A DNA stretch of 38,619 bases, taken from contig JAFSVK010000123.1 of assembly GCA_017444985.1 (NCBI GenBank), positions 1-38,619 of the forward strand. The letters run 5' to 3'. Below are positions 1 to 38,619 of the stretch, in pieces (positions within the stretch are counted from its first letter, which is position 1; the number at the start of each line of letters is the position of its first letter). This DNA comes from Bacillota bacterium (GTDB lineage: Bacteria > Bacillota > Clostridia > Lachnospirales > CAG-274). The notes beneath the pieces are model-generated. The model made no database searches, had not been told where the DNA came from, and saw only the letters and a list, made by a program, of their open reading frames with translations. A program made the position numbers and the translations under genes.

Positions 1-2
1 AG

Positions 3-77
3 CCCATAGGGCTGACGAACGAGCACCCGACACTTATTCCGGCAGAGCTATCCGTACCGTTCAAAGCCATAACGTAA
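3..77 (+). CDS. possible 3' end of a gene cut by the window edge
   Basis: One plus-strand frame is open from base 3 to a TAA at 75-77 (about 24 residues, ending ...VPFKAIT), and a hairpin that could act as its terminator follows at 110-146. I do not recognise the product. The opposite strand is also open from an ATG at 70 leftwards off the edge, with no convincing ribosome binding site, so the direction is not settled. No function is proposed. Confidence 0.25.
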   Translation, partial: PIGLTNEHPTLIPAELSVPFKAIT

Positions 78-109
78 ATGTACACCCACAAACAACAATT
101 TATAGACCC

Positions 110-146
110 AAATCAATTTTTAGCTTACGCGAAAAAATTGATTTTT
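110..146. terminator. AT-rich hairpin, possible terminator
   Basis: AAATCAATTTTT and AAAAAATTGATTT pair across a short loop (agcttacgcg) and are followed by T residues, so the hairpin could end a plus-strand transcript entering from the left. The mirror orientation is also T-rich, so it may work both ways. Confidence 0.4.
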
Positions 147-185
147 CCGACATTGATTTCAATAATTACAAATTTTGTCTTTGTG

Positions 186-364
186 GCGGAACCTCTCCGT
201 CAGCTGTGGCTGTTCAGGGGAGGCTTTGTCACAACTGTTTTTCTCCGTAATTTATTGTAATGGCAAATGAGTGGTTTTGCTGTAAATTAAGCCATAAAAT
301 ACATAAAACAAAAGAGGCTCGCCTGAAAGGATGAGAGGTTTATCGGTGCAAATAGCAAATTTAT
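186..364. repeat. palindromic MITE-like repeat, copy 1
   Basis: This segment is closely repeated at 1914-2126: the central ~95 bp (ttgtcacaactg through aaaacaaaagagg) is almost identical. In copy 2 the outer arms are inverted repeats of about 50 bp built on CCTCTCC...GGCGAGGC. Copy 1 has shorter, eroded arms. A single arm also occurs at 24849-24900. No open frame of note lies inside. The structure fits a non-autonomous mobile or structured intergenic repeat; the family is not known to me. Confidence 0.75.
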
Positions 365-374
365 TACCCCTTTT

Positions 375-1652
375 TTAATTCTTCAGAGCACCTAAGGGAA
401 CAACATAAACGTCATCCTCTCTTTTGTAGGCGTACTTGCCTTTTCCCGTAAGTACCATCATAAATGAGGGCACAGGCATTTTATCGTAGTCTATTTTATT
501 CTTTAGCTGTATCAATGTTTTTGCACCGTACTCGATATTTTCTTCCCCTCCTAATTTTATCTCTATCAAGGCGTATTTCCCGTCCTTTAAATGTATTACG
601 GCATCACATTCAAGCCCCGATTTATCTCTGTAGTGGTAAACTTGTCCGCCCAAAGCATCTGCATATACACGCAGGTCTCTTACACATAGGTTCTCAAAAA
701 CAAAACCGAATGTTTTTAAATCTTTTATAAGGTCTTTTGGTCCCAAACCCAAAGCTGCCACAGCTATGGAAGGATCGGTGAAATACCTTGTGTCTGAAGT
801 CCTGATAGCGGTTTTTGAGCGTATATTGGGATTCCATGCAGGCATATCTTCTATTATAAATATTTTTTGGAGAGCATGTACATAAGACATGACCGTATTT
901 ACATTAAGAGTGTCGGAATCATTGGCTGAAATATCATTTTGCAATGTAGCATACGAAATTTGTGTACCTATGCTTCTTGCGTAGGCTCTCATCAATCTTT
1001 TTGCGCGTTCGCTATTGCGCTTTACCTCATCAACTCTTGATATATCTACATTGACTATGGCATCGTAATAATCATAAGCCCTGTCAAGGGAAATATCTTC
1101 TTCAAGCTCAAGAGTGGTAGGCCATCCTCCACGACAGGCAAGGTAGGCTATTTTTTCTATTTCATCCGATGAATTTATACCCACAACATCCGATTTTTGC
1201 TCAAAGAGTGACTTTAAAGAAACATCACCCGAGGAATCTCCCGATTCATATAAGCTCATAGTACGCATTTTTACCCAAGCAAAACGCCCTGTTCCCGAGT
1301 GAAACAGTTTAGACCTATCGGCGGGAACTGCGGAGCCTGTCAGTATAAATTGACCGTTTTCGTTTCTGTGGTCTACCTCAAAACGAACGGCATCCCAAAT
1401 AGTGGGAGCTATCTGCCACTCATCTATCAATCGTGGGGTCTGTCCTTCTAACAACAGACTTGGCTTTAATTGTGCCATTTGTAGGTTTTGTGCTCTGTCG
1501 TCCGGGTCTGCCATGTACAATATGCTTTTGGCGGCTTGTTCTGCTGTAGTGGTTTTTCCGCATAATTTAGGGCCTTCTATCAATACGGCACCGATACCTT
1601 TTAATTTTCTTTTCAATATTTCATCTGTAATTCTGCCTCTGTAATTAAGCAT
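375..1652 (-). CDS. AAA-family ATPase with DUF4143 C-terminal domain
   Basis: The 425-residue protein has a Walker A motif (GPKLCGKTT, residues 27-35), a Walker B-like RLIDEWQ (74-80) and a sensor-like FILTGSA, the layout of the AAA_14 plus DUF4143 family. The C-terminal part carries a PD-(D/E)XK-like pattern (FENLCVRDL, then GLECDAV, then ALIEIK), which is known for this family, although no nuclease activity is generally established. The start is set by AAGGAG upstream of the ATG. The gene is monocistronic, lies between two copies of one repeat, and has a 23-bp tandem array over its promoter, so it looks like an accessory, possibly mobile, cargo gene. Cellular role is unknown; family members are common and mostly uncharacterised. 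Confidence 0.9.
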   Translation of the reverse strand: MLNYRGRITDEILKRKLKGIGAVLIEGPKLCGKTTTAEQAAKSILYMADPDDRAQNLQMAQLKPSLLLEGQTPRLIDEWQIAPTIWDAVRFEVDHRNENGQFILTGSAVPADRSKLFHSGTGRFAWVKMRTMSLYESGDSSGDVSLKSLFEQKSDVVGINSSDEIEKIAYLACRGGWPTTLELEEDISLDRAYDYYDAIVNVDISRVDEVKRNSERAKRLMRAYARSIGTQISYATLQNDISANDSDTLNVNTVMSYVHALQKIFIIEDMPAWNPNIRSKTAIRTSDTRYFTDPSIAVAALGLGPKDLIKDLKTFGFVFENLCVRDLRVYADALGGQVYHYRDKSGLECDAVIHLKDGKYALIEIKLGGEENIEYGAKTLIQLKNKIDYDKMPVPSFMMVLTGKGKYAYKREDDVYVVPLGALKN

Positions 1653-1755
1653 AGCGGTATTCTCCTTAAAGTTTTATTTTGTATATGCCGTGGATAGCGG
1701 TTTTAAAGCCGTGAAAACCATGGATTTATTTGCAGATCGGGATTTCTTGCAAAAC

Positions 1756-1784
1756 ATTATATTACATATTAGGTCGTTTGGCAA
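1756..1784 (-). promoter_or_regulatory. predicted promoter of the DUF4143 ATPase gene
   Basis: On the minus strand TTGCCA (1779-1784) and TATAAT (1756-1761) are separated by 17 bp, about 100 bp upstream of the start codon. The -35 box lies inside the first unit of the 23-bp tandem array, which suggests that whatever binds the array controls this promoter. Confidence 0.65.
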
Positions 1785-1862
1785 GTTTTTATTAGGTTAT
1801 TTGGCACTTTTTTATTCAGATATTTGGCGAATTTCTGTTCAGCCGTTTGGCGTTTTGTGTTG
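1771..1862. repeat. four tandem 23-bp units upstream of the ATPase gene
   Basis: Four head-to-tail units start at 1771, 1794, 1817 and 1840. Each has TTTGGC at positions 7-12 and a T-rich second half; flanking positions vary. The spacing is exactly 23 bp throughout. The first unit contains the -35 box of the predicted promoter, so an operator array or an iteron-like site is likely. Confidence 0.8.
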
Positions 1863-1913
1863 ATATTGATTTTTTACATCCTCAGCTTTGATAATTTTTG
1901 AATTTGTCGCCGC

Positions 1914-2126
1914 GGCGGAACCTCTCCGTCAGCCTAAAGGCTGCCACCTCTCCTTTCAGGCGAGGCTTTGTCACAACTGTTTTTCTCCGTAATTTATTGT
2001 AATGGCAAATGAGTGGTTTTGCTGTAAATTAAGCTGTAAAATACATAAAACAAAAGAGGCTCGCCTGAAAGGAGAGCTGTCAGCGTAGTTAACTGAGAGG
2101 TTTATCGGTATAAATAGCAAATTTAT
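1914..2126. repeat. palindromic MITE-like repeat, copy 2
   Basis: This is the fuller copy of the element at 186-364. Its left arm (CCTCTCCGTCAGCC ... CAGGCGAGGC) and right arm (GGCTCGCCTGAAAGGAGAG ... GAGAGG) are inverted repeats around an almost unchanged core. Together the two direct copies bracket the ATPase gene and its promoter region. The rest of the 1653-2177 gap holds the promoter, the 23-bp array and the terminator at 2135-2172. Confidence 0.75.
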
Positions 2127-2134
2127 CGCAACGA

Positions 2135-2172
2135 AAAGGCTGTGAAAAACAAATTTTTGCTTTTCACAGCCC
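2135..2172 (-). terminator. terminator of the PL9-like gene
   Basis: Read on the minus strand, GGCTGTGAAAA pairs with TTTTCACAGCC and is followed by TTTT, directly after the stop codon at 2178. The stem is close in sequence to the terminator of the cold-shock gene at 3861-3892. Confidence 0.8.
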
Positions 2173-2177
2173 GATCA

Positions 2178-3788
2178 TTATCTTAATATCTCAAATATCT
2201 CATCAAATGTAACTACCCCCGCTATTTTATCTTCATAGCAAAGATCTTTTATATTTCCGAATACTTCGTCTACCTTGGCTCTTATTTGAGCTTGTTGCTC
2301 TTGTGTGGGCTCGGTGGTAGTCATATTATCAGGCAGAACATCGGGGTTCTTGCCGTCGAAGGAGTAGTTTTTGGAAGAGGAGAGCACCTGCATTTCAACA
2401 GGGGTAACGCCTCTTATTTTACACTTTAATATATAGTTGGAGTTGGCGTCCTCGGCATCTTGACCTTTTTTGCCGTCAAAACCGTTATCATAGCCTATTG
2501 TGTTGTTAATGTCTATTTTGCAGGCACTGTTGTTCATATCAAAGCCTTTTTGACCGTTTTCAAAGGCTATACAGTTTTCCACATACCTGTACTGCTCGGG
2601 GTTGGAGTACTCGGAGCCGAATTTAAAGCCGTTGGGGTTTCCTCCCCAGTGGTTGTAGTCTATATTTTTGCTTTGTATGGTGGAGCCTAAAAGTTTTATG
2701 GTAACATTGGGCCAAGTTTCCTTGGTATATACTTTGTTGTTGTAGTTTTCAAGGAAGTTTGGCTCTTGTTCTATAGCTGCCTGTATGTAGAGCATTCTCT
2801 CATCGGCGGGCAGACCTCTTTCATAGTCATCCCAACAGGTAAAGGTGTCAAGATCGCCGTTATGCCAGCAGAGGCAGTCTATATAGGATATATTGTAAAC
2901 ACCATTGTGCTGTTGTTGGTCGTAGCTGTCCCAACCGTCGTCACCGTTTTCCCAAGCTCTGCAGCTGTAGCACTTGTTACCGTCGCCCGCACCGAGCTTT
3001 ATGGAAAAACCGTCGGCATCGGCACCGTATCTGGGGCAAAGGTCGCAGTTTCTGTAGGAGTCCACACCTATAAAGGTGTTGTCGTGGCCACCTTCCGTAA
3101 CGGATATACCCGAGTTATTGTTGTAGTTGAATATACAGTTTTCAAATATACAGTTGCCTGCACTGCTACCCTTTATTCTTGTACCGCAGTCACCTGCATT
3201 TGTAACAATAAGGTTTTTAAAGTTGTAGTAGGAGCCGCTTATCATAAGACCCGTACCGCCCGAACCACGGTTTGTAAGAGAATCTCTGAACTTGTAAAAA
3301 TCAAGCTTGGGAGCTGTACCGTCGGACTTTGTAACACCTACAAAGTTTATGTTGGCATTTGCTTTGTCAAGCTTTATTTGTGCCGTGGGATATATGTCCT
3401 CCGTAATATATATTACCCTTTGTTCGCTTGAGGTACCCAGCTCGCTTATGGCACTTTTAAGCTCTTCGTAGGTGGATACGCTTATTTCCTTTGTGTATAC
3501 CGTAGGTACGGGAGAAAAGCCTTCGGGAAGCTCTCCGGGCACTTTAAACTTGTCTATGAGCCCTGCCGTATACTGAAGTATAAGAGAGGCATCCTTTGCG
3601 TTCACCTCATCGTCAAAGTTAACATCTCCGTTCGGGTTCTTTTCTTCCTTTCCCGTTTCCATGGAAAGCACAAGAGAGGCATCCTTGGAATCTACCGTTT
3701 CATCGTTATTTACATCTCCCGTTAAGGCATATACAGCCGTATTCAACAAGAGTATGCTGCCTGTAAAAATACTTAAAAATTTTTTCAT
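2178..3788 (-). CDS. secreted PL9-like pectate lyase with N-terminal dockerin
   Basis: The 536-residue protein starts with a signal peptide (about 1-21). A dockerin-like pair of Ca-binding repeats follows (about 22-80; GDVNNDETVDSKDAS and GDVNFDDEVNAKDAS), then a right-handed beta-helix. The segment DADGFSIKLGAGDGN (257-271) and NGDDGWDSYD (281-290) match the calcium-site and active-site region of polysaccharide lyase family 9 enzymes, which cleave polygalacturonate by beta-elimination with Ca2+. D259, D283, D284 and D287 are the likely calcium ligands, judged by family pattern. An N-terminal dockerin is less usual than a C-terminal one. The start ATG has AAAGGGG upstream, and the gene has its own promoter and terminator. 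Confidence 0.88.
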   Translation of the reverse strand: MKKFLSIFTGSILLLNTAVYALTGDVNNDETVDSKDASLVLSMETGKEEKNPNGDVNFDDEVNAKDASLILQYTAGLIDKFKVPGELPEGFSPVPTVYTKEISVSTYEELKSAISELGTSSEQRVIYITEDIYPTAQIKLDKANANINFVGVTKSDGTAPKLDFYKFRDSLTNRGSGGTGLMISGSYYNFKNLIVTNAGDCGTRIKGSSAGNCIFENCIFNYNNNSGISVTEGGHDNTFIGVDSYRNCDLCPRYGADADGFSIKLGAGDGNKCYSCRAWENGDDGWDSYDQQQHNGVYNISYIDCLCWHNGDLDTFTCWDDYERGLPADERMLYIQAAIEQEPNFLENYNNKVYTKETWPNVTIKLLGSTIQSKNIDYNHWGGNPNGFKFGSEYSNPEQYRYVENCIAFENGQKGFDMNNSACKIDINNTIGYDNGFDGKKGQDAEDANSNYILKCKIRGVTPVEMQVLSSSKNYSFDGKNPDVLPDNMTTTEPTQEQQAQIRAKVDEVFGNIKDLCYEDKIAGVVTFDEIFEILR

Positions 3789-3826
3789 GTTGACCCCTTT
3801 CTTTTATAAATATATTCACAAGGGAT

Positions 3827-3855
3827 ATTTTAGCACACTTATAGCTACAGTGCAA
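3827..3855 (-). promoter_or_regulatory. predicted promoter of the PL9-like gene
   Basis: On the minus strand TTGCAC (3850-3855) and TAAAAT (3827-3832) are 17 bp apart, with TG just before the -10 box. They lie about 40 bp upstream of the start codon. Confidence 0.65.
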
Positions 3856-3860
3856 TACAA

Positions 3861-3892
3861 AAAAAGGGCTGTGAAATATTTTTCACAGCCCT
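3861..3892 (-). terminator. terminator of the cold-shock gene
   Basis: On the minus strand AGGGCTGTGAAA and TTTCACAGCCCT form a long stem with an A/T loop, followed by a run of T. It lies about 45 bp past the csp stop codon. Confidence 0.85.
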
Positions 3893-3935
3893 GTGGCAAT
3901 CAACTTTATTTGTAAAGGTCAAAGACCTTATTTTA

Positions 3936-4136
3936 TTATAAACGAACTACGTTTGCAGCTTGAGGTCCCTTAGCACCGTCAACTACTTCGAACTCTACCT
4001 TCTGACCTTCTTCGAGAGTCTTGTAGCCTTCGGACTGGATAGCGGAGAAGTGTACAAATACATCCTCTTCACCTTCCACACAAATAAAACCAAATCCTTT
4101 TTCTGCGTTGAACCACTTTACTGTTCCTTGTTTCAT
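3936..4136 (-). CDS. cspA: cold-shock protein (CspA family)
   Basis: The 66-residue single cold-shock domain binds single-stranded RNA/DNA and acts as an RNA chaperone. RNP1 (KGFGFI) and RNP2 (VFVHF) are both present, and the C-terminus ANVVRL is typical. The start is the ATG at 4136, preceded by AGGAGGATGTTTTA; a longer frame exists upstream but lacks a ribosome site and would add residues not found in the family. The gene is monocistronic, with a promoter about 50 bp upstream and its own terminator. Confidence 0.96.
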
Positions 4137-4186
4137 TAAAACATCCTCCTGAAAGTTTAAAAAAATATGGGTTTTTCCCATAGACT

Positions 4187-4215
4187 AAGTTATCACATTT
4201 TTGTTAATTTGTCAA
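4187..4215 (-). promoter_or_regulatory. predicted promoter of the cold-shock gene
   Basis: On the minus strand TTGACA (4210-4215) and TAACTT (4187-4192) are separated by 17 bp. A leader of about 45 nt precedes the start codon. Confidence 0.7.
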
Positions 4216-4727
4216 CGATTTACAGCCTTTTTAAAAATATGAAATCTTAGAGAACCAATACTACAAATAAAAACAAAAATTCATATAAAAAATGCCCAAA
4301 AATAAATTTTGTATAATATGCCGAAATTTAAATGTTACAAAATAAGCACAGAAAATTTACAAATATGATTATAATATTTCAAAAGTCGAATGTTGAAAAC
4401 TATGGGTAAAAGTAAGGGCTGAAAAGTGCTAAAAAACACTTTTCAACAAAGTTTTCAACATTATCAACATTATTTTTGAAAAAAATTGTGTTAAAAAGTG
4501 AGTTTTCAACATTTTTGTTAAAATCAAATATAATATAATTGTAACATTGATAAACAAGGGGATTTTAAAATTTTGTGAAATATTTTTTTTCGAAACACTT
4601 TTGTAACATAAAATTCATATTAAAATTTTATGGAATTAAAAGGATTTTTATATACTGCGTAGAATAATAAAATATACCAAAGAGGGTGGGTAGACTATTC
4701 CCTCCCTTAAGAAAAGGAGCTGATTTT
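4216..4727. promoter_or_regulatory. AT-rich intergenic region with repeated TTTTCAACA motifs
   Basis: No gene is visible in these roughly 510 bp. TTTTCAACA or its complement occurs at 4391-4400, 4439-4447, 4452-4460 and 4503-4511, and the related TTATCAACA at 4461-4469. GAAAAGTG...CACTTTTC (4421-4444) forms a hairpin overlapping one motif. TTCAAC (4506-4511) with TATAAT (4529-4534) at 17 bp is a weak candidate promoter for the HPF gene. The motifs resemble DnaA-box variants or an operator cluster, but there is no dnaA or other origin gene here. Confidence 0.5.
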
Positions 4728-5273
4728 ATGCGTTACACATTTGTTGGTAAAAACATCGATATCACTGAGAATTTCCAAGGGAAACTCACCAAGAAGCTTG
4801 ACAGGATACAAAAGCTCTTTCCCGAAGATGCCGAGGCGGTGGTAAAACTCAGCGACATAAAGCTCAACAAAAAGGCAGAGGTCACCGTAACACTGCCTAA
4901 CAAGAGAATAATAAAGGCAGAGGTTTCGGACAGCGACGTTATGGCTGCTATGGATGCGGTAGTCGATATACTTGAAAGACAGGTTGTCAAATATAAAAAC
5001 AGACTCAACGACAAGGCTAAGAGAAGCAAATCCTTTGCGGATGAGCTTAATGCCATTGCCATAGGGGATGAAGAGTATGAGGATGTAGAAGAGTCAAGTA
5101 TAGTTAAAACAAAGAAAATACCCGTAAAGCCTATGGATCCCGAAGAAGCGGTTATGCAGATGGAAATGATAGGCCACAGTTTCTTTGTATTTATAAACTC
5201 TCAAACAGAGGATGTAAACGTGGTATACAAGAGAAATGACGGCGCCTATGCCCTCATAGTACCCGAAAACTGA
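4728..5273 (+). CDS. hpf: ribosome hibernation promoting factor, long form
   Basis: The 181-residue protein has an N-terminal ribosome-binding domain (about 1-100) and a C-terminal dimerisation domain (about 125-181; DPEEAVMQMEMIGHSFFVF and GAYALIVPEN), which together define long HPF. In stationary phase long HPF joins two 70S ribosomes into inactive 100S dimers. The start is the ATG at 4728 with AAGGAGCTGATTTT upstream; an upstream in-frame extension (from 4686) is not family-like. The usual neighbour secA is absent. The stop codon sits within a 12-bp sequence that is repeated downstream (5394-5405). Confidence 0.95.
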   Translation: MRYTFVGKNIDITENFQGKLTKKLDRIQKLFPEDAEAVVKLSDIKLNKKAEVTVTLPNKRIIKAEVSDSDVMAAMDAVVDILERQVVKYKNRLNDKAKRSKSFADELNAIAIGDEEYEDVEESSIVKTKKIPVKPMDPEEAVMQMEMIGHSFFVFINSQTEDVNVVYKRNDGAYALIVPEN

Positions 5274-5405
5274 TACTATTTCGTTTTTTTACAAAACCCT
5301 ATTGAGCGATCTGTAGGGAACGACCTAAGTGTCGTTCCGCCGCTTTTGAGGCTAAAGGGGACCTCTAAAGATTTCGATAGAGATCAAGTATGGGTACCCG
5401 AAAAC
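5259..5405. repeat. 12-bp direct repeats bracketing a hairpin insertion
   Basis: GTACCCGAAAAC occurs at 5259-5270, covering the last sense codons of hpf, and again at 5394-5405. Between them lies a segment with a perfect hairpin GGAACGAC-ctaagt-GTCGTTCC (near 5317-5338) and a GGGGACCTCTAAA motif similar to the ends of the element at 24606-24770. The pattern fits an insertion with a target duplication, but could also come from a local tandem duplication. Confidence 0.5.
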
Positions 5406-5424
5406 CAATCTACGGAAAATATAA

Positions 5425-5452
5425 AAAAGGGAGGCTCCTTTCGGAGTCTCCT
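5425..5452 (-). terminator. terminator of the L21-YhbY operon, possibly bidirectional
   Basis: On the minus strand GGAGACTCC-GAAA-GGAGCCTCC is followed by a T run, just after the yhbY stop codon. The GAAA loop is a stable tetraloop. The plus strand has a T-rich tail as well, so it may also stop transcription from hpf. Confidence 0.8.
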
Positions 5453-5454
5453 TT

Positions 5455-5745
5455 TCATTTCGGCAATACTATAGTGGGTTCTTCCTTGTTTTCTTTATAA
5501 AGTACTATTTTTCTGCCTATAACCTGTACCAGCTGGCTTCTGCTTCTTTCTGCTAAGGTATTGGCTGTTTCCTTTATGTCCTCAAGGCAGTTTTCCTGTA
5601 CGTTTATCTTTATAAGCTCTCTTTTTTCTATAGCTTCGTTTATGGAGGTCACCACTTCGGGAGTGGCACCGTTTTTACCCACCTGCACCACGGGGGTGAG
5701 GGCGCTTGCCAATTTTTTTAGGTATGCCCTTTGTTTACTTGTCAT
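5455..5745 (-). CDS. yhbY: YhbY-family RNA-binding protein (CRM domain)
   Basis: The 96-residue protein is a single CRM domain: TSKQRAYLKKLA at the N-terminus, VGKNGATPEV for the GxxG-type loop, and VQVIGRKIVLY near the end. Family members bind pre-50S ribosomal particles. The start is the ATG at 5745, preceded by AGGTGAGAAC; it begins 4 bp after the Obg stop codon, so the two genes are probably translationally coupled. The pairing with the ribosome-assembly GTPase Obg supports a 50S-maturation role. Confidence 0.93.
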   Translation of the reverse strand: MTSKQRAYLKKLASALTPVVQVGKNGATPEVVTSINEAIEKRELIKINVQENCLEDIKETANTLAERSRSQLVQVIGRKIVLYKENKEEPTIVLPK

Positions 5746-5749
5746 GTTC

Positions 5750-7039
<1,290 letters not shown>

Positions 7040-7041
7040 TT

Positions 7042-7073
7042 AAAAAAAACCGACTTGTAAAATAACAAGTCGG
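7042..7073 (-). terminator. internal terminator between L27 and Obg genes
   Basis: On the minus strand CCGACTTGT and ACAAGTCGG form a perfect stem across TATTTT, followed by eight T residues. It sits only 9 bp beyond the rpmA stop codon and 15 bp before the obgE start, with no room for a separate promoter, so it should reduce rather than stop obgE expression. Confidence 0.8.
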
Positions 7074-7082
7074 TGAATCGCA

Positions 7083-7367
7083 TTATTCAGCAACAGGATA
7101 TACGGACACCTGTTTTTTGCTTCTTCCAAGTCTCTCGTATCTAACCTGACCGTCTACGAGAGCAAAGAGTGTATCATTTCCGCCTCTGCCTACATTGGTA
7201 CCGGGGTGGATCTTTGTGCCTCTCTGTGTGTAAAGAACATTGCCTGCAAGAACATACTGTCCGTCAGCTCTCTTTGCGCCAAGTCTTTTGGACTCGGAGT
7301 CACGGCCGTTCTTTGTGGAAGACACACCTTTTTTATGAGCAAATAACTGAAGGTTTATCTGTAACAT
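7083..7367 (-). CDS. rpmA: 50S ribosomal protein L27 with cleavable leader
   Basis: The 94-residue L27 lies near the peptidyl-transferase centre. Its N-terminus [14 protein letters not shown] is the Firmicutes extended form: the leader up to LQLF is removed by the protease Prp to expose the functional AHKKG end. Prp is encoded immediately upstream (4-bp gap). The ribosome site AGGAGG lies within the end of prp. Confidence 0.98.
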
Positions 7368-7371
7368 AAGT

Positions 7372-7686
7372 TTATACCTCCTTTTCGATCTTCTTTTTTG
7401 TTATATTGATATTTCCGGGGTATCCTTGGGAGATGTTCTCAAGTCCCAACAAAAGAGAGGAGAGAAGTATCTCCGCTATACCCTTTTCATCGAAGCTTTC
7501 CAACTGTATGGAAAGGTCCCCCTCACTGCAATCAACGGTGAAAAGAGCATCCGTAAAGGACTCTATACTGTTTGCGCAGTTTTGGGAAAGGGCGGATACA
7601 GCGGCACAAATAATTGGGTCTCCGTGGTTGAGTATGTGTATACCCTTTATTCGGGAACCCGAATATAAAACGGTAGCCTCGATCAT
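7372..7686 (-). CDS. prp: ribosomal-processing cysteine protease Prp, short-loop variant
   Basis: The 104-residue protein is identified by [15 protein letters not shown] (27-41) and by its place between L21 and L27. Prp cleaves the L27 leader. In the family the catalytic His (GHA motif) and Cys (DIVCA motif) are usually 12 residues apart; here the best candidates are H21 and C27, six apart, in [10 protein letters not shown], so the mobile loop over the active site appears shortened. H17 is the other possible His. The start ATG has only a weak ribosome site and follows the L21 stop by 3 bp, implying coupling. Confidence 0.9.
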
Positions 7687-7689
7687 GGC

Positions 7690-8001
7690 TTAGCCGTTGA
7701 TCTTTTCGATTTTAAGCTTTGTGAAGGGCTGTCTGTGACCGTTCTTCTTGTGGAAACCTTTTTTGGGCTTATACTTGTAAACGATTACTTTTTTAGCCTT
7801 GCCTTCGCCTATAACGCTGGCCTTAACGGAAGCTCCGCTTACCAAAGGAGAACCGAAGTTTATTTTCTCGCCCTCGCCAACTGCAAGAACAGAGTCGAAA
7901 GTATATTCGGCACCTTCCTCAAGACCTAACTTCTCAACAGTAATAACGTCTCCCTCGGAAACTTTGTACTGCTTGTTGCCGGTTTCAATAATTGCGTACA
8001 T
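7690..8001 (-). CDS. rplU: 50S ribosomal protein L21
   Basis: The 103-residue L21 begins [18 protein letters not shown] and ends with [21 protein letters not shown], both diagnostic. The start is the ATG at 8001 with AGGAGGTGTACAAGG upstream; an in-frame extension to 8067 is leader sequence. It is the first gene of the L21-Prp-L27-Obg-YhbY operon. Confidence 0.97.
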
Positions 8002-8078
8002 CCTTGTACACCTCCTTAAACAGAACTCGCTGGCTGTGGTGTGCGTAGCAACTTTGAACCTCGCCAAGCGGCATAACG
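8002..8078 (-). ncRNA. candidate L21 leader RNA
   Basis: About 75 nt lie between the predicted transcription start and rplU. Firmicutes rplU transcripts often carry a structured autoregulatory L21 leader, and the segment has locally complementary parts (GGCGAGGTT, TGGCTG...CAGCGAG-like). I cannot fold it reliably, so this rests on position and family knowledge. Confidence 0.4.
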
Positions 8079-8083
8079 GTAGT

Positions 8084-8113
8084 ATTTTACCATACGGACT
8101 TTCCGTTTGTCAA
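8084..8113 (-). promoter_or_regulatory. promoter of the L21-Prp-L27-Obg-YhbY operon
   Basis: On the minus strand TTGACA (8108-8113) and TAAAAT (8084-8089) are 18 bp apart. The spacer holds a small inverted repeat, CGGAAAGTCCG. Confidence 0.8.
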
Positions 8114-8181
8114 GGCTTGATTTCGGGATTTTGGGCTTAGTTACGTCTTTTTGTTAAATTTATAAAATGTGTTGCAAATAC

Positions 8182-8210
8182 TTGTAATTATAAAGCTTTT
8201 ATTGTATAAT
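8182..8210 (+). promoter_or_regulatory. promoter of the large dockerin pectate-lyase gene
   Basis: TTGTAA (8182-8187) and TATAAT (8205-8210) are 17 bp apart. The leader contains TGGGG...CCCCCA (8225-8248), a hairpin just upstream of the ribosome site AAAGGAG. Confidence 0.7.
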
Positions 8211-8266
8211 CGTTACAAATATTTTTGGGGTACATAGAGGTGCCCCCATGCGAAAGGAGCGTATGT

Positions 8267-11200
8267 ATGAGAAAGAGATTATTGGCGACGATACTTGCTT
8301 TCACCATGGCTTTGGGTATAAACGTATATGCCCGCTACGATGTTGATACCTACAACTATCGTAAGACCACCGATTTGGAAGCTTCTATAGAAGAGGGCAA
8401 GATCACCGTTACCTGGCCTGCGGTAAATAAACAAGGGGAGCTTATAAACGCCAACCCCTTGCAGTCTAACTCAGCCTACGGAAATCCCACGGGAGGCTGG
8501 ACGGCACCTACTGCGGGTATGATAATAGGCTATCCCAATTGGCAGGCGGACGGTACCGTTAAGCCCAACAACGGAGATAAATCGGGTAATAACCCTATAT
8601 ACAGAGGTTTTGTAAGCGATGTTACGGACTATCCCGTAGCCATGCAAGACCCTAAAGATTCTTCTGTTATAGCTAAGGATGGCTATATAGATACTACGGT
8701 GGTTTCTGCGGACTATGCCTCCGCCTACCGTATCTATACCTCTACGGATAATGTAAACTGGAAGCTGGATCACGATATGACTACCGTGGATCACGGCAAA
8801 AAGTTTGCCCGTCCCAACGGTGACGGCACATATACCGCAGACAGACAGAACACCTTCTTCCTTGAAGACCAGTATGTGGAACAGTTGGTAGGTTCCTTTG
8901 AGGCGGATACCACCTACTATATAAAGGTGGTCGCTACCTGTGCCTCAAAGCTTACGGATAACTACAAAGAGTTTACCACCTCCATAAAAACAGAGGCGGC
9001 AAAGGTGCTTTATCCTGCCTTCCCTACGGTAGAGGGCAGCGGTATCTATGCCCAGGGCGGAAGAGGTACAGACGAAAAGCCGGGAGATGTTTATGTCGTT
9101 ACAAATCTTACCGACTCTGTTTCAGACCCTCAACCCGGTTCTCTTCGCTACGGTCTTTTGAGAAAGGACAGAGCGGACGGTAATTCTCTTTACCCCAGAA
9201 CAATAGTTTTTGCCGTAGACGGTGTTATAGATATAGACCCTACGGTATCAAAAAGCCAGAGAAGATTTAATGTAAACTCCAACACCACCATAGCGGGACA
9301 AACAGCTCCCGGAGAGGGTGTTACCATAAGGGGCGGTTCCGTTAAAATAGACGGAAGCGACATTATAGTAAGATACTTGAGAATAAACCTTGGAGAAGGT
9401 TATGACCAGGATGCGGCAACGGCAACGGGTGAAAACATCGTTGTGGATCACTGCTCTTTCATGTGGGGCGTTGACGAGTGCTTTACCGCAAAAGAGATAA
9501 TAAACTCAAGTATACAGTACAACATTATAGCTACAAGCTTGGGTTTCCCCGATAAAACAGGCTCAAACAACTCCGATGCGGAGATAGTTGCGGGAGAAAG
9601 CGAAGCAAAGCACGGTATGGGCTCCATACTTAACGGTTACAATGTTTCCTACACCCATAACCTTTGGGCAAACCACGGCACAAGAAATCCTCGTTTTGAA
9701 GGGGGATTTACATATAAAAATGTGACCTACGGCAACCTTATGGACTTTTCAAATAACGTCATATACAACTGGGGACATAACTCGGGCTACGGCGGTGAAA
9801 GAGGAAACGGCACCACCAATATGGTGGCAAACTACTACAAGCCCGGACCCAACACCCTTGAAAAGGCATACACAAGAATATTCGATGTTGACGGCAGCAC
9901 AAGCAAGTACTATGCTACGGGCAATGTTATGACATCAAGTTCCGATGTTACAAGCGACAACACTCAAGGTTTCTTTGAGTCCACCGCTTCCACCTTCCTT
10001 TCTTCCAAGGCTCAACTTCAAAATGTCTACACGGAAGAAAGTGCAAACGATGCTTACGAAAAGGTACTTTCAAATGTAGGAGCATCCTTTAGAAGAAATG
10101 CACAGGATGCACGCCTTGTTGAAGATGTAAGAAACGGTAAGGGACAAACCATAAACAACGAAAAGGAAGCAGGCGGTGTGATAGTAAGTGATTACGGTAT
10201 CTCCGCACCTGCAGACACCGACAAGGACGGTATGCCCGACAGCTGGGAGATCGCTCACGGTTTAGATCCTTCGGATGCAAGGGATGCGGGACTTATAGTT
10301 CGTGATGAAACAAAGTCCTACAACGGCTATTCAAATATAGAAGTTTATTGTAACGATATTTTGGGAGAGTGGAAAGAAAGTGACAACTCCGCTGTAAGAA
10401 GCGCCAACCCCACCGTAATACTTGAGGGTGTTGATATGCAGCAGGGTGGCTTACTTGTTCCCAAGGACAACAATATAGTACTTGAAATAGGTGAAAGTTA
10501 CCACGCTAAGGCAAGCGTAAGCGGAAGCAACTATGAAGTAAGAGTAAACGATACCGCAGTTTCAAAGGGTAGCCTTGATTTTACCCTTCCCGAAAGTCTT
10601 GCACCCGGTACCTACTACCTTACGGTGGTGGAGCATACCTCAAGAGGTGACGGCATATCCGAAAAGGTAAGATTTACCGCAGTTCCCAAGGGCTCTGTGG
10701 GAAATAACCTTGAAAACTTCGTATCAAACGATATAGGAAAGGTAAGATTTACGGGTAGTGACAACTACGATAGCGCAAACTCTACCCTTACACAGGTAGG
10801 CTCGGGTAGGATAGGTATACTTAACACCACAAGCACCTATGAAAAAGATGCCTTCCACTATGATTATACACAGGTAACGGGAGACTTTACATTCTCCGCA
10901 AGAATGGACAACCTTGCCAAACTTGACTATCTGCAAAAGTCGGGTCTTATGGTAAGAGGCTCCCTTTCACCCGAAAGTGAAATGTATATGGCCTCTCTCA
11001 CCTACATAAAGGGAGAGGACTACGAAGGCAGCGTTGATGTGGTGGGCTCTGCCATGAAGGCTAAGACTATACGCCCCGTAACAAGAACGGCAGACGGTGC
11101 CAATGCCATAGCAAGAAACAATATGTTGGGTATAGCTCAGGTAAGAGAAGGCTCCACACCTAACCACGGCTACGGCAAAATAGAAAGAAAGGGCAATACC

Positions 11201-11587
11201 ATAAACATATACGGCTCTTTAAACGGCACCGATTGGTATGAACTCTACACCTGGGAGTCTACACTTCCCGAAAAATGCTACATAGGTTTTGCCACCGATG
11301 CGGCTCAGGACTATATGGAGCTTAGCAGAATGAATGCCACACTTTTCTCCGAAATAGCTATAGAAGGCGCAATATCCAAGCCTCAGCTCATTTTGGGAGA
11401 TGTAAACAGCGACCTTTCCGTAGACTCAAAGGATGCCTCCTTGGTACTCCAACACTCCAGCGGTGCAGTACTCTTAGAAGGCGATGCCCTCACAGCGGGT
11501 GATGTAAACTTTGACTCATCGGTAGATTCAAAAGATGCTTCCCTTATACTCCAGTATACATCGGGCAGTATAACAAGTTTTAAATAA
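8267..11587 (+). CDS. large secreted pectate-lyase-like protein with C-terminal dockerin
   Basis: This 1106-residue protein has a signal peptide (1-22), a beta-sandwich/fibronectin-like region interrupted by an insert (about 35-245), and a pectate-lyase-like beta-helix (about 250-620). The helix has the marks YVVTNLTDS, GSLRYGL, TIAGQTAPGEGV and VVDHCSFMWGVDE of the PL1-related group. A Ca-binding DTDKDGMPDSWEIAHGLDP segment, a DUF1349-like jelly-roll (DFTFSARMDNL...SGLMVRG) and a dockerin pair (about 1045-1106; DVNSDLSVDSKDAS and DVNFDSSVDSKDAS) follow. It probably cleaves pectin outside the cell. The start ATG at 8267 follows AAAGGAG; the frame opens earlier, but the signal peptide fixes this start. 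The enzyme subfamily is not certain. Confidence 0.88.
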   Translation: MRKRLLATILAFTMALGINVYARYDVDTYNYRKTTDLEASIEEGKITVTWPAVNKQGELINANPLQSNSAYGNPTGGWTAPTAGMIIGYPNWQADGTVKPNNGDKSGNNPIYRGFVSDVTDYPVAMQDPKDSSVIAKDGYIDTTVVSADYASAYRIYTSTDNVNWKLDHDMTTVDHGKKFARPNGDGTYTADRQNTFFLEDQYVEQLVGSFEADTTYYIKVVATCASKLTDNYKEFTTSIKTEAAKVLYPAFPTVEGSGIYAQGGRGTDEKPGDVYVVTNLTDSVSDPQPGSLRYGLLRKDRADGNSLYPRTIVFAVDGVIDIDPTVSKSQRRFNVNSNTTIAGQTAPGEGVTIRGGSVKIDGSDIIVRYLRINLGEGYDQDAATATGENIVVDHCSFMWGVDECFTAKEIINSSIQYNIIATSLGFPDKTGSNNSDAEIVAGESEAKHGMGSILNGYNVSYTHNLWANHGTRNPRFEGGFTYKNVTYGNLMDFSNNVIYNWGHNSGYGGERGNGTTNMVANYYKPGPNTLEKAYTRIFDVDGSTSKYYATGNVMTSSSDVTSDNTQGFFESTASTFLSSKAQLQNVYTEESANDAYEKVLSNVGASFRRNAQDARLVEDVRNGKGQTINNEKEAGGVIVSDYGISAPADTDKDGMPDSWEIAHGLDPSDARDAGLIVRDETKSYNGYSNIEVYCNDILGEWKESDNSAVRSANPTVILEGVDMQQGGLLVPKDNNIVLEIGESYHAKASVSGSNYEVRVNDTAVSKGSLDFTLPESLAPGTYYLTVVEHTSRGDGISEKVRFTAVPKGSVGNNLENFVSNDIGKVRFTGSDNYDSANSTLTQVGSGRIGILNTTSTYEKDAFHYDYTQVTGDFTFSARMDNLAKLDYLQKSGLMVRGSLSPESEMYMASLTYIKGEDYEGSVDVVGSAMKAKTIRPVTRTADGANAIARNNMLGIAQVREGSTPNHGYGKIERKGNTINIYGSLNGTDWYELYTWESTLPEKCYIGFATDAAQDYMELSRMNATLFSEIAIEGAISKPQLILGDVNSDLSVDSKDASLVLQHSSGAVLLEGDALTAGDVNFDSSVDSKDASLILQYTSGSITSFK

Positions 11588-11596
11588 TGCACAAAG

Positions 11597-11622
11597 GGGC
11601 GTGAGGATCATGCCCCTTTTTT
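11597..11622 (+). terminator. terminator of the large dockerin gene
   Basis: GGGGCGTGA-gga-TCATGCCCC is followed by six T residues, 10 bp after the stop codon. Confidence 0.88.
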
Positions 11623-11660
11623 AGTATTTTTAGGCAGATAAAAAGGTATAAATAAAAGAC

Positions 11661-11700
11661 AAAAGCCACAATTGCTGTGTTTCAGCAAGATGTGGCTTTT
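11661..11700. terminator. second, symmetrical hairpin
   Basis: AAAAGCCACA and TGTGGCTTTT form a perfect 10-bp outer stem, and GCTG/CAGC forms an inner one. A or T runs flank both sides, so it could terminate in either direction as a back-up to 11597-11622, or be part of an RNA element. The remaining gap to 11810 shows only a small GTGTGC/GCACAC inverted repeat. Confidence 0.6.
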
Positions 11701-11809
11701 ACGTTGCAAAATCATTGTGCGAAAGATTATCTGTGTGCCGCACACAATTGCTTCATGGTACCCTTTTTAGGCAAAATACTTATAATACTCTATGTCGAGG
11801 TAAAAATTC

Positions 11810-11838
11810 TTGACAATACATTCATTTCATAATAAAAT
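11810..11838 (+). promoter_or_regulatory. promoter of the hslO-recA run
   Basis: TTGACA (11810-11815) and TAAAAT (11833-11838) are 17 bp apart, 30 bp before the hslO start codon. It is the only clear promoter before the eleven closely packed genes that follow. Confidence 0.8.
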
Positions 11839-11868
11839 TTATACAGAAATAACAGGAGATGAAAATAT

Positions 11869-12744
11869 ATGAGCGACAGCATATTAAGAGCTTCGGCGGC
11901 GGAGGGTAGTGTGAGGATATTTGTGGCAAATACCAAAAACCTGGTACAGGCGGCACGTATGGCACACGGTACCTCTCCCGTAATGACGGCGGCTTTGGGC
12001 AGAACACTTACGGCAGGGGCTATAATGGGCTCTATGCTTAAAAACGACAAAGATGTACTTACCATAAATATAAAAGGAGACGGTCCGGGGGGCGGTATAA
12101 CCGTAACGGCGGACAGTAGGGCAAATGTAAAGGGCTATGCCTATAACCCGGGGGCGGATCTGCCTCTTACGGAAAGAGGAAAGCTTGATGTACAGGGAGC
12201 TTTAGGCTACGGTACACTTACGGTCATAAAAGATTTGGGGCTTAAAGAACCTTACTGCGGACAGGTGCCTCTTCTCTCGGGAGAGATAGCGGAGGATATT
12301 ACCTACTACTTTGCAAAAAGCGAGCAGGTACCCTCGGCTGTGGCATTAGGCGTGCTTGTAGACAGAGACAGGTCTGTAAAACAGGCGGGAGGCTTTATAA
12401 TACAGATGATGCCGGGAGCTTCGGAGGAGATAATATCCACCCTTGAAGAAAGGCTTAAAAAGACAGACAGCATTACAAAGCTTCTTGAAAGCGGAAAGAC
12501 AAACGAGGATATTTTAAATCTTCTTGCAGAGGGCATGGAGCCTAAGATACTCAGCCAAATACCTACGGCATTCAAGTGCGATTGCTCAAAGGAGAGGGTG
12601 GAAAAGGCTCTTTTGACGATAGGTAAAAAAGAGATAGCCAAAATAATAGAAGAAACGGGGCAAACCACCCTTCATTGCCACTTCTGTAACAAAAACTACA
12701 CTTTTAACAAAGACGAGCTTTTAAATTTATTACAAAATGGATGA
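11869..12744 (+). CDS. hslO: redox-regulated chaperone Hsp33
   Basis: The 291-residue protein matches Hsp33: an N-terminal domain with GDGPGGGITVTAD (71-83), and the C-terminal zinc switch CDC (237-239) with CHFC (270-273). Under oxidative stress the zinc is released, disulfides form and the protein becomes a holdase. AACAGGAGATG provides the ribosome site. It starts the operon and overlaps phoH by 8 bp. Confidence 0.96.
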   Translation: MSDSILRASAAEGSVRIFVANTKNLVQAARMAHGTSPVMTAALGRTLTAGAIMGSMLKNDKDVLTINIKGDGPGGGITVTADSRANVKGYAYNPGADLPLTERGKLDVQGALGYGTLTVIKDLGLKEPYCGQVPLLSGEIAEDITYYFAKSEQVPSAVALGVLVDRDRSVKQAGGFIIQMMPGASEEIISTLEERLKKTDSITKLLESGKTNEDILNLLAEGMEPKILSQIPTAFKCDCSKERVEKALLTIGKKEIAKIIEETGQTTLHCHFCNKNYTFNKDELLNLLQNG

Positions 12745-13705
12745 AATTAAATTAAGCATACCTACGGATATAATATCGGAAATATTCGGAGAATTTGATA
12801 AAAACATAAAAAATATAGAGCAAAATTTCGATGTAAGCATTATAAACAGGGGAGATATGGTCATGGTAAAGGGCAGTGATGCAGAAAAAGCCAAAACCGC
12901 CATAGACGCCCTTGTGAATGTGGTTAGAAACGGTCAAAGCCTTGACGAACAGAATGTAAACTTTATTATAAACGAAGTTTCGGAGGACAAAGAGGCTTTT
13001 GAAAATTCTTTTGAGGGAGTGAATAACGACCTTATCTGCCTTACGGCTATGGGAAAGCCCTTAAGACCCAAAACCTTCGGTCAAAAAAAATACATTGATG
13101 CCATAAGGAACAACTCTGTAATATTCGGTGTGGGGCCTGCGGGTACGGGAAAGACCTACCTTGCCATGGCTATGGCTATAACGGCTTTTAAAAACAGTGA
13201 AGTAAGCAGGATAATACTTACAAGACCCGCTATAGAGGCAGGGGAAAACTTAGGCTTTTTGCCGGGAGACCTTCAACAGAAGGTAGACCCTTATTTACGC
13301 CCTCTATATGATGCCCTGTATGAGATATTGGGAGCGGAGAGCTTTAATAAAAATATGGAAAGAGGCCTTATAGAGGTGGCGCCCCTTGCCTATATGAGAG
13401 GCCGTACCTTGGATAATTCCTTCATAGTTTTGGATGAGGCGCAAAATACCACCTCGGCGCAGATGAAAATGTTTCTTACAAGAATAGGTTTCGGCTCCAA
13501 AGCGGTCATAACGGGTGATGACACCCAGATAGATCTGCCTGCGGGGAAAAAGTCGGGACTTGTGGAGGCTACATCCATATTGAAGGGCATAGAAGGTATA
13601 AGCCTTTGCAAGCTGACAAATAAGGATGTTGTAAGACATCCCCTTGTAAAGAAGATCATAAATGCTTACGAAAGTTACGAGAATAGAAAGAAGCAAGCAA
13701 AATGA
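12737..13705 (+). CDS. phoH: PhoH-family ATPase
   Basis: The 322-residue protein has an N-terminal KH-like region, P-loop GPAGTGKT (133-140) and Walker B FIVLDEAQN, followed by ITGDDTQIDLP. PhoH/PhoL proteins are RNA-linked ATPases usually found next to ybeY, as here. The start overlaps the end of hslO and has no clear ribosome site, so translation is probably coupled. It overlaps ybeY by an ATGA. Confidence 0.95.
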   Translation: MDEIKLSIPTDIISEIFGEFDKNIKNIEQNFDVSIINRGDMVMVKGSDAEKAKTAIDALVNVVRNGQSLDEQNVNFIINEVSEDKEAFENSFEGVNNDLICLTAMGKPLRPKTFGQKKYIDAIRNNSVIFGVGPAGTGKTYLAMAMAITAFKNSEVSRIILTRPAIEAGENLGFLPGDLQQKVDPYLRPLYDALYEILGAESFNKNMERGLIEVAPLAYMRGRTLDNSFIVLDEAQNTTSAQMKMFLTRIGFGSKAVITGDDTQIDLPAGKKSGLVEATSILKGIEGISLCKLTNKDVVRHPLVKKIINAYESYENRKKQAK

Positions 13706-14151
13706 TAATATTCGAAAACGAAACGGATATAGATATAGATGAAGAACTTGTAGATGCCGTTACAAAACAGGTGATGGCTTATGAGGGTATAGAAAACGAG
13801 TTTGAAGTAAGTGTTACGGTCACGGACCCCGACACGGTACATGGCCTTAACAAAAAATACAGAGATACCGACAGAACCACCGATGTACTTTCTTTTCCTT
13901 TAAATGAAAGAGAGGATATTTTATCTTTGGATAAGTCCGAAAAGCTGTATTTGGGGGATATTGTACTTAACGGAGAAAAGGTGGTATCCCAAGCAGAGGA
14001 GTACTGCCACAGCCTTAAAAGGGAAACAGCCTTTCTTACAGCTCACAGTATGTTGCATCTTTTAGGCTACGATCACATGGTAAAGGAAGAAGAAACCGTA
14101 ATGTTTGCAAAACAGGAAGAGATCCTTACTATCATGGGTATAACAAGATGA
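13702..14151 (+). CDS. ybeY: endoribonuclease / rRNA maturation factor YbeY
   Basis: The 149-residue protein carries the metal-binding HSMLHLLGYDH motif (H115, H119, H125). YbeY takes part in 16S rRNA 3'-end maturation and ribosome quality control. It overlaps phoH and cdd by ATGA junctions. The phoH-ybeY-cdd order is common in Firmicutes; dgkA and era, which often accompany it, are absent. Confidence 0.96.
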   Translation: MIIFENETDIDIDEELVDAVTKQVMAYEGIENEFEVSVTVTDPDTVHGLNKKYRDTDRTTDVLSFPLNEREDILSLDKSEKLYLGDIVLNGEKVVSQAEEYCHSLKRETAFLTAHSMLHLLGYDHMVKEEETVMFAKQEEILTIMGITR

Positions 14152-14537
14152 CGGATAAAGAATTGTATATTTTGGCAAAAAAAGCAAGAGACTATTCCTA
14201 CAGTCCCTATTCCGGTTTTAAAGTAGGCTCTGCCATAGAAACGGACAAGGGAGTATATACGGGCACCAACATTGAAAATGCCTCCTACCCCGTAACTGTA
14301 TGCGCAGAGCGGGTGGCGATATTCAATGCCGTAAGCAAGGGAGACAGAAACATAGTTAAAATAGCTGTAGCCTCAAGCGGAGATAAGTTAACGCCTCCTT
14401 GCGGTATGTGTTTGCAAGTCATAAGTGAGCTGGCTCCCAAGGCAAAAATAATATTGGGGCAGGGCGAGGATGATATAAAGGTATACGACATTAAGGATCT
14501 TCTGCCTATGGCTTTTTCATTGGAGGACAAGAAATGA
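14148..14537 (+). CDS. cdd: cytidine deaminase
   Basis: The 129-residue homotetrameric-type enzyme converts cytidine and deoxycytidine to uridine forms. The zinc site is complete: CAE (C52, E54) and PCGMC (C85, C88). FKVGSAI and TGTNIENASYPVTVCAER are typical. It overlaps its neighbours on both sides by four bases. Confidence 0.96.
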   Translation: MTDKELYILAKKARDYSYSPYSGFKVGSAIETDKGVYTGTNIENASYPVTVCAERVAIFNAVSKGDRNIVKIAVASSGDKLTPPCGMCLQVISELAPKAKIILGQGEDDIKVYDIKDLLPMAFSLEDKK

Positions 14538-15304
14538 GAAATGCGCTTATAACAGGAGCAAGTTCGGGTATAGGGGAACATATAGCCTACATACTTGCCT
14601 CAAGAGGGTACAACCTTATAATAGTATCAAGGAGCAAAGAAAAGCTTTCTCGTGTAAAACAGTATGTTACAAACAGATACGGTGTTAAGGTGAAGTGCGT
14701 GGCTACCGACCTTTCCGTGGAAGCCAATTGCTATAAACTATACGAGCTTACAAAAAATATGGACCCCGAAATACTTATAAACAATGCGGGTTTCGGTGTT
14801 TACGGCAATTTTTCGGAGTCAAGCCTTGAAGAAGAACTTAATATGATAGACCTTAACGTAAAGGCGGTGCACATCCTTACAAAGCTGTATCTTGCGGATA
14901 TGTTGAAGGAAAACAGAGGTCACATTTTAAATGTTGCCTCCATAGCGGGCTTTGCGGCAGGACCTCTTATGTCGGGATATTACGCATCCAAAAACTATGT
15001 TTACAGACTTACCCTTGCCATAAGGGAAGAGGTCAAAAAACAAAACAAGGATGTAAAAATATGTACCCTATGCCCCGGACCTACGGACACGCTTTTTAAC
15101 GAAAGGGCAAAGGTAAGCTTTGCTTTTGGCAGTCTTGATGCCCGTTTTGTGGCAGAAAAGGGTATAGAAGGTCTTTTTGAGGACAAGGCGGTCATAGTGC
15201 CCGGAGTATTTTTTAAGATAACGGCTTTTCTTGAAAAATATTTTCCCGACAGGCTCGTGGCGAAGGTCGCCTATCTTGCTCAGAGAAAAAAGAAGGCAAA
15301 ATAA
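14534..15304 (+). CDS. short-chain dehydrogenase/reductase
   Basis: The 256-residue protein is a classical SDR: cofactor motif TGASSGIG (7-14), NNAG (83-86), and catalytic S136, Y149 and K153 (YYASK). R33 after the second strand favours NADP(H). The C-terminal extension with KITAFLEKYFPDRLVAKVAY resembles the DltE/YqjQ-like membrane-associated SDR group. The substrate cannot be told from sequence. It overlaps cdd by an ATGA and ends one base before cinA. Confidence 0.9.
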   Translation: MRNALITGASSGIGEHIAYILASRGYNLIIVSRSKEKLSRVKQYVTNRYGVKVKCVATDLSVEANCYKLYELTKNMDPEILINNAGFGVYGNFSESSLEEELNMIDLNVKAVHILTKLYLADMLKENRGHILNVASIAGFAAGPLMSGYYASKNYVYRLTLAIREEVKKQNKDVKICTLCPGPTDTLFNERAKVSFAFGSLDARFVAEKGIEGLFEDKAVIVPGVFFKITAFLEKYFPDRLVAKVAYLAQRKKKAK

Positions 15305-15305
15305 T

Positions 15306-16052
15306 ATGAAAATATTAACTGAGTCCAATTTATTGGACAATGAAAGGTATATTATAATAATCAAGGAGTTGTCCTTTAAGAGTTCCGACAGCGATACCCT
15401 TCATAAGCTGCGGGAGCTTGGGGTTATTCCTTCGGTCACCGAAACTAACGTGGGGAAGGCTGCCTTTGCTTCTGTTTCCCTCGGAGCAAAGGCGGGTGAC
15501 CGTTATAAGTGCGTTGAGCTTTTAAAGCCCCTTCTTGAAAAAATGTGTTCCCTTTTGGGGGAATGCATTTTGGAAGAGAAGGAATACAGCCTTGAAGACT
15601 ACATCATGGAAAAACTTGTGCATAAAAATATGCGTATTTCCACGGCGGAAAGCTGTACGGGAGGAAAGGTGGCGGCAAAGCTTATAAACTACCCCGGAGC
15701 CTCAAACTGTATAGATTGCGGTTTCGTGACCTACTCCAACGAGGCTAAGGAAAAGTACTTGAATGTAAGTCGCGACACCCTTGAAAAATACGGTGCGGTA
15801 AGCAGCCAAACGGCCTTGGAGATGGCTGAAGGTGTTGCAAGGCAAGCAAATGCTCATGTGGGCATATCCACCACAGGCATAGCGGGACCCTCGGGAGGTA
15901 CTTCCCAAAAGCCTGTAGGTCTTGTGTATGTGGGTATATATATAGAAGGGAAAAGCTACTTTAAAAAACTTTTGCTTAAAGGAGAGAGAAATGTGGTAAG
16001 AGATAATGCCACAAGGGAGGCTCTTTTATTTTTAGCGGAAAAATTGCAATAA
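15306..16052 (+). CDS. cinA: CinA C-terminal-type nicotinamide-nucleotide amidase, lacking the N-terminal domain
   Basis: The 248-residue protein has the CinA C-terminal amidase domain (about 95-245; TAESCTGG at 113-120 and [12 protein letters not shown]), which deamidates NMN. Before it lies a short region like the CinA linker domain (about 50-90). The N-terminal ~170-residue COG1058 pyrophosphatase domain of full CinA is missing; residues 1-50 do not look like it. The start is the ATG at 15306. The frame opens earlier inside the SDR gene, but that part reads as shadow. The cinA-recA order is typical of Firmicutes. Confidence 0.9.
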
Positions 16053-16065
16053 ACGGAGGAAGAAA

Positions 16066-17187
16066 ATGGCAGCAAAACACTCAAAAGCTACACTTGAACA
16101 AAATCTTGAAAAGGGAAAGGAAAAATCCCTGGGAGATGCCATAAGCTACATAGAAAAGACCTTTGGAAAAGGTGCTATTATGAAACTGGGAGATACGGAA
16201 AAGAACGAGGCTATACCCTCATTTCCCACAGGCTCTTTAGGTCTTGATATTGCTCTTGGTATAGGCGGTGTGCCTAAGGGTAGAGTAGTGGAGATATACG
16301 GACCCGAGAGCAGCGGTAAGACAACCCTTACTCTTCACATTATAGCGGAGGTGCAAAAGGCGGGAGGCATTGCCGCCTTTATAGATGCCGAGCACGCTCT
16401 CGACCCTATATATGCGGGAAATTTGGGAGTAAATACGGATGAGCTCTATGTTTCACAGCCCGATGACGGTGAGCAGGCTCTTGAAATAGCGGAAACTATG
16501 GTGCGTTCGGGGGCTATAGATATTGTGGTAATAGACTCTGTTGCGGCTCTTGTACCCCGTGCGGAAATAGAGGGAGAAATGGGTTCTTCTCAAATGGCAC
16601 TCCAGGCAAGACTTATGAGCCAGGCATTGAGAAAGCTTACCCCCGTTACTTCAAAAAGCAATTGTACCGTTATATTTATAAATCAGTTAAGAGAAAAGAT
16701 AGGTGTTATGTTCGGTAATCCCGAGGTAACAACAGGCGGTAAATCTCTTAAGTTCTATGCTTCCGTCAGATTGGACGTAAGAAGAGGCGACCCCGTAAAA
16801 GACGGTACTGAGATAGTGGGTAACCGTACAAGGGTAAAGGTAGTTAAAAACAAGGTGGCGCCTCCCTTTAAAAATGCGGAGTTTGACATAATGTTCGGTA
16901 CGGGTATAAACCATTTGGGAGAAGTTCTTGACATAGGTGCCGAACTTGATATAATACAAAAAGGCGGTGCTTGGTACAGCTACGGCGAGGACAAGATAGG
17001 TCAGGGAAGAGATAAGGCTGTAGCCTTCCTTAAAGAAAACCCCGATATCGCCCTTGAAGTTGAAAACAGAATAAGGGAGCACTACGGTATGCCTGCATTA
17101 ACGGAGCAGACAGGCGAAGAAAACAAAAGCGAAGAATCTTTGGAAACAACAGCCGATACCGAAGTGTTGACGGAAAATGAAGAATAA
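16066..17187 (+). CDS. recA: recombinase RecA
   Basis: The 373-residue RecA has Walker [10 protein letters not shown] (79-87), the [11 protein letters not shown] and [20 protein letters not shown]-type loops (here with VTTGG), and an acidic C-terminal tail. It drives strand exchange and LexA/SOS cleavage. CGGAGGAAGAAA precedes the ATG. It is 13 bp after cinA and overlaps the EamA gene by 11 bp. No LexA-like operator is obvious directly upstream because the gene is inside an operon. Confidence 0.98.
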
Positions 17188-18040
17188 AAATAACAAGCAA
17201 AAGGCCATATTTTATATCATAATATCGGCTTTTTGCTTTGCTGTTATGAACTGTTGCGTAAAGCTTGCGGGAGATCTTCCTACGGGGCAGAAAAGCTTCT
17301 ACAGAAATCTCGTGGCGGTTTTCGTAGCGCTTTTTACCATAATCAAAAACAAAACGGGCTTCAACTACAAAATAAAGGATCTGCCTTTGTTTATAGTAAG
17401 GGCATCGGCGGGGACTATGGGTATATTGGGTAACTTTTACGCCATAGACCACATGCCCGTGGCAAATGCCTCTATGCTCAATAAAATGTCTCCCTTTTTT
17501 GCGGTGATATTTTCCTTCCTTTTTCTTAAGGAAAGACCTAAGCTTTATCAGGTGTTGGGTATATTTGTGGCGTTTTTGGGGGCTATGTTTATAATAAAGC
17601 CGGGAGGAGATTTCGGCGATGTTATGCCTGCATTGGTGGGCTTTTGCGGAGGTATGGGCGCAGGTTGCGCATATACGGCAGTCAGAGCCTTGGGAGAAAG
17701 AGGCGTAAAGGGTTCCCTTATAGTGCTGTTCTTCTCGGTTTTCAGCTGTTTGGCTGTTCTGCCACTCATGCTTATAGACAATAAGCCCATGAGCCTTTGG
17801 CAACTTGCGGCACTGCTGGGTGCGGGTGTTGCCGCTACGGGAGGTCAGTTTTCAATAACGGCAGCCTATGCCAATGCACCTGCAAAGGAAATAAGTGTTT
17901 TTGATTACACACAGATAATATTTGCCACTGTATTAGGCTTTATACTTTTTGCGGAGATCCCCGATGTATACAGCTTTATAGGCTATGGTATAATATGTTC
18001 GGTGTCGGTATTCTTCTTTTTAAAGAGTAAAAACGAATAG
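17177..18040 (+). CDS. EamA-family (DMT superfamily) transporter
   Basis: The 287-residue protein has about ten hydrophobic segments in two repeated EamA halves ([34 protein letters not shown]), the plan of drug/metabolite exporters. The substrate cannot be assigned. It overlaps the end of recA by 11 bp and so belongs to the same transcript. Confidence 0.92.
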
Positions 18041-18053
18041 GAGGAAAAAAACA

Positions 18054-19187
18054 ATGAAATTATCAAAATTTACAGCCCTTACTCTTTCGGTGGTAACACT
18101 TTTTACTACCTGTGTTTGGGCAAACTCGGAAAACTATGTTTCCAAAAATCAATCAGTAAAAGATGGGGCATCCCTTGCCAGGGCAAATATTATTATTCGC
18201 CCCGAGGATGAGGTGGAAACGGGAGATTCCATAATTATAACCTTTAAAAATGCAAAGGTATTCTCTCAGGCTGTAATAGACGGTACCACCAGCGACTCCA
18301 CCCTTAAGGGCTATAAGAGCGGTGGCTACCAGTACAAGTATGATGGGGATATATGGAATAAGAGACACGGCTTTAACGAGATAAAAGACGAGCTTGACGG
18401 CAATGAACTTCCCTATAGGATACAGAGAACGGGAGACCATGAGATAGAGGTATTCCTCTGCGACCTTCCCGATGCTTACACGGATGACAAGTATCACTAC
18501 GAGATACCTATAGTAGCCTATGCCGATGTAAATACGGCTACGGGCAGGACCATAACAGCTACCATAGACTCCAACGGCACAAGTATCTCAAGCGGTAATG
18601 CTATGGGAAACGGCACAACGGCAGGAGGCAAGGAAGAGGAAGAAGAAAGCAGTTCAAGTAAAAAAAGTTCATCTTCATCATCTTCAAGTGATAGTTCAAC
18701 GGAGGCTACCACAAAAACTCCCGTATCAAATGTATCTGTGGAAACAAATACCGGAAACGGCACACAGAAACAAAGTACATATGTAAGAGTGCAGATAGGT
18801 GCTTCTCAACTTAAAGTAAATGCTACGGCTTACGATATCGACGTACCTGCCTACATACAGCTTGAAAGTCAGTCTACCATGGTGCCTTTGCGTGCCGTAA
18901 CGGCAGCTCTTTCGGGTATGGCAGGCTCATATCAAAATGCCGACAGTATAGTAAGCTGGGATGCGGAAACAAAGACCGTAAATATAAACTACAAGGGAAA
19001 GAAAATAAGCTTCACCTCGGGTAGTGAGTACATGACGGTAAACGGTGAAAGAACACTTATGCCAAACGGTGTTAAAACAGAAATAGTAGAGGGAAGGACC
19101 TTTGTACCCTTCAGAGCGTTAGGCAATGCCTTGGGTGTAAGTGTAGATTGGGAAGCGGAAACAAAGACAGCTGTATTTGTATCATAA
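18054..19187 (+). CDS. secreted protein with C-terminal stalk (copper amine oxidase N-like) domain
   Basis: The 377-residue protein has a signal peptide (1-23), an N-terminal beta-rich domain of unknown type (about 30-180), an acidic/serine linker (about 195-222, with SSSSSSSS), and a C-terminal stalk domain (about 240-377). The stalk contains the pair STMVPLRAVTAAL...VSWDAETKTVNI and RTFVPFRALGNALGVSVDWEAETKTAVF, typical of the copper amine oxidase N-terminal-like family. The stalk domain binds or displays proteins at the cell surface in Clostridia; no enzymatic role is known. AGGAGG precedes the ATG. A dockerin protein follows 16 bp later. Confidence 0.88.
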   Translation: MKLSKFTALTLSVVTLFTTCVWANSENYVSKNQSVKDGASLARANIIIRPEDEVETGDSIIITFKNAKVFSQAVIDGTTSDSTLKGYKSGGYQYKYDGDIWNKRHGFNEIKDELDGNELPYRIQRTGDHEIEVFLCDLPDAYTDDKYHYEIPIVAYADVNTATGRTITATIDSNGTSISSGNAMGNGTTAGGKEEEEESSSSKKSSSSSSSSDSSTEATTKTPVSNVSVETNTGNGTQKQSTYVRVQIGASQLKVNATAYDIDVPAYIQLESQSTMVPLRAVTAALSGMAGSYQNADSIVSWDAETKTVNINYKGKKISFTSGSEYMTVNGERTLMPNGVKTEIVEGRTFVPFRALGNALGVSVDWEAETKTAVFVS

Positions 19188-19203
19188 GATAAGGGCTGAT
19201 CAT

Positions 19204-19749
19204 ATGAGATACCAAAAATTCCTTATAGCCTTAATTTTACTTTGCGGTCTCTTTACTGTAAATGCCTATGCCTTTAGCATAGACTCGGCAAGAGAAAAGA
19301 ACGGCAGTGTAGAGGTGGTTTGTAAAAGAGACGACAAGGGAGCCTTTAATGCTGTGGCATACGCAAGGCAACAGGATGCGAACGATATTTCCACGGCTAT
19401 ATACTTTGATTTTCTTCAAGTGGATGAGGGAGAGGATATGTCCTTTTCCTTTAAACTCCCCGAAAAGACTCAAAAAGATAAGGTATATATTTTGACCGTA
19501 TCCTGTGATACGGGCAGGGATACCAAAATAATATATTTTGAGGCTGAGGGCAGTGTTTACCTCTTAGGAGATATAAACGAGGACGGCTTGGTGGACTCAA
19601 AGGATGCCTCGGTACTTTTGCAGGCCATAGCCAAAAACGATACCGCCTCCATACTTGAAAGAGCCGATGTAAATAAGGACAAAACGGCAGACAGCAAGGA
19701 TGCCTCCTTGATACTTTCCTATGCCTCGGGGCAAACGGAGGGTTTTTGA
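19204..19749 (+). CDS. small secreted dockerin protein
   Basis: The 181-residue protein has a signal peptide (1-23), a short beta-domain of about 90 residues, and a C-terminal dockerin pair (121-175; GDINEDGLVDSKDAS and DVNKDKTADSKDAS). It has no visible catalytic domain, so it may be a structural or adaptor component. The start is the ATG at 19204 with AGATAAGGGCTGATC upstream. It is the last gene of the hslO run. Confidence 0.85.
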   Translation: MRYQKFLIALILLCGLFTVNAYAFSIDSAREKNGSVEVVCKRDDKGAFNAVAYARQQDANDISTAIYFDFLQVDEGEDMSFSFKLPEKTQKDKVYILTVSCDTGRDTKIIYFEAEGSVYLLGDINEDGLVDSKDASVLLQAIAKNDTASILERADVNKDKTADSKDASLILSYASGQTEGF

Positions 19750-19833
19750 TAATGATTTCCAAAACCATAAAAATTCCGTGAGCTCCTTTTCAAAAATGAA
19801 AAAACACTATAAAAATACGCTATATGACAAAAG

Positions 19834-19868
19834 ATCCCCACACAACAGCCATTCCGTTGTGTGGGGAT
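19834..19868. terminator. bidirectional terminator
   Basis: ATCCCCACACAAC and GTTGTGTGGGGAT form a 13-bp perfect stem. The plus-strand tail is TTGT and the minus-strand tail CTTTTGT, so it can end both the hslO-to-dockerin transcript and the converging fragment at 19882. Confidence 0.85.
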
Positions 19869-19881
19869 TTGTGCACCTAAG

Positions 19882-20169
19882 TCACTTAAACAGTCGCAAC
19901 CTTAATTGATCGCTTAAGGCTATAACCTCTTCAAGAGGCAATTCGACCCCTTGAGCAATTTCTTCGGGGGTAAGTTTACCCAATTTCAAAAATTTAATAG
20001 CCGCTTCAACAGCCATTTTATATTTCCCTTCTGCAATACCTTTTGCGATACCTATGTTTTCTGCTTTATCCAAAACATCACACATATTCGCACGCTTCTC
20101 TCTGTGAGTTCTGTAATATTCTACCTTAAACCTATCATTATCGGCAAGTTTACCTGTATTGATATCCAT
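19882..20169 (-). pseudogene. remnant of an Rpn-family nuclease/transposase, C-terminal part only
   Basis: The 95 residues MDINTGKLADNDRFK...CDVLDKAENIGIAKG...LTPEEIAQGVELPLEEV match the C-terminal tail typical of Rpn/PD-(D/E)XK 'putative transposase' proteins. The N-terminal catalytic two thirds are missing, and there is no ribosome site at the internal ATG. The segment upstream is AT-rich without further coding. Confidence 0.75.
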
Positions 20170-20344
20170 TGATAAATGCTATACTTTTGTATTTATACTA
20201 TACATCATGGAATAATTGTTTTCAACAGAAATTTTTGCTCTTTACGTATATGATAATTTACTCCGCTACACACCCCGCATCCGTTTTATATTCAAAAATA
20301 CTACAAAAATATTGTATATATTCACTATATTTTTGCTTGTATTC

Positions 20345-20379
20345 TTGACTTTACAAGTAAATTTATATATAATACAAGT
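20345..20379 (+). promoter_or_regulatory. promoter of the CobK-CbiE-CbiT-like / CbiA-like / stalk unit
   Basis: TTGACT (near 20345) and TATAAT are 17 bp apart in a very AT-rich stretch. The leader is about 75 nt. This promoter also argues against translation starting further upstream in the open frame (from 20216). Confidence 0.8.
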
Positions 20380-20455
20380 TGTGAGACTACAGTCGTTTTT
20401 TGATGGGGCTGTTGTGTCTTACGGAAAGCATACGCTGTTGCAAGGATATGACGAT

Positions 20456-22393
20456 ATGACAAAACTTATGATATTTGCCTGCACTTCCGAGGCTTTGGAG
20501 CTTATAAAAAGGTGCAGAGATTACAAAAACTTAAGCTTAGATATATTTACAAACGCATCGGGTGCGGAAAAGCATATACCTTTGGGAGAGAATATCACTC
20601 TTCATACGGAGGAAACGGATGAGGTGGCGCTGGCGGTCACCATAGGAAATATGCGCCCCGATCTTATAGTGGATGCCTCGGGAGGGGCTTTGGGTAAGCA
20701 TATATCAAAGGCAGCCTCCGTAGCGGGGATAAGGTGTATAGTGCTTTCTATAGATAAAAGCATAGAAGCCTACGGCTTAGTGGTAGACAACGTGGCAAAG
20801 GCTGTAAAAATGGTGGGTGCCAACAGGGGCAACATACTTTTAAGTGGCCTGTCGGCTAAAGATTTTGCGTCTATCCCCGGCTTTTCGCAACGATGCTTTT
20901 GGGAAAACACAGACCAAGCGGATACGCAAAAGGCTATACAAGAGGGTGTAGCAAGGGAAAATATTATAAATATGCCATCTAAAGCCAAAGCCTCCGACTA
21001 TGGCGAGGTCATAAAGCGATATAATATAAAATATATACTTACTACCTCTTCGGTGGAAAACATATATCTTAAAAGACAGGCCTGTAAGGCTTGCAATGCG
21101 GTGCTTGTGGCTGTAAAAGGCGAAAATGAAATGAGTTTGGATAAAACTCTTCTTGAAGTAAGAGATCTGTCGGGTAAAAAGAAGCTTAATATTCTTGCTA
21201 TAGGTCCCGGAAGGCAGTCCCTTATGAGCATGGAGACACAAAATGCCCTAACATCCTCCCATGCCCTTATAGGTGAGGAGGAGACTCTTAAACTCCTTGA
21301 CAGCTTTAAAAAAGAAAAAGTAAAAACGGACAGTATAAAAGATATGCTTTCTTTTATAATTTCTTCCTCGGGGAATATTTTTTCTCTTGTATATACCGAC
21401 AGTGAAAAGCTTTTTTCCTCCGTGGATGAAATAACGGAGTATTGTGAAAAAGAAGGTATAGAAGTAAATAACATTGTAGGTGTATCAACCTCGGACTACT
21501 TGGCGGGGAAAATAAATATAAGCAGCAACGGTGTTAAAAAAATAGATGCAAGGCAAAAGGGAGCACCCTTTTTAAATGATATAAAAGAGAATACTTCAAT
21601 ATTTATACATGCGGGGAAAAATGCTTCCCTCATACTTTCAAGGCTCTGTGATGAAGGTCTTGAAAGGATAAGAGTGTGTGTGGGTATGGACCTAAGCCTT
21701 GAAAGAGAGAGGATATTAAGCGGTTACCCCGAAGACCTTAAAAGTTTGAACTTCAGCGAAAACACTCTTTTGTATATGGAAAACGATGAGGGTGGAGAAA
21801 GCCTTAAAATAGGTATTAAAGAAAACAAGTTTTTAATTCCCGATGATGCAATGGCTCTTGCAAGTGAAGTCAGAGCGGTCATAATGAGTAAGTTTTCCTT
21901 GAAAAGAAGTGATAACATACTTTTTGCGGGGGGAGTATTCCCCGACCTTATAACGGAGTGTGCTTTAAATCTTCCTAATGGAAGGGCGTACATATTGGAA
22001 GAGAAGGGGGAGAATATAAGCATCATAGGTAAAAATGCCGCTCGTTTTTCACTTTCCAATATAGATACAAGGCAGTGTACTTTAAGAGATGAGACTACAG
22101 TAAAAGAAGAAGTATCTCAAATGGAAGATATAGCCTGTGTCTTTTCCGACAGCAGTGTAGGTATAGAAAATATTTATACCGCTCTTTTGAAGAAGGACAG
22201 CACAAAGAGATATGTTTTGGCTCTCTATTCCCCCGAAGAGGTGGCGAGGGCATCCAAAATATTTGAAAAATACGACTTTGAAAATATAGACCTTTGCCTT
22301 ATGAATATTTCAAAGGGCAAAAGGATAAACGGAAAGACAAATATAAAAGAAAATGATTTTATATATATTTTAACCGCAGATACGGGATTTTAA
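20456..22393 (+). CDS. CobK-CbiE-CbiT-like fusion with altered catalytic motifs
   Basis: The 645-residue protein has three corrin-pathway folds. Residues 1-222 resemble precorrin-6A reductase (CobK): FACTSEALEL, DLIVDASGGALG and NIINMPSKAK..YNIKYILTTSS. Residues 243-445 resemble the methylase CbiE (ILAIGPGRQSLMSMETQNALTSSHALIG). Residues 460-645 resemble the methyltransferase CbiT (ASEVRAVIMSKFSLKRSDN). In each part the key motif is changed. The CobK DSG-type triplet reads TSS and the DATHPYA region reads DASGGAL. The CbiE GDP motif reads TDS. The CbiT SAM loop DIGAGTG reads FAGGVFP. The frame is intact and followed by a CbiA-like gene. It is either repurposed or recently inactivated; the start at 20456 is chosen by fold and promoter. 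Confidence 0.8.
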   Translation: MTKLMIFACTSEALELIKRCRDYKNLSLDIFTNASGAEKHIPLGENITLHTEETDEVALAVTIGNMRPDLIVDASGGALGKHISKAASVAGIRCIVLSIDKSIEAYGLVVDNVAKAVKMVGANRGNILLSGLSAKDFASIPGFSQRCFWENTDQADTQKAIQEGVARENIINMPSKAKASDYGEVIKRYNIKYILTTSSVENIYLKRQACKACNAVLVAVKGENEMSLDKTLLEVRDLSGKKKLNILAIGPGRQSLMSMETQNALTSSHALIGEEETLKLLDSFKKEKVKTDSIKDMLSFIISSSGNIFSLVYTDSEKLFSSVDEITEYCEKEGIEVNNIVGVSTSDYLAGKINISSNGVKKIDARQKGAPFLNDIKENTSIFIHAGKNASLILSRLCDEGLERIRVCVGMDLSLERERILSGYPEDLKSLNFSENTLLYMENDEGGESLKIGIKENKFLIPDDAMALASEVRAVIMSKFSLKRSDNILFAGGVFPDLITECALNLPNGRAYILEEKGENISIIGKNAARFSLSNIDTRQCTLRDETTVKEEVSQMEDIACVFSDSSVGIENIYTALLKKDSTKRYVLALYSPEEVARASKIFEKYDFENIDLCLMNISKGKRINGKTNIKENDFIYILTADTGF

Positions 22394-22407
22394 AGGAGGA
22401 GAGGGAT

Positions 22408-23757
22408 ATGTCAAGAGTAATGCTTGCGGCAACATCAAGCGGCAGCGGTAAAACATCCATAACATGTGCTTTATTAAAAGTTATATTAAACAGGGGACTT
22501 AGTGTTAAGTCCTTCAAATGCGGTCCCGATTATGTAGATGCTATGCTCCATAAAAGCATAACGGGAGTGGAAGCGGGAAATCTCGACGGATTTTTCAACG
22601 ATAAAAATGCCATAAGGCAGAGGCTTGCGGAAAGCAATGCGGATATAAATGTAGTGGAAGGCGTTATGGGCTACTACGACGGTATAGCCTTTAGCGACAA
22701 GTATTCAAGCTACGATATAGCTATACAGACAAATACCCCCGTAATATTGGTGCTTGACTGTAAGGGTATGCTAAACTCCTTGGGTGCAGTGCTTAAAGGT
22801 TTTGTCACCTACAGGGAAAACAGCGGTATAGCAGGTATTATATTTAACAGATTGCCTGCAAATCTTTACGATGTTGTAAGCTATATAGCCTTGGATCTGG
22901 GTGTGGTACCTTTGGGATACTTGCCCAACCTTGATGAGGGACTTTTTGAAAGCAAGGATATAGGTCTTGTAACTCCCGATAACATAAGCGAGTTCCATGA
23001 AAGAGTTGACGAACTTGCCGAAAATATAGAGCGCTACATTGATGTGGACAGGATCATAAACATCGCACAGGCAGCGGGAGAGATAGAGTTCGAAAAGAAC
23101 GAAGTGGAAAAGAGTTTCTCCCTTGATATTGCGGTGGCTCACGATAAAGCTTTTTGCTTTAACTACGGAGATAACTTGGCACTCCTTGAAAAAATGGGTT
23201 GCAACATAAAGTTTTTCAGCCCCTTGGAGGACAGCGAGCTTCCCGATTGCGACGGTCTTATTATAAACGACGGCTATCCCGAGGTGTATGCGGAGGAGCT
23301 TTCCGAAAACACCACCATGCTCAAGTCTATAAATAAGGCTATAAAAGAAGGCCTTCCCACCATAGCTACGGGCAATGGTTTTTCCTATCTCCATGAAGAG
23401 CTGGAAAGTACCGACGGCAACTACTTTAAAATGGTGGGCTTTATAAAAGACAAAGCCTTTAATATGCACAGGCTCCACTCCCACTGCGGATATATCACCG
23501 CCAAGGCTACAAAGGACAACCTCCTTTGCAAGGCGGGAGAAACTTTTAACTCCAACGAAAGCCACTACTACGACAGTGACAACTGCGGAGAGGATTTTGA
23601 GGCAAATGTACCCGTAAGCAACAAGAAATGGAAAACAGGTACCGCTACGGCTACACTCTATGCGGGTTATCCCGTGATATATTTCCCGGGTGCTCCTAAG
23701 ATGGCGGAAAACTTCCTTAAGACTTGCAACCGCTACAAAGCAAAAAAGAATAAGTAA
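22408..23757 (+). CDS. CbiA/CobB-like amidotransferase with apparently inactive glutaminase domain
   Basis: The 449-residue protein is the cobyrinate a,c-diamide synthase fold. The synthetase part is conserved: P-loop SSGSGKTS (10-17), KCGPDYVDAMLH (37-48), GNLDGFF (57-63) and VVEGVMGYYDG (82-92). The GATase-type C-terminal part (about 240-445) lacks the catalytic Cys: the AECGG motif reads ATGNG (320-324). The late SYxHLH motif also reads YPVIYF (421-426). The enzyme would then need free ammonia or do a different ligation. AAAGGAGGAGAGGGAT is the ribosome site, 14 bp after the fusion gene. No other B12 genes are visible. Confidence 0.85.
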   Translation: MSRVMLAATSSGSGKTSITCALLKVILNRGLSVKSFKCGPDYVDAMLHKSITGVEAGNLDGFFNDKNAIRQRLAESNADINVVEGVMGYYDGIAFSDKYSSYDIAIQTNTPVILVLDCKGMLNSLGAVLKGFVTYRENSGIAGIIFNRLPANLYDVVSYIALDLGVVPLGYLPNLDEGLFESKDIGLVTPDNISEFHERVDELAENIERYIDVDRIINIAQAAGEIEFEKNEVEKSFSLDIAVAHDKAFCFNYGDNLALLEKMGCNIKFFSPLEDSELPDCDGLIINDGYPEVYAEELSENTTMLKSINKAIKEGLPTIATGNGFSYLHEELESTDGNYFKMVGFIKDKAFNMHRLHSHCGYITAKATKDNLLCKAGETFNSNESHYYDSDNCGEDFEANVPVSNKKWKTGTATATLYAGYPVIYFPGAPKMAENFLKTCNRYKAKKNK

Positions 23758-23769
23758 GGACGGGATATT

Positions 23770-24609
23770 ATGAAATTGCAGGTATTGAAAGTTGGGCTTG
23801 CCACTCTTTTGTGTACAAGTGCCGTTTATGCTTCGGAGGTAAGGGTGACACTGAACAATTCCTTTGTGTCCTTTCCCAACGGGCAACCTCGTATAGTACA
23901 GGGCAGGACCCTTGTTCCCGTAAGAGGTCTGTTTGATAATATGGGCTATGATATTTCCTGGGAAGCGGAAAGTAAAACCGTGACACTCTCAAAAGAGGGC
24001 AGTGATATAGTCATACATATAGGAGATGATTTTCTTACGGTAAACGGCAAAGAGGTTTCTCTTGATGTACCTGCCCAGATCATAGACTCTTCCACTATGC
24101 TCCCTTTAAGGGCTATATCCGATGCTACGGGAGCTGTGACATTGTGGAACAGTGACTATAAGACAGCTTCTGTGGTGGAAAGAGGTATTCAAGCCGAATA
24201 TCCCCAAAGAGAGCTAAATTTAAATACCTCTGCGGAAAAAACTTATGTAGAGGCATTTTCCCAAATATCAAAGAAGTTTAATGAGGACAACAAAGAAAAT
24301 GTGGCTGTATTGTCAAAGGCTTTGAAGGATGGAAATATTTCCTCTCTTTCCTCCGTGTCGGCTACCTTCCTTTCCTCCCTAAGAAGTACGGAAAAGGAAA
24401 TAGCCTCTTTGGATACCCCCTCATCTTTGGAAGATTTAAGCGTTGCGGCAAGAAACTATCTTTCCGCCCTCGAAAGCCTACTTGAATATACCCAAAGCTA
24501 CAGCGAGGGTAAGATAGAAAAGGGCGAGTACGTAAAGGAAATAGAAAACAGATTTTCCAACCTCTTGGTAGCCCAAGCGGTCTATACGGAAGAAATAAAT
24601 TCCCTTTAA
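23770..24609 (+). CDS. secreted stalk-domain protein with helical C-terminus
   Basis: The 279-residue protein has a signal peptide (1-22), a copper-amine-oxidase-N-like stalk domain (about 23-140; GRTLVPVRGLFDNMGYDISWEAESKTVTL and STMLPLRAISDATG), and a helix-rich C-terminal region (about 150-279). The start lies 12 bp after the CbiA-like gene, so it is the third gene of that transcript. Its stop codon is the TTAA of a 21-bp terminal inverted repeat (24606-24626). Function is unknown; linkage to the corrin-like pair is the interesting part. Confidence 0.87.
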   Translation: MKLQVLKVGLATLLCTSAVYASEVRVTLNNSFVSFPNGQPRIVQGRTLVPVRGLFDNMGYDISWEAESKTVTLSKEGSDIVIHIGDDFLTVNGKEVSLDVPAQIIDSSTMLPLRAISDATGAVTLWNSDYKTASVVERGIQAEYPQRELNLNTSAEKTYVEAFSQISKKFNEDNKENVAVLSKALKDGNISSLSSVSATFLSSLRSTEKEIASLDTPSSLEDLSVAARNYLSALESLLEYTQSYSEGKIEKGEYVKEIENRFSNLLVAQAVYTEEINSL

Positions 24610-24770
24610 GGGTAACTCTAAAAAGTGCTATTGAAGTAAAATTGAGATAGCTTGTTCGAGGACTGGGAAATGGCTCGAAGCCAATGTAGAGCATTGGTGA
24701 GAAACATTGACGACGTACTCGGGCAAGATAGCCAATTTTACGATTTATGACTTTTTAGAGGTGCCCTTAA
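24606..24770. mobile_element. 165-bp inverted-repeat (MITE-like) element ending in TTAA
   Basis: The two ends, TTAAGGG..TCTAAAAAGT at 24606-24626 and its complement at 24750-24770, match at 19 of 21 positions. Further in, AGTAAAATTGAGATAGCTTG and GCAAGATAGCCAATTTTACG are also largely complementary, so the whole element can fold as one long hairpin. No coding frame is present. It abuts the end of the stalk gene and provides its stop codon. Confidence 0.7.
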
Positions 24771-24778
24771 GAAATAAA

Positions 24779-24816
24779 GGAGTGTGAAAACATAATTTTG
24801 CTTTCACACTCCTTTT
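24779..24816. terminator. terminator after the corrin-like unit
   Basis: GGAGTGTGAAA and TTTCACACTCC form an 11-bp stem followed by TTTT on the plus strand. On the minus strand the tail is TTTATTTC, so it may serve both sides. Confidence 0.8.
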
Positions 24817-24848
24817 GCACATTGAAAAATATTCTATAAAAGTTTATA

Positions 24849-24900
24849 AGCCTCGCCTGAAAGGAGAGGTGGCAGCCGTAGGCTGACGGAGAGGTTTCCC
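24849..24900. repeat. single arm of the 186/1914 palindromic repeat
   Basis: GCCTCGCCTGAAAGGAGAGG followed by a small hairpin CAGCC-gta-GGCTG and ACGGAGAGGTTTC corresponds to the complement of the left arm of the copy at 1914-2126. The core and the second arm are absent. It lies downstream of the minus-strand gene at 24948. Confidence 0.7.
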
Positions 24901-24947
24901 TGTGATATCAAACCTTTTTGCCTAACGCATTTAGAATTGTCGGCTCA

Positions 24948-25508
24948 TTATTTTATGACCGGCACCCTACACCTTTGACAAAAATCGTTTTGAATATCGT
25001 TCTTAGCGAAACATATAGGGCAAAACACGTATGTGTCCATAGATTTATCGTACTTTTCGTAGTAGTTGTTGAACTGAGGGTAGTAGCGCACCCTATCCCC
25101 TTCATTAAAATAATCGTAGTAGGGATTTATAAGTCCCGATATTTTTTCTTTTTTACCCTCTGTTGTCATTATCTCCACAACATAAACGGTTTGAGCATCG
25201 TCCGCATTGCGGTTGCGACGTTGTTCTTTGGTATACTTTGCTGTGACCGTTCCCTCCCATTGCTTTTTTGATTTTTGAGCAATTACGGATATAATGTTTA
25301 CAAGCAGTATCACAGCGGAGATACCGCAGCCTATTAAAACCGTTTTCATATTTTTATTGTTCATACCTATAAAAAAGGTAATTACAATAGGGGCGAGAAA
25401 AACGATAATAAAAAATATAAATGTGATCTTCTTTGTCTTTTTGAGTTCCTTTAATATAGCGGGATCATTTATTTTATCCGAAAATCCCACAGCGGTATTT
25501 GTTACCAT
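24948..25508 (-). CDS. membrane protein with cytosolic zinc ribbon (DUF3592-like)
   Basis: The 186-residue protein has two transmembrane segments (about 28-47 and 56-78), a small beta-rich domain (about 85-150) with INPYYDYFNEGDRVRYYP, like DUF3592 proteins, and a C-terminal zinc ribbon CPIC...CQRC. No signal peptide is seen. AGGAGGTGGTAAT precedes the ATG. It is monocistronic, with its own promoter. The role is unknown. Confidence 0.8.
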   Translation of the reverse strand: MVTNTAVGFSDKINDPAILKELKKTKKITFIFFIIVFLAPIVITFFIGMNNKNMKTVLIGCGISAVILLVNIISVIAQKSKKQWEGTVTAKYTKEQRRNRNADDAQTVYVVEIMTTEGKKEKISGLINPYYDYFNEGDRVRYYPQFNNYYEKYDKSMDTYVFCPICFAKNDIQNDFCQRCRVPVIK

Positions 25509-25528
25509 ATTACCACCTCCTTTAGGCT

Positions 25529-25557
25529 ATTTTAACATATATATCCTTCATAAACAA
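25529..25557 (-). promoter_or_regulatory. promoter of the zinc-ribbon membrane protein gene
   Basis: On the minus strand TTGTTT (25552-25557) and TAAAAT (25529-25534) are 17 bp apart, 20 bp before the start codon. Confidence 0.6.
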
Positions 25558-25652
25558 CTATAATATCCTTATAATATAATATTTAATTTACTTTAATGAT
25601 ATTTTAATATTGGGGGAGTATCATAACTACAATTCCGAAAGGGGGAATTAAA

Positions 25653-26108
25653 ATGAAAAAAATATTTTATGCAATGGCGGTAGCCGCAATGTTGGCTTGC
25701 CCCGTAGCCACAGCTTACGCTGAGGATGCGGTAGAAAGCGAAAGTGCGGTAACTGCAGAAAGCGAAACTTCTTCTGCAAATGAAAAAGTAAGACCAGAAA
25801 AGGGCACACAGCAGAAGTCGGGCATGAAAAAGGGCAAAGGTCTTTGCAAGGGAAAAAATAAAGCTCTTACAGACCAAAACACCGATGAGAATGCCGAAAC
25901 TACAGAAGGTCAAAAAGTAAGACCCGAAAGAAAGGCAAGACCGGAGGGTGAGTTAAAGGGAGAAAAACCCGCAAACCTTCCCGAGGGAAAACCCGCAGAA
26001 AAGCCTGCAAACAAGCCTTCAAGAAAGCCTGCAAACAGACCCGAGAAGAAGGCTAAAACAACAACGGAAACTTCCACCGAAACCACAACGGAAGCTTCAC
26101 AAGCTTAA
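25653..26108 (+). CDS. secreted Lys/Pro/Arg-rich low-complexity protein
   Basis: The 151-residue protein has a signal peptide (1-23, cut near AYA). A basic, proline-rich and disordered body follows with recurrent VRPE and (E/N)KPA(N/E)(K/R)P motifs (about 45-130), then a Thr/Glu-rich tail. There are only two Cys outside the signal peptide. It resembles wall-associated low-complexity proteins; no domain is recognised. GAAAGGGGGAATTAAA provides the ribosome site. It has its own terminator. Confidence 0.75.
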   Translation: MKKIFYAMAVAAMLACPVATAYAEDAVESESAVTAESETSSANEKVRPEKGTQQKSGMKKGKGLCKGKNKALTDQNTDENAETTEGQKVRPERKARPEGELKGEKPANLPEGKPAEKPANKPSRKPANRPEKKAKTTTETSTETTTEASQA

Positions 26109-26156
26109 AATTTTTTCATAAAATTTTACTCTAACCATAGTTTTCACCTTGAAAAG

Positions 26157-26185
26157 GAGCTCGCTGTTCACAGCGGGCTCTTTTT
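26157..26185 (+). terminator. terminator of the Lys/Pro-rich protein gene
   Basis: GAGCTCGCTG-ttca-CAGCGGGCTC with one G-T wobble is followed by five T residues. Confidence 0.85.
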
Positions 26186-26334
26186 CTTTGAAAAAAACAT
26201 TGTTATTTAAATAGGAAGAAATTATAAATTTAAAAATTTTATTCGGGTTGTATTATTTGTGCAACACATACAAAATTATAAATTATATTTGTTGAAGTTT
26301 GTTAAAAAAAGAAGTGAAAAAAATAAAAAAAATC

Positions 26335-26363
26335 TTGCAATCAAAGGGAAAATGTGGTAGAAT
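26335..26363 (+). promoter_or_regulatory. promoter of the S10-spc ribosomal operon
   Basis: TTGCAA (26335-26340) and TAGAAT (26358-26363) are 17 bp apart, with a strongly A-rich stretch just upstream that could be an UP element. The 26186-26334 interval before it shows no gene. Confidence 0.75.
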
Positions 26364-26369
26364 TGCTCT

Positions 26370-26585
26370 TGATGTGACATAAGAGCGATGAAGCAGAGGT
26401 TGCCGTGAAAGCGGGTTTTCTGCGGAGCGATGTCCGGTTCAAGAAAACGGGCGACAAGGTCAGAGTGTTATATGTTGTTTGTGTGTTTCTTAGAGGAAGT
26501 ATCCTTATGAGTTGCAAAAAGAAACACGCGGATAAGTGTGCAGTCACCGCTTGTCGTACTAAAAGATTTTAAAAGTGCGAAAAGG
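26370..26585 (+). ncRNA. candidate S10 operon leader RNA
   Basis: About 220 nt separate the promoter from rpsJ. The leader begins GATGTGACATAAGAGCGATG, is GC-richer than its surroundings, and has several complementary pairs (GCGGGTTTTC/GAAAACGGGC; GTGTGTTTCTT/AAGAAACACGC). Firmicutes S10 operons often carry an autoregulatory leader here. Assigned by position and apparent structure only. Confidence 0.5.
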
Positions 26586-26599
26586 AGGGGACTTTTTTT

Positions 26600-26911
26600 A
26601 TGGCTAATCAAAAGATTAGAATAAGTCTTAAGTCTTTCGATCACAAATTGATCGATCAGTCAGCTTCACAAATTATCGAAACTGCAAAGAAAACAGGTGC
26701 TAAGGTAAGCGGACCTATTCCCTTGCCTACAAAGAAGGAAGTTGTTACTATTCTCAGAGCCGTACACAAGTACAAAGACTCCAGAGAGCAGTTTGAGCTC
26801 AGAACTCACAAGAGACTCATCGATATCCTTCAGCCTACAAACAAGACCGCAGATGCTTTAACTCGTCTGGATCTTCCCGCAGGTGTAGATATAACACTTA
26901 AGGTAATGTAA
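26600..26911 (+). CDS. rpsJ: 30S ribosomal protein S10
   Basis: The 103-residue S10 (also NusE in antitermination) carries the family marks [14 protein letters not shown] and GPIPLPT, and ends with [30 protein letters not shown] precedes the ATG. It is the first gene of the operon. The 98-bp gap before rplC contains a GATCGC-tta-GCGATC hairpin. Confidence 0.98.
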
Positions 26912-27009
26912 AAAAGTCTGAAATTGTTTATATAAGTATTTGAAACCTTATGTAAACATTAGTATGATCGCTTAGCGATCCGCTGTAAAGTTTATAAGGA
27001 GGCAAAGTT

Positions 27010-27642
27010 ATGCAAAAGGCAATAGTTGCTAAGAAGATCGGTATGACCCAGATATTTACCGAAGAGGGTCTTTTGGTACCGGTAACTGTCCTTGAGGCAG
27101 GTCCCTGTGTTGTAACACAGAAGAAAACAAAGGAAAACGACGGCTACGATGCTGTTCAGGTAGGTTTTGGCGAAGTTAAGGCTTCAAGAGTAAACAAGCC
27201 CTTAAAGGGTCACTTCGACAAGGCATCCGTAGAACCTAAGAAGGTTTTAAGAGAATTAAGATTTGAGGATACTTCTTCTTACGAAGTAGGTTCCGAAATA
27301 AAGGCAGACATTTTTGCCGCAGGAGACAAGGTAGACGTTTCCGGTATATCAAAGGGTCATGGATATCAGGGTCCCATAAAGAGACACGGACATTCCAGAG
27401 GACCTATGGGACACGGTTCCAAGTTCCACAGAGCGGTTGGTTCCATGTCATCTGCCACAACACCCGGTAAGGTTAAAAAGGGTAAGAAGATGGCAGGTCA
27501 GATGGGTAATGTTAAGGTCACAATACAGAACCTTGAGATAGTTCAGGCACAGGCAGAGAAAAATCTCATCCTTATAAAGGGTGCCGTTCCCGGACCCAAG
27601 GGTTCCATACTTGTGATCAAGAATAGCGTAAAGGCTAACTGA
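27010..27642 (+). CDS. rplC: 50S ribosomal protein L3
   Basis: The 210-residue L3 starts [16 protein letters not shown], has the Gly/His-rich extension [19 protein letters not shown] (116-134) that reaches the peptidyl-transferase centre, and ends with [15 protein letters not shown]. It helps start 50S assembly. ATAAGGAGGCAAAGTT precedes the ATG. Confidence 0.98.
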
Positions 27643-27666
27643 TCTTTACGAAAGGAGGAATAAACC

Positions 27667-28287
27667 GTGGCAGAAGTTAAAGTATTTGATAAGGCCGGCA
27701 AAGAAGTTGGCTCTCTCAATTTAAATGACAATATATTCGGTGTGGAAGTTAATACACACGTTATGCATCAGGCAGTGCTTCAGTATCTTGCAAATCAGAG
27801 ACAGGGTACACAGTCTGCTCTTACAAGAGCTGAGGTTCGCGGAGGCGGAAGAAAGCCTTGGAGACAGAAGGGCACAGGTAGAGCAAGACAGGGTTCCACA
27901 AGATCACCTCAGTGGACAGGCGGTGGCGTAGTATTCGCTCCCAAGCCCAGAAGCTACTCCTTCAAGTTAAACAAGAAGGTTAAGAGACTTGCTCTTAAGT
28001 CTGCACTTACAACAAAGGTAAATGAGAACAAGCTTGTTGTAATAGATTCCCTCGCATTGGATGAGGCTAAGACAAAGGAAGTTGCTTCCATACTTAAGAA
28101 CAACAACATAGCTAAGGGTTATATCGTTGTAGAGGAAGGAAACAATGCCTTCACAATCGCAAGCAAGAACATCCCTACAGTAAAGAGCGCTTATGTTAAT
28201 ACCATAAATGTATATGACATTTTAAAGTATGACAGCCTTGTTATCTCAAAGGATGCTATAGAAAAGATCCAGGAGGTGTATGCATAA
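27667..28287 (+). CDS. rplD: 50S ribosomal protein L4
   Basis: The 206-residue L4 has the exit-tunnel loop RGGGRKPWRQKGTGRARQG (about 58-76) and SPQWTGGGVVFAP after it. It starts with GTG, preceded by AAAGGAGGAATAAACC. In other bacteria L4 can repress this operon through the leader. Its stop overlaps the rplW start by one base. Confidence 0.97.
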   Translation: MAEVKVFDKAGKEVGSLNLNDNIFGVEVNTHVMHQAVLQYLANQRQGTQSALTRAEVRGGGRKPWRQKGTGRARQGSTRSPQWTGGGVVFAPKPRSYSFKLNKKVKRLALKSALTTKVNENKLVVIDSLALDEAKTKEVASILKNNNIAKGYIVVEEGNNAFTIASKNIPTVKSAYVNTINVYDILKYDSLVISKDAIEKIQEVYA

Positions 28288-28586
28288 TGGCAGACCTTAA
28301 GTATTATGACGTTATATTAAAGCCTGTTATCACGGAAAAAACCATGAATGATATGGCAGATAAAAAATATGCTTTCTATGTACACCCCGATGCAACCAAA
28401 ATACAGATCAAGCAGGCTGTTGAGGCTATGTTCGAAGGTACAAAGGTTGCAAGCGTAAATACCATGAACATAAACGGTAAGACAAAGAGAAGAGGCTATA
28501 CTTTCGGTAAGACAAACAACAGAAAGAAAGCTATCGTTAAGCTCACAGAAGAAAGCAAAGAAATAGAGATCTTCCAGGGTATGTAA
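28287..28586 (+). CDS. rplW: 50S ribosomal protein L23
   Basis: The 99-residue L23 has the YDVILKPVITEKTM start and the NGKTKRRGYTFGKTNNRKKAIVKL end of the family. It lies at the exit tunnel and docks trigger factor and SRP. A small hairpin AGGTC-GAAA-GACCT (28604-28617) sits in the gap before rplB. Confidence 0.97.
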   Translation: MADLKYYDVILKPVITEKTMNDMADKKYAFYVHPDATKIQIKQAVEAMFEGTKVASVNTMNINGKTKRRGYTFGKTNNRKKAIVKLTEESKEIEIFQGM

Positions 28587-28645
28587 TACAGGGAAGAAAG
28601 TATAGGTCGAAAGACCTGCGAAATTCACATAAAGGAGTGTAAATA

Positions 28646-29482
28646 ATGGGTATAAAGAGATTTAAGCCTTATACACCTTCCAGAAGACAGATGACGGTTT
28701 CTGACTTCTCGGAGATAACAAAATCAACACCCGAAAAAAGCCTTACGGTACACATCAAGACAAACTCGGGTAGAAATAATCAGGGTAAGATCACTGTTCG
28801 TCACCATGGCGGCGGTGCTAAGAAGAAATACAGAATAGTAGATTTCAAGAGAAACGATAAAGACGGTATCCCCGCAAAGGTAACCGCTATAGAGTACGAT
28901 CCCAACAGAACAGCAAACATCGCTCTTATAACCTATGCTGACGGTGAGAAGAGATACATCCTCGCTCCCAACGGCTTAAAGGTAGGTATGACCGTTGTAA
29001 ACGGTTCCGATGCCGAAGTAAGAGTAGGTAACTGTATACCTATGAGCGATCTTCCCGTAGGTTGCGAGATCCACAACATCGAGATGACACCCGGTGCAGG
29101 CGGTCAGCTTGTTCGTTCCGCGGGTAACGTTGCACAGCTTATGGCTAAGGAAGGCAAGTATGCCACAGTAAGACTCCCCTCGGGAGAAATGAGACTTTTA
29201 CCTATAAAGTGCAGAGCTACCGTAGGTCAGGTAGGTAACATCGACCACGAGCTTATAAACATAGGTAAGGCAGGTAAGAAGAGACACATGGGTATAAGAC
29301 CTACCGTAAGAGGTTCTGTCATGAACCCCAACGATCACCCTCACGGTGGTGGTGAAGGTAGAGCTCCCGTTGGTCGTCCCGCTCCCAGCACACCTTGGGG
29401 TAAGCCTGCTTTAGGTTACAAGACCAGAAAGAAGCATAAACACAGCAACAAATATATCGTAAGAGCAAGAAAAGCTAAATAA
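28646..29482 (+). CDS. rplB: 50S ribosomal protein L2
   Basis: The 278-residue L2 is the most conserved 50S core protein. [28 protein letters not shown] and the C-terminal [19 protein letters not shown] histidine region, which is needed for peptidyl transfer, are all present. AAAGGAGTGTAAATA precedes the ATG. Confidence 0.98.
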
Positions 29483-29494
29483 CAGGAGGAAAAT

Positions 29495-29779
29495 ATGAGT
29501 AGATCACTTAAAAAAGGACCTTTCTGTGACGATCATCTTATGAAGAAGGTAGAGGCACAGAACGAAGCAGGTACAAAGAATGTTATAAAGACATGGTCCC
29601 GTCGCTCAACTATATTCCCCGAAATGATAGGTCATACAATAGCTGTACACGACGGTAGAAAGCACGTTCCCGTATTCATCACAGAGGATATGGTAGGACA
29701 CAAGTTAGGCGAGTTCGCTTTAACAAGAACATACAGAGGTCACGGTAAGGACGCCGAGAAGAAGTCCTCATCAAGATAA
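29495..29779 (+). CDS. rpsS: 30S ribosomal protein S19
   Basis: The 94-residue S19 has [38 protein letters not shown] and [14 protein letters not shown]. It sits at the 30S head with S13. Gap of 12 bp after rplB, with AACAGGAGGAAAAT as the ribosome site. Confidence 0.98.
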
Positions 29780-29812
29780 TAAGGTTTTAAATTTCAGAAG
29801 GAGGACCTTGAA

Positions 29813-30202
29813 ATGGCAAAAGGACATAGAAGTCAGATCAAGAAGGCCAGAAATGCGGAAAATAAGGACAGAAGAGCTCAGGCTCATGCAATGTTCGTAA
29901 GAGTTTCCGATACAAAGGCCAGAGTTGTTTTAAACCAGATAAAGGGTAAAGGCGTAGATGAGGCACTTGCTATAGTTAAGTACTCCCCCAGATACGCTGC
30001 AGAGATAATTGAAAAGGTATTAAAGAGTGCTGTTGCCAATGCCGAGAATAACTTAGAGCTTGACAGAGACAGCCTGTATGTAGCAGATGTAAGAGCTAAC
30101 CAGGGCCCCACTCTCAAGAGAGTACGTCCCAGAGCTCAGGGCAGAGCATACAGAATAAACAAGAAGACATCCCACATTTCAATTTACCTGGACGAGAAAT
30201 AA
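29813..30202 (+). CDS. rplV: 50S ribosomal protein L22
   Basis: The 129-residue L22 lines the nascent-peptide tunnel. [16 protein letters not shown] and the C-terminal [20 protein letters not shown] tunnel hairpin, where macrolide-resistance changes occur in other bacteria, are intact. AGAAGGAGGACCTTGAA precedes the ATG. Confidence 0.97.
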
Positions 30203-30215
30203 GGAGGACAGATTC

Positions 30216-30878
30216 ATGGGTCAAAAAGTAAATCCTCATGGATTAAGAGTTGGCATAATAAAGGACTGGGATTCCACCTGGTATGCTGATAAGAAAAATT
30301 ATGCACAGTACCTTGTAGAAGATAACAAGCTCAGAAATTACATAAAAGAGAAGTTGGCTAACTCAGGTGTTGCAAAGACTACCATAGAGAGAACCAACGA
30401 GAGAGTAAAGGTTACTATATTTACCTCAAAGCCCGGCATAATAATAGGAAGACAGGGTGCCGCTATACAGGAACTTCAGGCACAGCTTCAGAAAATGGTT
30501 GGCACAAGAGTTAATGTAAATGTAGAGGAGATCAAGCGTCCCGAGCTTAACAGCCAGCTTGTGGCTGAGGATATAGCAAGACAGCTTGAAAACCGTGTAA
30601 CTTTCAGAAGAGCTATGAAGAAAGCTATGCAGCTTACAATGAAGTTTGGTGCAAAGGGTATAAAGACCACTTGCTCAGGCAGACTTGGCGGTGCCGAGAT
30701 GGCAAGAACAGAGTCTTACCATGACGGTACTATACCTCTTCAGACATTAAGAGCCGATATAGATTACGGATTTGCCGAGGCAAATACAACATACGGCAAG
30801 ATAGGCGTAAAGGTTTGGATATACAAGGGTGCGGTTCTTCCCAAGAAAAAGGCTGATAAGGAAGGAAGTGTTCAGTAA
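30216..30878 (+). CDS. rpsC: 30S ribosomal protein S3
   Basis: The 220-residue S3 begins [26 protein letters not shown] and has the KH motif [12 protein letters not shown]. The mRNA entry-tunnel helicase surface ([27 protein letters not shown] in the C-terminal half) is intact. The final stop overlaps the rplP start by one base. Confidence 0.98.
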
Positions 30879-31309
30879 TGTTAATGCCCAAGAGAGTAAA
30901 AAGACGTAAGCAGTTCAGAGGCCGTATGAGCGGAAAGGCTATGCGTGGTAATACTATCACATACGGTGAGTACGGTATAGTGGCTATGGAGCCCAGCTGG
31001 ATAACCTCCAATCAGATAGAGGCAGCCCGTATCGCTATGACAAGATACATCAAGCGTGGTGGTCAGGTTTGGATAAAGATATTCCCCGACAAGCCCATCA
31101 CACAGAAGCCCGCAGGTACAAGAATGGGATCCGGTAAAGGTAACCCCGAGTATTGGGTAGCAGTTGTTAAGCCCGGAAGAGTTATGTTCGAGATAGCGGG
31201 GGTAAATGAAGAGGTGGCAAGAGAGGCTTTAAGACTTGCCGTAAACAAACTTCCCATTAAGTGCAAGATCGTTTCCCGCACAGAGCTTGAGAAGGAGAGT
31301 GCCAACTAA
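30878..31309 (+). CDS. rplP: 50S ribosomal protein L16
   Basis: The 143-residue L16 starts [17 protein letters not shown], has [20 protein letters not shown] and [10 protein letters not shown]. The MLMPKR start, at the overlap with rpsC, is the canonical one. It supports A-site tRNA binding. The stop overlaps the rpmC start by one base. Confidence 0.98.
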
Positions 31310-31515
31310 TGAAAAGTAAGGAATATATCGAGGAATTAAATTCCAAGAGCATATCTGAGTTAAACAATGAATTGGTAAGCGAGAAGAAGAGATTATTCAA
31401 CTTGAGATTCCAGAATGCCACAAATCAGCTTAACAATACGGCATCCATAGGCGTTTGCCGTAAGAATATAGCAAGAATACAGACTGTTATAGCTCAGAAG
31501 GAAAAGGCTCTTTAA
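31309..31515 (+). CDS. rpmC: 50S ribosomal protein L29
   Basis: The 68-residue two-helix L29 has [20 protein letters not shown] and ends [15 protein letters not shown]. It borders the exit tunnel next to L23. Confidence 0.96.
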
Positions 31516-31545
31516 TATATTGTATAATGGAAGGAGGAAACTTTT

Positions 31546-31800
31546 GTGGAAAGAAATCTTCGTAAAACAAGAATAGGAAAAGTAGTAAGCAATAAGATGG
31601 ACAAGACCATAGTTGTGGCTGTTCAGGATAATGTAAGACATCCATTATACAAGAAAATCGTGAAAACTACCTATAAGCTTAAGGCTCACGATGAGAATAA
31701 TGAGTGTCAGATCGGCGACAGAGTAAAGGTTATGGAGACAAGACCTTTATCCAAGGACAAGAGATGGAGACTTGTAGAGATCGTTGAGAAGGTTAAGTAA
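31546..31800 (+). CDS. rpsQ: 30S ribosomal protein S17
   Basis: The 84-residue OB-fold protein has [20 protein letters not shown] and [19 protein letters not shown]. It starts with GTG after GGAAGGAGGAAACTTTT. It binds 16S rRNA early in assembly. Confidence 0.97.
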
Positions 31801-31824
31801 TTCCGATACTAAGGAGGAAAAGCA

Positions 31825-32193
31825 ATGATTCAGCAGGAAAGCAGACTGGTTGTTGCCGATAACAGCGGTGCTAAGGAAATATTATGCATCAGAGTTTTAG
31901 GCGGATCTACCAGAAGATATGCAAACATAGGCGATGTTATAATTGCTACCGTTAAAGATGCAACACCCGGCGGTGTTGTTAAGAAGGGTGAGGTTGTCAG
32001 AGCCGTTGTTGTAAGAACAAGAAAGGGTGCTGCAAGACCCGACGGTTCCTACATCAAGTTTGATGACAATGCCGCAGTTATAATAAGAGAAGATAAGAAC
32101 CCCAGAGGTACTCGTATATTTGGACCCGTTGCAAGAGAGTTGAGAGAAAAGCAATATATGAAGATATTGTCTCTTGCACCCGAAGTATTATAA
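31825..32193 (+). CDS. rplN: 50S ribosomal protein L14
   Basis: The 122-residue L14 begins [18 protein letters not shown], with [11 protein letters not shown] and ending [16 protein letters not shown]. It bridges to the 30S subunit. ACTAAGGAGGAAAAGCA precedes the ATG. Confidence 0.98.
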
Positions 32194-32210
32194 TTAGGAG
32201 GAAACTTATC

Positions 32211-32513
32211 ATGAAAATCAAAAAAGGTGATAAGGTAGCCGTTATAGCAGGTAAAGATAAAGGCAAGCAGGGCAAGGTAGTTTCTGTTGACAAAAAGAAC
32301 AACAAAGTTCTTGTTGAGGGAGTAAATGCCGTTAAGAAGCATGTTAAGCCCAGTGCTGTCAACAATGCATCAGGTATCATAACAATAAATGCTCCCATAG
32401 ATGCATCCAATGTAATGCTTGTTGTTGACGGAAAGCCTACAAGAGTCGGTTACAAGGTAGTTGACGGTGTTAAGCAGAGAGTTGCAAAGTCAACGGGCGA
32501 AGTGATCGATTAA
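32211..32513 (+). CDS. rplX: 50S ribosomal protein L24
   Basis: The 100-residue KOW protein has [20 protein letters not shown] and ends with a basic tail, [17 protein letters not shown]. It nucleates 50S assembly with L3. Gap of 17 bp after rplN. Confidence 0.97.
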
Positions 32514-32533
32514 TTTCCACGGAGGTAATATAA

Positions 32534-33073
32534 GTGAACGCATTTAAGCAATACTATGAAGAAAAAATAGTTCCGGCTATGATGAGTAAGTTTTCATACA
32601 AGAATGTAATGCAGGTTCCCAAGATCGAAAAGATCGTTATAAATATGGGACTTGGCGAAGCTAAGGACAATGCAAAGATCATTGACAATGCTGTAAACGA
32701 TATGACTATCATCTCCGGACAGAAGCCTGTAGTTACAAAGGCAAGAAAGTCTATTGCCGCTTTCAAGATCCGTGAAGGTATGAGCATAGGATGCAAGGTT
32801 ACGCTCAGAGGAGATAAGATGTATTCATTTGCAAACAAGCTCATCTCCATAGCACTTCCCCGTGTCCGCGACTTCAGAGGCGTATCGGCGAACAGCTTTG
32901 ACGGCAGAGGAAACTACACTTTAGGACTTAAAGAGCAGTTGATGTTCCCCGAAATACAATACGATAAGATCGACAAGATCAGAGGTATGGATATCGTATT
33001 CGTTACAACAGCAAATACCGATGAGGAAGCAAGAGAGCTTCTCAGACTTTTCGGTATGCCATTTATGAAATAA
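32534..33073 (+). CDS. rplE: 50S ribosomal protein L5
   Basis: The 179-residue L5 is part of the 5S rRNA complex. [22 protein letters not shown] and [21 protein letters not shown] are diagnostic. It starts with GTG after ACGGAGGTAATATAA. Confidence 0.98.
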
Positions 33074-33090
33074 GGGAGGAACTACAAGAT

Positions 33091-33276
33091 ATGGCTAAGA
33101 AATCAATGAAAATTAAACAGGCTAAGCAAGCTAAGTTTTCTACTCAGAGCTATACTCGTTGCAAGATTTGCGGAAGACCCCATGCAGTACTCAAAAAGTT
33201 TGGAATTTGCAGAATTTGCTTCCGTGAGTTAGCATACAAAGGTGAAATCCCCGGTGTTAAGAAAGCAAGCTGGTAA
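33091..33276 (+). CDS. rpsZ: 30S ribosomal protein S14, zinc type
   Basis: The 61-residue short S14 has two CxxC pairs (C24/C27, C40/C43) binding zinc, the form usual in Firmicutes. GIPRCIFREL-like order is seen as [23 protein letters not shown]. Confidence 0.97.
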
Positions 33277-33294
33277 TCGAAAGGAGGCAACAAC

Positions 33295-33696
33295 ATGTCA
33301 ATGAGTGATCCTATCGCAGATATGCTCACAAGAATAAGAAACGCAAATACTGCAAAGCATGACACGGTAGAGGTTCCTTCAAGCAAAATGAAGGAAGCTA
33401 TCGCTAAGATCCTTTTGGATGAAGGCTATATTGCAGGTTATGATATTACAGAAGATGGCGTAAAGAAAACTATGCTCATCACATTAAAGTACGGTGCCGA
33501 TAAGAACGAAAAGGTAATTTCGGGTATAAAGAGAATTTCCAAGCCCGGTTTGAGAGTTTACGCAAACAGAGATGAATTACCCAGAGTTTTAGGCGGCATG
33601 GGAACTGCGATCGTTTCCACAAACAAGGGAATAATCACAGATAAGCAGGCAAGAAAGCTTGGCGTTGGCGGCGAAGTTATCGCTTACGTTTGGTAA
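33295..33696 (+). CDS. rpsH: 30S ribosomal protein S8
   Basis: The 133-residue S8 has [15 protein letters not shown] at the start and [34 protein letters not shown] at the end, read in separate blocks. It binds helix 21 of 16S rRNA and can regulate the spc operon in other bacteria. GAAAGGAGGCAACAAC precedes the ATG. Confidence 0.98.
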
Positions 33697-33710
33697 GGAG
33701 GAAACAGAAA

Positions 33711-34250
33711 ATGTCACGTATAGGTAAATTACCCGTTACAATTCCTGCCGGCGTAGATGTAAAGCTGGCTGACGGTAACGTAATGACGGTCAAAGGTCCC
33801 AAGGGTACATTGACCCGTACATTTGCTCAGGAAATGAACATTGATGTACAGGCCGGCGAAATAACCGTAACAAGACCTAACGATCTTAAGAGAAACAGAG
33901 CTTTACACGGCCTTACAAGAACACTTATAGCTAACATGATAGAGGGTGTTCTCAACGGCTACTCAAAAGAGCTTGAAATAAACGGTGTAGGTTACAGAGC
34001 TGCTAAGCAGGGTAAGAAGCTTACACTTACTTTAGGATATTCACACCCCGTTATTATGGAAGATCCCGAGGGTATCGAAACAAAGGTAGACGGTAACAAG
34101 ATCGTTGTATCCGGTATAGACAAGGAAAAGGTTGGTCAGTTTGCTGCTGAGATCAGAACAAAGAGACCTCCCGAACCTTACAAGGGTAAAGGTATAAAGT
34201 ATACCACAGAGACCATAAGACGCAAGGTCGGTAAGACCGGTAAGAAATAA
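33711..34250 (+). CDS. rplF: 50S ribosomal protein L6
   Basis: The 179-residue L6 starts [17 protein letters not shown] and ends [12 protein letters not shown]. The start is the ATG at 33711 with AAGGAGGAAACAGAAA; the longer frame begins inside rps[18 protein letters not shown] is typical. Confidence 0.98.
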
Positions 34251-34268
34251 TAAAGGAGTGAATAGGCA

Positions 34269-34637
34269 ATGATAAGAAAACCTTCTCGTGCCGATGCCAG
34301 AAATAAGCGTCACTACAGACTTCGTAACAATATTTCGGGTACGGCTCAAAGACCCAGACTTGCTGTTTTCAGATCAAATATGCATATATATGCACAAATC
34401 ATAGATGATACAGCTCAGAACACTATTGTTGCCGCTTCTACTGTTGAGGCGGATATCAAGAGTAAGCTTGAGCATACAAACGATATTCAGGCAGCAAAGG
34501 CTGTTGGAGAGGCTGTTGCAAAGAAAGCTCTTGAAAAGGGTATCGATACCGTTGTATTTGACAGAGGCGGTTTCGTTTACCACGGTAAAGTTAAAGCACT
34601 TGCAGATGCCGCTCGTGAAGCCGGCTTGAAGTTCTGA
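34269..34637 (+). CDS. rplR: 50S ribosomal protein L18
   Basis: The 122-residue L18 has the basic N-terminus that contacts 5S rRNA, then [18 protein letters not shown] and ends [25 protein letters not shown], read in blocks. AAAGGAGTGAATAGGCA precedes the ATG. Confidence 0.97.
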
Positions 34638-34652
34638 TAAGGAGGAAATGTG

Positions 34653-35159
34653 GTGAATAAGAAGATAGATCCCAGCACACTTGACTTAAGCGATAACGTT
34701 GTAACCATAAAAAGAGTTACAAAGGTTGTTAAGGGTGGTCGTACATACCGTTTTGCCGCTCTCGTAGTTGTAGGTGACGGTAACGGTTATGTTGGCGTAG
34801 GTTTAGGAAAGGCTACAGAGATCCCCGATGCTATTCGTAAGGGTAAGGATGATGCCATAAAGAACCTTATTTATGTTGAAAGAAATGAAGCAGGTTCCAT
34901 ATACCACAGAATTGACGGTGTATTCGGTGGCTCTCACGTTCTTTTAAAGCCCGCTCCCGAAGGTACGGGTATCATCGCAGGCGGTCCTGCAAGAGCCGTA
35001 CTTGAGCTTGCAGGTATAAGAAACATAAGAACCAAGTCTTTAGGTTCAAGAAACAAGAGAAACGTAGTAAACGCTACAATAGAAGGCCTTTCACGCGGAA
35101 CTTCTCCCGAGAGAGTTGCTAAGCTCAGAGGCAAGAGCGTTGAAGAAATATTAGGTTAA
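34653..35159 (+). CDS. rpsE: 30S ribosomal protein S5
   Basis: The 168-residue S5 has the [19 protein letters not shown] start of the decoding-fidelity domain and [12 protein letters not shown]. Two adjacent GTG codons (34650 and 34653) are possible starts; the second has the better distance from GGAGG at 34641-34645. Confidence 0.95.
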
Positions 35160-35174
35160 GGGGGAACTTTTGAA

Positions 35175-35348
35175 ATGTTAAAGATTACATTGGTAAAATC
35201 CACTATCGGATCACTCCCCAAGCATAAAAAGACTGTTCAGGCTTTAGGTTTAAAGAAGCCCAACACATCGGTTGAACAACAGGACAATGCCGCGATCAGA
35301 GGTATGATTGCAAAGGTTAAGCATCTTGTTAAAGTTGAAGAAATTTAA
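35175..35348 (+). CDS. rpmD: 50S ribosomal protein L30
   Basis: This 57-residue gene reads [20 protein letters not shown], then [11 protein letters not shown] and [20 protein letters not shown], with the typical L30 length. It lies between rpsE and rplO, its standard place. GGGGGAACTTTTGAA provides a ribosome site. Confidence 0.97.
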
Positions 35349-35366
35349 TAGGGAGGTGCAAGTACA

Positions 35367-35837
35367 GTGGATTTAAGTCAGTTAAAAGGCGCCGAAGGTT
35401 CCAGATCCAATAATTTCAGAAGAGGTAGAGGCCACGGTTCGGGTAACGGCAAGACTGCAGGCAAGGGCCACAAAGGTCAGAATGCCAGAAGCGGCGGCGG
35501 TGTAAGACCCGGTTTCGAAGGTGGACAGATGCCCCTTTACAGAAGAATCCCCAAGAGAGGATTCAAGTGCAGAAATTCCAAGGAGATCGTAGCTATAAAT
35601 CTTTCACTCTTAAACGATGTTTTTGATGAAGGTACTGTTATAGATATCGATGCTTTAAAGAACAAGGGCCTTGTTTCCAACGAAAGAGACGGTGTTAAGG
35701 TTCTTGGCAACGGCGAGCTTACCAAAAAATTTGAGGTTGTTGTAGATTACTTAAGTGCATCTGCCAAAGAGAAGATCGAAAAGGCAGGCGGCAGCTACAA
35801 GGCTCTTAAAGAAAAGGAAAGCGAAAAGGAGGATTAA
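35367..35837 (+). CDS. rplO: 50S ribosomal protein L15
   Basis: The 156-residue L15 has the N-terminal Gly/Arg-rich tail GRGHGSGNGKTAGKGHKGQ and RRIPKRGFKCRNSKE. It starts with GTG after GGGAGGTGCAAGTACA. It is a late 50S assembly protein. secY follows 4 bp later. Confidence 0.97.
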   Translation: MDLSQLKGAEGSRSNNFRRGRGHGSGNGKTAGKGHKGQNARSGGGVRPGFEGGQMPLYRRIPKRGFKCRNSKEIVAINLSLLNDVFDEGTVIDIDALKNKGLVSNERDGVKVLGNGELTKKFEVVVDYLSASAKEKIEKAGGSYKALKEKESEKED

Positions 35838-35841
35838 TTAA

Positions 35842-37086
35842 ATGCTCCAGACACTGAAAAACGCTTTAGCCGTAAAGGATATACGCACCAAGATATTTAA
35901 TATGCTTGTGGTCCTTGTAATAGTAAGACTGGGTACCCATATACCCGTACCCGGTCTTAATATGGCTACCCTTAAAAATGTGCAGGAAAACGGAACGCTT
36001 TTCCAACTCATAACAGGTGGAAATTACGGAACCATATTTGCCATGGGTATCGGACCCTACATCACCGCTTCCATTATAATGCAGCTTCTTACAGTGGCTA
36101 TACCCGCTCTTGAGGAAATGCAAAAGGACGGCGAGATAGGTCGTAAAAAGATATCTCAGATAACAAGATTCGTAACTGTGGCTCTCGCTCTTTTACAGGG
36201 TGCGGGTCAGGTTTACACAATACATACCGCATTTACAAACGACACTTGGTTCGTTCGTATCGTAGCTCTCTTACTTATGATGAGTGGTACGGTCTTTGTA
36301 ATGTGGCTCGGTGAAAAACTTACCGAGGTTGGTATAGGTAACGGTGCATCTTTCATCATCTTTGCCAACATACTTTCAGGCCTTAAAAATGCGGCTATGT
36401 CCCTTTATGCTTCGGCAGCGGACGGTGGTGCCGCAGGTTGGGCTATAGTAGCGGCGATCCTTGGTGTGCTCGTTGTTGTAATGGTATTTGTAATATTCAT
36501 TAACGACGGTGAGAGAAGAGTACCCGTGCAATACTCTAAAAAGCTCGTAGGAGCAAGATACATGGGTGGAAATAACAGCTTTATACCCATAAAGGTTAAT
36601 ATTGCGGGCGTTATGTCTATAATCTTCGCAATATCGCTTCTTCAATTCCCCCAGACTATAAATCAGCTTATACATTCAAATACACTTACAAAGATATCCA
36701 ATATCTTGTCTACAAGACACATTGTAGGTGCCATAGTGTATGTATTGCTTATATTTGCTTTCACATTCTTCTATACAAGCTTTGCTTTTAATTCCGTAGA
36801 AGTTGCGGAAAACATGAAGAAGAGCGGTGGTTTCGTACCCGGTATAAGACCCGGTAAGCCCACCAGCGACTATATACAGAAAATAGTTGACAGAATATCT
36901 CTTATAGGAGCCTTTGCCTACGCTATAATAGCAATGGTACCTGTTGTCCTTGAATGGCTTACAGGCATACAGATGGGCTTCGGAGGTACAACACTTCTCA
37001 TCGTAGCAGGTGTTGCTCTCGAAATAGTTAAGCAGCTTGAGTCACAGCTTGTAAACAGAAACTATTCAGGTTTCTTAAAGAGCTGA
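35842..37086 (+). CDS. secY: protein translocase subunit SecY
   Basis: The 414-residue membrane protein has ten transmembrane segments and family motifs DIRTKIFNMLVVLVIVRLGTHIPVPG (in blocks), GIGPYITASIIMQL, and GERRVPVQYSKK. It forms the Sec channel used by the secreted dockerin proteins of this window. It is slightly shorter than average, but complete. The gap to adk holds a perfect 11-bp hairpin. Confidence 0.97.
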   Translation: MLQTLKNALAVKDIRTKIFNMLVVLVIVRLGTHIPVPGLNMATLKNVQENGTLFQLITGGNYGTIFAMGIGPYITASIIMQLLTVAIPALEEMQKDGEIGRKKISQITRFVTVALALLQGAGQVYTIHTAFTNDTWFVRIVALLLMMSGTVFVMWLGEKLTEVGIGNGASFIIFANILSGLKNAAMSLYASAADGGAAGWAIVAAILGVLVVVMVFVIFINDGERRVPVQYSKKLVGARYMGGNNSFIPIKVNIAGVMSIIFAISLLQFPQTINQLIHSNTLTKISNILSTRHIVGAIVYVLLIFAFTFFYTSFAFNSVEVAENMKKSGGFVPGIRPGKPTSDYIQKIVDRISLIGAFAYAIIAMVPVVLEWLTGIQMGFGGTTLLIVAGVALEIVKQLESQLVNRNYSGFLKS

Positions 37087-37097
37087 TAAACTTACCG

Positions 37098-37125
37098 CTT
37101 CCGAAGAATGTTTTTTCTTCGGAAG
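37098..37125 (+). promoter_or_regulatory. hairpin between secY and adk
   Basis: CTTCCGAAGAA-tgtttt-TTCTTCGGAAG is a perfect 11-bp inverted repeat without a following T run, so it is not a normal terminator. It may stabilise mRNA or set processing between secY and adk. Confidence 0.5.
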
Positions 37126-37146
37126 AGTATAAGGAGATGTGTATTT

Positions 37147-37779
37147 ATGAAGTTTGTACTTATAGGTTGTCCGGGTGCGGGAAAAGGCACTCAGGCAAAG
37201 AAACTTTCAAAGCATTATGATATTGCCCACATTTCAACGGGAGATCTCTTAAGAGACCAGATAGCAAGGAAAACCGAGTTAGGCGTTGAAATAAGCAAGA
37301 TCATGGAAGAGGGCGGACTTGTTTCCGACGAAATAGTTGCCCGTATGCTTAAGGGAAGAATACAGGAAGCAGACTGCAAAAACGGATATATACTTGACGG
37401 CTACCCCAGAAACGTACCTCAGGCTCAAGGTCTTGAGGATATTGTGGGCAAGCTTGACAAGGTTATTTGTATAGATGTGGAAGATTCCAAGATAATAGAC
37501 AGAATGACAGGCAGAAGGGGTTGCCCTAAGTGTGGCTCCATGTACCATGTTCGCTACAATCCTCCCAAAATCGAGGGTGTATGCGACAACTGCGGTGAAA
37601 AGCTTATACAGCGTAAAGATGATAACGAAGAGACCGTTAAAAACAGACTTGACGTATATCACAAAACCACAGCGCCTGTAATTGATTTCTATAAGGAAAA
37701 GGGGCTTCTTGCTACTATCGTAGGCAGCGGAGAGATAGAGGATATTTTTTCCGATATCGTTAAAGCTCTTGAAGAATGA
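37147..37779 (+). CDS. adk: adenylate kinase, zinc type
   Basis: The 210-residue enzyme converts ATP + AMP to 2 ADP. The P-loop is GCPGAGKGT (7-15), the AMP site has STGDLLRDQ, and LDGYPR stands for the usual LDGFPR. The LID has a four-Cys zinc site (C126, C129, C146, C149), the Gram-positive type. The start is the ATG at 37147; the upstream frame is not family-like. ATAAGGAGATGTGTATTT precedes it. The map gene that usually follows is missing. Confidence 0.97.
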   Translation: MKFVLIGCPGAGKGTQAKKLSKHYDIAHISTGDLLRDQIARKTELGVEISKIMEEGGLVSDEIVARMLKGRIQEADCKNGYILDGYPRNVPQAQGLEDIVGKLDKVICIDVEDSKIIDRMTGRRGCPKCGSMYHVRYNPPKIEGVCDNCGEKLIQRKDDNEETVKNRLDVYHKTTAPVIDFYKEKGLLATIVGSGEIEDIFSDIVKALEE

Positions 37780-37807
37780 AACATCTTTCTTGTAAAGGGT
37801 GAAGAAA

Positions 37808-38089
37808 TTGTTTGAAAAAGGTCAGATCGTTTTCTCCAAGGCAGGTCACGATAAGGGACAGGCTTTCATAGTGGTTTCCGCTGAGGGCCAATATGCCTAT
37901 ATAGCAGACGGCAGAGGCAGAAAGCTCCAAAATCCTAAAAAGAAAAAATATAAACATATACAGATAAGCAAATATATTCTTGAAGATATAAAAGAAAAGC
38001 TGGAGTCGGGCGGTTACCTTACAGATGCCGACATAAGAAAGGCTCTTAGCGGTTACGTTAAAAATACCGACTTGAAGCCCGAGCTTTGA
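37808..38089 (+). CDS. KOW-domain RNA-binding protein (L14e-like)
   Basis: The protein is about 93 residues, beginning FEKGQIVFSKAGHDKGQAF with a KOW motif and then IADGRGRKLQNPKKKKYKHIQ. This family sits between map or adk and infA in many Clostridia and probably binds rRNA. A TTG at 37808 fits best with AAAGGGTGA upstream; GTG at 37799 (giving MKKLFEKGQ) is the alternative. Confidence 0.88.
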   Translation: MFEKGQIVFSKAGHDKGQAFIVVSAEGQYAYIADGRGRKLQNPKKKKYKHIQISKYILEDIKEKLESGGYLTDADIRKALSGYVKNTDLKPEL

Positions 38090-38125
38090 GGAAGGTACTT
38101 GTTGGTAGTATAGGAGGTAACAAAC

Positions 38126-38344
38126 TTGGCAAAAAGTGATGTTATAGAAGTTGAAGGCACCGTTCTCGAGAAATTGCCCAATGCCATGTTTCAGGTGGAG
38201 TTGGAGAACGGACACAAGATTCTTGCCCATATTTCAGGTAAGCTCAGAACCAACTATATAAGGATCATCCCCGGGGATAAGGTAAAGATCGAAATGTCCC
38301 CCTACGATCTCAGTAAAGGAAGAATTACCTGGAGAGGTAAATGA
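38126..38344 (+). CDS. infA: translation initiation factor IF-1
   Basis: The 72-residue OB-fold protein has [39 protein letters not shown] and ends GRITWRGK. It starts with TTG after AGGAGGTAACAAAC. It blocks the A site during initiation. Confidence 0.98.
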
Positions 38345-38357
38345 AAGGAGAATTGCA

Positions 38358-38471
38358 ATGAAGGTCAGACCCTCGGTTAAGCCTATGTGCGAAAAATGCA
38401 AGGTTATAAAGAGAAAAGGTGTTATAAGAATAATATGTGAGAACCCTAAACACAAACAAAGACAGGGTTGA
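38358..38471 (+). CDS. rpmJ: 50S ribosomal protein L36, zinc type
   Basis: This 37-residue gene reads [20 protein letters not shown] and then [17 protein letters not shown]. The zinc ligands C11, C14, C27 and H32 are present. AAAGGAGAATTGCA precedes the ATG. It is the last gene before a strong terminator, rather than being followed by rpsM. Confidence 0.97.
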
Positions 38472-38536
38472 TAAAAAGGGGGGTGTGAAAAAACACATTC
38501 CCGTAAATAGAAGGGTTTTAACCCGTAAAACAGTGT

Positions 38537-38581
38537 AAAAAAAGACTTTTTCACAGAAAAATGGTGAAAAAGTCTTTTTTT
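38537..38581. terminator. terminator of the S10-spc operon, bidirectional
   Basis: AAAAAAAGACTTTTTCAC and GTGAAAAAGTCTTTTTTT form an 18-bp stem around AGAAAAATG, T-rich on both sides. It ends the operon about 65 bp after rpmJ. A TATAAT lies at 38587-38592, with no clear -35. Confidence 0.88.
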
Positions 38582-38619
38582 AGTGGTATAATAAATATAT
38601 GAACCACTCCACTCATATA

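Follow-up and report, generated by a model that had tools for sequence, protein, structure and literature searches.

In canonical CobK/CbiJ-CbiET fusions, such as those at the G007, G015 and G025 loci, the gene stands in an operon with CbiD, CbiF, CbiG, CbiH and others, and the protein keeps all of its motifs. It is also already known that partial sets of leftover B12 genes occur in organisms that do not make cobamides: in the passages of Shelton et al. (PMC6461909) drawn on here, predicted cobamide non-producers keep a few corrin genes, with cbiA/cobB present in 2.6% of non-producers. We analyzed a 38,619-nucleotide stretch of DNA (the window; contig JAFSVK010000123.1) from a Bacillota bacterium of the order Lachnospirales, which encodes a fusion with the same domain order, length and fold as the canonical fusions but with neither their operon nor their motifs. 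The CobK-CbiET fusion as such is frequent in the order; what is rare is the motif loss together with the lack of a surrounding pathway.

The earlier note on this DNA had described one 645-codon frame spanning CobK-, CbiE- and CbiT-like domains, and that description was exact: a single open frame on the forward strand runs from an ATG at 20456 to a stop ending at 22393 with no internal stops, and profile and structure matches agree on the three domains. A longer version starting at an in-frame TTG at 20216 was disfavored, as homologues begin at the ATG. The features of the locus, all on the + strand, are as follows.

20345..20373, +, sigma-70-like promoter (TTGACT-17-TATAAT) upstream of the fusion, 11/12 matches in a consensus scan, a match that alone is no evidence of function
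20456..22393, +, 645-aa orphan CobK-CbiE-CbiT fusion, every domain with changed motifs (frame, profiles, alignments and structure match)
20456..21175, +, CobK/CbiJ-like domain, residues 1-240 (Pfam CbiJ; structural match to CobK 5c4r/4x7g)
20672..20692, +, DATHPYA site of CobK, here DAS-GGAL with three residues deleted (alignment with canonical homologues)
21041..21052, +, TKxSG site of CobK, here TTSS, with TK(E/N)SGxxGGF replaced by TTSSVEN (alignment)
21176..21793, +, CbiE-like tetrapyrrole methylase domain, residues 241-446 (Pfam/NCBIfam profiles and structure comparison)
21395..21403, +, SGD site of CbiE, here TDS, with SGDxxxYSG replaced by TDSEKLFSS (alignment)
21794..22390, +, CbiT-like domain, residues 447-645 (NCBIfam profile and structure comparison)
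21923..21946, +, DIGAGTGS SAM loop of CbiT, here FAGGVFPD, with DIGAGTGSV replaced by LFAGGVFPD (alignment)
22408..23757, +, CbiA/CobB-like partner with its ATP domain retained and the glutaminase Cys and His lost (NCBIfam CobB; alignment)
23770..24609, +, copper amine oxidase N-domain protein (Pfam PF07833, 2.5e-29)

The Pfam CbiJ/CobK profile matched the fusion at 1.8e-10 (41 bits against a cut-off of 28.6) and TP_methylase matched weakly (5e-6), while the NCBIfam CbiE and CbiT profiles matched at 1e-7 to 1e-9, both well under their curated cut-offs (36 bits against the equivalog cut-off of 92.9 for CbiE and 32.7 bits against 78.3 for CbiT). An AlphaFold model built from 13 homologues had a mean pLDDT of 80.5 but a pTM of 0.37, and we therefore trusted the individual domains but not their mutual arrangement. 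Structure comparison gave residues 1-240 the CobK fold (5c4r; Z 16.7, rmsd 8.6) and residues 453-643 the class I methyltransferase fold (CbiT 2yxd; Z 21.2, rmsd 2.2 over 170 residues). Residues 239-444 have the TP methylase fold of the CbiE/CbiF type, with a Z of about 16.8 to CbiF/CobM structures in VIA-align and with the CbiE structure 2bb3 among the Foldseek matches (1.8e-7).

As the reference for motifs we used canonical fusions and stand-alone CbiET proteins from within the family and order, almost every one of which lies in a B12 operon. In the alignment, the motifs GT(T/S)EGR, DATHPYA, TTGSK, TKxSG, SGD, VPMTKxE, DIGAGTGS and FIGG were near-universal among these homologues and all were lost from the window protein. 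None of the four CobK/CbiJ motifs is intact, GT(T/S)EGR being replaced by CTSEAL and TTGSK by SGLSA in addition to the changes at the DATHPYA and TKxSG sites, and the CbiT region shows further replacements of VPMTKxE by AMALASE and of FIGG by FSDS. The note's claim that diagnostic motifs are altered in every domain thus held against canonical homologues, but not every residue is gone: the CbiE domain still has IGPG, which is its first glycine loop, as well as GVS around residue 342 and, further on, ExI and EN. At positions that do not vary among canonical proteins, the window protein has the canonical residue at 15/44 in CobK, 15/27 in CbiE and 8/29 in CbiT. The note had held that homologues of the same sequence with normal motifs would speak against it; correct alignment did show homologues whose motifs are normal, but these are the presumed working enzymes of full B12 operons, and their sequence is different.

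Motif-poor orphan fusions were found in the window species, in G001 of the same genus and in G018, G011 and G061 of the sister genus, where they stand directly after secA and prfB; no copy was found in G002, a same-genus genome that is 71% complete. A profile built from four of the five orphans that it recovers was run against 392 genomes of the order and scored above 900 bits in these five orphans only, with canonical fusions reaching at most 654. G018, deposited as Candidatus Gallispira edinburgensis, has two CobK-CbiET fusions, of which one is motif-poor and follows secA-prfB and the other is intact and lies in a B12 operon (L034:8333-14033, L036), and in G011 we found no tetrapyrrole or corrin-ring genes except for a weak CbiB-like match. 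In a scan of named genomes, the loci L099-L107 appeared to be ordinary B12 operons with intact fusion motifs where alignable, the fusions of L099 and L105 appearing to be split into two frames. The orphans grouped with G007-type canonical fusions in the tree (support 100/99), but we do not claim a single origin for all five, for which support was only 76/69. The CobK motifs are lost in 5/5 orphans, whereas the glycine-rich CbiT loop is retained by 4/5 (G001, G018, G061 and G011) and absent from the window protein. The CbiT SAM loop of the same-genus G001 orphan is still canonical, and thus total motif loss is confined to the window species. The terminal branch of the window protein is about three times longer than that of its sister (2.26 versus 0.79).

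Omega was 0.05-0.07 for the sister-genus orphans, lower than for canonical fusions (0.11-0.13), showing that the loss of motifs does not prevent a fusion of this kind from being well conserved. For the window/G001 pair, dN was 0.83 in the fusion and 0.17 in its operon partner CbiA, so that the fusion evolved about five times faster. Because pairwise dS for this fusion was saturated and a five-class codon tree reached its branch-length limit on both the window and G001 branches, the omega values there were not used, and omega was instead read at a neutral distance of about 4-6 substitutions per codon, estimated from further genes in this genus. At those distances omega was about 0.5-0.8, and a model with omega=1 was worse by 8 to 45 log units and was rejected at realistic divergences. 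The frame contains no stops, versus about 35 expected from neutral simulation. Where every canonical protein has a hydrophobic residue, the window protein also has one at 57/64 columns in CobK, 43/46 in CbiE and 36/40 in CbiT (89-93%; background, 39-46%), and its hydrophobic core is as well preserved as in constrained relatives. Of 20 CbiT invariant residues present in G001, the window protein has lost 13. We concluded that the fold has been selected and the active sites have not. These results agree with the proposal in the earlier note that the protein is probably maintained for another purpose; its alternative of a dN/dS near 1 was not borne out, but selection is clearly relaxed in the window lineage.

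The stop codon of the fusion is separated by 14 bases, with a strong Shine-Dalgarno site, from the CbiA gene, and the two are probably cotranscribed. The copper amine oxidase N-domain gene begins 12 bases downstream of CbiA, a spacing from which it may belong to the same operon. CbiA scored 367 bits with the NCBIfam CobB profile (curated cut-off, 254), had a dN/dS of 0.059, and retains the P-loop and EGVMGYYDG in its ATP-binding synthetase domain along with 36/44 invariant residues. In the glutaminase domain, however, AECGG reads ATGNG (C322G) and GYPH reads GYPV (H423V), positions that we take to be catalytic from what is well established for triad glutaminases and from their invariance in this alignment; the hydrophobic core of this domain is preserved despite both changes. 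The fusion-CbiA pair is also present in G001, a second species of the genus with an independently assembled genome, in which CbiA runs off the contig end ahead of the glutaminase domain. Elsewhere in the window, an S10-Clostridia ribosomal leader (26380-26457) precedes the ribosomal protein operon, as expected, and three dockerin-bearing proteins (2178-3788, 8225-11587 and 19177-19749) suggest a cellulosome-like system.

The genome is a 98.5% complete draft in 219 contigs, and the gene absences reported here come from targeted searches, for which relatives served as positive controls. The fusion gene is its sole CobK-CbiE-CbiT copy. The one further TP methylase resembles the rRNA methylase RsmI present in all relatives, and CobA, CbiL, CbiF and CbiH are therefore absent. 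A concatenated query of CbiK, CbiD, CbiC, CbiG, CobU, CobS, CbiB, CobD and CbiP matched only CbiD, CobS and aminotransferases (the CobD part), leaving CbiK, CbiC, CbiG, CbiB, CbiP and CobU with no match in the genome. HemA, HemB and HemC were not found with queries that match relatives strongly. The second intact set of B12 genes for which the earlier note had proposed a search in close genomes was not found in this genome, and neither was any tetrapyrrole pathway. A search for a cobalamin riboswitch within the window found none. The genome does encode an 801-aa B12-binding protein of the size of methionine synthase (MetH) and, since the pathway genes are absent, we predict a corrinoid user that apparently, from its gene content, cannot make any tetrapyrrole.

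An orphan CbiD (L077:8547-9665 on G000:C6; also L079 and L080) occurs in all three genus members, without the remainder of the corrin pathway. It shows 66-70% identity among the three, a dN/dS of 0.13-0.19 and altered signature residues, TTGTC being replaced by GTDSC and the NPxLGI stretch deleted. Directly 3' of it lies the gene for a fast-evolving 178-aa protein with no Pfam match (L077:9665-10201; orthologues at L079:908-1444 and L080:8696-9232; 37-41% identity between species), whose conserved YNGCGxLALYN may recall a cysteine peptidase, by resemblance only. A CobS homologue stands beside a CAAX-protease-family protein in two genomes otherwise without B12 synthesis (L078:9510-11241 on G000:C123 and L081:9142-10792 in G002); the copy on G000:C123 is surrounded by unrelated genes.

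Motif loss, the missing pathway, the MetH-sized B12-binding protein, the conserved fusion-CbiA pair, the catalytic losses in CbiA, the constraint on CbiA, on CbiD and on the sister-genus orphans, the kept core and the absence of stops make up the case for repurposing, and suggest that old B12 enzymes have been turned to a new use. Our preferred explanation, held tentatively and at a little under an even chance, is that the fusion is a maintained pseudoenzyme, repurposed after pathway loss and perhaps handling an imported corrinoid with CbiA. The ancestor would have been a functional CobK-CbiET fusion belonging to the anaerobic route to B12; as the lineage lost tetrapyrrole and corrin synthesis, the fusion would have been retained as a folded pseudoenzyme. 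Judged from its motifs and the missing pathway, it would carry out neither precorrin-6A reduction nor SAM-dependent C5/C15 methylation, and it is presumably catalytically dead for corrin synthesis. Its CbiA partner would still bind ATP but no longer take ammonia from glutamine. The fusion, CbiA and the diverged orphan CbiD would all formerly have bound the corrin ring at nearby pathway steps, and the trio may now bind or pass on a ligand without synthesis, the simplest candidate being imported corrinoid for methionine synthase. We infer that the fusion and CbiA work together on this corrinoid, and that CbiA contributes either ATP-driven switching or the activation of a carboxylate. A function common to all orphans cannot need CbiA or CbiD, because the G011 orphan after secA-prfB has neither.

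The case against repurposing is the roughly fivefold faster evolution of the fusion relative to CbiA, its omega and the long window branch, which also fit a gene that is being lost, together with the CbiT SAM loop that is missing from the window protein but present in G001. The main rival, which we judge improbable on balance but far from negligible, is thus a relic under relaxed selection in this single lineage, left over after pathway loss and degrading slowly, with only the gross fold selected, until its eventual loss. The omega of 0.5-0.8, the window end branch of 2.26 versus 0.79, the CbiT invariants gone from the window protein but kept by G001 and the missing copy in the incomplete G002 genome are all as a relic would have them; the lack of any stop or frameshift where some 35 stops would be expected, a core kept as in constrained relatives, the near-consensus promoter, the strong Shine-Dalgarno site preceding CbiA, and the strong constraint on the adjoining CbiA are not.

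A different new role, as an altered enzyme or binder for a non-corrin ligand, with the CbiT domain perhaps still a methyltransferase in the other orphans, appears distinctly unlikely. The other four orphans keep the CbiT glycine-rich loop although their CobK motifs are gone, the sister-genus copies follow secA-prfB and are strongly constrained, and the CbiT domain is structurally near RNA methyltransferases, as is every protein of that fold. Against this, the SAM loop itself is absent from the window protein, nothing independent points to a substrate, and the joint survival of CbiA and CbiD again suggests corrins. That the fusion is a working corrin enzyme with unorthodox motifs, using scavenged precorrin intermediates, is strongly disfavored and hardly credible: some CbiE signature residues remain, and salvagers of tetrapyrrole precursors are known (described in the passages of PMC6461909 cited above), but the SAM-binding and CobK motifs have been substituted or deleted and no precorrin intermediate could be finished, as CbiL, CbiF, CbiH, CbiG, CbiC, CbiB and CbiP were not found in the genome. 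Least probable of all is an assembly or contamination artefact, which a many-contig draft might invite; the same contig carries ribosomal protein, recA and Obg genes, and the fusion-CbiA pair recurs in the separately assembled G001.

Returning to the maintained pseudoenzyme, its broadest form, which we consider somewhat unlikely, is that the altered yet folded fusion, CbiA and CbiD form a new ATP-dependent handling system, for a corrinoid or another ligand, in bacteria unable to make tetrapyrroles; the sister genus would also have recruited a related fusion, which one of its genomes carries in addition to an intact copy in a B12 operon. If the trio works, it would show how proteins that bind a ligand can outlast the pathway that made it and be reused by an auxotroph, and the system would be a tractable model for testing pseudoenzymes that handle cofactors. 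In automatic annotation all three genes of the trio would be scored as belonging to B12 synthesis, in an organism that apparently can make no tetrapyrrole. A search of an open-access library turned up no paper on pseudoenzymes derived from corrin synthesis, which is no proof that there is none. Compared with known CbiA/CobB cobyrinic acid a,c-diamide synthases, the window neighbor keeps the ATP-site motifs and differs by Gly and Val in place of the glutaminase Cys and His. Like the non-producers of PMC6461909, as described in the passages cited, the window organism is a predicted cobamide user with <5 corrin genes; its leftovers combine catalytic motif loss with preserved folds and purifying selection, whereas those passages describe leftover genes without discussing their motifs.

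Follow-up and report, generated by a model that had tools for sequence, protein, structure and literature searches.

Does a protein that passes the score thresholds for cobyrinate a,c-diamide synthase (CbiA) still work in vitamin B12 synthesis when its residues for glutamine use are gone, and if it does not, what keeps the gene in place? The gene lies in the window, a contig of 38,619 nucleotides (C71 of 219 contigs) from the Bacillota genome G000. The genus was covered by three MAGs (G000, G001 and G002; 98.5, 78 and 71% complete), and absences from the latter two are weak evidence. recA and the first part of the rpsJ ribosomal operon also lie in the window, which is therefore part of the chromosomal core and not a stray contig. 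An S10-Clostridia ribosomal leader (RF03136, 65.5 bits; 26380-26457, + strand) lies 5' of rpsJ, and a tRNA scan of the window returned none. A large protein resembling pectate lyases (8225-11587, + strand) and a small protein with a dockerin (19177-19749, + strand) suggest a pectin-degrading, possibly cellulosomal lifestyle, and the pectinolytic genes, with relatives sampled from gut or rabbit, point to a gut bacterium as the host. The locus is organized as follows.

20345-20373, + strand: promoter-like TTGACT-17-TATAAT, about 80 bases before the fusion ATG, 11 of 12 matches
20456-22393, + strand: CbiJ-CbiE-CbiT fusion, 645 aa, CbiE SGD and CbiT GAGTGS lost; AlphaFold2 pLDDT 84, pTM 0.40
22393-22399, + strand: Shine-Dalgarno-like AAGGAGG 5' of cbiA, read by eye from the sequence
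22408-23757, + strand: CbiA homologue with a pseudo-glutaminase, 449 aa; AlphaFold2 mean pLDDT 93.3, pTM 0.90
22408-23115, + strand: synthetase (P-loop) half, residues 1-236, unchanged at 34 of 37 invariant positions, predicted dethiobiotin-synthetase-like fold
22435-22458, + strand: P-loop, residues 10-17 (S10-S17), with invariant S11, G14, K15 and T16
23116-23754, + strand: glutaminase-like half, residues 237-449, GatD-like, predicted fold kept, active site lost
23269-23283, + strand: GGYPE motif read as DGYPE, residues 288-292; G288 in 107/107 relatives
23365-23379, + strand: nucleophile elbow AECGG read as ATGNG, residues 320-324; E321, C322 and G323 each in 106/106 relatives
23554-23571, + strand: HEFHY(Y) read as NESHYY, residues 383-388; H383 in 104/105 and F385 in 105/105 relatives
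23668-23685, + strand: (Y/F)PH motif of the catalytic His, here YPVIYF, residues 421-426; H423 in 105/105 relatives
23770-24609, + strand: third gene, 279 aa, Cu_amine_oxidN1 domain and a signal-peptide-like start (by eye), 12 bases after cbiA
24776-24815, strand not assigned (scored on the - strand): 17-pair hairpin after the third gene, possible terminator

The region holds 19 promoter-like sites against 12.4 expected, and the site at 20345 is thus suggestive only; terminator-like hairpins number 7 against 5.5 expected. The longest frame for the fusion opens at TTG 20216, a start that was rejected, as homology begins at ATG 20456. Proteins with a Cu_amine_oxidN1 domain flank the fusion-cbiA pair on both sides (18054-19187 and 23770-24609, + strand). 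The G001 contig ends within cbiA, so the linkage of the third gene is seen in the window only.

The frame at 22408-23757 (+) consists of 449 codons, begins with ATG and has no internal stop. A domain search resolved two domains, a CbiA/AAA_26 P-loop domain and a GATase_3 domain. The protein scored 367 bits against NF002204 over residues 1-421 (cut-off 254) and 302 bits against TIGR00379 (cut-off 261). Two other identities were rejected: CfbB, with 296 bits against NF033195 over residues 3-391, far under the cut-off of 560, and CobQ/CbiP, with 21.6 against NF001989 (cut-off 273). KCGPDYVD occupies residues 37-44 and VVEGVMGYYDG residues 82-92, and every motif named in an earlier sequence-only reading was found where that reading had placed it. 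Judged by sequence, the protein descends from CbiA.

The residues of the glutaminase site were compared in a MAFFT alignment of 114 CbiA homologue loci with the window protein (115 rows), from which five duplicates, the window's own copies and G001 were removed to give 107 distinct relatives. ATGNG aligned on AECGG and Val423 on the catalytic His. The position of Cys322 is Cys in 106/106 relatives with a letter there and Gly in the window, and that of His423 is His in 105/105 and Val in the window. These data confirm the claim of the sequence-only reading that the glutaminase Cys and His are replaced. They add G288D, E321T, G323N, H383N and F385S, so that D288, T321, G322, N323, N383, S385 and V423 stand in place of G, E, C, G, H, F and H. 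The CbiA proteins of Salmonella, Peptoclostridium and Lachnospira and three CobQ proteins gave the same placement, each with its Cys and His. Placement of Cys250 or Cys281 in the elbow would have counted against the sequence-only reading, but both fall outside it and were rejected as displaced nucleophiles: Cys250 is the nearly invariant Cys of an AFCF motif, and Cys281 aligns with a Cys of one relative (L054).

An alignment with 38 relatives other than G001 (A1) was used to locate the changes. Of the 19 invariant positions that fall in glutaminase motifs, 8 are changed in the window protein; the figure is 1 of 23 for the remainder of the C half (Fisher p ~0.006) and 3 of 37 for the N half (p ~0.004), with motif ranges chosen post hoc, after the changes were seen. 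The C half as a whole keeps 33/42 invariant positions. The N half keeps 34/37 with three conservative changes, in line with the earlier description of an intact synthetase half, and its P-loop and substrate motifs, which carry the residues for ATP and carboxylate chemistry, retain 19/20 invariant residues; the sole change, I43V, is common to G001. Measured against the class I (triad) glutamine amidotransferases, the protein has the GATase fold in its predicted structure and neither the Cys nor the His. The alignment shows that the residues for glutamine use are missing, and the protein almost certainly has no glutaminase activity. Only a single genome documents the loss of the triad, because the G001 CbiA ends at residue 243.

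AlphaFold2 predicts both domains of the CbiA homologue with confidence. The predicted N half matches dethiobiotin synthetase (VIA Z 17.6, ~16% identity over the N half), and its modelled fold is of the dethiobiotin synthetase/ParF/MinD/HypB type. The predicted C half matches GatD (VIA Z 18.6, rmsd 3.8, 206 aligned). A sequence search of solved structures with the window protein alone gave no match at E 0.01, and the same search with alignment A1 matched three GATase chains.

The genome was searched for the pathway that would supply a CbiA substrate. The tetrapyrrole-methylase search of G000 (PF00590) returned RsmI only, and CbiL/F/H-type methylases were not found. CbiC was found in 0/3 genus genomes and in 21/48 of the family, HemB in 0/3 and in 3/3 other family members tested, and the cobalamin riboswitch in 0/3 and in 7/12 genomes. 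A second CbiA or a CobQ was not found in G000; its GATase_3 matches are the CbiA homologue, PdxT and HisH only, and CobQ is therefore absent. Without HemB, CbiC, CbiL/F/H-type methylases, CobQ and a B12 riboswitch, G000 should not make cobyrinate, and synthesis of cobyrinate by the cell is not expected from the genome as assembled. The CbiA homologue is thus very probably not part of B12 synthesis. A B12-binding domain occurs in 3/3 genus genomes; the one in G000 matches methionine synthase and scores under the full-length metH cut-off, and this methionine-synthase-type protein indicates that B12 is probably imported and used. A corrinoid salvage set was not found, with cobU, cobT, cbiB and transporters outside the search. 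The sequence-only reading had proposed an enzyme or binding protein with an intact ATP half that does not use glutamine, and that part stands; the carboxylate-bearing, cofactor-like substrate that it also proposed is no more than a possibility. It had missed the absence of a tetrapyrrole/corrin pathway, the eroded fusion and the other altered proteins of former B12 synthesis.

CbiJ-E-T fusions adjoining CbiA are common in Clostridia, so the fusion in the window is not new. Its predicted structure is fair within domains, but the pTM is only 0.40. The comparison was made at positions that do not vary in at least 95% of 30 relatives, with gaps scored as changes. In CbiJ, 25 of 36 of these positions are changed in the window, 20 in G001 and 17 in both; the corresponding values are 14, 9 and 8 of 23 for CbiE and 25, 8 and 7 of 37 for CbiT. 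The SGD of CbiE reads TDS in the window, and the GAGTGS of CbiT is lost in the window and kept in G001. G018, a genome of the same family, carries two copies of the fusion (C7:35347-37245 and C30:8631-10565) together with CbiC, CbiD and CobS, and no CbiA match.

Two further B12-pathway proteins are altered in the genus. CbiD is present in 3/3 genomes, and 18 of 61 positions invariant in 70 relatives are changed in all three, including a short deletion; the three proteins share 66-71% identity at dN/dS 0.14-0.20. CobS is present in 2/3 genomes (G000 and G002), and both proteins depart from 54 relatives at 8 of the 25 positions where those relatives do not vary. Asp82, Asp86 and Asp106 are among the eight, residues of a kind that presumably serves catalysis in CobS. 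The genus thus keeps descendants of at least four B12 enzymes, each without otherwise invariant residues, in genomes lacking the start of the pathway. Changes that are shared and then conserved, most clearly in CbiD, look like reuse, whereas the rapid evolution of the fusion and the lack of a CbiA in G002 (71% complete) look more like decay.

The surroundings of these genes were also recorded. The orphan CbiD loci are L156 8547-9665 (+), L157 1425-2579 (-) and L158 9201-10340 (-), in the conserved order cbiD-178 aa protein-malic enzyme-argH-yebC, of which malic enzyme, argH and yebC were observed in G000 and G002. The 178-aa protein directly follows cbiD (L156 9665-10201, +), has no Pfam or NCBIfam family match and, among the loci compared, is found in the three genus genomes only, at 37-42% identity. 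The divergent CobS loci (L153 7472-8242, -; L154 8142-8915, +) both lie beside a gene for a CPBP-type membrane protease. These neighbors gave no useful clue to a substrate: in G000, CobS adjoins the CPBP protease gene and an aminotransferase gene, and CbiD adjoins malic enzyme, argH and yebC.

Substitution rates were estimated by NG86. The comparison of G000 with G001 covers the CbiA N half only, as the G001 protein is cut at residue 243, and gave 77.8% identity, dN 0.17, dS ~2.9 (near saturation) and dN/dS ~0.06. The comparison genes, measured between G000 and G002, were ArgH (dN 0.15, dS 2.1) and malic enzyme (dN 0.11, dS 1.2). Against its only congener sequence, the N half is apparently under purifying selection, and reuse is favored for CbiA because constraint on its ATP half is about as tight as on these housekeeping genes. 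The fusion shows 28.4% identity between G000 and G001, with dN 0.83 and saturated dS. Tajima-style relative-rate tests paired three outgroups, picked by identity and not by tree, with five sister genomes. The G000 CbiA was faster at p<0.05 in 2/15 comparisons for the N half and 10/15 for the C half, comparisons that share sequences and are not independent. Mean identity to relatives is 41.5% for the N half and 43.3% for the C half, with no overall acceleration of the C half by this measure; the relative-rate tests alone show it. In the same tests CbiJ and CbiE are fast in both G000 and G001, and CbiT only in the window. Neutral simulation at 0.1 substitutions per site left ~0.3% of CbiA frames and 0/300 fusion frames free of stops; frames of these lengths would be expected to gain stops well before the observed divergence. 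A search for the marks of a pseudogene (stops, frameshifts, dN/dS near 1) found the frame open and the N half at the dN/dS given above for one congener. Neither gene was found in G002 (71% complete). Together, these data show an ATP half that is held, a glutaminase half that drifts about twice as fast and a fusion that changes rapidly yet stays open. The CbiA homologue is likely to have been retained by selection.

The reading we prefer, with a probability of roughly 0.55, is that the protein descends from CbiA, has a dead glutaminase and an intact ATP site, and has been reused together with other remodeled B12-pathway proteins. One competitor is slow decay, in which the genus lost the pathway and still carries cbiA and the fusion as incipient pseudogenes not yet with a stop. 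The low identity and high dN of the fusion between G000 and G001 agree with decay, as do the state of CbiT, altered at 25 of 37 invariant positions in the window but at 8 in G001, and the failure to find either gene in G002; the fast CbiJ, CbiE and, in the window only, CbiT also fit relaxed constraint. We nevertheless consider decay unlikely. The dN/dS of the CbiA N half is low, both frames are open at a divergence where neutral frames gain stops, the CbiA losses are concentrated in the glutaminase motifs (8/19 compared with 1/23 elsewhere in the C half), the CbiD changes are common to three species and then held, and promoter-like and Shine-Dalgarno-like sites are present.

The protein may tentatively be seen as a non-catalytic ATP switch or chaperone of the MinD/BioD kind that binds a corrinoid or a partner protein and makes no bond to nitrogen. 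The modeled fold of the N half suits such a role, as do the methionine-synthase-type B12-binding protein and the lack of a detected B12 riboswitch, and the loss of conserved residues from the fusion, CbiD and CobS suggests that what they have in common may be binding and not catalysis. However, all P-loop and substrate-motif invariants bar I43V are kept, which is beyond the need of a plain switch. An ammonia-dependent amidase of corrinoid salvage, repairing or amidating imported corrinoid acids, would draw on the intact synthetase half and the methionine-synthase-type protein, and human CPS1, in which a Cys-less glutaminase domain accompanies an ammonia-using synthetase, is a precedent (PMC4655335). 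This role is improbable given that G000 lacks CobQ, CbiC is absent, CobS is without its conserved Asp residues and no salvage set was found within the scope searched. Ammonia supplied in trans by PdxT or HisH, both present in G000, or lesions that are assembly errors can scarcely be credited: PdxT and HisH are ordinary equivalogs with pathways of their own, and errors would not be expected to produce eight changes grouped in motifs while leaving the frame otherwise clean.

According to the preferred reading of reuse, the CbiA homologue would be made and selected for, and its P-loop half would still bind and split ATP; ATP use by the protein is moderately likely. The C half would be a folded pseudo-glutaminase serving as a structural or interface domain. 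Mechanistically, the former synthetase site would most likely support chemistry or switching that depends on ATP. An amide product, if one is still made, would have to draw its nitrogen from free ammonia or a different amine, as CPS1 does, and we regard amidation with free ammonia as doubtful; if no amide is made, the protein would be an ATP-gated binding or assembly factor. Its retention with an equally altered cohort (the CbiJ-E-T fusion, CbiD and CobS) suggests that part of the pathway has been reused, perhaps for handling imported corrinoids, because a methionine-synthase-type B12 protein is kept. A more speculative proposal is that CbiD, the fusion, CbiA and CobS were redeployed as a new module after the B12 pathway was dismantled, with most active sites given up and the CbiA ATP site as the main catalytic center, acting on imported corrinoids or on something non-tetrapyrrole.

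If the cohort is functional, it would be a natural case of a dismantled pathway reused piecemeal, and it would offer a CbiA synthetase domain for study uncoupled from its glutaminase. One paper reportedly describes a remnant pathway factor that was turned into a peroxin. Searches of the openly available PubMed Central literature turned up no CbiA devoid of glutaminase residues and no reuse of a B12-pathway cohort; nor did they yield a CbiA that has lost its glutaminase site, keeps a constrained ATP half and belongs to a cohort of altered B12 enzymes. An orphan cbiA alone is ordinary, since orphan cbiA/cobB genes in non-producers are already on record (PMC6461909); cbiA/cobB has also served to mark B12 synthesis in DNA from the environment (PMC6461909). 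The gene described here passes the curated CbiA cut-off, yet its genome seems unable to make B12 and its protein lacks the residues for glutamine use, and annotation by score therefore misleads.

The known systems place the protein closest to CbiA/CobB, with which it shares the two-domain architecture, the P-loop, KCGPDY.D, EGVMG.YDG, scores above both cut-offs and the usual CbiE-T neighbors, often as a CbiJ-E-T fusion. It differs in lacking the catalytic Cys and His, in its altered HEFHY and GGYPE motifs and in a genome where no corrin pathway was seen. The Ni-sirohydrochlorin a,c-diamide synthase CfbB is homologous over residues 3-391 (296 bits), but the window protein scores far under the CfbB cut-off of 560 and no tetrapyrrole synthesis was seen in the genome. 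Dethiobiotin synthetase (BioD) carries out ATP-dependent carboxylate chemistry without a glutaminase. It resembles the N half in predicted fold but has no C-terminal domain and only ~16% identity over the N half. GatD of the MurT-GatD complex has a GATase_3-type fold like that predicted for the C half, and its triad Glu is missing (PMC5871853); unlike the window protein, GatD retains both Cys and His and has glutaminase activity. Human CPS1 pairs an ammonia-using, ATP-dependent synthetase with a class I glutaminase domain that no longer has its Cys (PMC4655335). The CPS1 synthetase is unrelated and its function is known, whereas the window protein has eight motif positions changed.
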